A stretch of DNA of 64,000 nt from Torulaspora globosa (Eukaryota > Ascomycota > Saccharomycetes > Saccharomycetales > Saccharomycetaceae): the NCBI RefSeq assembly GCF_014133895.1, contig NC_050727.1:1488001-1552000 (forward strand), given 5' to 3'. Position 1 is the first letter of the stretch. Each line of letters begins with the position of its first letter. The translations under genes were made by a program, and so were the position numbers. The notes beneath the pieces were generated by a model. That model was given only the letters and a program-made list of their open reading frames with translations. It ran no database searches and had not been told where the DNA came from. Shown here one piece after another: positions 1 through 64,000 of the stretch.

Positions 1-2
1 TA

Positions 3-1736
3 AGACTTTTCCTTCATAAGGAATACCCGGATATCTTCACACTCTTCCTTCCTCTGTTGAAATATTTGGCAGATCCAGAAATACATTTTGAAAGCAATCC
101 TTCTATTATTTTTAAAGAGTTGCATGGCTTTCAACCCCCAACAAATGTTTCGGCAGTTGAAGATGAAAAGACATCGACCACATTTATCCAAAATTTGAGA
201 AACTTGTGGCATTCTGTCGAACTAATTGCCATGTTATTCAGCAAAAAGGTGGCTAAAATACCCACAGAAGTTAGGTTTATTTGTACAAAAGTTTTCTGCT
301 CAGCGGCAGACAAAAACGCCGACGAAGCAGATATGAGGAGAGCAATATCAACAGTGCTTGTTAGATGTTTTTGCGCTGAATATTTGACGCAGCGATCTCA
401 TTATGGCTTCACAGAGTCTTCTTATTCAAACCTTGACAGAAAGATTGAAATTACAATGGACGCCTTAATGACCGTCCTTTCCGGAAGCAGATTCAATAAC
501 TACTATGATCCGTTGAATGCATACTCGAAGGAAATTAACCCACAAGTCAGAGAATTATTGATGAGTACTTTGTTGGATCCGCAGTACGAGCATGATGGCG
601 ATGCGATTATTTACCATGATATGGTGTCAGCTAATCCGCAGTTGGAAATTCTCAGCGAGAAGGTGTTGACCATAAGTTCCAAATTTCACGAGAACTTACT
701 CTTTTTTCCAAATGATGATGTGATTCATGAAATCCTAAAGACATTGCCGCATTATGCCATATCGAATGGAAGGATTGTCTTGGATCTCGCCCCCAGTGCC
801 TATAGATTCCTAGTCAGCGATGATAAAACAAGAAAATTGTATGATCAGGCCAAGAGAGCATTTGTTTACATGACGCAAGTGGAAGAGATAAGTACAGATC
901 TTTACGATCTCGCATTGAGTTGTGTTCTCCCACAGGATGAACCGCATTTCGAAGTTTTGATCGCCGCGCATAGTGAGATCCAACGCGACCCCATGATCCA
1001 ATCACTCGCGTCCAGAAGCTATTTTGAATTAAAGAATGCCACTTTGAAGAAAATTCATGAGTTGGAAAGTCTTGGGATGCTCAATCCTGCTGGAAACAGG
1101 CTCCAAAATTTCTTAAATGACATAGCAAACACAATTAAGGACCCGCATTATGCTGTGAGCTATGTGATTCGTGAGCTCGATATAACGAAGCAAACGCTGC
1201 TTCGAATACGTCAGATCAACAAGGGTTTGGAAAGTGACTTGGTGCAACAAAAAAAAAGTATCAAGCGAGTGTTTGGAAATATCCAACAGAGTAGAAGTTA
1301 TGCTTCACACAATAAAAGCACATTCGGTAATTTGAAGGGTGCATATATGAAGACACATAAAAAAAGCTCTGAAATGGAAGGCCTCAAATTTAAATGGACG
1401 ACTAGACAACTGTATGAAAAAGGTGTCGTTAAAAGTATTGCGGGTGAGAAGCTAGCAGAGCAAAAGGTTAAGGTTTTCGGGTCAAGTGGTCCGCAATTTC
1501 CTGACATTATCTTTAAGATGGCTACTTCCGATGGTGTTAAATACGGTATTCAGCTGTTGGACAAGAGAAAGGGCCCGGAGAGAAAACATCAAGATTGCGT
1601 TGACTCTTTCAACTTGGAGGAGTTGCTCGGCGCCCAAGTCGAATCTAAGCTGTCCAACATGAAGCTTTTCGGTGGGAAGGTCACTATGTCCAGTTCAGCT
1701 TTGTTGAGTCTTATAGTGTCAACTTTTCTGCATTGA
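3..1736 (+). CDS. IQG1: IQGAP-family cytokinesis protein Iqg1, C-terminal part (5' end outside window)
   Basis: Iqg1 (Cyk1) is the IQGAP scaffold that recruits actin to the contractile ring at the bud neck. The frame is open from the first bases of the window, so the calponin-homology and IQ repeats lie upstream; 577 residues are visible. They cover the end of the GAP-related domain and the RasGAP C-terminal domain, which is recognisable from the segment FKWTTRQLYEKGVVKSI and the closing block around KLFGGKV. The first ATG in frame is far inside the domain, so no start should be placed here. Identification is supported by the following SRP68 and HUT1, which are its neighbours in S. cerevisiae (YPL242C-YPL244C). 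Confidence 0.9.
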   Translation, partial: RLFLHKEYPDIFTLFLPLLKYLADPEIHFESNPSIIFKELHGFQPPTNVSAVEDEKTSTTFIQNLRNLWHSVELIAMLFSKKVAKIPTEVRFICTKVFCSAADKNADEADMRRAISTVLVRCFCAEYLTQRSHYGFTESSYSNLDRKIEITMDALMTVLSGSRFNNYYDPLNAYSKEINPQVRELLMSTLLDPQYEHDGDAIIYHDMVSANPQLEILSEKVLTISSKFHENLLFFPNDDVIHEILKTLPHYAISNGRIVLDLAPSAYRFLVSDDKTRKLYDQAKRAFVYMTQVEEISTDLYDLALSCVLPQDEPHFEVLIAAHSEIQRDPMIQSLASRSYFELKNATLKKIHELESLGMLNPAGNRLQNFLNDIANTIKDPHYAVSYVIRELDITKQTLLRIRQINKGLESDLVQQKKSIKRVFGNIQQSRSYASHNKSTFGNLKGAYMKTHKKSSEMEGLKFKWTTRQLYEKGVVKSIAGEKLAEQKVKVFGSSGPQFPDIIFKMATSDGVKYGIQLLDKRKGPERKHQDCVDSFNLEELLGAQVESKLSNMKLFGGKVTMSSSALLSLIVSTFLH

Positions 1737-1953
1737 GAGTCTTGGAGACTCTGAGAAAAGTTTAACATCCGTTGATTCATTATGGATGAGAAATATGTAG
1801 GTTGGTTAATATGGGCATTTTCAAGCCTTTGTTGCCATAGTCGAGCGTCCCGCTCCAAGCTTAAGGTATCTGACAATCGATCTTGAAGACTTTCTCTGCA
1901 TGGTTCCATACTGATCTACAGACGCACGCGCCAATTTTTGCTAAATGAAGCCA

Positions 1954-3249
1954 TCATTTTTCATCAAAACAATCTTGAAGTTTTCTCAATTCTTGCGCCC
2001 TCCGATATGTTATGTATAGGTTCAACGATTGACGTGCTATTGCTAGAAGGCCGCAACCAAGGACATTAAATACCATTCGAACCTCATCCGGGGAAGCCTC
2101 CGGTGTAAACTTGTAGGGTATTTCTTTCTGAACCCAAACAAAAAGATCGAACAGTTTGGATCCAACTTTCTCTCCGCACCACGGCCATACAGCTGCTTCA
2201 AAGAGTACGTCATGCCATGATGTCTTGATAATAATGTTGGAATACTCTTGAGATGGAAAGATATCCATGCTGTCGCTGGTCAAGCAGAAATATGGTCGTG
2301 CCTTTTTGACCATAAACTCATATATTCTTGTTAAAGTGGGCGAAACGATTGTCGAATTGAATAGAACACTCAAGTTGATAACTGACACTAAATGGGAAAG
2401 AGCGTTTCGTGATTTGCCAGTGTGATGCCCTGCTCTTACAGTGAAAACCAGCGAGTAAATCCACTGTAACTTGTTCAACACTCGGGAAGAGCCCCTCAAG
2501 CCCATCAAATAAAATGGGAATCCCAATACCAGAAATTGAGTGACACTGGGAATGCTCCTTCGACCCTGCATTGTTTCACCATAGACGTCCAGTGCTTTCG
2601 TGGTGCTGACACGCAACACAGACCGTAGAACTCGCTCAGGAAATAAGCATCTGAGCTGCCACAGACCAAGATTAAACGCCCATTTTCCTATGTTCAAAGT
2701 TGAAACGGTTAATAACGCCATCACTGCTGCTGCTCGTATCAGTTTCTTAACTTGATAAGCAGCCGATAGGAACACAGAGCTGCTGGTGAAATGAACTGGT
2801 CTGGAGAAGATTGGCCTCTTACATTGAGGGCAGGGAGGAATAACGATCGGGAATGCGATAACTTGATGCTCGAGACTGAGAGGCAGGTTGATTGTAAACG
2901 CATTCACTGCCCCCAAAGGAGACACTTCAAAAGTACTAACCCACGCACCCTTGAGCAATGGCACAAAGGTCATTACTTCTACTGCTGACAACTCACTTTG
3001 AAACTCTCTATGACAATCCACCAGATAACACATATTCCTTCTCAGCTCATCAAGCGGTTCAAACCCAAGGTCCAATCCCCATTTGCCCTGCTCAGAAGAC
3101 TTATTCAAATCAAACAACCATCTGAAATAACAGCATTTGTGAACTTGAAGATTACAACCGCACTCGTGTCGTGTCCATGAAGAGTCCATCGTCGATTCCT
3201 CCAGGCAGATCCAGCAGAGGCCCTTTCGCCTGAAAAGTCCCAATATCAT
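1954..3249 (-). CDS. RING-CH (MARCH5-like) multi-pass membrane protein, no S. cerevisiae orthologue recognised
   Basis: A likely membrane-bound ubiquitin ligase, judged only from its motif. With the ATG at 3249 (431 residues) the protein opens with MILGLFRRKGLCWIC. Zinc ligands fit C4HC3: C12, C15, C30, C32, H37, C40, then CPQC at about 140-143. The first half resembles MARCH5 (CWxC, xCxC, VHxxC, RW), but the C-x-C to H spacing is four residues instead of seven, and about 100 residues separate the two halves of the RING, which is much longer than usual. Several hydrophobic stretches follow (about 168-187, 235-250, 285-305, 400-417), consistent with a membrane protein. An upstream in-frame ATG at 3375 would add 42 low-complexity residues. 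The gene lies between IQG1 and SRP68, where S. cerevisiae has nothing. Ligase activity is inference. Confidence 0.7.
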   Translation of the reverse strand: MILGLFRRKGLCWICLEESTMDSSWTRHECGCNLQVHKCCYFRWLFDLNKSSEQGKWGLDLGFEPLDELRRNMCYLVDCHREFQSELSAVEVMTFVPLLKGAWVSTFEVSPLGAVNAFTINLPLSLEHQVIAFPIVIPPCPQCKRPIFSRPVHFTSSSVFLSAAYQVKKLIRAAAVMALLTVSTLNIGKWAFNLGLWQLRCLFPERVLRSVLRVSTTKALDVYGETMQGRRSIPSVTQFLVLGFPFYLMGLRGSSRVLNKLQWIYSLVFTVRAGHHTGKSRNALSHLVSVINLSVLFNSTIVSPTLTRIYEFMVKKARPYFCLTSDSMDIFPSQEYSNIIIKTSWHDVLFEAAVWPWCGEKVGSKLFDLFVWVQKEIPYKFTPEASPDEVRMVFNVLGCGLLAIARQSLNLYITYRRAQELRKLQDCFDEK

Positions 3250-3492
3250 AATGCTTAATAGATTTCTAAATGAATTGTAGCGGCTCACATGTAACTGACA
3301 GCAGCTAAGGGCTGATCCTTGGCCTTTACTACCTTCCACTTGTCCTTTATAAGCTACTAGCCCTTCGAGGTCCACAAGAAGGTCCCTTCACGTGCTAGAG
3401 ACGTCCATCGCTTACTACTAGACATAGTCTATATGCTTATGTAGCTCGATTGCCATCAACGTCCACGATTTGACGATAGATCTAAGGGCATG

Positions 3493-5265
3493 CTAGCGGC
3501 CGAAGAGCCCGAGGAAGCCGCGCTTCTTGGAGGCCGTTTGTTCCTGCTCGGTGTCTTGCGAGAAACTCAACTCTGCCGCAGCACGTTCTGTTGGCTGGGG
3601 TTCTTCAGCCTCGTAGTTGACGTAATTGAAGGCTAGGTCGAACAGTGTAGGCTTGCCTTGTACCGGTCTGATTTGCGGTCTCATTGGGAAGAGATTCTTT
3701 AGGTTGACGTCGCTAGGCTTGATGTTGCGAGAGCCGATCATATCAATGAGAGACGGACTGTAAGGGCCGCGAGGTGTGGCATGAAGGCTCTTCTCGTGCT
3801 CAGCCAGCACCAAGACGCTGCTCCACCCTCTCTTGATGAGTGCCTGCAAACCATCGATTTTGTCCCTGGTTAAGAGGCCAGCGGGAAGAACAGAATCCGA
3901 TATCTGGGCGAAATCTGATAGCGCGTCCTGCAGCTTTCGATAGGCATCTACGTGCAGCGCTAGAGATTCCAGGAACTTGCCCTTGGATTGGTACATCGGA
4001 CCCAAGCAACCAGAGCTCAAGGATAATCTGAAGAACAGCTGGCAAAGTTGCAGGTGAGCCATCAGTTCGGCATCTGAGTATACACCAGGCAGCTCCATAA
4101 CGTCGCCGAGGTACTTGACCAGACTGGCCACTATGCGTTCAATTTCTTTGTATTTTGTGATTCTCGCTGTCGTTGAAGCACCCATTTCGTTCCACTGTTT
4201 CCATAGTTGCTCGAACAAGTAACTGTCACGAAGGATAGAAGTGAAAAGGGTCTCGTACTTGATGTATGCGAGCAGGATTTGCTCGTTCTCAAGAGAGCTC
4301 ATGTCGTCGTCCTCGTTGCCGTCTTCATAATAAGCGACACGCTTTTCCTGCTTCTCTAGGGCTTGCTGCCATTTCAATAGCGCGTTATCATAGTTTGAGA
4401 CGTCCGGTGACGTATTTTGTGTGGCCTCCTTCATCCATTGCTCAACTTGAGAGTCATGGACTCGCGCGGCAAACGACCTCCACTGGATCGTCCTGGCAGA
4501 AGCATCTTGATCTGTATCGACTTCTCGTAGCTCACTTTTGAATCCGTTACCTACCAGCAATTCGCTTAACTCGTCGCCAGCTTGCTGAGCTTCCTTGACC
4601 TGGTTAACGATAAAATTGTGGAGGTCTGCTGACGAAATAATGTTGCCAGCATATTGCTTTAAAGAATGTTCGTATTTTGACTGTATCAGCTCAAAGACAG
4701 ATGTCGGTAGCACGCCTAGATCGCAAAGATGAGAGAGCGTGGCGAAACAAAGCCCCAAATTGCGCGAAATCGCCACACCATCCTTGAATTTCGTACCCTT
4801 TCCGATCAGAAGATACTCAGCAAGGGCAAGTCTAGCGTACGCAATATACTGGACTCTCGTTATCCACTGTTTCTCGTTCCTGGTCAACTCCACCAGTTTA
4901 TCCGCTGTGCTGACGGCCTTCTTCAGCCTGGTTGCCAGCACTTTCCGTTCGTTGCTCTTCAGTTTTCCCCTCTGGAGCGACTTTAGCTTCAGGGTCTCAG
5001 CCATTGCGAGGTTTCTCTCGGCATGCAGAAGCATTAAAACACCGTACAGCTTGTTTTTCTTGTCATAGTCTGTGCTGCTGATCTTGGAATATTTGTCGTT
5101 GGCAGAGTACTTTCTAGTATCCTTATTGACAACCTGGCACCTATGTCTTAGCTTTTGCAGCTTCCGATTAAGCTTTTCATGATATCTCTGGAAATCCTGG
5201 GGCGTTTCCAGCAGTTGTTCCACGCGGACACCATAAGTAGAAGCAATTGGTGAGAATGCAACCAT
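3493..5265 (-). CDS. SRP68: Signal recognition particle subunit Srp68
   Basis: Srp68 binds the 7S-type RNA of the signal recognition particle and, with Srp72, helps deliver nascent secretory chains to the ER. The 590-residue product matches the family in length (599 in S. cerevisiae) and shows the typical basic N-terminal RNA-binding half with the segment SPIASTYGVRVEQLLETP near its start. The longer reading frame begins at a TTG at 5289, so the first ATG (5265) is used. The C-terminus (KKRGFLGLFGR) is basic and would carry the Srp72-interacting end. It stands in conserved order with IQG1 and HUT1 (YPL242C-YPL243W-YPL244C), and is divergent from HUT1. Confidence 0.93.
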   Translation of the reverse strand: MVAFSPIASTYGVRVEQLLETPQDFQRYHEKLNRKLQKLRHRCQVVNKDTRKYSANDKYSKISSTDYDKKNKLYGVLMLLHAERNLAMAETLKLKSLQRGKLKSNERKVLATRLKKAVSTADKLVELTRNEKQWITRVQYIAYARLALAEYLLIGKGTKFKDGVAISRNLGLCFATLSHLCDLGVLPTSVFELIQSKYEHSLKQYAGNIISSADLHNFIVNQVKEAQQAGDELSELLVGNGFKSELREVDTDQDASARTIQWRSFAARVHDSQVEQWMKEATQNTSPDVSNYDNALLKWQQALEKQEKRVAYYEDGNEDDDMSSLENEQILLAYIKYETLFTSILRDSYLFEQLWKQWNEMGASTTARITKYKEIERIVASLVKYLGDVMELPGVYSDAELMAHLQLCQLFFRLSLSSGCLGPMYQSKGKFLESLALHVDAYRKLQDALSDFAQISDSVLPAGLLTRDKIDGLQALIKRGWSSVLVLAEHEKSLHATPRGPYSPSLIDMIGSRNIKPSDVNLKNLFPMRPQIRPVQGKPTLFDLAFNYVNYEAEEPQPTERAAAELSFSQDTEQEQTASKKRGFLGLFGR

Positions 5266-5552
5266 ATCTGGAGCGCTAGGTACCGACAAAGGCCTTTTAC
5301 AGCTCTTGGAAGTCCGTTGACATAAGGCCTTCCGCTGCTTTAAGCTGCAAATTTAGCCTAAGACTTTGAAAATTTTTAAATCACTAAATACGTTGTTGAT
5401 CTCGAACTCAATAAGTTGGATCAACAGTTTGAGATTACCGATGGGCATTCGATTTATCGTCAATTGAGGGCTGTTTAGCACTGCCTTTGGCCGATCATGG
5501 GTGTAGTGTGGCGAGGACGTCTGGTAATTGTGGTGGCATCCCTCCGGAAGCG

Positions 5553-6569
5553 ATGAAGCAGGATAGCTTCACCGGGAAGAACAGCATTAAGCTGTTGTTT
5601 GGCGCGACTGGAATATACGCTAGTTTTCTAACCTGGGCCCTTGTACAGGAGCCTTTGACAACACGGGTATGGCCGAATAGCGGGTCAAAATTTCAGGCAC
5701 CAGGCCTTATAGCTCTAGTCCAAGCTGCTGTGGCAACACTGGTAGGAATGGCCTACATGCGATGGAAGCGCTCGGGATATGGAGCCGCGAGGCTGCTGAA
5801 AGATTATAGGAGGGAATTGGCCCTTATCTCCTTGATGCAAACCACATCCGCTCCATTGGCTGCTTTCTCCCTCCAATACGTCGACTATTTGACTTATATG
5901 CTTGCGAAATCCTGCAAAATGCTTCCGGTTCTGTTGGTTCACTTGCTGATTTACAGGACTCGGATACCGCGGGGAAAGAAACTCGTTGCTCTGGTTGTGA
6001 CTCTGGGCGTAACAACGTTCACTCTGGGCGGGTCGCATGGTAACAAACTGAGCGGTGGCTCATCTTCGATGGCCGGTTTTGGGCTCTTGATATTGAGTTT
6101 GTTCCTCGACGGTATGACAAATGCGACGCAGGATGAAATGCTCAGAAAAAATAGGGAATATCAGAAAGTGGCCAAGAACACTGCCATCACCGGGGCTCAT
6201 CTAATGTTCGCTCTGAATTTCTTCATGGTGTTGTACAACTCAATCTACTTGCTAGTGCTCGATAACGCTCAGCTGCGAGAGGCAAAAATTTTACTGACTG
6301 CGGATCCAGAGATTCTCCGTTATTTGGTCACGTACGCTATATGTGGTGCCATTGGCCAGTGTTTTATCTTCTTCACTCTAGAGGAATATGGCTCTCTAGT
6401 CCTTGTGATGATCACCGTAACTAGAAAGATGATCTCAATGCTTCTGAGCATAGCTGTATTTGGCAAACGAGTTAGCGCCGTACAATGGCTAGGAATAATC
6501 ACTGTCTTTGGCGGCATATCTTGGGAAGCGCTCTCGAAGAGAAAGAAATCGCAAAAGAAGAGCCAGTAG
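5553..6569 (+). CDS. HUT1: UDP-galactose/UDP-glucose transporter homologue Hut1
   Basis: Hut1 is an ER nucleotide-sugar transporter of the drug/metabolite (EamA/SLC35B1) superfamily. From the ATG at 5553 it is 338 residues, like the 339 of S. cerevisiae; the longer frame starts at a TTG (5487). About ten hydrophobic segments are visible, beginning near residue 12 (IKLLFGATGIYASFLTW). The chain ends in KKSQ, a textbook KKXX ER-retrieval signal preceded by further lysines. It sits between SRP68 and the YPL245W homologue, exactly as in S. cerevisiae. Confidence 0.92.
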   Translation: MKQDSFTGKNSIKLLFGATGIYASFLTWALVQEPLTTRVWPNSGSKFQAPGLIALVQAAVATLVGMAYMRWKRSGYGAARLLKDYRRELALISLMQTTSAPLAAFSLQYVDYLTYMLAKSCKMLPVLLVHLLIYRTRIPRGKKLVALVVTLGVTTFTLGGSHGNKLSGGSSSMAGFGLLILSLFLDGMTNATQDEMLRKNREYQKVAKNTAITGAHLMFALNFFMVLYNSIYLLVLDNAQLREAKILLTADPEILRYLVTYAICGAIGQCFIFFTLEEYGSLVLVMITVTRKMISMLLSIAVFGKRVSAVQWLGIITVFGGISWEALSKRKKSQKKSQ

Positions 6570-6767
6570 CACGCCGCGGAACAGTCGTATCATCACTTAA
6601 AGTACCTAACCTCTCATCCGCATATATGTAGCGTAAGCTATGGCTACTCTAGCGACAGCGATGTGAGTATGCAAAGTTTTAAAAGTTCCGCAGTACCAGA
6701 AAGTGTATAAATGTCTATAATAAGTCTGAAGGAGTCTGGTGGAGTCTTTCAAACAATGATAATGGCT

Positions 6768-8090
6768 TTAGTTGCTTGCTTCCAACCAACTTTGTTTTAG
6801 TCTCTCTCTCAGCGCAGGATCCCAGGCGTAAACATATAAGCCTTTGACACCCCTCGTCAAAAGGACATTGATGCTGTTCATTATAATCTTATTTTTAACA
6901 TGGCTCACATCGCTGATGTTTTTCTTCTTGGTGAACCCAGCATGGTCATCGTATAGTTCCGGCTTTAACTGGATGCAGTCCTTCACTGCGTCGTAACCAA
7001 CAGATCTGCCCAGGATTACACCTGCGTAATTGAGATCGAACCCTTGAATGGTATACACGCTTCCGACCTCGTCGATCGTATCCGGTCTCTCACTCCATGG
7101 CAACACTTCCCGAGGTGTATACCTGTCCCAACGAACCTTGAAGTTGTCCCCACAAGTGACGAAATAGTCCTTTCCATCTAACCTGTAGGGGAAATCGTAG
7201 GTAGCCAGCATTCTGCATTGGCCAACCTTGCCGTCTAGCTCTCTAAGAGCTTCGTACATTGCTCCACAATCATCCCAAATTTTAAAATCAAAGTCGCCTG
7301 GCCCAGCTGTCAGAGAGCTTCTCGGGTACTGTGGAATGGCACCCTCAGTGCTGATCTCATCGATCCATTGCAAGACATCGTCTGGCGCTGCGACACGGAA
7401 TTGCTGCTTCAGATTGTACCAATCCTTCTTACCCGCAGGAATCTTGCTGTAGTACGATTTCAAGTTGGCCCCGTTCTGTGTAGATTCGTCCCAGTAACAT
7501 CCCATTCTAAGAGCTTGTTTATCATCGTACACCAAAATGAGGACCTTGGCTAACGACAGCAGCTCCTGCAGGTGGTTATCACCATAGAATCTCTTAAAAG
7601 CATCCTTCGATGTCGCCAACAGGTGCGCTTCATCCACTATAACAACATCGGCGAGTTCCTTCTTCTTTTGCAACGCATTGATCAACGAGGTTGGACGCTC
7701 CAGAGAGGATCGAGCTATGTACTTAAAGCCCTTGCTAATTCTCAAATACAGCTTCAACATCTCGGGATGGTTAACGACAAGGTAGTTTCTAGTGCGAAAG
7801 AGTACATCATTATCCTCGCTGACGCTCGACAACCGCTGAATCTCGTTGAACAGCGAGTTCAACACTACTGATTTACCTGTCCCAGCGTCTCCTTGGATCA
7901 CAAACATAGCAGGCTCATCGCCAGTATTGTAATTCTTCAAATGCTTCCTGGTAAAGGCCAGCACTTTCTCTCGCAAAAGCGTCTGTTCTTGGCTCAATTT
8001 CACATGAGACAGTTTATCAATAGCAATTGACTGGACAGCGCCTCGAACCGCGCTTTTAACCTGTCTAGCATGCTTAAATCCTGTAGTCAT
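6768..8090 (-). CDS. DUF2075 / Schlafen-like P-loop NTPase, YPL245W homologue
   Basis: A 440-residue P-loop NTPase of uncharacterised function. Walker A is GDAGTGKS at residues 67-74, Walker B is VVIVDEAHLL at about 149-158, followed by a VLILVYDDKQALR block and a C-terminal LLTRGVKGLYVYAWD block that resembles motif VI of superfamily 1 helicases. These are the hallmarks of the DUF2075 (Schlafen group 3) family, which is best known from bacteria. Position and orientation between HUT1 and RBD2, and length (454 in S. cerevisiae), make it the syntenic counterpart of YPL245W, a protein of unknown function. Nucleotide binding is well supported; helicase activity is only inferred. The start ATG at 8090 is the first in frame. 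Confidence 0.8.
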   Translation of the reverse strand: MTTGFKHARQVKSAVRGAVQSIAIDKLSHVKLSQEQTLLREKVLAFTRKHLKNYNTGDEPAMFVIQGDAGTGKSVVLNSLFNEIQRLSSVSEDNDVLFRTRNYLVVNHPEMLKLYLRISKGFKYIARSSLERPTSLINALQKKKELADVVIVDEAHLLATSKDAFKRFYGDNHLQELLSLAKVLILVYDDKQALRMGCYWDESTQNGANLKSYYSKIPAGKKDWYNLKQQFRVAAPDDVLQWIDEISTEGAIPQYPRSSLTAGPGDFDFKIWDDCGAMYEALRELDGKVGQCRMLATYDFPYRLDGKDYFVTCGDNFKVRWDRYTPREVLPWSERPDTIDEVGSVYTIQGFDLNYAGVILGRSVGYDAVKDCIQLKPELYDDHAGFTKKKNISDVSHVKNKIIMNSINVLLTRGVKGLYVYAWDPALRERLKQSWLEASN

Positions 8091-8223
8091 CGCTGATTGC
8101 CTTGTTTTGTAGGTGCGTTACTCTGTAATTTTTTACTTGGCAAAGGCTCGAAGAAAGACTGCCCCACCAATATGAGTATTGCAATCGAGTTAACAGCCTT
8201 TTGACTATAAAGAGGCGTTCAAG

Positions 8224-9030
8224 ATGTTTCGCTGGTCAGATTTAACGAGGCCCAACGGTCAACCACCATCTGCTTTGACAACAGGTCTTCTTGCGTTCCT
8301 GCTTTTACTATTTTGCTTGAACAAGGTGATCCCTATCAATGATGCGATGAGTTTGTCGCCTAAAGGGATTTTCAATCCCGGCAGATTGTCGAACTATCCA
8401 CTGGCACATCTGTCTTTGTTTCATCTGTTCTTCAATGCGTTCTCCCTGGTTGGGCCGTTGAATGTCTTCGAATCCCAGCATGGCACAGTACACACCGGGG
8501 TGGTTCTCAACCTCACTGCTGTCATGACAGGACTACTCTACTGCTTATTTGGCAAGCTGTTTTACCCAGATACCAGCATTGCTGGTGCAAGCGGTTGGTG
8601 TTTTACGTTCTTCGGGTACTTCAGCTATAAGGAATCTGCTATTAGCCCTAGGTACCACATACCAAATTCCAATTTTGCGTTTCCCACGGTTCTAGCTCCG
8701 ATGGTGTTGCTGATCCTGATCTCGATCCTCGTGCCTGGTGTCAGTTTCTGGGGCCACTTCTTCGCTCTGATGGTCGGATACTTCCTTGGTGCCAAAGAGA
8801 AGGCATTCCGCAAGATCATGCCACCAAGCTGGATCATCGAAAAGATCGAGGATAAAGCTGAGCCGCTGATCCGCCTGATCCCATCTTGGGTCAAGTTCTA
8901 TCGGGAAAAGGACATGACCGAGCGAGACGTCGCAAAATACACTTCGCTGTTTGCTCCACACGACCCATTGCCCTTACACAACGCTGTCGAGACGCAGCCT
9001 TCAGGCGGTAGGGTTCTTGGTACTGCCTGA
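8224..9030 (+). CDS. RBD2: Rhomboid-type serine protease Rbd2
   Basis: Rbd2 is a Golgi-located rhomboid intramembrane protease. The 268-residue protein has about six hydrophobic segments. The catalytic serine lies in GASGW (S123) and the partner histidine in WGHFF (H178); the rhomboid HxxFN-like block HLFFNAF is near residue 67. The hydrophilic tail from about 195 is cytosolic by family precedent. It follows the YPL245W homologue as in S. cerevisiae (YPL246C, 262 residues). It is convergent with MRPS17, with only about 54 bases between the stop codons. Confidence 0.92.
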   Translation: MFRWSDLTRPNGQPPSALTTGLLAFLLLLFCLNKVIPINDAMSLSPKGIFNPGRLSNYPLAHLSLFHLFFNAFSLVGPLNVFESQHGTVHTGVVLNLTAVMTGLLYCLFGKLFYPDTSIAGASGWCFTFFGYFSYKESAISPRYHIPNSNFAFPTVLAPMVLLILISILVPGVSFWGHFFALMVGYFLGAKEKAFRKIMPPSWIIEKIEDKAEPLIRLIPSWVKFYREKDMTERDVAKYTSLFAPHDPLPLHNAVETQPSGGRVLGTA

Positions 9031-9084
9031 AAATGCAGATGCGGTTCTGGCCGGTTCTATGTACAGGATATACTTTCATGCAAA

Positions 9085-9777
9085 TTACAATTCTTGAAGG
9101 ACATGCTTTCTTACAATGTTCTTCCTGATGTTCTTTTTCAAGCATTCAGGGTCCTTCACACCATGATCTCTCAAGAATTGGCACGCCTTTTCATCATCGG
9201 CGACCAGCTCCCTTACTCTGTTCCTGACACGCTCGATGTCTGCGAACTGCTGTTCCACGGAGGACTCCAACTTCGACACATCCAGTTGCAACAGCTGCCT
9301 TATGGTTTCTGGCGAGAACTCTTCGATCCCGTAACGTTCCTTGAGCTCTTTCAGATCCTCTGCCGATCTGCCCTGCGCCAGCGTATCCTGTATCGTGCGG
9401 ATATCTCGCAAAAGCACGCTATCGCTGTTCCGTACTCGGTCCGATCTGCGCTGCAGAAACTCCTGTGTCTTCTGTGCCTCCTCCCTGGCAACCGTCACTC
9501 TTGCCTGCGACTCGTACAGCGCAAACTGCTGACCTTTGTTCTTGATGATCTCTGCGACGGCAAAGAACTTGCATTTTGAAAGCGGCCTGGTTGCCTCTAT
9601 CCGCACCAGATCCCCCTCACGCGAGATTTCCCCCTCGTCGTGGACCAGATAGTCCTTTCTGTGGAATAATTCCTTGTTGATTCTCTTGTTGAACACTTTC
9701 GTCTCTACACGGACCTTGACCGTCTTCTGCATCTTCCCCTGAGACACCACAAGCCCCAGAAAATTTTGCCTAGCCAT
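9085..9777 (-). CDS. MRPS17: Mitochondrial small-subunit ribosomal protein uS17m
   Basis: The 230-residue product carries the bacterial-type S17 OB-fold in its first ~85 residues ([22 protein letters not shown] opening, [21 protein letters not shown] core) followed by the long helical yeast mitochondrial extension. S. cerevisiae Mrps17 is 237 residues. It acts in the small subunit of the mitoribosome. The gene belongs to the YMR188C side of the ancestral order and is interleaved here between RBD2 (YPL246C) and the YPL247C homologue. It is divergent from the latter. Confidence 0.92.
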
Positions 9778-10200
9778 TTTGCCTATCCCAGTAAGCTACC
9801 ACCAGCACCTCAGGGTCCACAACTCGACAACAGCACCCAATGGCTCCTCTCTTGCTGGTCTAGTCTTGTAGTTAACCAGTGTCTTACTGTTAACTTAGCT
9901 GAAAATTTGCCAAATCACGTCGAACGAAGCCTTGTCACGTTATACGAGCTGAAGAAGATGCTCTATAGCAGTAACTTGGTCCTGGAGCTCTAATGGGGGC
10001 TTTCTGAAGGCTAGCTCGAGCCATTAGACCAGCAATTGATCTCTGTTGCTGTGTCTCTTCTCTTCACTGCGCCCGCTGTCGTGCGGCGTACAACAAGGCC
10101 CCTTTCCATCAGACTAGCTGGAACTGAAAAACTGCAGTCATCAAGCAAGGTGCTGGAAGGATTGGAGCGTTTTTGTCGTTGGTAACTGGTTGGAAACACA
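9778..10200. other. Divergent intergenic region MRPS17 / YPL247C homologue
   Basis: 423 bases that must hold the promoters of both flanking genes. Short open frames here have no gene-like features. I saw no tRNA, clear TATA box or repeat. Confidence 0.6.
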
Positions 10201-11649
10201 ATGGATCCTTTACGAGGCTCAAAACGCAGTTCGATTTCGTTCGGTAGCTATCAGAGACAGCCTATGCAAAGCAGTTATCTGTCGACTCCCTACGAGGGCT
10301 CTCTGCTGTCTCATGGCGGCGGTAGCGGTGGTAATCCGTACTACGTTTCAAGATCTCCGATGTACTCGCCATTGGACCACTCGCAGCCGATGTTCTGGAC
10401 CAACGGTTACTCGCAGTTGCACCAGCTTAGAAACTCAGCTGCGTTGACAAGCAGCTCTGTGTGTGAATACGAGGCTAATTACGTGCTGTTCGGTGTGGAT
10501 TGGAGTGTCGACGACTACGTCTGTCTCGGATCTTACCGGGAGAGTGGTGGAAACCGGCTTCAGGTGATCAAGTCGGTGGATATGTTGAGCTGGGACCGAG
10601 TGGCGGAGTGCAACGTTACGTTTCCGGTAAGCACCATGCAGTGGCAACCGAGCCGACCCCAGCCGCGTTGTTTTGCCACTTGCTCGGACTCGCTGAGGAT
10701 CTGGTCGCTGGCGGACGATGAGACGGCGATTCACGAGCAAATCAACTTGTCGTTGTGCAAGCACAACAAGCAGCAGAAAAAGGCAGTGGTGCCGTCGGTG
10801 GCCAAGACCGGTTCGGGCGAAAGCGGGGTCCTCGGTGAGCTGCCGCCGATCACCTCGTTCCACTGGAACCCAACAGACTCGAACCTGCTGATCTCCAGCT
10901 CGATCGACACCACATGCATTGTGTGGGATCTGCAGAGCGCGAACTACGTGCGGACGCAGCTGATCGCCCACGACAGCGAGGTCTTCGACGTGAGGTTCCT
11001 CACGCAGTCGACACAGCTTTTTGCCAGTTGCGGCGGAGACGGCAGCGTCCGGGTCTTTGATCTGCGCTGCCTGGCGCACAGCACCATCATCTACGAGCCC
11101 AGTGTCGTGCCGGGCGGCTCCGACACGACGGCCGGCAATATTGACCCAACCGACCGCGCTGCAAACGCCGACCTGGATTCCTCCGCCCTACTGAGACTTG
11201 AGCCGTCGCCGTTCGACCCCAACGTGATCGCGACCTTCGCGCTGGACTCCACGTCGATCCTGATCCTCGACATGCGGAACCCGGGCTCCCCCGTTCTCAC
11301 ACTCGACGCCCACACCGCCCCCGTGAACCAGATCAAGTGGCATCCCTCCCGCAGAAACGTCCTGCTGACCTGTGCCGACGACTGTCAAGTCCTCTACTGG
11401 GACCTGGACGCCTCACTGCTCGGCCCCGCAGACCCGGCAGCTGCCACGCCTACAGCCGGAGACCCCGTCTCCGGTCCAGCCCAACACGATCACAAGTGGA
11501 GCTTCAAGAATCAAGCGCAATCCATCTCTGCGCCGGCGCTGTTCTACGCAAACAACGGACAAGAAGTGAACAACATCGTCTGGCGCCCGCAGGGCGCAGA
11601 CTGGTTCGGTGCAGTCAGTGCCAAGCGCTTCCAGAACGTCAGGATCTAG
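10201..11649 (+). CDS. WD40-repeat protein, YPL247C (DCAF7/AN11/TTG1-type) homologue
   Basis: A 482-residue WD40 protein. At least five WD blocks are readable, for example SCSDSLRIWSLADD-like near 160, CIVWDL near 240, GGDGSVRVFDLR near 280 and CQVLYWDLD near 400; the last block ends in RFQNVRI at the C-terminus. The N-terminal ~80 residues are Ser/Gly/Tyr-rich. Family (DCAF7/AN11/TTG1) and synteny next to RBD2 identify it as the counterpart of S. cerevisiae YPL247C (523 residues), whose function is not established. The middle of the gene is unusually GC-rich with C-ending codons, which creates long antisense open frames. Confidence 0.87.
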   Translation: MDPLRGSKRSSISFGSYQRQPMQSSYLSTPYEGSLLSHGGGSGGNPYYVSRSPMYSPLDHSQPMFWTNGYSQLHQLRNSAALTSSSVCEYEANYVLFGVDWSVDDYVCLGSYRESGGNRLQVIKSVDMLSWDRVAECNVTFPVSTMQWQPSRPQPRCFATCSDSLRIWSLADDETAIHEQINLSLCKHNKQQKKAVVPSVAKTGSGESGVLGELPPITSFHWNPTDSNLLISSSIDTTCIVWDLQSANYVRTQLIAHDSEVFDVRFLTQSTQLFASCGGDGSVRVFDLRCLAHSTIIYEPSVVPGGSDTTAGNIDPTDRAANADLDSSALLRLEPSPFDPNVIATFALDSTSILILDMRNPGSPVLTLDAHTAPVNQIKWHPSRRNVLLTCADDCQVLYWDLDASLLGPADPAAATPTAGDPVSGPAQHDHKWSFKNQAQSISAPALFYANNGQEVNNIVWRPQGADWFGAVSAKRFQNVRI

Positions 11650-11839
11650 TCTGGCAGGCGTTCCATCGTTCGCCTTCAACTGCTCATCTCTTATCAAGAT
11701 TCACTATGGGCCAGCTCCAAGCTGACTTCTTACGGCGCGGGCGCACAAGTTGACTTCTCGAGGTCCGAAGCACATACCAATTGATGAGCTGATACAAGAA
11801 GTCATCACTGATAAGCAGTTCGAGAGCATCGGTAGGTGG

Positions 11840-11846
11840 TATATAA
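11840..11846 (+). promoter_or_regulatory. TATA box of GCV2
   Basis: TATATAA lies 70 bases before the GCV2 ATG in the 266-base gap after the YPL247C homologue, the usual distance for a yeast TATA element. Confidence 0.6.
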
Positions 11847-11915
11847 GCATCTGGATCCGGTGAAGCTGATTTGTGCGTTCTGGCTGTCGGTTGAGAGAGA
11901 TCGAGCGAGTTGGCG

Positions 11916-14900
11916 ATGTTGAGATTTGGAGTTAGCAAGGTGCTACGTGCCGGCAGGTTCAGTGGCGTCGCTGTTTCTAGCTGTCGCCGTCTACATGCTG
12001 GTTGTGTTAGGTCTGGTCTGGCCGGTAAGGCGGATGTATCGCTGAAGAAGTATCGCGAGGTGTATGAGCTCGAGCCAAAAAATCTGGATCTGCCGTTGGA
12101 CAGATTTGCCAGGCGGCATTTGGGTCCTTCGCCGGCTAACGTGGAGCATATGCTGGAGGTTGTGGGCTATCGCGCGCTTGATTCGTTTGTGGAGGCGTTG
12201 GTCCCACCGAACATCCTGAAGAAGAGGCCGTTGGCCGTGGAAGCGCCTCAGCAGGGGCTTGGGGAACAGCAGATGCTAGAACATATGGCTGGGATCGCGG
12301 AGAAGAACAATTACAAAGTGAGGAATTTCATCGGAAAGGGCTACTACGGTACAGTTCTGCCTCCGGTGATTCAGAGAAATTTGCTGGAATGTCCTGAGTG
12401 GTATACTTCGTACACTCCGTACCAGCCTGAGATCTCGCAGGGGAGACTGGAGTCGCTGTTGAACTTTCAGACCGTGGTGTCGGATTTGACGGGTTTGCCC
12501 GTCGCCAACGCGTCCCTTTTAGATGAGGGTACAGCAGCGGGCGAGGCGATGCTGCTGTCGTTTAATGCTGTAAGGAAGAAGAAGTCGAAGTATGTGATCG
12601 ACAAGAAGTTGCATCCACAGACAAAGACCGTGCTGCGTTCCAGAGCAGAGCCCTTCAACCTGGAGATCATCGAGATCGATTGCAATGATGTGGCGAACGC
12701 GGTTAAGGTTCTCAGGGATCCGCAGGTGGCAGGCTGCTTAGTGCAGTACCCTGCCACAGATGGTTCCATTATCTCAGGCGAGGTTCTTTTGAAATTGTCC
12801 CACGCCTTACATTCACATAAATCGCTGATGAGCGTTGCTTCGGATTTAATGGCGTTAACGCTTTTGAAACCGCCAGCTGAATTTGGCGCGGATATAGTTT
12901 TGGGTTCCTCTCAAAGATTCGGTGTTCCCATGGGTTATGGTGGTCCTCACGCTGCCTTTTTCTCAGTGAAGGATTCTTTGAATAGAAAAATACCAGGAAG
13001 AATCGTCGGGGTCTCTAAAGACCGTTTAGGAAATACCGCCTTAAGACTGGCTCTGCAAACAAGAGAGCAGCATATCAAACGTGACAAGGCGACCTCCAAT
13101 ATATGTACTGCACAGGCCTTGTTAGCTAATGTGGCCGCTAATTACTGTGTTTACCATGGTCCAGAGGGTTTGAAGAACATTGCTAAGAGGATATATGGTT
13201 TAACCACCATTTTGGCCCGGTCGATCGAATCTGAAAGCTGCCGGCATTCTCTAGCCAATGACAACTGGTTCGATACATTAACCGTCAAACTGGGTGATGG
13301 CGTGACTTCTCAGCAATTGCTGCAGATCGCTTTGGAAGATTATAACATCAATCTCTTTGCAGTCGACGAAAGTAGCGTGTCACTGTCACTCGATGAAACT
13401 ACCACTAAGGATGATTTGAAGAAATTGATAAAACTTTTCTGCAAAGACGCAGATCCGGAAAATTTCATTCTAAGTGAAAAGGATTTCCCACAGTTTCCAA
13501 GTGTATTATCAAGAACAGATGAAATTCTAAAAAATGAGGTCTTCCATTTACATCACAGTGAAACCGCTATGTTGAGATACCTACACCGTTTACAGTCTCG
13601 CGATCTGTCCTTGGCAAACTCTATGATTCCTCTGGGCTCGTGTACTATGAAACTGAATAGTACAGTCGAGATGATGCCAATAACTTGGCCTCAATTTGCT
13701 AACATTCACCCATTTCAACCTTCCGACCAAGTTCGTGGCTACCAAGAGTTGTTGACATCGCTCGAAAAGGATCTGTGCAACCTGACAGGGTTTGACGGAG
13801 TCTCTTTACAACCAAATTCGGGAGCGCAAGGTGAGTACACCGGTCTTAGAGTTATTAGATCTTACTTGAACAAGATCGGCCAAGGCCAGCGTAACGTTTG
13901 CTTGATCCCAGTGTCAGCACACGGCACTAACCCTGCTTCAGCAGCTATGTGTGGTATGAAGGTTGTGCCAGTGAAGTGCCTTCCAGATGGGTCACTAGAC
14001 TTGAAAGATTTGGAAATCAAGGTGGAGAAACATAAGGATGATTTAGCTGCAGTAATGATTACATATCCTTCAACATACGGTCTGTTTGAAACAGGTGTTC
14101 AGGAAGCATTTGAGAAAGTACATCAGCACGGGGGACAGGTTTATCTAGATGGTGCGAACATGAATGCTCAAGTTGGATTAACTTCTCCAGGTGATCTCGG
14201 TGCGGATGTCTGTCACTTAAATCTGCATAAAACTTTTGCAATTCCTCACGGTGGTGGTGGACCAGCTGGCGCCCCAATTTGTGTTAAATCACATCTGATC
14301 CCGCATTTGCCCAAACATGATGTTGTCGAAATGCTAACGCCAGGCGGTAGCGAGGACTCTATCGGTTCTGTGGGCTCTGCCGCCTATGGTAATCCACTAG
14401 TCTTACCTATTTCATATGCTTACATCAAGATGATGGGCAGCGAGGGTTTACCCTTCTCCAGTGTCATAGCAAGTTTGAATGCCAACTACATGATGACGAA
14501 ACTCAAGGAACACTACAAGATCTTATTCATTAGTAACGGCGGATCTAACAAACATTGCGCACATGAGTTTATTATTGACCTACGAGAATACAAAGACAAG
14601 GGAATTGAAGCAATTGATATTGCCAAAAGATTACAAGACTATGGCTTCCATGCCCCTACACTAGCATTCCCTGTGCCGGGCACTTTGATGATCGAGCCAA
14701 CAGAATCCGAAAATTTGGAGGAGCTCGATAGATTCGTCGCAGCCCTAGTTGCTATCAAGGGCGAAATCAACGCATACGTAGCAGGAGAACCAAAGGGTCA
14801 GCTTCTAAAGAATGCTCCACATTCATTGGAAGATTTGATAAGTTCCCAGGACTGGCCATCTAGAGGCTATACGCGTGAGCAGGCCGCCTACCCTCTCAAT

Positions 14901-15017
14901 TATCTCAAGTACAACAAGTTTTGGCCACCCGTGGCTAGATTGGATGACGCCTATGGCGACATGAATCTGATCTGTACCTGTCCTTCTGTGGAGGAGGTAG
15001 CTAAGGATAATATTTGA
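11916..15017 (+). CDS. GCV2: Glycine decarboxylase P subunit, mitochondrial
   Basis: Gcv2 is the pyridoxal-phosphate subunit of the mitochondrial glycine cleavage complex, which supplies one-carbon units. The 1033-residue product equals the family length (1034 in S. cerevisiae). The PLP lysine is in [18 protein letters not shown] near residue 772. The N-terminus ([15 protein letters not shown]) is basic and amphipathic, as expected of a mitochondrial presequence. The ATG at 11916 is used; a TTG six bases earlier is not a credible start. YMR189W in S. cerevisiae; it is convergent with SGS1 as there. Confidence 0.96.
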
Positions 15018-15203
15018 ATATGCATAATGATAAATATTTAAACACGACATACAAGGCTATTTTTTTAGCTATTGTAGTGCTCTGCGACAAATGCAAGTCG
15101 CTTGAATGCGTTGGTAATATCAACGGTAACATTCGAAAGTAAGTTGTGCTGTGGCATTTATTGGTTGACTTTATAGTAGTTGGATGCAATTTTTTCAGCT
15201 AGC

Positions 15204-18200
15204 CTATTTTTTCCTCCTTCTACCTCTATAGTGGCGAAATCCACGACCAGCAGCTGTTTTCTTTCTCTGACTGGTTGTTGTGCTTGAGGTTGCAGTTCCT
15301 GAGGGCAACTGACTCATACGAATCTGGTTGATAATCTCCTCGGTGGCCTTCGCTTCAGCAGCGCCGGCTTCAAAGTATTTCGATTTGATTAAAGCGCTCT
15401 CTGAGATTGCGCTACTCCCTTCACTGAGGACTATGCTATTTGCTGAAGTACTGATGTCCGCCGGAGACGCAACCATTAATCCTATCCTGCGTTTTCTCAG
15501 CTCCATTATAATGTTCTTGAAATACTTGAATTTATTTCGATGTTTATCTCCGACATCTAGCAGTCCAGCGAATTCTTCTTCAGTTACAGGAAGAATTTTG
15601 GCCAATTTCTTCAGGATAAGATCGGGTAGGTAGTTTGCCACTGGCGGATGTAACCTGTTTCCGATGTTCAGGGACGCTTCCTTCAATTTCTGGAAAGCAA
15701 AATTTAGTTCACTCAATTCCTGCGTAGAATGTAACTGCATATCATTGTTTAGAGAGATAGGACTCGCAGAAACATTTGCAGGTTCTTCGTAAGCATAAGA
15801 TCTTAATTGCTCCCTCGCTCCCGTCTTTGACGTGCATGTCTTCGTTGTTGTCTCACTTGCTGTGTTGCTTCTCGATACAACTGCGGCTCCAGCTGAAGTG
15901 GATCTGGAACCAGACGCCGATCTCGTGAATTGCATTTTAATTTCGAACTTGCCGTTAAGTAGTTTTCTTGCGTTAGGACCCATTTTCACGTAATTAACAG
16001 CAAATCCACTGTTGTTCATGATAGAGTATTCTTGCAAGACACGAGTCGTAATTAAATGGAAGAAAATCCTCTCAATCTCAGACTTCTGTAATGATTTACC
16101 GGCGCCGTGGTACTCTAACTCATCGTGACCTGCCTGGACTATTTTTGAGCTTCTTGAACCTTTGAAAATATCTTGACAGTAAATCAACGTTACGCGACTA
16201 TCCTGTAGTGACTCGACGACTCTTACTATCTTTCGTGATTCTTCTGTGACATCTCTTTCCTCAGTCATTGCATGGGAGCTATTACGACAGTTATCGCACT
16301 TCTTTCCGCATAACTTAGCATCAAAATCCTCGTTAAAGTAAGAAAGAACCAGTTTCCTTCTGCAGTCTGTCTCATTGTCACAGTACGACATAACCTGTTG
16401 CAATTTATTCAAGTGCTTCTCCTTGTTCTCGCGATCCAAGTTTTTATCCTTCTGGATCATTGTTTGTATCGTTCTGACATCTCTGAAAGAGAAATATGCG
16501 ATACAGTAAGAAAAGTTCCCATCTCTTCCGGCTCTACCAGTTTCCTGATAGTAGCCCTCTAAAGTACGGGGAACAGTAAAATGATACACAAATCGGACAT
16601 CTGGCTTGTCTATGCCCATTCCAAAAGCAACGGTGGCACAGATCACTTGAATTTCATCTGCCTGCCAAGCCTTTTGAATGGTGAGTCTCTCGTCAGGCTC
16701 CATGCCAGCATGGTAAAATGCACATTTAATACCGTTGCGCTGCATCTGAGCTGCCACTTGTTCGCATGAATTTTTCGAATGACAATAAATGATCCCTGTT
16801 TGGCCTTTGAAGCGAGTTTTAATGGCGCCGCAGATTTCAAAGATAGTGTTCTTTGTTTTCTTTAAAATTTCGTAATAGAGATTCGTTCTGTTGAAACTTT
16901 GTTTCAGGAAAACTGGATTTTGTAATTCTAGATTGTGAATTATATCCATTCTCACCTGCTCACTTGCGGTTGCAGTCAGCGCTATCATGGGCACGTCAGG
17001 ATATTCGCGCTTGAAATATTTCAGCTCCTTGTAATCTGGTCTGAAGTCATGACCCCAATTTGAGACACAATGTGCTTCATCCACAACAATGCGTGCCAGT
17101 TTCCCATCGTTGTAAAGTTTTGTGATTCCCCTCTTGCATTGCTCCGATGCGCTTATCATTTCGGGTGATATGTATATTAAGTCTAGTAAGCCGTGAATGA
17201 ATAAGTTAAACGTTTGCCTTCTCTGTTCAGCTGTTCCTTTTGAGCTGAACATGCTGGCCTTGATATTTTTATTAAGTAAATGTTCGACCTGGTCTTGCAT
17301 GAGAGAAATCAACGGTGAGATCACTATGGTAGTGCCTTTTGTCTTGCCCGACTTGACAATCGCAGGGAGCTGATAGCATAAAGATTTGCCACCACCGGTG
17401 GGCATCAATACGAAGACATCTTTTCCAGAAAGTGTAGCATTGATAGCTTCCAATTGATGCGGCCTGAAACCCGGCAGCTTGAAAATCTCGCGCAATCGGT
17501 ATTCGACCTCTGCAGACCATGGATATCTAGTATCATTTGCAGTGGAGTCGGTCCGCCTACCAACAATGTCAGCTAACGAAAAATCGTCCTCAAGGTCATC
17601 ATCATCACCTATGCTGTTCTTGTCCAGAGAAGAACACTCTCTCTTGACTCGGGGCTCGGCTTGAAGTGAGTCTTCTTCAAGTTTCCTTTCATTCAATATC
17701 TTCAAATCGTCATCCAAATCTTTTATATCTGTATCAGCGCCGATATTCTCCCGTTCATCATCGAACCGTTCCAAGTCATGCTCCAACAACTCGTCTTCCT
17801 CTTCACTCGCTATGAGCTCCAAATCTGAATTAGACATGGTCAGCGCGTTGGTGACAGGAGAAGCCGGACCTTCGACAGCCTGGTTATTCTCTATATCATC
17901 GTCGAGAAGATCGATGTGCTCCACTCCTGGATGGAACCCATCTATCTTTGAAGGTGAAGAAAGAATCACTTCTACGGGATCTGATTGTGCAGCACCAGCG
18001 TAATTCATGCTCATATCCGCATCCGATTCTTCAACATTATCTCGCATATCTGAGTAATCATTGTCATCCGTCTGGTAAACCTTGTCATCAACAACAAAAT
18101 CCAAGTCACTTTCGTGTATCGCATCGTCTTTATCCTCATCTCTTGTACTCATATAGTCAGATAAATTATCATCCTCAGCTTCCATTGTATCATCGCTTCG

Positions 18201-19286
18201 AAGATGTCTATTATTATTTTCATTGACCCCCATAACATAATCAAACGGATCGTCCCTTTCCGGTATTTTATAGTTGACATTATTCCTAGCCCTTAAATTC
18301 CTACTGGTCGTTATATCATGATTTTTGTCGTATTCTACAGTAGCTTCCTCTTCAGTTGCCTGTTGACTTTGTGGGGTCATTGTAGGAGCTCTCTGTAATG
18401 ATTTTTGTGATAGTACCACTGATTCGTGATCCTCACGCAGAGAATGTTCATCATCATCAAGCACTTGGATGAGATCCTCGTCCAAGTTGGCCGGCACGGA
18501 ATGCCTGCTGATATTCGGAAGTGATGCGTTTCTATCTGTATCAGCGCCGGCTGGGCTTGGCAGCATATCGGGCAGGCTATGACTGACACTACTGCCTGTC
18601 GAAGATATTTTCGCATCGCGCATATTTCCAGTCTCTATCGAACTGTTATAATCGACTCTATCGGAAGGGAACTCATTTTCTTGGTTTCTTTTCCAGGATG
18701 ATGCAATTTCGTTCTCGAGTGCATTAACTTTCGTTTCTAGCTTAGCAAGTTGCGGATTTATCGCAGATGACAGTTGAGATTTTTTGCTGTCCTCTGACAA
18801 CGATGTTGATTCAATTATTTGGCACTTGCGCGTCAGTAACTCGGATTTCAGCTTTAGCACGTTTATCATCGATTTCTGCAAGGCAACCAGAGACTCATAG
18901 TGATTGGTTCGTCGCTGGTAATTCTTGATAGGGCTTGAATGTGGAACGTTAGGCTTCTGAACTGAAACAGAGACCGGTCGGAGTGGTCTATGCTGTTGTG
19001 ATTCCCTGTTCTGTGCACCATTGTGTCCTCTCAAGCTGTCTTGATTGTTCGTACCAGCTGCTATATTATCATAGAACGTCTCGGCTGCTTTCGGCGCTAT
19101 CTTGATGCTACCAGTGATGACCGCATTCGTCTCTCGCAATCCTATCGGCGGGTCTCTGCGCATTTTCTTGTTTAAGTTATGCGCATTAATCACCCGCAGC
19201 ACGAGTTGCTTGTCATCTATGAGTGAGCTAGTTTCTTTCAGCCATTTGTGCTCTCTTCTGAGGTTGTTTGAGGGTTTCGTTACCAT
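15204..19286 (-). CDS. SGS1: RecQ-family DNA helicase Sgs1
   Basis: Sgs1 unwinds recombination intermediates with Top3-Rmi1 and resects DNA ends. The 1360-residue protein has the RecQ core with MPTGGGKSLCYQLPA (Walker A) and VVDEAHCVSNWGHDFRP (DEAH motif), a QETGRAGRDG motif VI, a zinc-binding RQC region (cysteines around CDNETDCRRK and CGKKCDNC) and an HRDC-like C-terminus. The first ~600 residues are acidic and low in complexity with basic patches, as in S. cerevisiae (1447 residues). The start is the ATG at 19286; the longer frame begins with GTG. The Top3-binding extreme N-terminus is present by position only. Confidence 0.95.
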   Translation of the reverse strand: MVTKPSNNLRREHKWLKETSSLIDDKQLVLRVINAHNLNKKMRRDPPIGLRETNAVITGSIKIAPKAAETFYDNIAAGTNNQDSLRGHNGAQNRESQQHRPLRPVSVSVQKPNVPHSSPIKNYQRRTNHYESLVALQKSMINVLKLKSELLTRKCQIIESTSLSEDSKKSQLSSAINPQLAKLETKVNALENEIASSWKRNQENEFPSDRVDYNSSIETGNMRDAKISSTGSSVSHSLPDMLPSPAGADTDRNASLPNISRHSVPANLDEDLIQVLDDDEHSLREDHESVVLSQKSLQRAPTMTPQSQQATEEEATVEYDKNHDITTSRNLRARNNVNYKIPERDDPFDYVMGVNENNNRHLRSDDTMEAEDDNLSDYMSTRDEDKDDAIHESDLDFVVDDKVYQTDDNDYSDMRDNVEESDADMSMNYAGAAQSDPVEVILSSPSKIDGFHPGVEHIDLLDDDIENNQAVEGPASPVTNALTMSNSDLELIASEEEDELLEHDLERFDDERENIGADTDIKDLDDDLKILNERKLEEDSLQAEPRVKRECSSLDKNSIGDDDDLEDDFSLADIVGRRTDSTANDTRYPWSAEVEYRLREIFKLPGFRPHQLEAINATLSGKDVFVLMPTGGGKSLCYQLPAIVKSGKTKGTTIVISPLISLMQDQVEHLLNKNIKASMFSSKGTAEQRRQTFNLFIHGLLDLIYISPEMISASEQCKRGITKLYNDGKLARIVVDEAHCVSNWGHDFRPDYKELKYFKREYPDVPMIALTATASEQVRMDIIHNLELQNPVFLKQSFNRTNLYYEILKKTKNTIFEICGAIKTRFKGQTGIIYCHSKNSCEQVAAQMQRNGIKCAFYHAGMEPDERLTIQKAWQADEIQVICATVAFGMGIDKPDVRFVYHFTVPRTLEGYYQETGRAGRDGNFSYCIAYFSFRDVRTIQTMIQKDKNLDRENKEKHLNKLQQVMSYCDNETDCRRKLVLSYFNEDFDAKLCGKKCDNCRNSSHAMTEERDVTEESRKIVRVVESLQDSRVTLIYCQDIFKGSRSSKIVQAGHDELEYHGAGKSLQKSEIERIFFHLITTRVLQEYSIMNNSGFAVNYVKMGPNARKLLNGKFEIKMQFTRSASGSRSTSAGAAVVSRSNTASETTTKTCTSKTGAREQLRSYAYEEPANVSASPISLNNDMQLHSTQELSELNFAFQKLKEASLNIGNRLHPPVANYLPDLILKKLAKILPVTEEEFAGLLDVGDKHRNKFKYFKNIIMELRKRRIGLMVASPADISTSANSIVLSEGSSAISESALIKSKYFEAGAAEAKATEEIINQIRMSQLPSGTATSSTTTSQRKKTAAGRGFRHYRGRRRKK

Positions 19287-20060
19287 ACTATTCCACACCG
19301 CTGGCTATATCGCGCTCTCAAGCCACATAAAACGAAACTAACCACCAATACACCTTTAGGATACCTCACAGACCGCTGGCGAACCCTGAGATCTTCAGCA
19401 AACCCTTCTGCTGCGTTCCAGTATACTATAACGCCTTTGTTTTGGTATGTATTAACCGTATCTATGCTCATCAGCTAGCTACTTCAAGACAGTTTATCAC
19501 GTGAAGCAGCCAAAATGTCCGATGAGGGCTCCGGAGGCCTTCAATGGCCTCGAGACGCCTCTCAAGTTGGTCTCAATGCTTGTGATGTTGCAGTAGCGCA
19601 CCCTCTAGAGCGGGTCTTCGGTACTATGTGCTTGAGATTCGAAAAGCTACGTTAAACCTGGACGAAAAACATGCGACGTTGCCCCTTGTGCCGACAAGTG
19701 GCTACCCTGGCACAGGCAGCAGTGTGGCTTCACATAGCACAAGCTTATAGCTCACTTTCCTCCTTCGCGTTGAACGAAAGCTGAATCCGGGCGAAAACAG
19801 GGCAGATCTGAGCTGCCGAAGCGATGGGAGCGGTCCAATTACGTGTCTAGAGGACGGACGGGAGATTATGGGCAACACACATCTATAGCAGGACACTAAA
19901 CGGTTCTCAAGCTCTCTGTTCGCCTCTTCGAAGGCTGAAGACAGCTAGATGACATAAAGTCGGGTAACGAGCTATTGATAAGCCAGTTCCTAAGCAATAG
20001 AAGATAACTTCTTCGGAGATCTCTCACACACCAGCGTAAGGCCTCTTATCGTGGCCAAGG
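19287..20060. other. Divergent intergenic region SGS1 / SPG5
   Basis: 774 bases with no credible gene. A TCACGTGA palindrome lies near 19497-19504 on the SGS1 side. A CCCCT (stress-element core) at 19682-19686 would fit stress control of SPG5, but a single pentamer is weak evidence. Confidence 0.5.
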
Positions 20061-21128
20061 ATGTCTTCAAAGAGTTGGGGGCAGTGGCTGAAAGTGGCCA
20101 AGAAGCAGTTGCGACATCTGGGGCGCACTATCGATCAGGAGCTTGGAAATGTCCTGGAACGGCAGCTGCCTTCCCGGAGTGGCACGATGGCTAAGATTAG
20201 GGTTCCAATTAGAAGTACCCCGGCAAGGTTCCCTGTGAGAGGCAGCAATTACAGAAATTTCCATCAGGTTGCTGGCTCTGCTGTTAAGAATGACCGTGTG
20301 CGGCTGACAAGCAACATCTCATCGGTGTCCGTGGTCAGGTTGTTCTCTTCCGGTTCAAAATTCCCCAGGGGAACGCCTCGCGGCCTTTTCACCAATTGGA
20401 ATATTGCCAATGCAAGATTCTCAGGCAGAATGTACTCTACCGCAAGCATCAAGTTCACTCATGAAGCTGTCAGCAACTTGTCGTTGTCCTTGCGGTGCTT
20501 CTTCAATGCACTCGATGGAAGCGTGCTGGCTCAAGGTGATGGGAAGCATGCTGGCTCGAAGCCGCTTGCATCAAGCCTTGAGTCTACGGCAAGGCTCTCG
20601 AGGAAAGACATCTCTTTGATTCGCGATATGGAGGTGTTCGAGATGATCAGGAACCACAAAGCCGACTGCTTGTATTCGGGATCGGAGAGAGTCGGCTGCT
20701 ACATAGAATTTGCAATGCCTGACTTTAGGCTGAAGAATATCCTTCCCTCGGTCAGCTTTGCGGACCCATCGACTCTGGATGTGTTGAATCAGGAAGTTTC
20801 AAATTACACCACTAAGCTCAAGGATATCGAGTCTGCGGTCCGACGAGTTTGTGACAGTTATGGAGCCTTGCCTGTGAGCTTGGAAGCGAATCGACTGCGC
20901 ATCCATTTCCCCAATCTAACAATGCTCGAAGCTGAAAAACGGGTTACTGAACTTGGTGTGACATTGGGCAGTATTCACCCTGAAGAGTTTCAGTCAAGAG
21001 ACGCTTGCGGTGGACGAAACATATTGTCCAGCTTCAACTCGGTCGCCGACTTGCCCAATTCGGCACTGGATTACTCTCCAGTGCTCTCCGAATCGTCTTC
21101 TTCCTGGGCGAATTACGAGATTGTTTAG
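20061..21128 (+). CDS. SPG5: Stationary-phase proteasome regulator Spg5 homologue
   Basis: S. cerevisiae Spg5 (YMR191W, 373 residues) binds the proteasome and is needed for survival in stationary phase. The call here rests mainly on synteny (next to SGS1, before GYP5/GYL1), length (355 residues) and the opening MSSKSWGQWLKVAKKQL, which resembles the family. No catalytic motif is visible. The first ~130 residues are basic and Ser/Arg-rich; the more conserved part appears to be 135-330 (KFTHEAVSNLSLSLRCFFNAL, DCLYSGSERVGCYIEFAMPD). The start ATG is unambiguous. Confidence 0.75.
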   Translation: MSSKSWGQWLKVAKKQLRHLGRTIDQELGNVLERQLPSRSGTMAKIRVPIRSTPARFPVRGSNYRNFHQVAGSAVKNDRVRLTSNISSVSVVRLFSSGSKFPRGTPRGLFTNWNIANARFSGRMYSTASIKFTHEAVSNLSLSLRCFFNALDGSVLAQGDGKHAGSKPLASSLESTARLSRKDISLIRDMEVFEMIRNHKADCLYSGSERVGCYIEFAMPDFRLKNILPSVSFADPSTLDVLNQEVSNYTTKLKDIESAVRRVCDSYGALPVSLEANRLRIHFPNLTMLEAEKRVTELGVTLGSIHPEEFQSRDACGGRNILSSFNSVADLPNSALDYSPVLSESSSSWANYEIV

Positions 21129-21651
21129 CCAAGCTCTGTCTCCGAGTGTTGCTCCCTTGGAACCGCGATGATCGCTTATAATATATAGTTACTATTCTTA
21201 TGTGTCAAATGAAGGTTTTTTTTTATGGTGAAGCTGCTTCTGATTTATGTTTCTGTCTACAGAAGCATCTTTCGAGTAAGTGGTCTGTTACCAAACTTTA
21301 CACGTAGATACAGCAGGATCCTTGCCAACCTCAACAACTGTCCGGAAGGCAACGGCAGCCATTTGTTTCGAATGAGGATGATCTTATCAGCCCAAGAGAT
21401 CTGTCTAGAATTACCGACCAAAGTAGCGTCTTGAAGAGCAAGATTCGAGCAATTCGCAAAGCACTGTATATTCAGATCAATACTTAATTGAATAGCCCTC
21501 AAGGTCCGTACTATCCAGCCGTTAATAAGTCTTTACTAAGACGGCTAACTTTGGATCATTTCAAGAGCTTCCTCTAGCGGAATACCTTAGCGCATTATCA
21601 AAATATTCTTCTCTCTTAGCATGAGTAAAGCCCATTGATAACCACGATTGC
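21129..21651. other. Intergenic region SPG5 to GYP5/GYL1
   Basis: 523 bases holding the SPG5 terminator (an AT-rich stretch with TATATA and an eight-T run near 21180-21222) and the GYP5/GYL1 promoter. A 69-codon open frame inside starts with ATG but has no gene-like features. Confidence 0.5.
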
Positions 21652-24297
21652 ATGGCTAAGAAGAAAGGCAGAAAGAATAATACAAACTCTGCAGCAAGAA
21701 AGGCCGGTAAGGAAGCCACTGGAATGACTGCTGACAAGAACTCGGGCGATGTTGCAGCCGAAGTGGACGAGACATCAAACCAGGTAAGCCACACCTTGCA
21801 AGCTGGCATTGAGCGAGTTGCCAAATCAGTGGATCTCGAGGAGGATACTACCAAGATTGCTCTATCACACGATTTGCAAGCGCATTCTTCAGAAGCAGCT
21901 AAAGGGGCCGAAGTTGTAACAGAAACAGCAGCTTCAGAGGCCACCGAAAAGATGGAAGAGGTTTCATCGGCTAGAAAATCTTTAGAGATCGATTCTGTGA
22001 CCAGACATGAACAGAAAGAAGAGCTGATCAACGCTGCGCCGGAACCTATCAAAGATGCTGAGGATGCTGAAGGCGTCGACGCTGCCGAAGAAGCAAGTAC
22101 GGGAACAACCAAATTAATCGAGCAAGACACTCATGACGGTCCAAACAAGGATGATGAAACGCGTAAAGAAGCCTTAGTCAGCCCCACAAATAACGTTGCG
22201 CCAGAAACACCAGTTCCTGGGACTCCGGAAGAGAAGCCCGTTGAGGAAGGCCATGAGGCCCTCAAGCAAAAGACCGCTGAAATCGAACATGATATCCTAT
22301 CGTTTAATACTCCGCCATTACCTCCTCGTGCTCATGGTCCGTCAACTGAGGCATCGCAAACGCCATCCGTGCTGTTACCGCCGCAAAGCCCATCTGCTAC
22401 TCAGTCACCTCTTTCGCCTCCATTGCCTCCAAGACATGCGAGAAAACACGCTGTGCCGCCTCCTCTGCATGAAGAGCTGAAATCTGAAGAGTTCAGAAGA
22501 AATATGACTGGGACAAGCGAGCCACCTCCAATGCCTCCTCGAGGCAATAGGAATAAAAGATTGGATTCTGCGGCCGACGTCAATCTGGTCGTTAACAGAT
22601 ACTGCCAGACGAGCCATCATTACCAAAGACAGGATGAGCATTCAAGAGAGGGCCTTGAAAGAGGAAAGGACATGCTTAAAACGTCATACTCGGTTTTCTT
22701 GGATAGTTTGCCCAAGACTGTAAAGCCCACGACTTCTGTTGAGCCTAGTGAAGAGACAACACTTGGAGATGAACTCCATCAACTAGACGAGGATGAAAGA
22801 GCATTGATAGAGGTCGACTGGGGTTACTGGACACAAGTGGTCAATGATTTTGCCTCAGTTGCGAGCGATCCCGATAAGTTTGAGCAGAAAATTGCCGGTG
22901 GTATTCCTCCACAAATTCGTGGTATTATCTGGCAACTAATAGCCAATTCCAAGTCCACTGAGTTCGAAGACATATTTGTGACATTATTAAACACACAATC
23001 ACCCCACGAAGCAAGCATTCGTAAGGATTTGAAGCGTACCAAATTCATCCCAGCGGATAAAGTTGAAAGCCTTTTCAACGTCATGAAAGTCTATTCAGTC
23101 TACGATCCAGACGTTGGTTACACACAAGGGATGGCTTTCATTACCACACCGTTGATATTGAATTGCGAGACGGAGGCGGAATCTTTCGGTCTTTTAATAA
23201 GACTGATGAAGAGTTACGGGCTTAGAGAGCTTTTCTTACCCGAAATGCCTGGATTAATGCTTCTGCTATATCAATTTGATAGATTATTCGAGGAAAATTC
23301 TCCACAACTTTACAACCACCTCACTAGACAAGGTATTCGTTCTTCAATGTACGCAACCCAGTGGTTTTTAACCTTTTTCGCGTACAAATTTCCCTTAGCC
23401 TTTGTTCTGAGGATATACGATATTGTATTTGCAGAGGGGATTGAATCTATCCTGCGGATTGCTGTCAATTTGATGGTTAAGAATGCTAAACAACTGCTTG
23501 CGCTGAAGTTCGATAAACTTTTGGACTTTTTAAAGAACGAACTCTTCGCTTACTATCTGAAAGGATCTGTCAGAGATAGATCATGTTCGGAGCAAGAGGA
23601 GCAAGAGGAGCAAGAGGAGCAAGAGGAGCAAGATGGTGAGAAAAGTGAGGCATCCTCAGTCATCAAGAGGAATTTGACCACCGCCGGCACAGATCAATCG
23701 GTAGCCCTCAACGGTGATGCTTACGATATCAATGCCTTTGTACACGATGCAATGAATGATGTTCATGTCACACCAATCTCCCTAAAAAGGTATGCAGCGG
23801 AGTATGAAGAAATTCATCAGATTGAACAACAGAAGGAAGCCCAGTTCGAATCAATTAGAATCAAGAATAAGCAACTGCAGCGCGAGGTGCGCAAATTGGA
23901 GCACGATTACGCTTTGCTCAATCGAGAGCATATCGAAATAGCTAATGAATTGATAAAAAACAGGCTGAGGATAGAAACGCTGCTCGACGAAAATAATGAT
24001 CAAAGGCTTATGATTCTGGATCTGAAAAGGCAATTGCAGGAGGAAATAAGGAAACAGCAATTGCCGAATCCAGATGCATCTATTCCAAGTGACTTGCGTG
24101 AAGATCTCGATAGGACAATCAAGAGAAACGCTGAAGTCATGAGCTCCAATTTGAAGCTTCAGGATAAAATAAACGAGCAAGAGAAAATTATCGAAGCTCT
24201 TAGAGCGGGAAACAGAGCTCCATCCCCAGGTTCGGTACCTTTCAAGCAGCCATTAGCAGGCGCCTTTTCCAAATTGTTCAAGAATGACAACAGCTAA
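21652..24297 (+). CDS. GYP5: Rab GTPase-activating protein Gyp5/Gyl1 (TBC domain)
   Basis: A single counterpart of the S. cerevisiae duplicate pair GYP5 (YPL249C, 894 residues) and GYL1 (YMR192W), which act on Ypt1/Sec4-type Rabs in polarised exocytosis. The 881-residue protein has an acidic disordered N-terminus, three proline motifs of the SH3-ligand type (PPLPPRAH, PPLPPRHAR, PPPMPPRGN at about 220-300), which fits the known link to the SH3 protein Rvs167, a TBC domain at about 415-640 with GGIPPQIRGIIWQL and the catalytic-type YTQGM and ATQWF blocks, and a C-terminal coiled coil (about 720-860). The arginine finger lies in IRGIIW. A Glu/Gln minirepeat follows the TBC domain. Confidence 0.93.
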   Translation: MAKKKGRKNNTNSAARKAGKEATGMTADKNSGDVAAEVDETSNQVSHTLQAGIERVAKSVDLEEDTTKIALSHDLQAHSSEAAKGAEVVTETAASEATEKMEEVSSARKSLEIDSVTRHEQKEELINAAPEPIKDAEDAEGVDAAEEASTGTTKLIEQDTHDGPNKDDETRKEALVSPTNNVAPETPVPGTPEEKPVEEGHEALKQKTAEIEHDILSFNTPPLPPRAHGPSTEASQTPSVLLPPQSPSATQSPLSPPLPPRHARKHAVPPPLHEELKSEEFRRNMTGTSEPPPMPPRGNRNKRLDSAADVNLVVNRYCQTSHHYQRQDEHSREGLERGKDMLKTSYSVFLDSLPKTVKPTTSVEPSEETTLGDELHQLDEDERALIEVDWGYWTQVVNDFASVASDPDKFEQKIAGGIPPQIRGIIWQLIANSKSTEFEDIFVTLLNTQSPHEASIRKDLKRTKFIPADKVESLFNVMKVYSVYDPDVGYTQGMAFITTPLILNCETEAESFGLLIRLMKSYGLRELFLPEMPGLMLLLYQFDRLFEENSPQLYNHLTRQGIRSSMYATQWFLTFFAYKFPLAFVLRIYDIVFAEGIESILRIAVNLMVKNAKQLLALKFDKLLDFLKNELFAYYLKGSVRDRSCSEQEEQEEQEEQEEQDGEKSEASSVIKRNLTTAGTDQSVALNGDAYDINAFVHDAMNDVHVTPISLKRYAAEYEEIHQIEQQKEAQFESIRIKNKQLQREVRKLEHDYALLNREHIEIANELIKNRLRIETLLDENNDQRLMILDLKRQLQEEIRKQQLPNPDASIPSDLREDLDRTIKRNAEVMSSNLKLQDKINEQEKIIEALRAGNRAPSPGSVPFKQPLAGAFSKLFKNDNS
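23590..23634 (+). repeat. Five 9-bp tandem units inside GYP5/GYL1
   Basis: Five tandem copies of GAGCAAGAG (last copy ending GAT) encode repeated Glu-Gln-Glu just after the TBC domain. Such in-frame minisatellites commonly vary in copy number between strains. Confidence 0.85.
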
Positions 24298-25443
24298 GCG
24301 ATTTTATGAAGCGAATCAATACTATCATCTACCCTCTTGTAGGTTTACACTTTACACAGATTCGTACACAATTCAATTCATGGTTCTATAGAGACATACC
24401 CGACGATAGTGTTAAACTGCTTTATAGGCGTCGTGGAGTTAAAGCTTTTAACGTTTAGTTCTTCTCTAATGTATTTTCGCATGGGTGATATACTTTTAAA
24501 GGTTGAAGGGAAACGTAAGGTATTCGACAGAAATTTATACTCCCTGAACAAGCTATACTGCCATTACATATTGCAATAATTGTTTCCGTCGTTGCAATTG
24601 TGCTAAATAGCCGCCAAGTGCAAGGTAGTTCCGCTTAAGACACAGGAACAACCAAAAACAAAATCTAAAACGAATATCAGACCGTTTCGGCCAAGCTTCC
24701 TGTTTCCGTTAACCAATTCACCTGTGAACAGTCGCTCCATGGATATTTTAAAACGATGGCATTCATCTAACTGCAGTTAAGCGGCATATTCTCTGAAGCG
24801 CTTTTACGATCAAAACAAGAGGATGCCATATGAGATTCCTTGACTTCATATATTGCAGCATTGAGGCAGCCGCACGAGTCATAAAGATCCTTTCCACTTC
24901 TATGCAGTCGTGTGAGTATCGCATCTTTCGGTTCTAATTGTAGGACCCTGCCGTTTGAGATAACCGTCAAGCGCTGGCAACTAACTTCAAACCTAGAAGC
25001 AGGCAGCGACTGGCAAGAGTACCATTGTAGGATTGATTTGTCTTCAATGGCAGGCCGTTCCTTCACTGGATAGCCAAAATCAAGGTATAATTAGCAACCT
25101 TGCCGGTTGAGCTTTTTCCGCAATCACCAGTGCATCACATTTCATCTTCAGAACGATTGCCAATCTTTCGGTTGATTGTGATTAGAAAGGACTAGCCATT
25201 TGCCTATGTGAGGGCAGAACAGTGACACGTTGAAGCATTGTGTCCTACAGCAAATCAATTGAGAGCCACTTCATCTGATTTACGAGAGGCAGTTGGTTAG
25301 CTACAGACGACATATCGAGGGGAGCCAGGGGAGCTATATCGAGGCTACTTGTAGTCCTCTTCTATGGATACTCTGCGGATGAAATTTCAGTGTCGTCTAT
25401 AGTTATTTTGGATGAAAAGTGTTGAAATTAGTCGATTGATAGG
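24298..25443. other. Long intergenic region GYP5/GYL1 to MRPL24
   Basis: 1146 bases, the longest gap outside the accessory stretch. On the minus strand an open frame (stop codon at 24767-24769, open up to about 25095) has a protein-like composition, including SILQWYSCQSLPASRFEV and AILTRLHRSGKDLYDSC, but no ATG before its last ~22 codons. It could be a relic or a second exon; I do not call it a gene. No tRNA or repeat recognised. Confidence 0.45.
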
Positions 25444-26277
25444 ATGCCAATAAACACAGCGACGAGCAATCCTGTGGCATATTCAATCGCCTCTGGGACA
25501 ATGAAAGCATTTTCTATCAATTGGGGCTTCAAACGGGCTTTCAATTCTACTACAGTGACTCTAAGACAATGGCGTTTGGTTGAAAGTAGGAGAGTCGCTC
25601 AGCAACCGGAGTATAAAGTTGGCGATCCTAAACCTTTGTATATCCCCAAGACCAGGAAAAAGGCTCCAGACTATAAATATGGGGATGCTACCGTGTTCAA
25701 GCAAAGCAACAAGGGTCTGTATGGCGCCTCGTTCGTGCAGTACGGGAACAATATCTCGGAGAGTAAAGCAAAGACCAGGAGAAGATGGCTTCCTAATATC
25801 GTGAGAAAGGGTCTTTGGAGTGAAACTTTGGACAAGAAGATCAGCATCAGAATGACAGCCAAAGTTCTGAGGACCATAAGCAAAGAGGGCGGAATTGACA
25901 ACTATCTAATCAAGGACAAATCTGCAAGAATCAAGGAGTTGGGTCCCGCGGGCTGGAAACTGCGCTATCAAGTCATGAGAAAGAAAGAGGCCAGAACCAA
26001 TCCACCGCACAGGGACGCTCCTACCATGGAATTGCCCAATGGTGAAAGCATCAAGATTTATTTCGAAGAAAACTTGAACGGCACGCCGCTCAGGATCACA
26101 GTCGGCAGAAGGAAACTGATGCAACTGTTATATCCACTGGAGAAGCTAGAACAGAAAGCTGACAGAAGGCACATTGATTTTAAAGCCTTTGTCGACTCAC
26201 ATAGAACGACCTCAGTCGGCGACTTGGTGGCTAAGTTACAGCGCTACGGGTTTGACCTCTCAACTATCACTTTATGA
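25444..26277 (+). CDS. MRPL24: Mitochondrial large-subunit ribosomal protein bL28m
   Basis: The 277-residue product resembles S. cerevisiae Mrpl24 (YMR193W, 258 residues), the L28 protein of the mitoribosome. The L28 core is visible at about 95-165 ([23 protein letters not shown] and [19 protein letters not shown], where the usual KTxRxWxPN pattern is KTRRRWLPN). Two starts are possible: the ATG at 25444 or that at 25501, which gives 258 residues, exactly the S. cerevisiae length, and a good basic presequence ([18 protein letters not shown]). I favour the second as the main start. It precedes RPL36 as in S. cerevisiae. Confidence 0.92.
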
Positions 26278-26380
26278 GGTGAGTGTTGAGTGCCAACTAT
26301 CTTTGAATAAATTTCCTGTACATACTGTATCGGATTGCTGGTAAGCAAATATAAAGTATCTCTTTATGATTGACTGTTTA

Positions 26381-26414
26381 ACCGTCCGTGCACCCTGTAA
26401 AACATCCGAACACC
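26381..26414 (+). promoter_or_regulatory. Paired Rap1-type (RPG box) sites of RPL36
   Basis: Two neighbouring matches to the ribosomal-protein gene box: a CCGTCCGTGCACC motif (26382-26394) and AACATCCGAACACC (26401-26414; the HOMOL1 consensus AACATCCGTACA with one change). They lie about 300 bases before the RPL36 ATG, the usual place for tandem Rap1 sites in ribosomal-protein genes. Binding is inferred. Confidence 0.55.
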
Positions 26415-26714
26415 CTCCCAAGTCCTTGTCGGGAAAGCCGCGTCTTTTTCGAGAACGATGTGTTTTCTCTGCAAGGTGAGCCGGGCAAGCCGTCAGAAGG
26501 AATCTCTAGGCGGGGCTCCCAGGCAGCCCAGACCTGCCACCCGAGCTGAGCTAGACGGAAGCTAGCCTGGGACAGATCCGCTGGCTCTGCTGTTGGTCGC
26601 AGGTTTGCAACTTCCGTTGAGACAGGAAACGAAGTGTATACCAAGCCTGGTATTAGAAGATTGCTCAACTAATTGTATCTATCAAGGAGGCATAAACCCA
26701 ACAAGAATAACAAG

Positions 26715-27206
26715 ATGGCCGTTAAGACTGGTATGTTTTAAACTAGCGAAATTGGGAGAAAGCATAGATCGAAGCGTTAGTATCGGGAAAGCAGCGAAAT
26801 GAACAATCACATCCAAAGTCGCCCACTCCGAGTTTTCCAAGTTTTACCCGCTGTTGCAATTCTCCAGATAACAATTCCATGAACGGTTTTACTAACTAGA
26901 AACACCGTGTTATTTTCAGGTATCGCTGTTGGTTTGAACAAAGGTAAGAAGGTCAACTCCATGACCCCAGCACCAAAGATCTCCTACAAGAAGGGTGTCT
27001 CCTCCAACAGAACCAAGTTCGTCCGTTCTTTGGTCAGAGAGTTCGCCGGTTTGTCCCCATATGAGAGAAGATTGATCGATTTGATCAGAAACGCCGGTGA
27101 AAAGAGAGCCAGAAAGGTCGCCAAGAAGAGACTTGGTTCCTTCTCCAGAGCCAAGGCTAAGGTCGAAGAAATGACCAACATCATCGCCGCTTCCCGTCGT
27201 CACTAA
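26715..27206 (+). CDS. RPL36: 60S ribosomal protein eL36 (two exons)
   Basis: Exon 1 is 26715-26730 (ATGGCCGTTAAGACTG) and exon 2 is 26920-27206; spliced they encode 100 residues, the standard eL36 length, opening MAVKTGIAVGLNKGKKV and ending IIAASRRH. The splice sites are GTATGT at 26731, branch point TACTAAC at 26890-26896 and TTTTCAG at 26919. The early position of the intron, after codon 5, matches S. cerevisiae RPL36A/B. Codon use is strongly biased to the preferred yeast set, as for a highly expressed gene. One copy stands for the S. cerevisiae pair YMR194W/YPL249C-A. Confidence 0.97.
26731..26919 (+). other. RPL36 intron
   Basis: 189-nt spliceosomal intron with GTATGT donor, TACTAAC branch point 23 bases from the end, and CAG acceptor. 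It interrupts a glycine codon (phase 1). Confidence 0.95.
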
Positions 27207-27340
27207 GCTCTACAGATAACTTAGGAAGTTTTGTATGTATAGTGTAGGAGTCATAATATAACTCGAACAACGTTTCATTCTGCTCTTAACGGAGTCGCTG
27301 TGAAAAGTAAACAGGGGAAACAGTAGCACGACCACGACTC

Positions 27341-27922
27341 ATGCTAGCTCACCGCGCTGCGATCAGACATTTCACTACGAGCCTGCCCCGATGCAACACC
27401 GCAAGACCCCCGCCATCCTACTTTACCCATGATTCCGGCCACCACGCTGCACAGACGCCGTCTTCCGGGCCCGGCAACCGGTCAAGATCGCTAACAGACA
27501 TCGCAATGGTCATTGCCGTCGGCACACTGTGCTTCCTGGCCATTGACAACTACCGAGCACGCTGCGAGCTGCAGGCCCAGGTCGAACAGGACCGCATCAA
27601 GCTCGCAGAGACACAGGAGTTTCTGACCAGACAGACCAACGCTGCGCGGAAGAAAAGAGAGCTACAGATACTCAACGAGAGAAAGACCACCAAGATGCGG
27701 GAGATGAAGCTCGCCTTGCACGTCGCGATGCTGCGAGCACAACTACAAGACCACGGCATCGAGCCGCGATCCATCGACGACTGCGTGCACGAGTACGCCC
27801 GCTCCGTCAAGATGGACAACAGCATTAGCAACGTCAGCGGAACTGCCCTATGGATCAACGACGACAATTCGTTGAAAGGCCTTATACCTAGCCCGAAAGA
27901 GTACGAGGAGCGCGGCCGCTGA
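27341..27922 (+). CDS. Putative mitochondrial membrane protein with coiled coil, unidentified
   Basis: I do not recognise this 193-residue protein. It begins MLAHRAAIRHFTTSLPRCNTA, a typical mitochondrial presequence (Arg/Ser-rich, no acidic residues). One hydrophobic segment follows at about 54-68 (DIAMVIAVGTLCFLAID), then a charged helix of about 70 residues with coiled-coil character (ELQAQVEQDRIKLAETQEF and on). This layout is that of a single-pass inner-membrane protein with a coiled-coil domain. It lies downstream of RPL36 where S. cerevisiae has no counterpart. Its stop codon is directly abutted, in the same frame, by the LrgB-like relic. The codon use is C/G-rich compared with its neighbours. 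Confidence 0.6.
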   Translation: MLAHRAAIRHFTTSLPRCNTARPPPSYFTHDSGHHAAQTPSSGPGNRSRSLTDIAMVIAVGTLCFLAIDNYRARCELQAQVEQDRIKLAETQEFLTRQTNAARKKRELQILNERKTTKMREMKLALHVAMLRAQLQDHGIEPRSIDDCVHEYARSVKMDNSISNVSGTALWINDDNSLKGLIPSPKEYEERGR

Positions 27923-28322
27923 GGCGTCGCCTTGGCTTTGGGAACTCCCATGATATCCAACTTAGGCGGCAACCAGACAATAATGGCTGTGACCAACGAC
28001 GAGTGGCGTCGTCGGAGCCCTCACGGGAGGTCGCATGCTCGATTTAATAAGAGTACCAGAAGAGGATTACGTTACCCGAGGCCTAGCTCTCGGCTGCAAC
28101 TGCGGTGCCATAACCACCGCTTATCTTCTCGGCGTCGACAGAAGAGCTGCGGCAATAAACTCACTGTCGTTTGTCTTCTACGGTGCTCTTATGGTCATCT
28201 TGAGCGCAATCGGTCCCAAAGCAATTTGTACATCACCTGGTTGGTCTAAACTAAATAAGTCTTGCAAGAAGCTGTTGCTACAGCTGGAAGCGCTGCCTAA
28301 CGACGCCAGGGTCTGGCCTTGA
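27923..28322 (+). pseudogene. Relic of the C-terminal end of an LrgB-like membrane protein
   Basis: Reading from 27923 gives VALALGTPMISNLGG; after a frame change near 28000 the next frame gives GVVGALTGGRMLDLIRV, then RGLALGCNCGAITTAYL and AAAINSLSFVFYGALMV, ending at the stop at 28322. Order and pattern (the TP..LGG block, the RGLALG...A.TA block, then SLSFV) follow the C-terminal half of LrgB/PLGG1-type membrane proteins known from bacteria, plants and fungi. The N-terminal part is missing, there is at least one frameshift, and no start codon exists, so it is a relic. S. cerevisiae has no LrgB gene at this locus. Confidence 0.6.
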
Positions 28323-28686
28323 TTGCACGATGCCCTTGTAGAATCCGCGCCGTCCATAGAACTGACCCAGCCCTCGAGAATACGAAGCGCGCTTAGCGGC
28401 CGGGCAACACCCTTGTCCCGTACTATATAAACTCATCACGAGAAAAACTTTCTTACCTCTGACAACCTTCCTTTAAATCCCCAACAATGTCTTTTAATCA
28501 TAGACGCCCAGAGTCACGGTCCGTTCTGTTACGCCGTAACGCGTGAACGTATACGTCAGTACAGCGGTGTACTCGCTACACCGCTGCCGTGCTCGCGGCA
28601 GATCTTAGAGCAACGTTGTGAGGGATTCCCTACTTGTGAGTGTTTACATATACACTTTATATCTGGCATCTTATTCACCTACACAC
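28323..28686. other. Gap with promoter-like sequence, a 19-codon frame and dense palindromes
   Basis: A TATATAA at about 28428-28434 is followed by a C/T-rich, A-rich leader and an ATG at 28487 opening a 19-codon frame (MSFNHRRPESRSVLLRRNA). This looks like the promoter and 5' end of a well-expressed gene whose body is missing, or the leader of a non-coding RNA. The palindrome cluster at 28528-28631 begins inside that frame. No longer gene is visible. Confidence 0.45.
28528..28631. repeat. Cluster of five palindromes or hairpins
   Basis: Within 104 bases: GTTACG-C-CGTAAC (28528-28540); ACGTATACGT (28547-28556); CAGCGGTGTA-ctcgc-TACACCGCTG, a perfect 10-bp stem with a 5-nt loop (28562-28586); CTGCCG-tgctcg-CGGCAG (28584-28601), overlapping the previous arm; and AGGGA-T-TCCCT (28621-28631). 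All are perfect. Confidence 0.85.
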
Positions 28687-28818
28687 CTACCTCTTATCCA
28701 ATTGTCTCATCTTGTCCTCCAGGACCTGTGGCAGCGGACAGCAGCGCGAACGCGCTGCTGTACCCTGCTGCTCGTAGAACCGGCTACAGCACCTGTACAG
28801 CTGCTCCACCGCCGCAGG
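28687..28818 (-). pseudogene. CMC4: CMC4, displaced 3' fragment
   Basis: Codons reading (P)AAVEQLYRCCSRFYEQQ, then RCCPLPQVLEDKM and the stop TAG at 28687-28689 match the C-terminal half of Cmc4, a mitochondrial intermembrane-space twin-cysteine protein (73 residues in S. cerevisiae, YMR194C-B). The N-terminal half lies 3.1 kb away at 31899-31979 on the same strand. Here the fragment is fused in frame behind an unrelated coding stretch (28819-28995), so the 102-codon open frame is a chimera. No splice acceptor with a polypyrimidine tract lies at the boundary. Location between RPL36 and ICY matches S. cerevisiae. Confidence 0.75.
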
Positions 28819-28995
28819 TTCGCTATCCTCGTCATTCTCGTTAATCACATATCTTCTCAGTAACATCTGCAGAAACAAAAACTGCAGATCCACCTTCTCT
28901 TCATGTTCAATTACAACCTTGCATAGATGCTGAGCCGCAACCGATCGCAGCTCGTACAGAGGGGCACTGTATAGCTCCTGGTGGTTCTTGGACAT
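28819..28995 (-). pseudogene. 5' fragment of an unidentified gene, fused to CMC4 3' part
   Basis: 59 codons from an ATG at 28995, opening MSKNHQELYSAPLYELRSV and running through VDLQFLFLQMLLRRYV to an acidic end (NENDEDSE). Composition and hydrophobic pattern look like genuine helical protein, but I do not recognise the family. It runs without a stop into the CMC4 3' fragment. The ATG is preceded by a splice-acceptor-like TTTTTCAG. A complementary orphan fragment lies at the other edge of the insert (31786-31898); the two may be halves of one gene. Confidence 0.45.
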
Positions 28996-29139
28996 CTGAA
29001 AAATTTAAAGTTGGCCAAACTCAAGGCTAACCTGGCTAAGTGAATGAAAATTCATGCTCAAGACACCTTTGCTTAAACGTCAATCATTCAGTAAAATATT
29101 TCAACAAAAGTAAACTTATTTAGTCATAATAAAACTCAC

Positions 29140-29280
29140 TTACAAGGTGTTGGTAGTTCTAAAGTCTTCCAAGGCAACGGCGATTCTGTTGAACATGGTC
29201 TTTTCACCCTCTCTGACCCAGACTCTTGGGTCGAAGTACTTCTTGTTTGGACTGTCTTCTCCCGGGGGATTTCCTCCCAT
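29140..29280 (-). pseudogene. FBA1: FBA1 (fructose-bisphosphate aldolase) 3' fragment
   Basis: The last ~46 codons of the class II aldolase gene. They read GGNPPGEDSPNKKYFDPRVW, then VREGEKTM and the end TFRTTNTL-like block DFRTTNTL followed by TAA at 29140-29142. Codons are the strongly preferred yeast set, unlike the flanks, as expected of a piece of FBA1. The 5' 85% of the gene is absent. Upstream it is joined directly, at a shared ATG, to an inverted piece of the neighbouring endonuclease gene. WHO homing elements are known to home into FBA1 and to leave displaced FBA1 3' ends next to the WHO gene. Confidence 0.88.
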
Positions 29281-29369
29281 GAAACACTCAGGTCGATACC
29301 GAACAGATTCTCTTGTGAAAGCAAGCAATGACGATTTATCAGGTATAATTTAGAGCTTTGAAGATGATC
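29278..29369. repeat. Inverted, internally deleted copy of WHO coding sequence
   Basis: Bases 29326-29369 are the reverse complement of 29812-29855 (40 of 44 match) and 29278-29321 the reverse complement of 29952-29995 (42 of 44 match). The 96 bases between these blocks in the endonuclease gene are reduced to 4 bases here. It therefore derives from an older WHO copy in opposite orientation, now attached to the FBA1 remnant. Confidence 0.88.
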
Positions 29370-29398
29370 GGGAAGATCAATAATATGGCATTTCAATT

Positions 29399-31243
29399 TC
29401 ATCCCTGCAGCGGACTACTCCTACATCGCTTACACCGGCGAGTAGCAACTTCCCTTTTCCTGAAAACCCTGTTGCAATGATCGTTACTACAACAATGCAT
29501 GTGAGTGCGCGAATAAGCAACCCAACAGGCCCAGCATAACCTGTCTAGAACATCCCCCAACCAGGGAACCTTGTACCACCGTGATGCTGTTTTTGTATGG
29601 CATGATAGGCAACTCCTTTCGAAATCGGTTCTTGATTCCGAAATCAATTCTGCACTTGCACATACAATCTGATCATCCGTGACAAAAGTTCGGTTAGAGG
29701 TACCTGACAGTACCAGTCCTATGACAGTATCTTTACAACCTTCGGTAATTTCAAATCTGAACTTGCCAAAATTGAATGTGCCATCTTGTTGTTCTTCCGG
29801 ATCATCTTCAAGATCATCTTCAAAGCTTTCCCTTATACCTGATAAATCGTCATTGTCCTCAGGATCATTTTCATTTTCTTCCGATTGGTAATCGGAATCA
29901 AATTCTTCGAAATCTCTGTCCCTGCGGTACTGGATTTTCGGATTTCGCTTCCTTTCACAAGAGCATCTGTTCAGTATCGACCTGAGTGTTTCATGATTTG
30001 TCCCACCATATAACTGGAACTCCCACTTATCACTCTCGTTTAATCCACTGCGCTCATCAAAGTGAGCGCCACGGAAACTGGTGGAGACAGTCAAACCAAG
30101 AGAACGAGCTATGAAGTATATGCCATCTCTAATAGGCGGATAGACAGTCTTAATTTGCACACGAATACATCCGTCTTGGATACGGCAATGCCCGTCCGAA
30201 TCAATCAATCCTGCGAGAAAGGCTTCACGCACCACTATTTGCTCTGTTCGCATGAATAGTGGAACGCTCTTCCGATAATTTCTTTTGCCATTCTCGTAGA
30301 ATTCTAATCGGAATTCTAAACCTTCCAGAACCTTCACAAGCGGGTTGTTTACGTTCCAAAGACGTTGCGCGCCATTATAGGTGTGAAGGTATCCACTTGC
30401 TTCAAGGCCGTTCCCACGCTCGAGGTTCCCATCCTCGGTTCTGAGAGTCATACCCCAGACTTTTGCATTCTCCTCAAGTCTGTTGTTGACGTCTTCATCT
30501 ACAATGTTCAAAGCGAAAAGTGCTCCTCTTCTGGCACCGTCACCTATCCAGAACCCTAACAACCATGCCATGGCTTCAAGCTGCTGTGCAGTAATTTCTC
30601 TTTCGAAACATTGTTGCAACCATGGCCCCAATACAGGTATCTCTATCGAGATAGGTTGTAAGAGCATCCTGGTAGCAGCCCGACGTTCCTTGTTAACGTA
30701 TTCCACCAAGTCGCCAGCCTCACATTGCCAGCGGATCCATCTTCCCTCGCTCTGCAAGACCATTGGCTTTACGGAGTCAATGATCTCCGACTTCTTGGTT
30801 GTCGGAGGGAATCGTCTCGATGTTTCCTTGATGATCTTGATCATTCGACCATCCGTCGTTTGATGATCAGCCAGCTGAGACACGTAAACCCGCCTGAAAC
30901 CTTCACTCCTATTATCCCTGGTTATCATGATCCTCTGCTTTGTCTTCAAGACCAGTTGTTGTCTCTTGGAGCATGTGATTTCCATTATGCCATAAGGTTC
31001 CCGCATCGAGGGATCATACAAGTGCGCGCGGTGGTTGGTCTTTTGTTGAACTGTGACCAAATCATGGTCACCTTTTAACACAGCCTCGACTTTTGCCGCA
31101 CCTCCATTAGAGGTTAGAACTTCATCGCCAACTTTGATGTTCTCAATAGGCACGGTCTTCCAGTTGGCTAGGAAAACGTTTGTACCTGGTACCAAACCAC
31201 CAATGAATTTTGGATCACCGTTCATTGTTCTGCATTGCTTCAT
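29399..31243 (-). CDS. WHO-type homing endonuclease (HO / VMA1-intein relative)
   Basis: A 614-residue intact gene. Residues 17-60 resemble the N-terminal Hint block of the VMA1 intein (VPGTNVFLANW...IENIKVGDEVL), and QQKTNHRAH near 66-74 is also shared with HO and the intein. The two LAGLIDADG helices are LLGFWIGDG (228-236) and LAGLIDSDG (343-351); both keep the catalytic aspartates. The N-terminal splice cysteine and the C-terminal His-Asn are not conserved, so no protein splicing is expected. The last ~70 residues hold four CxxC-type pairs (CLSC, CWAC, CSNDHC, CKRC), the zinc domain typical of HO and WHO proteins. Residues around 445-490 form an acidic insert. The adjacent FBA1 remnant favours a WHO gene over HO. 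It could still be active; the target here is not known. Confidence 0.88.
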   Translation of the reverse strand: MKQCRTMNGDPKFIGGLVPGTNVFLANWKTVPIENIKVGDEVLTSNGGAAKVEAVLKGDHDLVTVQQKTNHRAHLYDPSMREPYGIMEITCSKRQQLVLKTKQRIMITRDNRSEGFRRVYVSQLADHQTTDGRMIKIIKETSRRFPPTTKKSEIIDSVKPMVLQSEGRWIRWQCEAGDLVEYVNKERRAATRMLLQPISIEIPVLGPWLQQCFEREITAQQLEAMAWLLGFWIGDGARRGALFALNIVDEDVNNRLEENAKVWGMTLRTEDGNLERGNGLEASGYLHTYNGAQRLWNVNNPLVKVLEGLEFRLEFYENGKRNYRKSVPLFMRTEQIVVREAFLAGLIDSDGHCRIQDGCIRVQIKTVYPPIRDGIYFIARSLGLTVSTSFRGAHFDERSGLNESDKWEFQLYGGTNHETLRSILNRCSCERKRNPKIQYRRDRDFEEFDSDYQSEENENDPEDNDDLSGIRESFEDDLEDDPEEQQDGTFNFGKFRFEITEGCKDTVIGLVLSGTSNRTFVTDDQIVCASAELISESRTDFERSCLSCHTKTASRWYKVPWLGDVLDRLCWACWVAYSRTHMHCCSNDHCNRVFRKREVATRRCKRCRSSPLQG

Positions 31244-31280
31244 TTAACCATGACTGGTCGAATGAGACGAAATCAGTCGC

Positions 31281-31290
31281 TCTTTTATAC
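31281..31290 (-). promoter_or_regulatory. TATA box of the WHO-type gene
   Basis: Minus-strand GTATAAAAGA lies about 40 bases before the ATG at 31243. A 3-codon upstream frame (ATG GTT AAA TGA) overlaps the start codon. Confidence 0.55.
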
Positions 31291-31311
31291 ACCACAGGGA
31301 TGGCGCAATGT

Positions 31312-31419
31312 AGTGGTACGCTGTTTCAAAATCGGTGCAGTGCCTGAGCGTCAAAATGGTTTCAAATGATCAAATAATGCCACAAGATCGTGAGGGGAAG
31401 ACTGTCAGGCCATTTTGCC
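31312..31419. repeat. 108-bp direct repeat, copy 1 (next to WHO promoter)
   Basis: Matches 31693-31800 without gaps at 99 of 108 positions, same orientation. Copy 1 ends about 20 bases upstream of the WHO TATA box. The 273 bases between the copies hold open frames on both strands without recognisable similarity. Confidence 0.9.
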
Positions 31420-31692
31420 CCGCCATTATTTCTGTTATTCTAAGTTATCGATAATGATGAAACATCCGACTATCTCTCACATTGATGGAAGAACCGGGGG
31501 AGCCAGTCAAGCCTCGATCGTTTCGCAATATCTGATGCGACAGCTTGAAACAGCACACAGCATCTCGGTAGCGAACTCTGTCGATGTTCTTGGGGTGCCT
31601 TTGAAGTTTCGCCTTCAACATCTGGATCCGGGCAATATGAAACGATGCCAAGACAAAGCAAACACGGACTTCGCTCTCGAACGTGCTCAACT

Positions 31693-31800
31693 GGTGGTAC
31701 GTTGTTTCAAAATTGGTGTAGAGCTTGAGCGTCAAAATGGTTTCAAATGATCAAACAATGCCACAAGATCGTGAGGGGCAGATTGTCAGGCCATTTTGCC
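31693..31800. repeat. 108-bp direct repeat, copy 2 (at insert edge)
   Basis: Second copy, 381 bases from the first. On the minus strand it starts with GGCAAAATGGCC exactly where the orphan coding fragment 31801-31898 ends, so it may mark an element boundary. Confidence 0.9.
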
Positions 31801-31898
31801 TAAATGATGAAGCAACAGATCCTGCGGTCGCAGCCCGTCGCCCGACCGCACCGGCGCAAACAGCAGCTGCTGCGGATACGACTCAACGTTGAAGTCCG
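31786..31898 (-). pseudogene. Orphan 3' coding fragment at the insert edge
   Basis: In the +1 frame relative to the CMC4 fragment, 33 codons read SDFNVESYPQQLLFAPV then GDGLRPQDLLLHHLG before running into the direct repeat and a TGA at 31786-31788. There is no ATG. The composition looks like coding sequence, but the fragment is short and the family is unknown. It may be the partner of 28819-28995; joining an acidic end (DEDSE) to this start (SDFNVES) would read naturally. Confidence 0.35.
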
Positions 31899-31979
31899 AC
31901 ACTTTGACTCATCATAGTCATTCTTCAACAGACAATTCTGGATGGCACACGCCTCCGCCTGGCAACCCTCCGAAGACAT
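31899..31979 (-). pseudogene. CMC4: CMC4, displaced 5' fragment
   Basis: The first 27 codons of CMC4, MSSEGCQAEACAIQNCLL then KNDYDESKC, from an ATG at 31979. They correspond closely to the S. cerevisiae N-terminus with its cysteine pattern. After codon 27 similarity stops abruptly; no GTATGT, GTAAGT or related donor follows, so splicing across the 3.1-kb gap to the 3' fragment is not supported. CMC4 is normally about 75 codons and lies directly between RPL36 and ICY1, as the two fragments still do. Confidence 0.78.
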
Positions 31980-32340
31980 CTCCCGAGACACACCCGAGTG
32001 GCTTTCCCTCCCTGCTGGCCTCACCACGCCCATTATTAATCATTAACGGTCCCCGCGAACCGCAATTCGCGCGCTGTGCTGCCCGCTGCGCACTTCCTTC
32101 GCCGCCACACCCACAAGGTGTGATTTGAAAAAAAATGATCACCATCAGAGCGCATCGTTTGTTGATTTTTCAACCGCGCAGACTCACCGCAATCAAAGTA
32201 TGACACACATTTGCACAGTTTACACCCCATTGAGTCAATAGAGAACCCCATCGTTCAATTATATAATAAGAGATGCATTCAGCTTGTCCCGAGTGCTCTT
32301 GCCCGTAGACTACAACCAAACAAACATACACACCTCACAG
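31980..32340. promoter_or_regulatory. Shared upstream region of CMC4 (broken) and ICY gene
   Basis: 361 bases. TGAGTCA, the Gcn4 core site, lies at 32231-32237, and TATATAA at 32260-32266, about 75 bases before the ICY ATG. The spacing suits amino-acid-starvation control of the ICY gene. Binding is inferred. Confidence 0.5.
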
Positions 32341-32724
32341 ATGTCGCTTCTGCTAGAAGAAGAGGATCTTTTCCCTCTGTCGTTCGCACAACACTCGCTC
32401 GCCACGCCCGCCTCGCCGCTACACAACGATGAGCTCGACGCACTGATAAACATGCCACCGCCAGCGCTATCGAACAGCCCGAATCCCGGCTCGGAGCCGG
32501 ACTACGACTGGCACTCGTACCAAGATGAGATCGGCCTGCACGTGATCGCCGCAACCACAGACGATGCTATATTCACGGTGGACACGGAACCGCTGGAGAC
32601 GCCCTACAGGGCAGAGCTTGTCGTGCTCCCTCGGGAGCACGACCGGAAACTGCCGGACGAGACGGCGGACGAGTTTGCCGACGCGGCCCAGCACAACTAC
32701 AGATTGTGGCTTGCGTCGTTCTGA
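32341..32724 (+). CDS. ICY1: Icy1/Icy2 homologue
   Basis: 127 residues from the ATG at 32341, identical in length to S. cerevisiae Icy1 (YMR195W); ICY2 (YPL250C, 136 residues) is its duplicate. The protein is acidic and Pro/Ser/Leu-rich without a known domain; LLEEEDLFPLSF near the start and NYRLWLASF at the end are the most family-like parts. Function is poorly known: ICY1 affects growth of cells without mitochondrial DNA and invasive growth. The longer frame starts at TTG and is rejected. It is followed by the YMR196W homologue, as in S. cerevisiae. Confidence 0.8.
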   Translation: MSLLLEEEDLFPLSFAQHSLATPASPLHNDELDALINMPPPALSNSPNPGSEPDYDWHSYQDEIGLHVIAATTDDAIFTVDTEPLETPYRAELVVLPREHDRKLPDETADEFADAAQHNYRLWLASF

Positions 32725-32899
32725 CTCTCCCCTCGCATATCGTACCGTAGCATAACACCCTTAGCATATCATTACATAACTATAGACGCAACACAGCTCC
32801 TTGCTCCTTGCTCCCCGCGTGCGCGCAGCGTATATAACAGCAGGCCCCAGGGGACCTGCTGTCGCTTCCCGCACGACGCCCAGCAAGACACCCGCGGAG

Positions 32900-34270
32900 A
32901 TGGACAAGCTACGCGAGCAATTTGTCGACTCGACCGTGGAGGAGAAGCGGCTGCATGAGAACCGCGCACGTGACAAGTACTGGTACAAGTGGGGTCCGTA
33001 TCTGAGCGAGAGGAGCTGGGCGACCGTGCGGGAGGACTACTCGCACGACGGCGACGCGTGGACGCATTTCCCCTTTGAGCACGCGAACGCGCGCGCGTTC
33101 CGGTGGGGCGAGGACGGGCTGTTTGGCGTGTCGGACAACCGACAGACGATCTGCATGAGCGTGGCGCTGTGGAACGGCAGAGACGAGAGGCTGAAGGAGC
33201 GGCTGTTCGGGGTGACCGGCCCGCAGGGTAACCATGGCGAGGATGTCAAGGAGCTGTATTACTATTTGGATAACACACCCACACATTCGTACATGAAGGC
33301 GCTGTACAAGTATCCGTTCAACAAGGCGTTCCCGTACAAGCAGCTGGTGGAAGAGAACGGTAGACGCGGGTACGGCGACCGGGAGTTTGAGGTGTACGAG
33401 ATAGATGGCCTGTACCGCGAGGAGGAGAGCGGGGACAGCCCGTATTTTGACGTCTTCTTCGAGATGGCCAAGGGCGACGAGAACGAACACGACCTGAACT
33501 TCAGAATCACGGTCCACAACCGCAGCGGGCGGCACGCCGGGGAGCTGTACGTGGCGCCGCAGGTGTTCTTCCGGAACACCTGGGCGTGGGAGGGCAGCCG
33601 CGACAAGCCGGTGCTCGCGAAAGACGAAAAGGCGAGCAACATGGTGCACGTGACGAGCAAGCGATACGGTGCTAGACAGGTAGTGTTCCAGCCGTCGCCG
33701 GGCGTGTTCAGTGGTGGCTCTGGGGAGGTCGAGGATGTGGATCCGCTGCTGCTGTTTACGGAGAACGAGTCGAACCTGGTTAAGTTGTTCGGGGTGGACG
33801 AGAACTGCAGCGAATTCACCAAGGACGCATTCGAAGAGTACATCGTTCATGGCAACAAGGACGCCGTGAACAGTGCCAATGAGGGCACCAAGGCGTGCGC
33901 CGTGTACCACTTTCCAAGTATCCCGCCCGGGGAGTACGTGACTGTCAGATACAAGTTCACGAATGACCCCAGGGACAACATCTTCCCGCTGGGGGAGCTG
34001 GCAGTGGTGGACGAGGATGTCTTTGACCGGGTGTTCGACAACCGCGAGGAAGAGGCCGACAATTTCTACTGGAGGGTGACGCCGTTGCCGATCAGCGACG
34101 AGCTGAGGAAGATCCAGAGACAGGCGTTTGCGGGGCTGCTGTGGACCAAGCAGTTCTACAACCTGACGTACGAGCAGTGGTACAACGGAGACGCTAGTAT
34201 CAAGCCACACCCTCCGCCAAACCGTGCGAACGGGCGGAACAAGAACTGGAAGCACATCTACTGCGAGGAT

Positions 34271-34304
<34 letters not shown>

Positions 34305-36139
34305 TCTTTGCGTCGTGGGACACTGCGTTCCATTGCATTCCTTTGGCGATGATCGATCCGGAGTTTGCCAAGAGACAGCTGGATCTGCTGACTAGGGAGT
34401 GGTACATGCATCCAAACGGGCAGATTCCTGCTTACGAGTGGAACTTCAACGACGTGAACCCGCCGGTGCACGCTTGGGCGGTGTACCGGGTGTACAAGAT
34501 CGAGAGAAATCTGTACAACCGGGAGGACCGCGTTTTCTTGGAAAGAGTTTTCCAGAAATTGCTGTTGAACTTTACCTGGTGGGTCAATCGTAAGGACTCA
34601 GAGGGTAATAATGTGTTCGAAGGTGGGTTTTTGGGGCTGGATAACATCGGTATCTTCAACAGAAGTGAGCCTTTGCCCACGGGCGGCAAATTGGAACAGG
34701 CTGACTCCACTGGTTGGATGGGCTTTTACTCTCTGCAGATGTTGAACATCGCGCTCGAGCTGGCAAAGGAAAACCCGGTCTATGAAGATATCGCTTCCAA
34801 GTTCTTCGAACACTTCATACTGATCAGTGACTCCATGTCGTTCGAATACCTGATTGACACTACCAGCCAAACCTGTCAGAAGATTGTCAAACAGAATCTG
34901 TGGAACGAAAAGGACCAGTTCTATTACGATGCTATTTCATGGGGCGGTCCGAACAGGGAACAGCTGCCCATTAGATCCCTCGTTGGATTGATACCACTCT
35001 ACGCGTCGATGACCTTGGAACCCCATTTGTTTACTCGGTTCCCCAGCTTCAAGAAAAGAGTGGATTGGTTTATTGCGAATAGGCCTGAGATTTTCGATAG
35101 AAATATTGCTTCGATGACCAAAAGAGGTGTTGGTGAAAGAATGCTATTGTCTTTGGTAAATGCCGATAGGTTGAAAGCGATATTGAAACGTATGCTAGAT
35201 GAAACGGAGTTTTTGTCCCCATACGGTATCAGATCCTTATCCAAGTACCATGAAGAACATCCATTCGAAATGCATGTCCATGGGCAACAGTACACCGTCA
35301 AGTATTTGCCGGGAGAATCCGATTCCGGCATGTTTGGTGGTAATTCCAACTGGAGAGGGCCTATTTGGTTTTCTACGAGTTTCCTCATAATCGAGTCGCT
35401 ACAGAGGTTCTATTTGTACTACGGGTCAGACTTCAAAGTCGAATGTCCCACCGGTTCTGGCGAGTTCTTAAACCTGGCAGAAATTGCCGAAGAGTTGGGT
35501 TATCGCATGATCCATCTGTTCGTCCCGGATGAAAACGGGGAACGCGCTTGTAACTATGGTGAGTATTCCAAGTTCCTCTCAACTGATGAGCATTTCAAAG
35601 ACCTAGTGCCATTCTACGAATACTTTGATGCTGATACCGGCCGGGGCTTGGGAGCTTCTCACCAGTGTGGTTGGACTGCCCTAGTTGCCAAATGGATCAG
35701 TGACGTTGGCGTGTCGTGCGTGAGGTTGCCACGTACCCCGAGGTCGTCCGTATCGACTCCGCTGTCTTCACCACTTCCTCCCGATGAAACGGACACCCAA
35801 AGGATCAGAAGGTTAGCACGGCGTAAGAGTGCAAAGTCATTGATCAACTTCACCGCGACTGTCTTGGATCTGTCGGAGGAAGAAAAAAGACTGCACAGAA
35901 TCGGTGGCACTACGACCGGGCTCACACCTCAAACGAGTCCCGCGCCCAGCGAAGGTGTCGAAGACCTAAAGCACGACATCGCAGAGAATGAAGGCAAAAG
36001 ACCCTCCTTGGAGTCTTCCATCGCCCACAAGTCGGAATCCAAGTTAATGCACACTTTAAAGGACAAGATCAAAAACTTGAAGTTCGGAAGCCAGAGCAGC
36101 ACTGAAGAGCGCGAATCGGAGCTCACCGGGTGTAGATAG
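32900..36139 (+). CDS. Glycoside hydrolase family 63-like protein, YMR196W homologue
   Basis: 1079 residues (1088 in S. cerevisiae YMR196W, function unknown). The (alpha/alpha)6 glucosidase-type domain covers most of the chain; WDTAFHCIPLAMIDPEFAK near 475 and FGGNSNWRGPIWF near 810 are typical family 63 blocks. The C-terminal ~150 residues are basic, Ser/Thr-rich and probably disordered. No signal peptide is present, so a cytosolic location is likely. The first ~1.5 kb has very high GC at third positions, which explains a 520-codon antisense open frame there. The longer sense frame starts with TTG and is shortened to the ATG at 32900. Confidence 0.9.
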
Positions 36140-36168
36140 AAGATACGTAATTTGTCCCAAGCCATTAA

Positions 36169-36825
36169 CTACCTAAATTTGGAAAACAACACCAGTAGGA
36201 TTAGTAGGATTAGCACCGCGATGATAGCATAGCTGATAAATTTATTAGCGACCAATCTTCTGCTCATCGTTTTCAGGGTCCTTATGCTTTTGTCCACGTA
36301 CGAGTCCGCCTGAAAAAGCGTGTTTCTGGCGTTCTCCAGCGTCTCCCTCTGCGATCTCAAGTCCATCATTATCTGAGATCCTATCCCTTCCGTCTCTGTC
36401 GCTATCCTGCTTGCATCTCTCAACTTGTCGCCGGAGCTCTGGAGGATCTGATGGTTTGACAGCAGCTGCTGCCTCTGCCCCTCATCAATGTCCGAAGGAA
36501 CTGCTGCGTCTCCAAAAAGCACATCACGGTCTCTAGAGTCCACCAGCCTCTGTAGAGGCTGTTTTAAGTTCGTCTGCACTTGTTTCTTATACTCCCTTAG
36601 TTTGGCCTTCTGAGCCGCGCGCTGCTGTCCATCGGCAACGCTGTTGTTGACTTCCACCTCCATCTGATCTATCAGGTCATACAGTTCTTCTTGTTGCGAT
36701 TCCACCTGTTTCAAGGTCAAGTTCCTCTGGGCGACCGGCTGTCCAGGGGCATCCTTCAGGCTCAAACGCGCCTGTTCCAGCGTACTGATGAAATCTGCCT
36801 CGTAGGATGACAATAGCGAACTCAT
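36169..36825 (-). CDS. VTI1: v-SNARE Vti1
   Basis: Vti1 is the Qb-SNARE for Golgi-endosome-vacuole traffic. From the ATG at 36825 it has 218 residues (217 in S. cerevisiae), opening MSSLLSSYEADFISTLEQA. The N-terminal three-helix domain is followed by the SNARE motif (about 125-190) and a C-terminal membrane anchor (FISYAIIAVLILLILLVLF). A longer frame begins upstream but the conserved length fixes this start. It is convergent with the YMR196W homologue and divergent from YAH1. Confidence 0.95.
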   Translation of the reverse strand: MSSLLSSYEADFISTLEQARLSLKDAPGQPVAQRNLTLKQVESQQEELYDLIDQMEVEVNNSVADGQQRAAQKAKLREYKKQVQTNLKQPLQRLVDSRDRDVLFGDAAVPSDIDEGQRQQLLSNHQILQSSGDKLRDASRIATETEGIGSQIMMDLRSQRETLENARNTLFQADSYVDKSIRTLKTMSRRLVANKFISYAIIAVLILLILLVLFSKFR

Positions 36826-37182
36826 ACCAACGCCAAGCCACCGTCTAGTCCTCTTTCTGAGCTCATCACCTCTAGCTTCAAAGCCCACCACCTTCATCTC
36901 TATAAGTAGCCACTATTAACTAAAGTCACGTGACACCACACCAGCGCTCCAATTCATCAATTCAGGCCCCAGCAAGCCAGCGCTGTGCCCAGCACGGTCT
37001 GGCGACCTTATCTGGGGCCTTTAGTCTCGAGCTCTTTGAATGTCTCTTAGTTAGCGAGTTTTCCAGCTTTAATCATCTCGCAGGCGACTAGAAAAACGCA
37101 TCCATAGGACAGCCCGTTCTCTCCGCCAAGAGCAGAGCAGGAACCCATTGATCGAGCTTTGCTTCGCTGCTGAATTCACGGT
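36826..37182. promoter_or_regulatory. Divergent promoter region VTI1 / YAH1
   Basis: 357 bases with a TCACGTGA palindrome at 36926-36933, a Cbf1-type site about 100 bases before the VTI1 start. No other feature recognised. Confidence 0.5.
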
Positions 37183-37701
37183 ATGATCTCCAGGATAGCC
37201 AGGGGCCTCTTTCAGCTCAACAGCGTGCCCTGTCTGCGGGCGATGACCGGGACAACGCCAGTGGTCCGTCAGACGGCCGTCTACGGCGCGGTTTGCAGAC
37301 CGTTCTCTTCCTCTCTGGCACGGTGGCACGGACATATACGCAAGCCCAATCCCGGCGAAGAGTTGCACGCCACTTTCATTCTGAAGGACGGCACGCAAAA
37401 GACGTTTGACGTCTGTGATGGCGACACGTTGCTTGACGTTGCTCAGGCGCACAATCTGGACATGGAGGGCGCCTGCGGCGGCTCTTGCGCGTGCTCGACA
37501 TGCCACGTTATCGTAGACCCGGACTACTACGACGCATTGCCTGAGCCAGACGACGACGAGAACGACATGCTGGATCTTGCGTACGGGCTGACCGAGACCA
37601 GCAGGCTAGGCTGCCAGATTAAGATGTCCAAGGACATAGACGGCATCAGGGTGGCCCTGCCTGCGATGACCAGGAACGTCAATGCGAGTGACTTCTCGTA
37701 A
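37183..37701 (+). CDS. YAH1: Mitochondrial ferredoxin (adrenodoxin type) Yah1
   Basis: Yah1 donates electrons for mitochondrial Fe-S cluster, haem A and coenzyme Q synthesis. The length is 172 residues, the same as in S. cerevisiae. The [2Fe-2S] ligands are C98, C104, C107 (CGGSCACSTC) and C144 (RLGCQI), and the acidic interaction helix follows (PEPDDDENDMLDLAYGL). An Arg-rich presequence covers the first ~55 residues. YPL252C in S. cerevisiae. Confidence 0.96.
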   Translation: MISRIARGLFQLNSVPCLRAMTGTTPVVRQTAVYGAVCRPFSSSLARWHGHIRKPNPGEELHATFILKDGTQKTFDVCDGDTLLDVAQAHNLDMEGACGGSCACSTCHVIVDPDYYDALPEPDDDENDMLDLAYGLTETSRLGCQIKMSKDIDGIRVALPAMTRNVNASDFS

Positions 37702-38104
37702 TGTCCGGGACCGCTTCAGCCACCATGCATTCGCGATGGAAGCATTTCCGAGACGACTGGGAGGTTCACAGGACGCTCAAGACTCGAACCCAGGCACTAA
37801 GGAAGGTCAATATGGGCTCATCAGCTGTCTGATGCTTGGAGCTTTAAGCGAAGAGCTCGTCGTCGATGACCATAGTTTTTGTTTACCTTTTGAATATATA
37901 ATAACAGAGCTGGGATATGATTATTCAGAGACTGGAACAACCAGCTGAGCTCTCTTTGGGCGTTGTGAGTATATCATAGCGTGTCTGAATCTGTTTCAGG
38001 CCGGTTTTGGGGGCCAGAAGCATTTTATCCGTGTGAAAGTCGGCTGCGGGACGCTGAAACTCATCTGACACAGTAAGAAAGCCGGGAAGTTGGGTACTTA
38101 TAGC
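37702..38104. promoter_or_regulatory. CIK1/VIK1 upstream region with pheromone response elements
   Basis: 403 bases. TGTTTCA at 37992-37998 (reverse of the Ste12 element TGAAACA) and TGAAACT at 38055-38061 lie about 110 and 45 bases before the ATG. Paired elements of this type drive pheromone induction of CIK1 in S. cerevisiae. Short open frames near 37720-37950 look fortuitous. Confidence 0.5.
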
Positions 38105-40000
38105 ATGCAATACTCGAGGATACCGTCCATATCTGCAGCAAGCACGCCGGAATCCAGCGGATACCCTCCGCTGAAACGACAAAGGATTCACTCGTCGATG
38201 TTGCAGGATGTCACAAATCAAATCCACAGCACGGGCCCACGCCGAAGCGTTACTGAGGAGCCCAAATGCCAGAAGACTAGGCTTATGAACAAGTATGTGT
38301 TTGGGGACGCTTCGGTGATCGAGGAGGTGAAAAAGCGAGAGAGGAAGATCATGAGGGATATAGCACATTTTAGGAACGCCATAGCGGAGATCGAGAAGGA
38401 AACGGCACAGATACGGGATAGACAGTTGCCAGATATACAGTACGAGATATCGAAGAAGATGACAATGTGCGGCGCAGTGAAGAAGGAAATAAGCCAGTTG
38501 GAGTCTCAGCTGGATATGAAGGATCGGGAAATAGATCTCTGCAGAAAAAATGGGGAACTGGATGTGTGCAACTTACAACTGAGATATTCTGTAGAGATCC
38601 AGGAGCTGGAAAATAATTTGAAGCAGAGGCTGGATGAGGAAAACTTGAAATGGGAAAGGAAAATAATGGAGCTCGAGAATCTGAAACCAGATGAACAGGT
38701 AGCGGAGGAAATACGACATCTCAAAGGAGAACTTCAGGAAGTGGAAAAACGATGGGTGTCTATGCAAGAGGAGAATCAACGAAAGAGTCAAGAGTATGAG
38801 CGCGACATGCAGAGAGAGTTAGACGACTTTAAGAATCTGAAAATGAAACCGATGGAAGATTTGATTGAAGAGCAGAAACAACTCAAAGAAAAGATGAGAG
38901 GTCTTTTTGACGAGCGCAACCGCCTCACTGATGAAGCAAATGGAAATAGAAAACAGTCAGAGTTGATAGAAGCGGAAATTGTTGAAATACAGCAGAAAAT
39001 CGATGAAATTAAGGCTAAGAACGAGCCGTTACATGAGGACTTGACTATTACAATAAACCATTTTGAGAAGATAAGAGACGAAACAGAGAGAGTGCAGGAA
39101 AAGGCACACGCTAGGGAAACTTTTTATCAGGAGAAGTTTGATAAGATGGAGCAGGAACAATTAAGAAGAAGGAAGCTGGAAAATACAATCGATGAATTAA
39201 AGGGAAGGATAAGAACATTTGCATACATAACACGAAATTGCGAGAAAAGTGGCTTAGATGTGAACTATCATGAAAAGAGCCTAAAAGAACCAGAAACAGG
39301 TAGAAAATATCAATTCAGTAGGATGATACCTTCAGCACTAGAGACAGAAAAAAATTTACTTTACCAAGAGTATGAAATGTTCCAGGAGATGTGCTTGAAG
39401 AAAAGTATACACTTCAGCCTGATTTCGATAAGCCAAAAACCGTGGGAAGCCCTGAGATTGGCACTGCTCGAGTTCATGTACAACAAATGTCATGAAAAAT
39501 ATCGAATAGCTGTACAATACGTATTCCTCTCTGAGGAGTCACCATCTCAAGACTTACTACTGCCGAGCGCGGAAGATGGTGATAATGAAATAAAATTGAA
39601 GATACAGAAGGAATCCTTAGAATTAGACTCCAAGATTATTGAGGTAACCGACGTTCTAAATAACCTGCCATCAAACTTGCGAAGAGAGAGGCCTAATCAC
39701 ATACCAGGCATTGGAATTCTCAAATTTCATTTGACACCTCAGGACAAGGGACAAAAACTGCTCAACTTTTACTTTGTGGAGATCAATGATATAAATACCA
39801 TAGGGATATTAAACAAAGTCGTCAACCCATCGCAAGAATTGTCTTCTCCAATAAGCCTGATCATGAAAAAAATTCTATCAGATACGACTTCCTGTTTCCT
39901 ATTCAATATTAATGATGCTTACGATAACGAACTTTTGCTCGAACTATCGAAAAAGATAGGCCACATGAGAAACTCTAAGAAAAGGAAAGTTTCGGAATAA
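38105..40000 (+). CDS. VIK1: Kar3-associated protein Cik1/Vik1
   Basis: Single counterpart of the S. cerevisiae pair VIK1 (YPL253C, 647 residues) and CIK1 (YMR198W, 594), non-catalytic partners of the kinesin-14 Kar3. The 631-residue protein has a basic, Ser-rich N-terminus, a long coiled coil at about 75-345, and a C-terminal motor-homology fold (about 380-620) without P-loop or switch motifs, as expected of a motor-like domain that binds microtubules but not ATP. The start is the ATG at 38105 (the longer frame starts with TTG). The basic end KKRKVSE could act as a nuclear signal. Confidence 0.9.
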   Translation: MQYSRIPSISAASTPESSGYPPLKRQRIHSSMLQDVTNQIHSTGPRRSVTEEPKCQKTRLMNKYVFGDASVIEEVKKRERKIMRDIAHFRNAIAEIEKETAQIRDRQLPDIQYEISKKMTMCGAVKKEISQLESQLDMKDREIDLCRKNGELDVCNLQLRYSVEIQELENNLKQRLDEENLKWERKIMELENLKPDEQVAEEIRHLKGELQEVEKRWVSMQEENQRKSQEYERDMQRELDDFKNLKMKPMEDLIEEQKQLKEKMRGLFDERNRLTDEANGNRKQSELIEAEIVEIQQKIDEIKAKNEPLHEDLTITINHFEKIRDETERVQEKAHARETFYQEKFDKMEQEQLRRRKLENTIDELKGRIRTFAYITRNCEKSGLDVNYHEKSLKEPETGRKYQFSRMIPSALETEKNLLYQEYEMFQEMCLKKSIHFSLISISQKPWEALRLALLEFMYNKCHEKYRIAVQYVFLSEESPSQDLLLPSAEDGDNEIKLKIQKESLELDSKIIEVTDVLNNLPSNLRRERPNHIPGIGILKFHLTPQDKGQKLLNFYFVEINDINTIGILNKVVNPSQELSSPISLIMKKILSDTTSCFLFNINDAYDNELLLELSKKIGHMRNSKKRKVSE

Positions 40001-40109
40001 CTATCCTATGAAGAGATATCTGTTTCTTTTACAGATTTTCTCGTGCGGCAATCGATTTACTGAGCTTCTGGTGAATAAGACTTTTCAATCTCGCTGCTTA
40101 TGCTGATTT

Positions 40110-41423
40110 TTACTCTTCTGTAAGTATATCCTTTATCAACCAGTTAAGTTCTTCCCGTGTACCTATATTTCGCTCGTCAACCGGAGTGAAGTTTGGCTTA
40201 CCTTCTGAAAAGTCCGGCAAGTCGTCAATGCTGCTTTTTCTAACCACTAGCTCATCGTCATTGACCAAATTGACGTTGGGCAAGCTGTAAAACGCTCCGG
40301 TCGGTTCAACTAGATTAGGAAAAATTGTGAAACACTCGTAAAGATCTTCGTTAGTGAGGCGAATAGTCTTGGTGTTTGCTTGGTCAGCCGGATCTACCTC
40401 TTCATCCTTGGCAACGGGCTCATACATTCCATTGTCCTTAATGTCATAATACTCTGAATACTTTTTCCTACGGTACCGGACCGTGTTAATGGCTGATTCT
40501 ATAATGTTCTTCAGATAATTATCCAGGGCAAGCAGTAAAAGCTCAACGCATCCCGTATCGACGGCCCCAACTAGGCCATGTTCTCGCGCAATCCCGACCA
40601 TGCGCAGAAATAGTGATTCTGTATCAGGCAGTGCAAAACTGTCTGTTGCAAGCGGTGCATTAAAGCCATTCATAATATCTTGAGACCATTCCAGCGGTGT
40701 TTTTAAGTTGTTTGCCTTTACTCTTTTTAAAGTTTCAGGATTGATGACAATCGGTATCTTCGGTATCATATTTAGTCGTGCCTGAAGCACAGATGACAGG
40801 ACGAAACCTCTCTTACCTGCTTCTTTCGTAATATCTTTCAGTCGTTGCCTATCGTCAGATGGTAACGACATGACTATCTTCTTGTAATTCTCAATTTGCG
40901 AGTTATGTCTATTCGCTCTTTTCAATTTGCTGCCCAGGGAACCACCATTTCCAAAACCCCACGTACCGTCCGCCAAATTGCCCATTAGCGGCGAATCCTT
41001 GAGCGAGTTTGTGAAGATCCCCAGAAGCAGCTGGTTATGCAGTCGTACGAGCGCCGGCTTGCTGTGAACAGTACCATTTGCGGCACTGGATGCGAATAAA
41101 AGATCTAATTCGTTGCAAAGCTCCTTCCTGGATAATTTTCCCAGAATAAACAGGCTAATCACCTGCGCGTATTTATTCCAGTGATCTTTACCCAGCATAG
41201 AGCTCATATCCGACACCATGCACTCTAAATCAATCCTTTGGTTGCTAAAATCCTGTCTTTTGACATCATTTTCACCAAGTGTCACATTATCAGAACCAGT
41301 CATCGCGGAACTAGTACGCTTTAAATTGACAGTAGATCGGCTTTCGCCGCCCAAAGAATCTGAATCAGCGATGTTAAACTGGCCTGGAGACGCTCCATTG
41401 GTCTGAACTCGACTCAGCGACAT
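40110..41423 (-). CDS. HFI1: SAGA adaptor subunit Hfi1/Ada1
   Basis: Hfi1 (Ada1) is a core SAGA subunit that pairs through a histone fold with Taf12. The 437-residue product (488 in S. cerevisiae, YPL254W) shows the SAGA-Tad1 region: DLECMVSDMSSMLGKDHW near 65-85, then RKELCNELDLLF, and the histone-fold-like helices GLVGAVDTGCVELLLLALD at about 270-290. The N-terminal 50 residues are disordered. ATG start is clear. It is convergent with CIK1/VIK1. Confidence 0.92.
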   Translation of the reverse strand: MSLSRVQTNGASPGQFNIADSDSLGGESRSTVNLKRTSSAMTGSDNVTLGENDVKRQDFSNQRIDLECMVSDMSSMLGKDHWNKYAQVISLFILGKLSRKELCNELDLLFASSAANGTVHSKPALVRLHNQLLLGIFTNSLKDSPLMGNLADGTWGFGNGGSLGSKLKRANRHNSQIENYKKIVMSLPSDDRQRLKDITKEAGKRGFVLSSVLQARLNMIPKIPIVINPETLKRVKANNLKTPLEWSQDIMNGFNAPLATDSFALPDTESLFLRMVGIAREHGLVGAVDTGCVELLLLALDNYLKNIIESAINTVRYRRKKYSEYYDIKDNGMYEPVAKDEEVDPADQANTKTIRLTNEDLYECFTIFPNLVEPTGAFYSLPNVNLVNDDELVVRKSSIDDLPDFSEGKPNFTPVDERNIGTREELNWLIKDILTEE

Positions 41424-41798
41424 GATATGTCCTTATCGCTAAAGCTATAACCTTCGTCACGTGATACCGCTCGAGAAGTGTCAACTTCACTTCTATATGC
41501 TTCACAGGCAGTGGAGAAGGCTCACTGAGAAAACGGGAGCTCCGGCAGCGGCTGTTGAAAGCTAGTAGAGACCACTGGTAGTGATCGCGGGAACAGCTGG
41601 ATGCTTTCTCTCTCTTCTTATTACCGCTCAATCTAGTGAGCTTCCCTTTTGACACTTAGTGGGAATTTTTCCAATTCGCGGACTCTCGAAATCTGCTCGT
41701 TCAAAGTGATGATAATACCGATTTGACAAAGCTAGAGCTTTCTGAATCGCCGATAGTCGTTAGTTATATATTACAATTGGCATCGTAAGGTGATCGGG
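41424..41798. promoter_or_regulatory. HFI1 upstream region
   Basis: 375 bases between the HFI1 start and the BBP1 stop. CACGTG at 41458-41463 lies about 35 bases before the HFI1 start. Nothing else recognised. Confidence 0.45.
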
Positions 41799-42944
41799 CT
41801 AGGTCAGGTTCTTGAGAAACTGCGAATCTACCATGGCATTGTAGTCTGAGCTTTGATCCCCTAAGCGCGATGGAGAAAACGACAGTGATGATACACCGAC
41901 GTCGGACTGGAGTGCCGTCTGTTTCTCGAGCTCTGCAATGCGTGCGCTATATTTTAATGCCTCTCTTTCCCTCATGGAATTGCTATCTTGTAGCTTCAAC
42001 TCCAATTCAAACACCTTGCGTGTCAGATCATGGATCTGTCTCTCCTTGTCTATGGCATCGTCGACCAACTGCGACTCGAGGTTGGACACTTTCTGTCGCA
42101 GTTGAACTGCGTGCTGACTCAGTTCGCGCAGCTGTTGGTATTTCGCATACAGCTTATAGTAGTTATCGTAAAGCTTCTTGGAGTGTTTCAGCTCGTCGAT
42201 AAGCTCTGACCTTGTCTGCAGGTACTTTTCGCGGTAGCCCTGTTCCTTTGCCTGAAACTGGGCCTGCCTCTCCCCGAATTCTCGATTAACATCCTCTAGC
42301 ATCTGTTCATTCCGCGATAGCTGGTCCAGAATTTGCAGGTAGTCCGCAGTATAGTCCTTCTCCTTCGTCTGCTTGAGCGGCGACGGAAACTTGCCCGGTA
42401 TTGGCACCTTCTCCGTCGAGTTGGGAGGTCTTTTGTTCGAGAAAGAACTCTCGAACAGCTTTGACACCACTGGGTCGTCTCGCCGAGGTGACTGGAACCT
42501 GATACTAAACTCGTCGTCGTCGAATGTATCTCGGTGTTTCTTTCGTCGCCCGGCAAACGTATCAGTAGCCTCTTCTTTGGGCCTTCTGAGTTCCTCAAAC
42601 GGATTCAGCAGCGACTCTGCTGACCTGCTACTCAGTCGGCGTCTCGGTACTTGATCAAAGCTGCCGTCAGGAGATGGAGGCAGCAGGTCATTTCGCCTGT
42701 AGAACGTAGAGCCTAGTTCGGACCACGAATTCGATCTGATCAACGGTGATTCGCTACTCCCCCCAACATGCCGTCTGCTACGCTTATAATTGGTGTCATC
42801 CTGGGCAAATTCCCTATACTTTCTTGATGGTGATACTCGTGAGCCGAAAAGTGCATCCATCGTCCATCTGTACAGTCCAGCGTAACCACCGTCCGTGCTA
42901 TCCTGCGATTCATCACTGTTATTAGCACCATTAGACCACAACAT
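41799..42944 (-). CDS. BBP1: Spindle pole body component Bbp1
   Basis: Bbp1 anchors the spindle pole body in the nuclear envelope with Mps2. From the ATG at 42944 the protein has 381 residues (385 in S. cerevisiae, YPL255W). The conserved N-terminal block GLYRWTMDALFGSRVSPSRKY is followed by SRSNSW-like and PGKFPSPL motifs, then a coiled coil at about 200-355. The open frame extends 95 codons further upstream (to 43229), but that part overlaps the neighbouring plus-strand gene and has no homology. Confidence 0.92.
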   Translation of the reverse strand: MLWSNGANNSDESQDSTDGGYAGLYRWTMDALFGSRVSPSRKYREFAQDDTNYKRSRRHVGGSSESPLIRSNSWSELGSTFYRRNDLLPPSPDGSFDQVPRRRLSSRSAESLLNPFEELRRPKEEATDTFAGRRKKHRDTFDDDEFSIRFQSPRRDDPVVSKLFESSFSNKRPPNSTEKVPIPGKFPSPLKQTKEKDYTADYLQILDQLSRNEQMLEDVNREFGERQAQFQAKEQGYREKYLQTRSELIDELKHSKKLYDNYYKLYAKYQQLRELSQHAVQLRQKVSNLESQLVDDAIDKERQIHDLTRKVFELELKLQDSNSMREREALKYSARIAELEKQTALQSDVGVSSLSFSPSRLGDQSSDYNAMVDSQFLKNLT

Positions 42945-43055
42945 TGGATTCAGCCGCCTTCGGGCGCTATATACTCCTCTTACTGGATTAAAGCCTCTAG
43001 CTAATCGCTGTTTGTGTCTGTGAGCTGAAGTATAAACAAAAGCACACGCTACTAG

Positions 43056-43938
43056 ATGAGCGCTAAACACACAACAGCGTCTGAAATGAACGAAGAAGCT
43101 GTCGAGCAAAGATGTCTGTGGACCAGCGATGATGGCTACAAGCTGCTTATGCGTGTGGATCAAGACGAGCGCTGTCGCTTTTGCGTGGTGCAAGACAAGG
43201 GGAGCATAGTGCTTCTGGAATGGGAACACGACGTCAAGACGGCGGAAAACGTTTGCTGCTGCAATGTAACGAGCCGAGTGGTTGCTCTCACGCTGTCAAG
43301 CTTGTCTGAAATGGCTTAAGCTCGGTTTATTGCGACTATGTGACCATCAGCGACAGCCAGGCAAAGGTCAAGACAGAGTTGGTGATTGAGGTCGATTTCC
43401 CCGTGTCAGCAGTCTATCTGCTATGGAATAACGGAATCATTCTAATTCGAGAGCAATCCCTGGCTCATTTACGCATTTTCGACACTGGCCGTGCCCGCTA
43501 CCTGGGGTACATCACCATGGTCAGTAGCAGCAGCTTAGCAGAGACTGTGAGATACGATCCCGAAGCCAGGACGCTCTGGGTTATAGCCCGGAAATACGAT
43601 GACCTGACAAAGAAAAGCACCGCATATCTCAACACTTATGACGTGTCTGGCTTCTTTTGCTTCTACCGCGGGGATTCACGCATTATAGCTTCGCGAAGCC
43701 GCTTTCGATTGATGGTCTTGAAATCTTCGTTGAGAAATCCGTCGCTATATACAGCTCCTGTGAGCTGCTGGACAGAACTGTGATCCAATGGTTCATCTAT
43801 CCCAGAAATCCATGGAGAGAAATCTGGTTCGAACATTTCGCACCACCAGGGCCCGCTGGGCTTCGAGAAACACCGTCAAGTACGCATCTGCAGCCGGCCC
43901 TCCCACCACCCACGGTTGAGCTGCCTCGAGAACCATAG
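43056..43938 (+). pseudogene. Unidentified gene broken by two frameshifts
   Basis: Three overlapping frames read as one protein of roughly 290 residues. Piece 1 (from ATG 43056): RCLWTSDDGYKLLMRVDQDE to VALTLSSLSE. Piece 2 (from about 43310): NGLSSVYCDYVTIS through TELVIEVDFPVSAVYLLW to STAYLNTYDVSGF. Piece 3 (from about 43657): LLPRGFTHYSFAKPL through DRTVIQWFIYPRNPW, stop at 43938. The breaks are single-base changes near 43310 (GAAATGG) and 43650 (TTCTTTTGC), both in short homopolymers. The beta-rich pattern resembles a propeller-type protein, but I do not recognise the family. It lies between BBP1 and CLN2, where S. cerevisiae has no gene. Sequencing error must be excluded before it is called dead. 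Confidence 0.55.
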
Positions 43939-44619
43939 CGGGCCATCTAACCTTTACCATATTCTTGGACTATCTCTTACACGTGATTCGCAGCGCTTTA
44001 AGCGCTGCGAATATTCGTGTCGAGATGTGTCTCTATGGGGAAACGATGCAAGAAGGCAAGTTTTCGTGTTTGAAGAATGAAGTTGCATCGCATGTTGGTG
44101 TTGTTTCTCGGTGGCTAGTTATGTCTTGATCAGATTTGAGATTTTCCCGTTTTGGGATAGTGTACAGAAAGCGGTGGCTTGACACGCTTGGCAGATGCCC
44201 GAATTGTCGATGATTCGCCAAGCAGCAGAAGGTGAAATGAACCAGGTTGTGATTCCTTGATTCGACGTGCATTCAGTGCATTTTGGCGTTCTTAGCGACT
44301 TTAGCAGTCAAGGTCCTCTCGAAACGCCATGAGCCCCAATCTCCATTTGTGATTGTTTTTTCGCAGTTGAATTTGCAAGTTGTATGCTGGTATCGAGCAG
44401 CTTTGCCTCTTCATATAAGAACCTGTGGACTGGCCATACTACTAGAACTCACCGATCACTGATTATAAACTTGCCTCCGGTTTTCACTTATTGATAATAC
44501 AATTGAAACCTCAGCCTATCAGCGGTAATCCCTCAATCCGTTCGTTGTTTTGCCCAACAGTAAACTACCGGATACACACTCGTTTATATAGAACTGCCCG
44601 CCTGATCCGATAGGCTGCC
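43939..44619. promoter_or_regulatory. G1-cyclin promoter region
   Basis: 681 bases upstream of CLN1/2. SCB elements for SBF are present: CACGAAAA on the minus strand at 44061-44068 and CTCGAAA at 44318-44324. TATA-like sequences are at about 44408 (CATATAAG) and 44584 (TTATATAG). Cell-cycle control through Swi4 is the established regulation of CLN1 and CLN2 in S. cerevisiae. Confidence 0.6.
43986..44012. repeat. Perfect 13-bp palindrome with one-base centre
   Basis: ATTCGCAGCGCTT, T, AAGCGCTGCGAAT. It lies 48 bases after the broken gene's stop and at the far end of the cyclin promoter. Confidence 0.9.
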
Positions 44620-46200
44620 ATGGCTAACGTTGAGGATAAACTTGGTTTGAACGTTACAGCAAAGCAGGCTTATTACCCTATTGAGCTTTCCAATGCAGAA
44701 TTATTGGCACACTACGAAACCATCCAGGAGTACCATGAGGATATCTCAGCTAACGTGCTTTCACAGTCTTGCAAGTTCAAGCCCGATCCGAAGCTGATAG
44801 ATCAGCAGCCAGAAATGAAGCCCACCGAAACGAGAGACCGAATCGTCACCTTTCTCTTCGAGCTGTCTATCATGTCTCGGGTGACGGATGGAATATTTTA
44901 CCACGCCGTTCGACTATATGATCGGTATTGTTCGAAGAGAGTGGTACTGGAAGATCAGGCTAAGCTAGTGGTGGCCACCTGTCTATGGCTTGCTGCCAAG
45001 ACTTGGGGTGGTTGCAACCACATTATAAACAACGTATCCATTCCCACTGGTGGGAGATTCTATGGGCCTAATCCCAGGGCTCGTATCCCTCGTCTTACTG
45101 AGCTGGTTCATTATTGCGGCGGGGCGGATGTTTTTGATGAATCGATGTTCATGCAAATGGAAAGACATATCCTGGATACTTTGAATTGGGATATTTATGA
45201 GCCTATGATCAGCGATTACGTTTTGAATGTGGACGAAAACTGCTTGATACAATACGAACTGTACAAGAGACAACTCGATCATAACAGGCAGTGGTCTCAG
45301 AAGCGCCAATCTCAGGCGTCTAACGACAGTGATGCTACCGTAGATGAACGGATCGTTGAGGATGAAGAAGAAACTAGTGTTTATGAAGAGGATGAGGACG
45401 AAGATTTGAACTCGAAGATCCAGCTCATAAATGTGAAGAGATTTTTGATAGATCTAAGTGCTTGGCAATACGAGCTGCTCAAGTATGAGATGTTCGAGGT
45501 TTCGCACGGCATCTTTTCGATCATCAACCGATTCAGCGCCGCTGACCATTGTGCGTTCCTCATGACACCATATCCGACAGCTACCAATCAAGCACAGCTG
45601 CTCAATTTACTCATAAGCGCTGTCGCTAAGGCCCCAGGGTCGCTGATTGAAGTCTACAAGGAGAAGTCCGGCGTCATGGAGTTCGTAAACAACGTGAAGG
45701 AATACAGAACGGAGCTTCAAAAGAAGCTACAACTTGCATCCGCCATGGATCTGTCGAGGAGACGTGCTGCCAACGCTTCGCACTGCTTTGACCAAGGCCA
45801 CACGGTACCTTCGCCCACCTACTCGCAACACTACACCCCAATGAGAAACACCAACAACTACTCCGACAATAGCATATTCAGCACCATGGATCAATCCTCC
45901 CCAATCACGCCGCAGATGTACAGCTTCGGCCAGTACGCGAACGACAGTGCATGCGCTAGCACACTTAGCGTGAACAGCATACCGAACAAGAACTACAGTA
46001 AAGACGACTCAAAAACTGCCTTCAATGAATGCAGCAATAAGGAGAACCAGATGCCATTGCCGCATCAAATGCCACCTAGGGCAAAATTCATCAACAACGG
46101 GATGTTTGTGTCCCCCAGCGGCACCGTAAACAGCGGGAACTCGAGCAATCGGTCCTCACTCATCTCGCTAGCAGTCGCAAACGTCAACACCATGGTCTGA
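44620..46200 (+). CDS. CLN2: G1 cyclin Cln1/Cln2
   Basis: A single counterpart of the S. cerevisiae pair CLN1 (YMR199W) and CLN2 (YPL256C), which activate Cdc28 at Start. The 526-residue protein (545-546 there) has the cyclin box at about 60-190 ([35 protein letters not shown]) and a second cyclin-fold half around 215-310 with an acidic insert ([16 protein letters not shown]). The Ser/Asn/Thr-rich tail from about 380 with several SP/TP sites ([14 protein letters not shown]) fits a PEST degron for SCF-Grr1. The ATG is unambiguous. Confidence 0.94.
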
Positions 46201-46383
46201 AACCAATTGCGCCACACATAGGCTCTCTTATAACTGACTAGGTATATATCTTCATAATCGGTATACTTGTCACTCTGAACGAAGACATTCCCGATCAAGA
46301 AGTACCTGGATTTCTACTTAAGCAGGATGGTGAACTTAGCCACGGAAGACTATGTCACAGTACTCTAGAGAATAGTCGGCAAA

Positions 46384-47145
46384 ATGGTTCCTTCCTCTAC
46401 ATTCGTTGCGTGGGTCATGTCGGCTGCCGGAGCGGTGCTCGCGGCGAGCGACAAGAGTTCTTTGGCCGGTACGTGGTCCTCGAAGTCGAACCAAGTGTTT
46501 ACGGGTCCCGGATTCTACGACCCTGTAGATGAGCTGCTGATAGAGCCATCTCTGCCTGGAATCTCCTACTCGTTTACAGAAGACGGTTATTTTGAACAGG
46601 CATCTTATCAAGTTTCCGGGAATCCCAGAAATCCTGCATGCCCCGTGGCAGCGCTGACGTTCCAGCACGGTGAATACGAACTCCAGGACAACGGGACTCT
46701 GATCCTGCGTCCGATCGCGGTCGATGGGAGACAACTGGTGAGCGACCCGTGCAACGACAAGGGTGTCTCCACATATTCCAGATACAATGAAACCGTGACG
46801 TTCAACTCCTTCAGTGTTCAAATCGACGACTACCATGGTATCTACAGTCTGCAGCTCTACCAGTTCGATGGATCTCCGATGCAACCGCTGTACCTTGCGT
46901 ACAGACCGCCCATGATGCTGCCCACGGAGACCCTGAACCCAACTGCTACCTCTGACGCCGCAAAGAGCACTGGCTCCGCCAACGGTAAGCGATCGCTGAG
47001 ACAGTTCGTTAGAAGAAGTCTCGAGAACAAGTACAAGACAAATGCGGTGAAGAAGACACCGACAGGCATGCTGAACTCGGATACGTTCTGGTATCTCTCT
47101 GCCGGCATGGTCGGCATAGGTTCTTTGCTTTTCCTGTCGAGTTAG
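46384..47145 (+). CDS. ROT1: ER membrane chaperone Rot1
   Basis: Rot1 is an essential ER protein that assists folding and N- and O-glycosylation. The 253-residue protein (256 in S. cerevisiae, YMR200W) has an N-terminal signal sequence (WVMSAAGAVLAASD), the conserved luminal domain (LAGTWSSKSNQVFTGPGFYDP, SYSFTEDGYFEQASY) and a C-terminal membrane segment (WYLSAGMVGIGSLLFL). Glycosylation sequons NGT and NET are visible. It follows the G1 cyclin as in S. cerevisiae. Confidence 0.95.
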   Translation: MVPSSTFVAWVMSAAGAVLAASDKSSLAGTWSSKSNQVFTGPGFYDPVDELLIEPSLPGISYSFTEDGYFEQASYQVSGNPRNPACPVAALTFQHGEYELQDNGTLILRPIAVDGRQLVSDPCNDKGVSTYSRYNETVTFNSFSVQIDDYHGIYSLQLYQFDGSPMQPLYLAYRPPMMLPTETLNPTATSDAAKSTGSANGKRSLRQFVRRSLENKYKTNAVKKTPTGMLNSDTFWYLSAGMVGIGSLLFLSS

Positions 47146-47458
47146 ACAATATTCATCTATCGGGGGATCTGCATGTTATATCAAGCATTTTACGTGCTTA
47201 TAGGCTCGGTCTAGGCCTAAAATTTTAAACAAAACTGGTGGATAATCTAAACGCATTCGGTAGATAGATATAGTAGGATTAGAGCTGTAAAATAATCTAT
47301 CTTATAACTACTTGGGTATTAAACCGTTAAGATCGGTATAGATCACGTGGTCATGAAGCGTATACCAGTCCATACTATAAGGCGGAAGCACTTCTCTCCT
47401 ATCCAACTGCAAGGTTTAAGTAGTCTGTATAGGTAAGCTGGGGATTTACTAGGTTGCA
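47146..47458. other. Intergenic region ROT1 to VPS27
   Basis: 313 bases. AT-rich ROT1 terminator, then CACGTG at 47344-47349 about 110 bases before the VPS27 ATG. Nothing else recognised. This gap marks the junction between YMR200 and YNR006 ancestry. Confidence 0.5.
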
Positions 47459-49357
47459 ATGTCTGTCACGACGATTGGAGAACTAGATCTTTTGATTCAG
47501 AAAGCTACGAGCGAAAGCATTCCGAATGGTGAGCTGGATTTACCTTCAGCGATGGAAATATCCGATGTGGTAAGGTCTCGTAGAGTATCGCCTAAAGACT
47601 GTATGAGATGCTTGAAGAAGAGAATCATGGCCACTACATCCAATCCGAATACTCAACTGGCATCGTGGAAACTTGCTGATATTTGCATAAAGAATGGTGG
47701 GATTCCCTTTATTAAAGAAGTGTGCTCCCGTGAATTCATGGATACCATGGAAAATGCCATTCTCAAGAGTCATAATAACAGTGAGCTAGAGGAACTGGTT
47801 ACAAAGCTATTTTACGAGCTTTACGTTGCATTCAAAAATGATTCGCAGTTGAACTACGTCTCAAGAGTGTACGAGAAGTTACAGGCACGAGGCGTTCAAT
47901 TTCCGCAGTCGGGCTTGGATCCAACGAATTCCATGGCTATGTTCGATTCGCGTACTCCCGCAGATTGGGTTGATTCAGATGCGTGTATGATTTGCTCGAG
48001 GAGATTTACGCTGATAAACCGGAGACACCATTGCCGATCCTGCGGCGGCATCTACTGTCAGGAGCACTCGTCTCGTCGAATCGATCTCCCGGACTTGGGT
48101 ATCTACGAACCTGTGAGGGTGTGTGATAACTGTTATGAAGATTATGACTTAAAGAAGAGTAGCACCAGCGGAAAGAAAAAGCACCACAGCAAGAGGAAGA
48201 AAAAGGCTCGCAGTGACGATTACGATGAAGAAGAGCAGCTGAGGAAGGCCATTGAGCTCTCTCTCAGGGAATCCAAGGGGAGCATCGAGCCCATCGTGCC
48301 GGTTATGCAGGGCAAAGCCGAGCCACAAGTACAGTCGAAAACAGTTGAGGAGGAAGAAGACCCTGATCTTAAGGCTGCAATCGAAGCCAGTCTAAAGGAG
48401 GCCGAGGAGGAAAGAAGGAGAAAAGAGACATATGCTGCACCGGCCCAACAATCCCAACAGAAGCCGGTTTCTGCGTTGGGTGAGACTCCCACGACCCCAA
48501 ATTTTGATTTGACAACGAGCGAAGAAGAGGATATTCATCTCTTCGCATCACTGGTGGAGAGAATGAAGACACAGTCCGCAACAGAAATACTCGAGGATAA
48601 TCAACTTGCGAAGCTTTATCAAAAAGTACTCGGTACCAGACCAAAGTTGAACAACGCATTAAATGACTCGGTGCGGAAGTACAACGCTCTAATAGACATG
48701 AACACAAAAATTTCCGATATCATGACGATATACGATACTCTACTGGAAAGACAGTTGAATAGCATTAACCTGTCAGACCGTTATTCTGTTCCTCAAGCCC
48801 CTTCAGATCCATACTCGTATTATCAAGAGAATTCTGGTGCTTACCATCAGAGAGAACAGTCAAGTCATTACCAGCAACACATTGCACTGCCAGCGACGTC
48901 ACAAACGCAGCAATCACAGCTTCCAGCAAAACAACAAGCCGGCGACCGCCTGCCTGAGTCACATCTAAACCAGATTAAAGAAATCGATTTATCTCCAAGC
49001 CAACAGACCAATGCATTACACCTCCCATCTGAACCTCCGTATCCTGTGGCAGAGGACGACGAAGCAGTACCTGGGGACCGTCTGGATCCAATATCTAACG
49101 AACTGGATGAAAGGGTCACCAGGCCTGAAACCTTAGCGACATCATCAAACTCAAGCCGAAAGCTTTCGAATGGCGCACCCTATCCTATGGAGGATGATGA
49201 GTCTGAGCATGTATCTCAGCCAAAAAACTCTATCACGAATTATAACTTCCCGACAGTACCGGTGCGCAAGATTGTACAATCAGAGCCATCACCTGGCATA
49301 CAGGAAAATGTCCCTGCGCCTTCGCAATCAGAGGAGAAACTGCTCATTGAGCTATGA
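47459..49357 (+). CDS. VPS27: ESCRT-0 subunit Vps27
   Basis: Vps27 sorts ubiquitinated cargo at endosomes with Hse1. The 632-residue protein (622 in S. cerevisiae, YNR006W) has a VHS domain (about 1-150), a FYVE finger at about 175-235 with the phosphoinositide motif RRHHCRSCGG and eight zinc cysteines, and two ubiquitin-interacting motifs (EEQLRKAIELSLRES near 260; DLKAAIEASLKEAEE near 305). The Gln/Pro-rich tail ends in LLIEL, a clathrin-box motif. A clear P[ST]AP motif for ESCRT-I was not seen in the exact form. Confidence 0.96.
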   Translation: MSVTTIGELDLLIQKATSESIPNGELDLPSAMEISDVVRSRRVSPKDCMRCLKKRIMATTSNPNTQLASWKLADICIKNGGIPFIKEVCSREFMDTMENAILKSHNNSELEELVTKLFYELYVAFKNDSQLNYVSRVYEKLQARGVQFPQSGLDPTNSMAMFDSRTPADWVDSDACMICSRRFTLINRRHHCRSCGGIYCQEHSSRRIDLPDLGIYEPVRVCDNCYEDYDLKKSSTSGKKKHHSKRKKKARSDDYDEEEQLRKAIELSLRESKGSIEPIVPVMQGKAEPQVQSKTVEEEEDPDLKAAIEASLKEAEEERRRKETYAAPAQQSQQKPVSALGETPTTPNFDLTTSEEEDIHLFASLVERMKTQSATEILEDNQLAKLYQKVLGTRPKLNNALNDSVRKYNALIDMNTKISDIMTIYDTLLERQLNSINLSDRYSVPQAPSDPYSYYQENSGAYHQREQSSHYQQHIALPATSQTQQSQLPAKQQAGDRLPESHLNQIKEIDLSPSQQTNALHLPSEPPYPVAEDDEAVPGDRLDPISNELDERVTRPETLATSSNSSRKLSNGAPYPMEDDESEHVSQPKNSITNYNFPTVPVRKIVQSEPSPGIQENVPAPSQSEEKLLIEL

Positions 49358-49524
49358 CAAACACTGCTTGTAAGGGTATTTCTTCACAACCATTGGTTTC
49401 ATAATAAATGATGAAAATGCCACTTTTCAGGCAAATTGCATAAAGATGTCCATCGCAGAATACCAGGACGATGAAACATTGGTAAGTAAATAATGACACC
49501 AGTTTTAAGTTACGTACTTTACTT

Positions 49525-50665
49525 TCAAATGCTTACTTCTTCTGTTTCTAGACCGCAGTCAATGCATCTTCTTCGCAGAACTTGGTAACCGTCATCGTTG
49601 GTTCCACCATCTATCGGAGCGCTAAAGTTGTGTACATGTGCCTTTCCATGCTTTCTTTCCTTAAGCCTTGTTGTAAACTCTTGTGCTCTAGTTTTCATCC
49701 TCATTTTAAGCATTTCTTGCTGGTATTTCTTCTCACGTCTCTGTGATTTGCCCTCTTCTCGTCTATGCCACTCCTTATCGAGACCTTCTTCGCTACCCCA
49801 TTTCTTGAATGCAAACCGTTCCACTTCGCATCTGACAAAGAGCTGCATCCTTGCAAATGTGCCTGAATGCGGGTTTGGCTTTTCCATCTTGTGGAAGAGC
49901 TCAGGATCGTTGAGCTCTGGGTCGGTGAGAAAGTAGTCCTCCTTGCATTCAGTTTTAGTGAGTAACGAGTACTTTTCTGGATGCTGTTTAACGCATGACT
50001 TACAGACCTTTAGCTTGAATATATCATCCATCACAGGATCCATCTCAATGTTAACTTGACATTCGATGCACTTCGGCGCCTGCGAAATGTGCTCTGGAGG
50101 TGGAGCATTCTCGTAAAGATGTCTTCGTTCCTGCTGCTCCCTTTTCCAATCTTCCAGAGTCTTTTGCTTCTTGCTTCCAAAGCCGTCATCACCATCATCA
50201 AATCCTGATGGCCTGTCCTGTGGATTTATATAACCACCGTTGAGATTTGTCATCGTGGCGAAATCATACTCGATATAATCTCTAGTGCGTATCGAGGGCT
50301 TAATCCTCTCCAGAGGCCTGCTGGTATTCTCACTTAACGTCTTATCATTGGCTTGCAGACTTGGTGGTGCTAAAGCTGTAGAGTCTCTCTTGCGGCCGGC
50401 TTCATCAGCAGCAGAGTCATCTTTAGGACGACCATTTCCCTTCGGCAGCTCCCTCTCTGATGCACTCTCTGGGACACTGGCCTTGGCATTCCTTTGCTCA
50501 ATTTGCTGGAGCTGATTGTCTTTAAGTATACCTCTTTGCTTGAGCCTCTCTAAGGCCTTTCTTCTGTTAGCTTCCTAAAGGTGTTAATGGTTAGTAATGT
50601 GGTTCCCCAGTTGAATAGTGGAATTAGTACAAACATACAATCCTAGCCTTCTGTTCGGGAGTCAT
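49525..50665 (-). CDS. RAD14: Nucleotide excision repair protein Rad14 (XPA), two exons
   Basis: Rad14 recognises UV-damaged DNA. Exon 1 is 50639-50665 (MTPEQKARI), exon 2 is 49525-50574; spliced they give 358 residues (371 in S. cerevisiae, YMR201C). The join reads MTPEQKARI-EANRRKALERL, matching the family start. The XPA zinc finger is CIEC...CKSC near 170-195, followed by KTECKEDYFLTDPELND and the DNA-binding block KPNPHSGTFARMQLFVRC. A C-terminal CIDCGLETEEV block ends the protein. Without the intron, the frame would start only at the internal ATG at 50253, losing ~116 residues. Confidence 0.94.
50575..50638 (-). other. RAD14 intron
   Basis: 64-nt intron on the minus strand with GTATGT donor (50633-50638), TACTAAC branch point (50590-50596) and TTTAG acceptor (50575-50579). 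It contains an in-frame stop, so it must be removed to make the full protein. Confidence 0.93.
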
Positions 50666-50807
50666 TTCGACAGCAGCTGTTTCTATTGGTTAGCATAGCT
50701 TCTTAACAGGTCGCCTCTCGCCTTAAGCTAAGTTCATTAAGTTCGCCATGTACTTATGAAAGAAAGAGATATGTATTCGTATCCGATCCTAAAAGCATCT
50801 ATTTATC

Positions 50808-51728
50808 TTACCAGCCTTCCATCGTATAATCGTGTTCTATACTTGGCGTTACGCTGGTAATGAACTTGAGAAATATCACCAAGTACTGATCCACACGCAG
50901 CGAATCATCAACGTCCGCTTGTAGATCTTCCCAATCATCAGCACCAGTTTCTTCCTTGTGTTGCTGCTGCTGCTCTTCACGCCTCATTCGCTTGACGTTA
51001 CGTACCTTATCCAGCAGAATCTTCATAACATTGGCATGTCTGCAGGGATGGATTGACACAGATAGCACCGGTGTCTTGTAAAAGGGAAGCTTCTCTATCG
51101 TTGCAGTCTTGGTTCTATAATCAGGCGCTATGTCTTCAAACATCTCCTCTGCGGTCAGCGGCGTCCCATCACTGTCGAACCCTACGATGTACATCTTTGG
51201 GACACGATATGACGTGGAGTAAGTGATGTACAGATCATAGAACCTTGCGCTGCGATTCACAGGCAGGTCTACGATATCTTCAATGCCCTCTATTTCCATG
51301 TCCTTCATCATTTCATCGATGTCGTCCGTCTCAGCTGGTCCCTGCCGTTCCTCATCCTGTCCAGCAGGCTTTGTGACGCTGTCGACACCTTCCTTAATCC
51401 ATCCTTCCTGCTCTTCATCGCCATTCCCATCCCCTGCCTCACCAAGGAACACCTCCGTCTCAGTCTCATCAACATTTACAAATTGCTGAGCCCTGACGTT
51501 GCTGGGCACTTTCCTCGTCATTAAAAACTGCTTGTTTCTAGGCAAAAAGTCCCTGTAGCTGATATCACTTGTAACCTCGTTCCACGACCATGTAGGAAAC
51601 ATGTTGCTCATGTAGTCGCCAGCTTCCACGAACTCATCCGGTGTTATCTCCCCAGTCGATAGGAACGTCGACTTGTGACTCACGGGAGTCAGATACTCCC
51701 TCCAGCTGCTCAAAGTAGATCTTATCAT
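50808..51728 (-). CDS. ATG3: Autophagy E2-like enzyme Atg3
   Basis: Atg3 transfers Atg8 to phosphatidylethanolamine. The 306-residue product (310 in S. cerevisiae, YNR007C) carries the catalytic cysteine in [11 protein letters not shown] (C229). The membrane-sensing amphipathic helix is at the N-terminus ([16 protein letters not shown]). The acidic flexible region (about 85-155) holds the Atg7/Atg12 contacts in the family, and [21 protein letters not shown] is the conserved end. Start ATG at 51728. It is divergent from LRO1. Confidence 0.96.
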
Positions 51729-51926
51729 CCGCCAGTACCGAAGCCCTTGCCGTCTATCTTATATAGTCTGTGTGTCTTTGCGGACTGAAGTGATGAGTAT
51801 AAGGCGAGTTTTAAGTGCTTTGTAGCAACTGTCGAATGGACAAAAGGCTGGCTAATTAGGCATAAAGAGCGTCTTTAGAGTTCCTGAAAGTCGCAGAATC
51901 TTGATCAGGGCCGCTGGTTTAGTATA

Positions 51927-53942
51927 ATGACGGTCAGGAAACGGAAGAACAAGAGCAGGATGGCTGACAATGGGAAGGGAGGCGAGTACGATTGGGAAGG
52001 GTCATTGCGGGAGAGGAACTTTAATACACAATCTCATCGATTCAAGTCGAGGATCCGGCACGATCTCGACAGTGACGGACCCAGTTCTGAATCAAAAGAG
52101 CGTGAAACCTCGCCGGGATCCAATCGGGATAAGGCAAGCAGCAAGACTGGAGAATGCAGCAGCGACAAGAGTTGGAGAGATTCGCGGCGTTTGATGTTTT
52201 CCATGGGTACGATCTTGGGGATCCTGATAGCGATCTATTTCGGTGCTCTGCATGTGCATCGGAACAACTACGATCTATTTGATAGTGTGGGAAACCTGGA
52301 GACGTTTAGGGACTACCTGGACGACTGGAAGGAGGTCCTGCCACAGAGCGTAAGTAGCTTTCTGACTGACATGCAGAATGGATACTCTTCGAATGCGGGT
52401 TTGAAGGATCTGACCGAAAGTTTCGCTGTCGGGAGACAGTTGAGGAAGGAGTATAATCTTACTGCTAAGCATCCGGTGGTGATGGTGCCTGGAGTCATCT
52501 CTACCGGTTTAGAGAGCTGGGGCGTGGTTGGCGACGACGAATGCAACAGCGAGCCCCATTTTCGCAAGAGATTATGGGGGTCATTCTACATGCTGAGGAC
52601 GATGGTGTTGGACAAAGTGTGCTGGCTACGACACATAATGCTCGACCCAGAGAGCGGGCTGGATCCGCCCAATTTCCGATTGCGTGCTGCTCGAGGGTTC
52701 GAGGCTGCTGATTTCTTCATGGCAGGTTATTGGATCTGGAATAAAGTGATACAGAATCTTGGCGCCATCGATTATGATCCTGATAAGATGCTGACGGCTG
52801 CGTACGACTGGAGATTGGCATACTTAGATTTGGAGAGGCGGGACCGCTATTTCACCAAGTTGAAGGAACAAATCGAGCTGACCCATGAGTTGAGCGGCGA
52901 AAAAGTGTGTCTGGTCGGCCATTCGATGGGTTCGCAGATCGTGTTTTATTTCTTGAAATGGGTCGAAGCAGAGGGCGAGAATTACGGCAATGCCGGGCGA
53001 GGCTGGACCGACAAGCACATTGACTCCTTCGTGAACGTTGCTGGCACCCTTCTGGGTGCACCCAAAGCGGTTCCAGCGTTGATCAGTGGTGAAATGAAGG
53101 ACACCATCCAGCTCAACACATTGGCCATGTACGGTTTGGAAAAGTTCTTTAGCCGTAAGGAAAGGCTCGATATGTTACGGACATGGGGCGGTATCCCCTC
53201 CATGGTGCCCAAAGGTGGTAATCTGATTTGGGGTGACAGCTCTGTCTCTGTAGAAGATGCTTTGCACAACAGCACTGCATCACTCGGTAGCTTCATCAGA
53301 ATGGAAGGCATGTCCAATCACTCGACTCTCGACCACAACCTGACCATGCAGGAATCGATCGACATGATGCTAAAGCTCTCGCCCGATTGGCTGCAGAAGC
53401 GTGTGGAGGACCAGTACAGTTTCGGCTACGCCAAGACTCCAGCGGAGCTGCAGGAGAACGAGCTTCACCACTCTCATTGGGCAAACCCTCTGGAGGTCCC
53501 ACTACCCCTCGCACCCAACTTGAAAATATACTGCATCTATGGCGTGGGCAATCCCACAGAGAGGGCTTACGCTTACAAGGAGGTCAACGGTAACAGCTCA
53601 TTGAACATGACGATCGACTATGAGTCGCCGCAACCGGTTTTCTTCACAGATGGCGACGGTACTGTACCTCTCATAACCCACGCAATGTGTCACAAGTGGA
53701 GCGAAGGCGTTTCCCCATACAACCCTGGCGGCTCAAACGTCACAATCATAGAGATAAAGCACCAGCCGGACAGATTCGACATCAGAGGCGGCGCCAAGAG
53801 CGCCGAACACGTCGATATCCTGGGCAGTGCAGAGCTGAACGAGTACATCCTAAAGATTGCCAGCGGGTACGGCGACAAGATAGCTTCAAGACAAATATCG
53901 AACTTATCGTCATGGATCAGCGATATTGATTTCCCCATGTGA
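51927..53942 (+). CDS. LRO1: Phospholipid:diacylglycerol acyltransferase Lro1
   Basis: Lro1 makes triacylglycerol from diacylglycerol using a phospholipid as acyl donor, in the ER. The 671-residue protein (661 in S. cerevisiae, YNR008W) has a basic cytosolic N-terminus, one membrane segment near 90-112 (LMFSMGTILGILIAIYFGAL), and the LCAT-like luminal domain. The catalytic serine is S333 in GHSMGSQ; the aspartate lies in DGDGTVPL and the histidine in EHVDILG near the C-terminus. VMVPGVISTGLESWG is the oxyanion-hole block. Confidence 0.96.
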   Translation: MTVRKRKNKSRMADNGKGGEYDWEGSLRERNFNTQSHRFKSRIRHDLDSDGPSSESKERETSPGSNRDKASSKTGECSSDKSWRDSRRLMFSMGTILGILIAIYFGALHVHRNNYDLFDSVGNLETFRDYLDDWKEVLPQSVSSFLTDMQNGYSSNAGLKDLTESFAVGRQLRKEYNLTAKHPVVMVPGVISTGLESWGVVGDDECNSEPHFRKRLWGSFYMLRTMVLDKVCWLRHIMLDPESGLDPPNFRLRAARGFEAADFFMAGYWIWNKVIQNLGAIDYDPDKMLTAAYDWRLAYLDLERRDRYFTKLKEQIELTHELSGEKVCLVGHSMGSQIVFYFLKWVEAEGENYGNAGRGWTDKHIDSFVNVAGTLLGAPKAVPALISGEMKDTIQLNTLAMYGLEKFFSRKERLDMLRTWGGIPSMVPKGGNLIWGDSSVSVEDALHNSTASLGSFIRMEGMSNHSTLDHNLTMQESIDMMLKLSPDWLQKRVEDQYSFGYAKTPAELQENELHHSHWANPLEVPLPLAPNLKIYCIYGVGNPTERAYAYKEVNGNSSLNMTIDYESPQPVFFTDGDGTVPLITHAMCHKWSEGVSPYNPGGSNVTIIEIKHQPDRFDIRGGAKSAEHVDILGSAELNEYILKIASGYGDKIASRQISNLSSWISDIDFPM

Positions 53943-54243
53943 GAAAGAGCCGTCTGGTGAGCTCCAGGGTGTCTACTTTATTCATCGCTACCGTCGATAA
54001 CATGTCTTCAAAATACTACAAGCTAAGATACGCGAAGTCGCGTCTTGTCCTTAAACGGGCATATTTGGAATAAAGATGCAAGTGAAAAAATAAACAGAGA
54101 GAGAAGCCACCTTGCTCGAGCCAGTTGGATCGTTTACTCACCGTGCCAACTTGGTTGATGTTATAGAAGTTGTATAGTTGACGGCATTTCCACTCTCCCA
54201 AGGCTTACCGAACTTTAAGCGTAGCGCACCAAACAGAGGCTCG
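53943..54243. other. Intergenic region LRO1 to NRM1
   Basis: 301 bases with no recognisable element beyond the LRO1 terminator and NRM1 promoter; no MCB (ACGCGT) was seen, although NRM1 is an MBF target in S. cerevisiae. Confidence 0.45.
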
Positions 54244-54879
54244 ATGCACTTTGACGGGACCGTGACAACGATGACGTTAGAGAGAAGACTACCCCTGGGC
54301 GAGTTCTCCAGCTCGAAAGTCAACAAGCTTGGCCGCTTCACGCAATCGCAGCCATTGAAAAGAACCCGACTGCCCTCGATCAAGACTTTGATCAATTGCA
54401 CGCCGGAACTTCCAGCAATCACAGTGGCCAAGCCGCAGAGCGACTGCCGGGTGGCCAAGAAAGAGAAGCCACGCCGGGACCTGAGTAGCGTCTCCGAGAG
54501 ACTGCGAGTGAGATTACAGCTGGCCTACTTCAAGCTGAAGACCAACCAGACCAGCATCAAGTTCAAGGAGCTCAAACGCCAGTTCGAACTCAACAGTGAG
54601 CCCCCAAGCCGCAAGAAAAGAAGAAAGCTGGTTGTCTCGCAGGGCAATTACAAGACGCCGTTGAAGTCCAACACGGTCCACGACATCGCGAAACCCACCA
54701 CAGCGAAACCAGACAATTTCCTGCAGTTCCACGACCGCAGCAATAGCCCCGCGACCGCCCACACAACGCCGGTCAATGACTCCAACGCAATTGCACCGCT
54801 CCCCGAGAAGCAGAACACGCCGATGAGCGTGAAGGCCGCGAAGTCCCTGCTCCACCTCTTCACCAGCAGCCAGCACTGA
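54244..54879 (+). CDS. NRM1: MBF co-repressor Nrm1
   Basis: Nrm1 binds MBF and switches off G1/S genes as cells leave G1. From the ATG at 54244 it has 211 residues (249 in S. cerevisiae, YNR009W). The one conserved element is the GTB motif shared with Whi5, SERLRVRLQLAYFKLKTNQ (about 83-101). The rest is basic and disordered with SP/TP sites (YKTPLK, NTPMS). The longer frame starts with TTG. Synteny LRO1-NRM1 and, further on, CSE2 agrees with YNR008-YNR010. Confidence 0.88.
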   Translation: MHFDGTVTTMTLERRLPLGEFSSSKVNKLGRFTQSQPLKRTRLPSIKTLINCTPELPAITVAKPQSDCRVAKKEKPRRDLSSVSERLRVRLQLAYFKLKTNQTSIKFKELKRQFELNSEPPSRKKRRKLVVSQGNYKTPLKSNTVHDIAKPTTAKPDNFLQFHDRSNSPATAHTTPVNDSNAIAPLPEKQNTPMSVKAAKSLLHLFTSSQH

Positions 54880-55147
54880 GCCCGGCGCCAGTCGTCAGAC
54901 TACGTTTGTAACTATTATATACCGTACCAGTCATAGCATTAACCAGCATCTTACTGATTTACTTCGGTTTTAGCACTATCACTATGGACTCTCGTATAGA
55001 TCGTATTATTTTTCAGTCGTATACGAAGGGCATTGCAGATCTCTCGAGAATGATTAAAGCTATAAAACGAACAGATCTGGAAGGCCTAAGGGACCATGTT
55101 GGAGGTCAATTCTTCCAGTAAGCAAACTCTGGAAGTGGCTCATTGTA

Positions 55148-55819
55148 ATGAAGTGGTTATCGGTTGCTGTATTGCTCGGCGTGGCCGCTTATGTCTTGAA
55201 TGCCTTGTATTCGACCTGGCTGCCAACCAACTACATCTTCGATGCCAAGACTTTGAACGAGATCTGTAACGAGGTGCTGTCCAGACACGACAGCAGCTCT
55301 GAGAACTACAGCACCGAGGCTCTTTTGAGAGACGTCAGGGACGCATTGGCGCAGCACTACGGCGATAAGTATATCAATAGGTACGCCAACGACGACTGGG
55401 TGTTCAACAATGCCGGCGGTGCCATGGGACAGATGATCATTCTACATGCGTCTCTCTCTGAGTATGTGATTCTCTTTGGCAGTGCTGTAGGCACTGAGGG
55501 ACACACGGGAGTGCACTTTGCGGACGACTACTTCACCATCCTGCATGGAAAGCAGGTTGCAGCGCTGCCACACGCTGCCAACCCGGAGGTCTATCTCCCA
55601 GGTATGACCCACCACTTGGAGAGGGGCTACGCCAAGCAGTACGCTATGCCAAGCGGCTCGTTCGCGCTGGAGCTCGCCCAAGGCTGGATTCCCTGCATGC
55701 TGCCCTTCGGGTTCCTCGACACTTTCTCGAGCACTTTGGACCTCTACACGCTGGGCAAGACGGTATACTTGACCGGCAAGGACATGGCCAAGAACCTGGT
55801 CAAGAACGGTAAATTCTAA
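55148..55819 (+). CDS. ERG2: C-8 sterol isomerase Erg2
   Basis: Erg2 moves the sterol double bond from C8 to C7 in ergosterol synthesis in the ER; it is the yeast relative of the sigma-1 receptor. The 223-residue protein (222 in S. cerevisiae, YMR202W) has an N-terminal membrane segment ([19 protein letters not shown]) and the conserved cupin-like core ([37 protein letters not shown], the acidic residues of which are catalytic in the family). The gene interrupts the YNR009-YNR010 order. Confidence 0.96.
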
Positions 55820-55934
55820 ATTTCAGATAGTTCTATATATTCAAGATCCAACTTAACTCATCTTATTCCACCGCAGAAGCGTGTACGACAAAGAAAGAGA
55901 GGCAGGTACACCGGCCAGCGGTCACAACTGAGCA

Positions 55935-56411
55935 ATGGCTTTGCAAAACAGTGCGCTACGAGAAGTACAAGCGATTCTGCTCCCATCGATGGGCGTTCCT
56001 CTGCCACCAGACCACGCTGCCGATGCAGATGCGACGCAAGCCGGCACAGAGACAGACAGAAAGCAGCCGCAGGCAGGCAGCATCCAGCAGCAGTCCAACT
56101 CAGCGCCCGTTGCCACCACGGCCACCGCTGAATTCATCCCGCAGATCTTCTACTCGCTGCACCAGATACGGAAGGAACCCAACAACTTCGGAAACCAGCT
56201 GGAGACCTCCACAGCGTTTATCAAGCACAGGCTCAAGAGCTGCAAGGCGCTGATAGCCAACGACGAGAACTGCAAGAACCTGCTCAGCAAGACGCCGAAG
56301 GAGTGGCACGAGTACATGCAAAACCGCGAGAAAGAACTCCAGATGAAGAGGAAGATGCTAGAGGACCTGAAGAACAAGATAGCAGCGCTGCAAACCGACC
56401 ATCAGAGCTAG
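55935..56411 (+). CDS. CSE2: Mediator subunit Med9/Cse2
   Basis: Med9 (Cse2) is a Mediator middle-module subunit. 158 residues (149 in S. cerevisiae, YNR010W). The N-terminal half is Gln/Ala/Thr-rich; the conserved Med9 domain is the C-terminal helical hairpin from about 68 (FIPQIFYSLHQIRKEPNNFGN) to the coiled end (KELQMKRKMLEDLKNKIAAL). The ATG at 55935 is the first in frame. Confidence 0.9.
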   Translation: MALQNSALREVQAILLPSMGVPLPPDHAADADATQAGTETDRKQPQAGSIQQQSNSAPVATTATAEFIPQIFYSLHQIRKEPNNFGNQLETSTAFIKHRLKSCKALIANDENCKNLLSKTPKEWHEYMQNREKELQMKRKMLEDLKNKIAALQTDHQS

Positions 56412-56682
56412 ATTTGACGGCTCAATGCCAGCTTTTAAGCCGATGGATATTGGTCACGTGCCTAATTATAAAACCTTTAAAATTTGTCACCTCAGACGAA
56501 GCGTTAAAATTTTTCAAATCGGTAGTGTCAGAGAACCGTGAATATTGGCAGGTCAAAGGAACAAATAGTGCCTAGTAGGTGAGTTTAGTGGACTTATAGG
56601 AGTTCTTGTTAGCCGAGGTGGCATTTATTGTAAGCTTCTGCCGTTTCCTGATCCAATCACTGGAAATCATCGTTTTTCAAGA

Positions 56683-57846
56683 ATGGCAAGCCCTGCAACG
56701 TTGACAGATTTCACCAAGATTCCTTCGATGCCTGGAGTGTCTCCAATGACCCCAGATCAAGCTAAAGGCGGGTTCTGGTCGTCGAATCCAATCTCTAGTT
56801 TTTGCATTGATGCGTACAGAAACGTTCATGCTCATAGACAGTCACTGTCACTGGTGAACCCCGGTACAGTGGAAAATCTCAACAAAGAAGTCGCCCGTGA
56901 TGTGTTTCTGTCACAGTACTTTTTTACTGGTTTGCGAGCCGATCTCAATAAGGCATTCTGTTTGAATCCAGCGTTTCAAACTTCTCACACTTTCTCAATG
57001 GGGTCCAGTGCCCTGCCAAGCTATGCGTTCTCCGCTTTGTTTGCAGATGACAACCTGTTTGTTCAAGGTAACCTTGATAACGAATTCTCACTGTCCGGAA
57101 GATTGAACTACGGTTGGAATAAGAACAACATTTCTAAAGTCAACCTACAGTTGGCTCACGGACAGCCAACTATGTGTCAATTGGAGCAAGACTATCAAGG
57201 CTCTGATTTCTCATTAAACTTCAAGACTTTGAACCCATCGATCTCTTCCAAGGGCTTGTTCAATGGCGTTGCTGTAGGTTCCATATTACAGAGCATCACC
57301 CCACAACTATCGCTAGGTTTGGAACTTTTGTACTCCAGAGGCCAAGGAAACGCGCCAGCCGACGCTGGCGTGTCATATTTGACCCGTTATGTCTCTGCTA
57401 AGCAAGATTGGATTTTCTCGGGTCAAATGCAGGCGAACGGTGCCCTGATTGCCTCTTTTTGGAGGAAAGTGGCTCCTAACGTCGAGGCAGGTATTGAAAC
57501 CACTCTACAGGCAGGTATGGTCCCAATCACCGACCCAGTTGTCGGTACGTCGATTGGTATTCAACCAACTATCGAAGGTTCCACTACCATTGGCGCCAAG
57601 TACGAATACAGGCAATCTGTTTACCGTGGTACCGTCGACAGTAACGGTAAGGTTGCTTGCTTCCTAGAGAGAAAGATCCTGCCCACTTTGTCAGTGTTGT
57701 TCTGCGGTGAAATTGATCATTTCAAGCAAGAGAGCAAATTGGGATGCGGTTTGCAATTTGAAACTGCCGGTAACGAGGAACTGTTAATGATGCAACAAGG
57801 TTTGGATGTCAATGGCAACCCACTGCAGGCTCCATCTCAAGTTTAA
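56683..57846 (+). CDS. TOM40: Outer-membrane translocase pore Tom40
   Basis: Tom40 forms the protein import pore of the mitochondrial outer membrane. 387 residues, the same as S. cerevisiae (YMR203W). The beta-barrel strands run from about 80 to 360, with recognisable blocks FQTSHTFSMGSSALPSYAFS and DSNGKVACFLERKILPTLS. The N-terminal ~70 residues form the inner helix region and the tail is Asn/Gln-rich. Codon use is strongly biased, fitting high expression. Confidence 0.96.
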   Translation: MASPATLTDFTKIPSMPGVSPMTPDQAKGGFWSSNPISSFCIDAYRNVHAHRQSLSLVNPGTVENLNKEVARDVFLSQYFFTGLRADLNKAFCLNPAFQTSHTFSMGSSALPSYAFSALFADDNLFVQGNLDNEFSLSGRLNYGWNKNNISKVNLQLAHGQPTMCQLEQDYQGSDFSLNFKTLNPSISSKGLFNGVAVGSILQSITPQLSLGLELLYSRGQGNAPADAGVSYLTRYVSAKQDWIFSGQMQANGALIASFWRKVAPNVEAGIETTLQAGMVPITDPVVGTSIGIQPTIEGSTTIGAKYEYRQSVYRGTVDSNGKVACFLERKILPTLSVLFCGEIDHFKQESKLGCGLQFETAGNEELLMMQQGLDVNGNPLQAPSQV

Positions 57847-57963
57847 GCTTGATGGGAATCTCTGATATAGCTGTACATAGTTCTATATTTCTCCCCCTCA
57901 TATATCTGAACTCCCTCTAATGAATGCAAAGCTTTCCATCGAATTTAAATGCAAATCTGAATC

Positions 57964-59235
57964 CTAGTCGCCTCTTCTCGTTACATTCACGGGAATCTCG
58001 TAGTTATGCCATGTGGGTACCGATGAGAAACGCTTGGCCCCGAGAGAGGAGAACCTTTTCGATAATGACAAGGACTGTTCCTCGAAATTGGGCGGTTGAT
58101 AGCAGCTGAGTCTTCTGAGCGAATGGTGCTCGCCCATTTTTTCCGACTTGGAACCTCTATATGAATGATATGACGATGGTTTGAAATTTTCCATAGCCTT
58201 CTTAAATGCTTCATTGATGGCGCCATCTTGCAAATTATCTTCCGATTCCCGGTTGGCCGCACTGGTCGATTGGTTACCGTTGGGTATTTCTTTCTCTTGC
58301 ACTTCTTTATTCCCTTCCTCTAAAAGATAGGCTAGATCATCATCCTCGTCCTCTTCCTTGTCGACTTCGTCCTGACCTTTCTTTCCACTCTTCGGCTTGT
58401 CCTCTATTACATTGCTCCCATTCCTGGATTTAGTTTCCTCAACTAAATCTGGAATTGCATTAACATCAATCAATGCCGCTCTTCGTCTCTCTGGAGTTTC
58501 AGACACGACAGTATAATTGCATATTTTCGAGATTACGGATTCAAATTCCTTGACGGCTTTCGAAACCGCCTCGAACGCCCCAGGAGCTCCTTCTGATGAC
58601 TCTAGAAATTCGACTTCCCATGACCTATCAGGATTGTAAAAATGAATAATAAAACGCTGTGCCAAACCTGAATTCCTTGTAACCTGCAACCGCGGTAGTA
58701 TCGGATGAACTATGTTATCCTTGCGTCCCAGAGACAGATAATTCATTTCCTGCTGTTTCTCTGCCGGGCTAGCTTTCGGGGTATAAATTTGGTAGACTTC
58801 TAGGACTCCCTTTGCCATTAGAGTTGTGGGCTTCACTCTCACGCTGCCTCGACTTTTGCAGCTAGAGTAGCTAGCGTTGTCACTACTTCTTGTTGCGTCA
58901 GAGCTAATGGTCGAACTCGAGTCCCTCCTTAATACGGAATAGCTTCTGACTCGAACATATTCGTATTTGAATAACGATACCCTTTGAGCAGAGAATCTCT
59001 GCTTCGTCTTGCGGAGCTCGGGACGGTCAATTGAGCTTCTTCGTATCCGTGAAGGTGAACTGACTGTAGTAGAGGCAGATTGGCGACTATTCTTCTTGGG
59101 ACTCATCGAGCCACGAAACTTGAATGACTCCTTAAGACTCCTAAGAGTGGTAGATCCTTGTTTCCTACTGGACGACTTGGAGGACTGCAAACTCTCATCA
59201 ACAGCTACCGGGCCTCTAGTTGAGATAGACTTCAT
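57964..59235 (-). CDS. INP1: Peroxisome inheritance protein Inp1
   Basis: Inp1 tethers peroxisomes to the mother-cell cortex. From the ATG at 59235 the protein has 423 residues (420 in S. cerevisiae, YMR204C); the longer frame starts with GTG. The PH-like domain covers about 80-225 (KYEYVRVRSYSVLRR, NSGLAQRFIIHFYNPDRSWE). An acidic stretch (DEVDKEEDEDDDLAYLL) and a Ser-rich C-terminal region, which binds Pex3 in the family, follow. It is convergent with TOM40. Confidence 0.9.
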   Translation of the reverse strand: MKSISTRGPVAVDESLQSSKSSSRKQGSTTLRSLKESFKFRGSMSPKKNSRQSASTTVSSPSRIRRSSIDRPELRKTKQRFSAQRVSLFKYEYVRVRSYSVLRRDSSSTISSDATRSSDNASYSSCKSRGSVRVKPTTLMAKGVLEVYQIYTPKASPAEKQQEMNYLSLGRKDNIVHPILPRLQVTRNSGLAQRFIIHFYNPDRSWEVEFLESSEGAPGAFEAVSKAVKEFESVISKICNYTVVSETPERRRAALIDVNAIPDLVEETKSRNGSNVIEDKPKSGKKGQDEVDKEEDEDDDLAYLLEEGNKEVQEKEIPNGNQSTSAANRESEDNLQDGAINEAFKKAMENFKPSSYHSYRGSKSEKMGEHHSLRRLSCYQPPNFEEQSLSLSKRFSSLGAKRFSSVPTWHNYEIPVNVTRRGD

Positions 59236-59855
59236 GATATCAGACAGTGAGGAGCTCTTCACGACGAATGGATCTTGCAGCTGGAGCTTTCTTTACTTCC
59301 TTTTGTTTACTATCCGCAGATATGGGCAGAACTAAGTTTGCTGCTATACTGCAAGATCTCTGTGTATATAAGCAGGCAATAAGATTCTAACCTTCCAGCA
59401 GCCACAATGTTCAGAGTGATGTATAAGCACGGTTTTCATTAGGTACCGGAGCTTAGAGTCAATTCGAAACTCTTCCCTCTGGTTGCAGATTGTCTGATCG
59501 TCCCTCATAGAAACAAGATACGATGAATCAAGAAGAAGCATACACTGCGAAGAGTACCTCTTGTCCCTCTATTTAGGACGTCGATTGCCCCGCTGGTGTC
59601 TTCACCAAAATATCTTCTACCTGTTTGAATCTATCTCGGTATAGATTAAGCGATGACCTTGATATTTTCGTTTCTTGCTAATCTATATCACATAATTCCA
59701 GTTTACATAAGAGATTTAAAAGTTCACACTCAATCGTGAGAGTAAATGGGACACTTGGAGGTGTCTTAACTAAATAGAAGTCCTCTGGCATTTTGACGTA
59801 ACATGCCTGGAGGAAAGTGTGACGTAAAATCGTTGATCTGACTCCGTTGCAAGCA
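59236..59855. other. Intergenic region PFK2 terminator / INP1 promoter
   Basis: 620 bases. Minus-strand CTTATATACA at about 59364-59373 may serve INP1. Short open frames on the minus strand (for example 59678-59866) are not gene-like. Nothing else recognised. Confidence 0.45.
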
Positions 59856-62732
59856 TTAATCAACACGCTTTCTGCCGACTAAATGGTCGGCAATGGCTCT
59901 GGTGGCTTCCCAATGGATGATCTTAGGAACTCTCTTTGTCACTTCGGTTTCAAAATCGTAAAGTTGCCTGATGGAAGTGAAGACGATGTGAGAACCCTTG
60001 ACACCCAATACGGCAGCAGTGCCAGAAAGTTCTTTATCGTCTGGGTTGAAGCCATCGTTGTCGGCACGAGCATCACTGATCAGAGCTTGCTGGGCCTCGA
60101 TGAAACCGATGGCCTTAATAGCGAATCTCGTGGCTCTCGTTCTGTCAATTGGCGATGGTAGACCACCCTGCTGGATGTGACCTGGGATAGCAGACTTGGC
60201 GTCGAATCTGCCTTCAGCCTCAGCTGTCATAACTTTTGCCAAGGATTCCGCGCTCAAAGCCTTAGATGCATTGGTGCTCTTTAGAATCAATTTACCGAAT
60301 CTTCCTCTGCCTTCAGCTTTAGCAAAAGATTCTGCTAGAGTCTCAATATCCTGCGAGAGCTGTTCCAGAGAAATGCCTTCCTCTGGAACATATGAGGCCT
60401 GGGCGCCAACGGCCAAAGCGGCGCAGGTCGCCAAGAACCCAGAGTTACCACCTTGTACGTCAACGACAAAGGCTCTGCCTCTGGTTGAGGATGCAGATTG
60501 TTTGATGACATCACAGTATTCCATTAAAGCGTTAAGAGCTGTGTCGCTACCAAGCGAGTATTCAGTGCCTGGCACGTTGTTAGACAAAGTTGCTGGAATT
60601 AACACCATTGGAATTCTGAAAGCAGCATAACTGTCTCTTGCCCTTTCAAGTTGATGTAGAGAGACGAAGGCCTCGAAACCACCGACGATAACTAAGCCAT
60701 CGAATTGATACTTTTGGAAATAGTATGCAATCATACCAATATCTGCATCCTCAGGAGTGACTCTGTTGGTACCGATCTCGGAACCACCACGACTCTGCCA
60801 TCCCAACATGGATTTCCAGTCTAGGGAACGAACACTTTCGTGTCTAGCCAAACCAGACCAACCATTGTAGATTGCGTAAGGTTTGTGACCTTGAGACATA
60901 CAGTATGTGGCCATCGAATACACGGCAGAGTTAATACCACCAGCCGGTGCGCCGACGTTAACGATAGCAATCTTTAGTCTCTTGTCAGCTGGCAGCTTAG
61001 GCTCATTGTGGTCAGCGGAATTGATCGCCATGAAGTTGTTCAAATGCTCGACGAATTCGGTGTCTCTCAGAGCCATGGCCTTCTTGAAATCCTTGGCTTT
61101 AATGGCGTCGGCAACAGACTTGGTTAACTTGACTGACTCAACAAGTGGTTTACGGGTGATTTTGTTCTCATTGATGGCAATCAATGGAGATGGTGTATCT
61201 GGTGTAGAATCTAGGACAGCGTTGACGGCTTCAACACCTTGTAGAGTAGCCAGGATACGGTCGTAAGCGACTGCTGTACCACCTCTTTGGACGTGACCCA
61301 AAGTAGTGATTCTTGTGTCTAGACCTAATCTATCAACCAACACTTTGTGAACATCAGCAGAGGAGATTGGAGTTAAATCGTTAGCAATGGCACCCTCAGC
61401 AATAATCACAATGGTAGTTCTCTTACCTCTCTTTCTGTGCTTAGAAACGATGTCACACATTTGATCTTGCCACTCGCGAGATGAGGCAGGCTTTTCTGGA
61501 ATCAAGATGTAGTCGGCAGAAGTAGCGATACCTGCCAACAGAGCTAGCCAACCACAGTTTCTACCCATGACTTCAACGACAAAAGCTCTCGAATGCGAGT
61601 TAGCGGTGGCTTCAACATAATCGATAGCTTTACAGATTCTGTCCAAAGCAGAGTAAGCACCAATTGTAGCGTCAGTGGTAGACATATCGTTATCAATCGA
61701 ACCGACAGTACCACAAATGTTCAAATGCTTGTATCTGCTATGTTGCTCTTCCGTGATTCTGTTGGTCTTCAAAAGTTCGTCAATCAACGATGGCCACTCG
61801 GATCTGAATAGGTCAGCACCGGTCAACGAGCCGTCACCACCACAGACGATAAGAGCATCGACACCTGCTTCGATCAAGTGCTGAGCACCCAGCAATCTAC
61901 CTTCACGTTTCTTGAACTCCATACAACGAGCGGTACCAATGTTAGTACCACCTTCGCTGGACCATCCACGAACATCTTCCCACGTGAACTCCTTTATATA
62001 TTCTGGACCGCCGTGAACCAAGCCAGAATAGCCCTCCATAACAACAAAAGCACGGCAACCTTTGAAAATGGCAGTACGCACAATAGCTCTGACATTAGCG
62101 TTCATACCTGGGGCATCACCACCGGAAGTCATCACGGCAATGGCCTTTTTAGGCTTGTTAGAAGAAGCCGGTAGCGAGGGATACGTGTCAGAAGTTGGAA
62201 CTGCTTTCTTCAAGTCAGTATAGGATGGCACCTTGGATACAAGAGACGAAGTGACTGACTCGTCTGAAGTAGGAGGGCGCGTTGGCATAGTGCTAACAGC
62301 ATTCTTGGTGGAGGTAACACCGACGACATTACCCAATGGGTCCAAGGTATAAAGTTGCATTGGAAAAAGGTCAGTTGGGTAGGCTTGACGAGGTAGGTTT
62401 TCTTCCACTAGATAGTTCTTGTTTTCTTGGATATTAGCAGTGTTGAAGACAAGGGATTCGTGAACAGAAGCTCTCCAATCTTGAGTAATAGTAGTCGATT
62501 TCAATTGCTCGTATTGAGCTTCAGCAACCTTTTGCTTGATCTCATCGATTTCTAGATCCAGCTTCAAAGAGACAGCGCCATTGAATAGCAAAGTCGAGTT
62601 ACCAGATATCGAACGTCCCTCTAGCTGCAAAAAATCACCATAAAATTTGACAGTCTTCTCAAACGCTTCTTTGGAGTGCGCGGTTAGAGTACAGTACGAT
62701 GTACCATTAACCAAAGGAATATCAACCGTCAT
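59856..62732 (-). CDS. PFK2: 6-phosphofructokinase beta subunit
   Basis: Pfk2 is the beta subunit of the hetero-octameric phosphofructokinase. 958 residues (959 in S. cerevisiae, YMR205C). The N-terminal ~190 residues form the glyoxalase-like extension of yeast PFK, followed by two PFK halves. The catalytic half is at about 200-560 (MTSGGDAPGMNANVRA, CGGDGSLTGA, GSIDNDMSTTDATIGAYSA with the catalytic Asp region), the regulatory half at about 580-950 (NVGAPAGGINSAVYSM). Codon bias is extreme, as expected of a glycolytic gene. Confidence 0.97.
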   Translation of the reverse strand: MTVDIPLVNGTSYCTLTAHSKEAFEKTVKFYGDFLQLEGRSISGNSTLLFNGAVSLKLDLEIDEIKQKVAEAQYEQLKSTTITQDWRASVHESLVFNTANIQENKNYLVEENLPRQAYPTDLFPMQLYTLDPLGNVVGVTSTKNAVSTMPTRPPTSDESVTSSLVSKVPSYTDLKKAVPTSDTYPSLPASSNKPKKAIAVMTSGGDAPGMNANVRAIVRTAIFKGCRAFVVMEGYSGLVHGGPEYIKEFTWEDVRGWSSEGGTNIGTARCMEFKKREGRLLGAQHLIEAGVDALIVCGGDGSLTGADLFRSEWPSLIDELLKTNRITEEQHSRYKHLNICGTVGSIDNDMSTTDATIGAYSALDRICKAIDYVEATANSHSRAFVVEVMGRNCGWLALLAGIATSADYILIPEKPASSREWQDQMCDIVSKHRKRGKRTTIVIIAEGAIANDLTPISSADVHKVLVDRLGLDTRITTLGHVQRGGTAVAYDRILATLQGVEAVNAVLDSTPDTPSPLIAINENKITRKPLVESVKLTKSVADAIKAKDFKKAMALRDTEFVEHLNNFMAINSADHNEPKLPADKRLKIAIVNVGAPAGGINSAVYSMATYCMSQGHKPYAIYNGWSGLARHESVRSLDWKSMLGWQSRGGSEIGTNRVTPEDADIGMIAYYFQKYQFDGLVIVGGFEAFVSLHQLERARDSYAAFRIPMVLIPATLSNNVPGTEYSLGSDTALNALMEYCDVIKQSASSTRGRAFVVDVQGGNSGFLATCAALAVGAQASYVPEEGISLEQLSQDIETLAESFAKAEGRGRFGKLILKSTNASKALSAESLAKVMTAEAEGRFDAKSAIPGHIQQGGLPSPIDRTRATRFAIKAIGFIEAQQALISDARADNDGFNPDDKELSGTAAVLGVKGSHIVFTSIRQLYDFETEVTKRVPKIIHWEATRAIADHLVGRKRVD

Positions 62733-63248
62733 CTCTTGTTATTCTATGGTCTTAATCCCCTAGTATGTTCAGTTTGGCAAAACTTCGGAAAATACGCGAA
62801 GTTAGTGAACTATATAACAAATCGGAAGAAAATAAGCCCACTCGGATATCGATTTGCAGAACGGTGTGGCCTGGGAACAGGAAATCAGGTATATCGAGAT
62901 AATTTGTCCCTCTCAAAAAAAAAAACTGTTCGATGCGAACCAGGCAAAAACAGCAAGCTCATTAATCACATCAAGAGACCTTCCTCGCGCTCGTTCACAA
63001 TACGTGATCGGACTATAAAGCGACCTCGTTTCTTCAGAGCCCTAGTAATGGGATGGTTCTGTGCAAAATCAACCCATACGCATCACCTAACGTGCACCAA
63101 CTTAATTCTACTAGCCATTCTTCGTCGCCAGTAGCTCTTGCGCGCGATTAGTGGAAGCCCACCGTCAATCACCTCATTTTTCAAGCGTCAAAAGTGGAAG
63201 CTGGCATCCCTTTGAATCGAGCAGCCAGACTCAGTGCAATTGGACTAT

Positions 63249-63269
63249 CACGTGACCGTGAATCACGTG
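63249..63269. promoter_or_regulatory. Pair of CACGTG boxes
   Basis: CACGTG at 63249-63254 and 63264-63269, 15 bases apart, so on the same helical side within about 1.5 turns. Candidates for Cbf1, Pho4 or Tye7; Tye7 is a known activator of glycolytic genes. Confidence 0.55.
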
Positions 63270-63406
63270 ATGCCCATTAGCATCTGTCCATCCAATTAAT
63301 TGCAGCGGCACTTCCCCTCAGGATAGCTTCATCACTGGTAGCCTTCAATTCGTATTCTTGGCTCGCTGTGTAGACGTCGAACGAGGCCTTTCTGAGCGGT
63401 ACACCT

Positions 63407-63447
63407 TCGGCGGCTAACCTACTCGGCGGCTAATCCTTTTGGCGGCT
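63407..63447 (-). promoter_or_regulatory. Tandem URS1 (Ume6) sites
   Basis: TCGGCGGCTA at 63407-63416 and 63423-63432 are both perfect reverse copies of the URS1 consensus TAGCCGCCGA. A third partial copy (GGCGGCT) follows at 63441-63447. They lie about 680 bases upstream of PFK2 and 210 bases past the GLO1 stop. Confidence 0.65.
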
Positions 63448-63658
63448 GTCCGGCTTGTCTTCAAACCAGCAGGGAGCTGACCAGGACTGTTGCCACTTGG
63501 TTCATGGTTCCTGATTGGGCCGGAATGGCCAAGAAACCTTTCTTAACGGCTGCTTTTACTTCTGTCCTTGTACCGGAAAGTGGTGAGAAAAGAGACAGAA
63601 TGTAACTTTAAGCGCGCCTTCAATTAAGGGCGGATAAATAAGCTTTATATAGCCGGAT

Positions 63659-64000
63659 CTACAGAACGAGGCCCGATGGGACGATCTCAATGGAGTATCC
63701 ATCTGGGTCTTTGATAAAAGCCAGATTCTTCATCTTGCCTTGGTTGAATTTAACACCCCAGCTGATCTTATCACCGTAGCGCTGCTCGATCTCGTTACAA
63801 AGAACGGCCGGATCGTTGCAGCTAACGCATATGTGACCGTAACCCTGTGGCTTCTCGTTCCCGTTGTGGTACTTGAAGCCTGGGTCGTTTTCGGTACCCC
63901 AGTTGTGGGTCAATTCCAGGACACCTTCAATCGACGAAGAATTCTGACCGGAGGGCACGCCGTATGCCAGGAAATACAGAGTGAATTTGGCATTCTCGTG
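63659..64000 (-). CDS. GLO1: Glyoxalase I, C-terminal part (5' end outside window)
   Basis: Glo1 converts the methylglyoxal-glutathione adduct to S-lactoylglutathione. Only the last 113 residues are present; the frame is open to the window edge. They hold the end of the second glyoxalase module: LELTHNWGTENDPGF, YGHICVSCND and IKDPDGYSIEIV with the metal-binding glutamate region. S. cerevisiae Glo1 (YML004C) is 326 residues with two fused modules. It is not next to PFK2 in S. cerevisiae, so order differs here. Confidence 0.93.
   Translation of the reverse strand, partial: HENAKFTLYFLAYGVPSGQNSSSIEGVLELTHNWGTENDPGFKYHNGNEKPQGYGHICVSCNDPAVLCNEIEQRYGDKISWGVKFNQGKMKNLAFIKDPDGYSIEIVPSGLVL

Follow-up and report, generated by a model that had tools for sequence, protein, structure and literature searches.

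The WHO genes fall into 14 families. The elements that home to FBA1 in Torulaspora and Lachancea encode an HO-like intein-zinc finger protein, and this gene is followed by a 3' fragment of FBA1; these elements lie beside FBA1 itself, the fragment serves as homology, and the host gene stays whole. The Torulaspora globosa locus described here, which lies in a window of 64,000 nucleotides (the whole stretch that was analysed), has the same order of endonuclease gene and FBA1 fragment, but the host gene, CMC4, is unrelated and broken. No duplicated 3' end keeping the host whole was found at this locus, and CMC4 is cut, unlike in homing of the FBA1 type. Coughlan et al. (2020, PMC7282813) named CMC4 in the legend of their Fig. 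6 among three genes disrupted by WHO10 in T. globosa CBS764, and the strain carrying the window locus is almost surely CBS764. The insertion of WHO10 in CMC4 is already known, and the original prediction that a WHO element had landed away from FBA1 and broken CMC4 agrees with this published insertion. As far as the article text describes it, the published WHO10 and the window show no difference at the locus itself: the element family is the same, CMC4 is disrupted, the FBA1 fragment lies immediately downstream, other gene fragments are present and the host is not duplicated (PMC7282813). The text leaves open how WHO10 enters sites without flanking homology, and the words YVC1 and microhomology are absent from the main text, the figures and supplements of which may name the fragments (PMC7282813). 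Our analysis adds the tracing of these fragments, a joint-by-joint view of the insertion and a search for a second CMC4 copy.

The intact WHO10 open reading frame (29399-31243, minus strand) encodes 614 amino acids and matches the Pfam families Hom_end_hint (2.3e-32) and Hom_end (1.1e-24), as expected from the original prediction of an intact WHO/HO-type endonuclease in the insert. The best solved match was the VMA1-derived PI-SceI (E 1.8e-50, residues 13-438), which covers both LAGLIDADG motifs. Like the VDE (PI-SceI) intein and HO, the protein combines a Hint domain with a LAGLIDADG endonuclease. Unlike VDE, the window gene is free-standing, running from ATG to stop without exteins, and Gly aligns at the first residue of the intein, so that no splicing Cys is present there. 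Three C-terminal CxxC motifs (residues 545, 570 and 604) form a predicted zinc finger. Three full-length WHO10 reading frames free of stops were found in the assembly (76-100% identity), in the window, in RKM5 and at C2:709374, the neighbours of the last being presumably ERD2-like and SOD1/URA7-like genes. These three fit the published set of CMC4, RKM5 and MIN6, the MIN6 locus being presumed. The window protein is 78.9% and 76.2% identical to the other two intact copies, and about 72-80% was given in the article text for intact dispersed copies; C-terminal zinc fingers with three to five Cys-X-X-Cys motifs are described there for WHO proteins, and such motifs are said to be absent from VDE (PMC7282813). 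The published locus, the FBA1 fragment immediately downstream and the identity range place the element in the WHO10 family, and the 614-residue protein is predicted to be a non-splicing, intein-like WHO endonuclease. The meiotic URS1 core GGCGGC was absent on either strand from the 737 bases scanned upstream of the reading frame.

The WHO10 unit that is common, in whole or in part, to other copies spans 28978-31539 (minus strand). Within it, two stretches of the reading frame (29947-29995 and 29804-29855) are repeated in inverted orientation at 29278-29377 on the plus strand; this inverted copy recurs at five further loci and, in part, at a sixth. The FBA1 remnant noticed in the original prediction (29140-29274, minus strand) is 135 bp long, includes the stop codon and matches in register the last 135 nucleotides of native FBA1 (nt 949-1083), which lies unlinked at C7:163189-164271. 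It is followed by a 136-bp FBA1-downstream tract (28993-29128, minus strand), which is also found 3' of native FBA1 on C7, inside a 90% match. A lone copy of this tract was located at C4:169642-169777 (97%), and an interpretation as a C4 gene-end fragment was dropped because the same tract stands 3' of native FBA1. At the other side of the unit, position 31539 resembled a fixed left end at eight other WHO10 copies. A simple element with fixed ends was rejected, since those eight copies share further sequence upstream, and 31539 is a mere departure point of the window copy. Upstream of it are a 147-bp segment (31540-31686, minus strand), the sole other match found for which is a WHO10 relic at C2:79947-80092 (96%), and a further, incomplete copy of the region upstream of WHO10 (31694-31800, minus strand; 93% to 31313-31419 and 98% to C2:80209-80315).

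Both halves of CMC4 match the Pfam CMC4 profile on the same strand, about 3.1 kb apart, as predicted. Codons 1-27 occupy 31899-31979 (minus strand; E 5.8e-7, with the junction view); the Pfam match extends beyond codon 27, and base 31898 probably also belongs to CMC4. The 3' part (28687-28815, minus strand; profile positions 25-62, E 8.9e-11) lies where it had been predicted, and its length was corrected from 43 codons to 42 codons plus stop from the junction view: the Pro codon at 28818-28816 belongs to a YVC1 fragment, and CMC4 resumes at 28815 (or 28813) because the YVC1 match spans 28980-28814. About one profile position is missing between the halves, counted from the match positions, so the loss of host sequence in CMC4 was small. 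A reading frame of 102 amino acids (28687-28995, minus strand) joins the element tail, the YVC1 fragment and the CMC4 tail in frame and is a chance chimera. Of the flanking genes, RPL36 was confirmed by its main exon (26961-27206, plus strand), and ICY (32341-32724) gave no Pfam match and carries only the name given to it in the original prediction.

A DNA search of the assembly with the 3' part and a profile search with PF08991 revealed no second CMC4. The profile search returned three matches, namely the two window halves and one at C4:553765, which is below the cut-off and falls in a 119-residue reading frame that we take to be COX23-like. It is very improbable that splicing removes the 3.1-kb insert and so still yields CMC4: both halves remain open on one strand, and donor-like hexamers (GTATGT at 29665, GTAAGT at 29143, GTATGA at 31019 and 30453) and CTAAC (31117 and 29697) occur deep in the insert, but the interval contains a complete gene, a scan for six donor forms found none close to codon 27 (the GTATGA at 31019 comes nearest), as had also been noted originally, and none of four branch-point heptamers is present in the interval, the bare CTAAC occurring twice. 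Loss of CMC4 function is a sound reading because both the donor near codon 27 and the heptamers are absent; judged from sequence, the WHO10 insertion would destroy CMC4, and a spliced rescue lacks convincing signals. An assembly artefact is hardly credible. No point in its favour was found, closely similar composite elements occur at other loci, and the same insertion has been published from strains sequenced, according to the article text, by Illumina and PacBio (PMC7282813).

The insert is a mosaic with fragments of unlinked genes at its edges. Next to the CMC4 3' part lies an internal YVC1 fragment of 167 bp (28814-28980, minus strand; 97% to C2:465681-465847), covering codons about 112-167 of the 680-codon gene, and next to codon 27 lies an internal fragment of 85 bp from a thioredoxin-domain gene (31813-31897, minus strand; 88% to C2:708422-708506). 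The presumed MIN6 locus has a WHO10 block, and the source of the thioredoxin-domain fragment, presumably an MPD2-like gene, is found some 0.4 kb downstream of that block. Just beyond CMC4 and outside the insert, 397 bp at 27926-28322 (plus strand) derive from the 3' end of an LrgB-family gene (92% to C2:647594-647994) located immediately downstream of a WHO10 relic. These three fragments, the partial upstream piece and the WHO10 assignment are new relative to the original prediction. Four more pieces, each traceable to a source, are found in the RKM5 insertion; one of them, a macro-domain piece, is also carried by a WHO10 copy located at C2:89-91 kb and was therefore inherited with the element. 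The flanks at the presumed MIN6 locus, searched over 271 and 361 bp, yielded no unlinked source other than WHO10 copies, which speaks against the repair model given below. One stretch of 4,001 bp from the window, taken as a control, matched nothing but itself genome-wide, and in a masked comparison with 14 fetched loci the cross-matches of the window were confined to 27.9-31.9 kb.

Three of the seven traceable pieces (TFS1 in RKM5, the thioredoxin type and LrgB) come from genes within 1.8 kb of other WHO10-like blocks (binomial 1.4e-5 at a block fraction of 0.75%, a post hoc value, since the distance of 1,760 bp was taken from the data themselves and the count includes LrgB, which lies outside the insert); without LrgB it is two of six (8e-4, post hoc). 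The seven pieces are those of the CMC4 insert, its 3' flank and RKM5, including the macro-domain piece in spite of its presence on another WHO10 copy. A Ty3-like piece (a dispersed repeat), the FBA1 remnant and the 136-bp tract (parts of the element), the 31540-31686 segment (no traced source) and, from the presumed MIN6 locus, a local copy of 37 bp were left out. The 13 blocks, with lengths entered by hand, are that of the window and those of 12 fetched loci; one, C2:286862, has FBA1-side sequence only and no match to a WHO reading frame, and the count excludes the solitary piece at C4:169642 as well as remote matches at C3:1001840, C4:102128, C4:36325 and C5:368376.

The pieces at CMC4 and RKM5 are sharp-ended, and the three resolvable joints have 1, 2 and 3 bp in common, overlaps that could reflect chance joining. 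Host loss looks small (1 or 4 bp implied by the RKM5 frame, 2-4 bp at CMC4, read from the junction view), and neither target duplication nor guiding homology was seen. These features are consistent with the reading we favour, at a probability of about 0.7, that the WHO10 element came into CMC4 through a break and end-joining-type repair together with bystander fragments. CMC4 would have been cut by the Who10 endonuclease or by another break, end-joining-type repair would have closed the break by copying in the WHO10 unit, and other loci, including some that WHO10 had itself hit, would have contributed fragments that were copied in with it. Counting against this model, no recognition core shared by the CMC4 and RKM5 breakpoints was seen by eye; at CMC4 the break is flanked by CGC on one strand, and RKM5 shows none. 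In yeast lacking Dna2, patchwork insertions reportedly form at induced breaks, as laboratory events in mutants. These also join short unlinked genomic pieces into a break, but the window insertion is natural and has a nuclease gene among its pieces.

The fragments might instead be fossils of former host sites, collected by WHO10 as it moved together with flanking sequence, an idea that the article text gives as a possibility (PMC7282813). The sources beside WHO10-like blocks and the macro-domain piece shared with another WHO10 copy would suit this, and the unequal divergence of the fragments from their sources (88% over 85 bp against 97% over 167 bp; Fisher 0.009) fits serial pick-up. The TFS1 and thioredoxin-type sources, however, lie downstream of WHO10 and their fragments upstream, the LrgB source is also downstream and its fragment is beyond CMC4 on the other strand, the junction between source and WHO10 is kept in none of the three pieces, and for the other four sources the assembly search with WHO10 reading frames gave no WHO match less than 40 kb away. 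We infer that cutting followed by end-joining-type patching is to be preferred over simple carry-along of former hosts, which we regard as the less likely of the two. A point against the favoured model is that the unequal divergence fits stepwise assembly or uneven constraint better than a single event. This divergence is also in keeping with repeated strikes, in which WHO10 arrived only after an older break, within CMC4 or in its 3' flank, had been patched, and so are the partial second upstream piece and the LrgB fragment beyond CMC4. Such a history is improbable, as the CMC4 halves retain their reading and near-complete length, and the comparison in the article text takes it to be one strain-specific insertion (PMC7282813).

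The T. globosa analysed here is a naturally CMC4-disrupted yeast. The break-and-patching origin of its insert would provide a concrete and testable answer to how WHO10 enters sites without flanking homology. More speculatively, WHO10 may spread without homology, transposase or fixed ends, when simultaneous cuts by its nuclease at several chromosomal sites leave ends that patch one another, WHO10 being one bystander piece and the WHO10-hit loci becoming fragment donors. If this tentative scheme is true, error-prone break patching may be a route by which homing endonucleases turn into general mobile elements.

The WHO10 element that splits CMC4 in this strain of T. globosa (taken to be CBS764 from its three intact WHO10 loci) is real and already known, and the original prediction of a WHO element landing at a second locus and breaking CMC4 was correct. 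The passages on WHO10 in Coughlan et al. 2020 (PMC7282813) describe strain-specific insertions of this HO-like homing endonuclease gene, at CMC4, RKM5 and MIN6 in CBS764 without duplication of the host and at two loci in CBS2947, with FBA1 fragments downstream of each insertion and fragments of other genes also present; they state that the integration route is not clear.

The two CMC4 parts, codons 1-27 (31979-31899) and a 3' part ending at 28687, share one strand as predicted, the minus strand, and both match the Pfam CMC4 family. The predicted coordinates held except at the 3' edge, where 28818-28816 forms the last part of a YVC1 fragment (match 28980-28814); the CMC4 sequence therefore starts again at 28815 or 28813. 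A near-palindrome (28731-28768, matching its reverse strand at 84%) lies in the 3' part. The PF08991 profile found three matches in the assembly: the two halves and one below the cut-off at C4:553765, in a 119-aa ORF which we take to be COX23-like. CMC4 had been expected to be lost unless a second copy existed, and the search gave no further intact copy. None of six donor forms scanned was present near codon 27, again as anticipated, nor any of four branch-point heptamers scanned between the halves; donor-like hexamers occur there at 31019, 30453, 29665 and 29143, and CTAAC at 31117 and 29697. A chimeric ORF of 102 aa (28687-28995) runs from the tail of the element through YVC1 codons into the tail of CMC4 and does not contain the first half of CMC4. 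As far as the assembly tells, CMC4 appears to be lost.

The endonuclease gene between the halves is intact, as first proposed, encoding 614 aa with Hom_end_hint and Hom_end domains and three CxxC motifs, and its best solved relative is PI-SceI (E 1.8e-50). The protein had at least 45 matches in the genome (9.28 Mb, 8 contigs), and among the matches listed three ORFs were full-length and stop-free (76-100% identity), at CMC4, at RKM5 (identified with an RKM5 query) and at C2:709374, whose neighbours are presumably those of MIN6. Pairwise dN/dS among the three was 0.57-0.66, which indicates some purifying selection and is consistent with recent activity. Two distant matches, C3:1001840-1003069 (30%) and C4:102128-103387 (27%), fall within ORFs (1084 and 607 aa, respectively) that are probably VMA1, with its VDE intein, and HO. 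A WHO10 relic (C2:79947-80658; L048:3448-4159 in the fetched locus) lies directly downstream of a gene (C2:78284-79792) whose product has Glucokinase-1 as best solved match. The only intact WHO12 gene adjoins GLK1 in Naumovozyma castellii (PMC7282813), thus two WHO families lie beside the same kind of glycolytic gene.

The insert in CMC4 is a mosaic. In the WHO10 sense, the CMC4 5' part is followed by an 85-bp thioredoxin-domain gene fragment (88% to C2:708422-708506), a second, incomplete copy of the region upstream of WHO10, a 147-bp segment matched only in the relic at C2:79947, the WHO10 unit, and 167 bp of internal YVC1 (28980-28814, 97% to C2:465681-465847) beside the CMC4 3' part. The unit includes the predicted 135-nt FBA1 remnant, which is in register with positions 949-1083 of the native gene, and a tract of 136 bp from downstream of FBA1. 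Two segments of the WHO10 ORF recur in inverted orientation at 29278-29377, between the WHO10 stop and the FBA1 remnant, and several other WHO10 copies share them; a transcript of this stretch could fold back on itself. A lone copy (97%) of the 136-bp tract, which WHO10 copies carry after FBA1, lies at C4:169642-169777, with the end of a DUF5315 gene on one side and a gene that is presumably PGI1 on the other. Beyond CMC4, the 3' end of an LrgB-family gene (27926-28322, 397 bp, 92% to C2:647594-647994) sits between CMC4 and the ORF at 27341-27922.

The RKM5 insertion is built in the same way, from the element plus other pieces. Between the two parts of RKM5 stand, in order, a TFS1 3' end (97%), 84 bp from C2:168894-168976 (95%), WHO10, an 83-bp macro-domain gene fragment (92%), Ty3-like sequence with no more than 81% identity to other copies, and a 61-bp MFS gene fragment (97%). 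At the presumed MIN6 locus, two flank stretches (271 and 361 bp) had no unlinked source outside WHO10 copies, only 37 bp copied from the adjacent thioredoxin-domain gene. When the whole window was compared, with masking, against 14 selected loci, all window matches fell within 27.9-31.9 kb, and one 4,001-bp control stretch taken from the window matched itself only.

Seven pieces outside the element, from CMC4, its 3' flank and RKM5, have a traceable source. Three of these (thioredoxin-type, LrgB and TFS1) derive from 0.4-1.8 kb downstream of another WHO10-like block, the source gene being on the same strand as the adjoining WHO10. The 13 blocks, extended by 1,760 bp in each direction, make up 0.75% of the genome, which gives a post hoc binomial probability of 1.4e-5, or 8e-4 without the LrgB piece (2/6). 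Contig C2 (14% of the genome) holds 5/7 sources and 8/13 blocks.

Such pieces might be former host sequence simply moved along with WHO10, and the macro-domain piece, at least, was inherited with the element, being also present on the WHO10 copy at C2:89-91 kb. However, none of the three block-adjacent cases preserves the junction between WHO10 and the source gene, which speaks against simple carry-along and in favour of patching from loci that had suffered a break of their own. Acquisition in a single event is also disfavoured, since the 88% and 97% pieces differ beyond expectation (Fisher 0.009). Most likely, the break would have been patched with pieces from other broken loci. At the three joints that could be resolved, the overlap is 1, 2 and 3 bp, as expected from end-joining; chance could give such overlaps too. 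By our reading of the frame, the host would have lost 1 or 4 bp at RKM5 and 2-4 bp at CMC4, and a 4-bp loss common to both would fit a blunted 4-nt overhang. Compared with the passages on WHO10 in PMC7282813, our analysis adds a sharper and testable account of the route of WHO10 integration.
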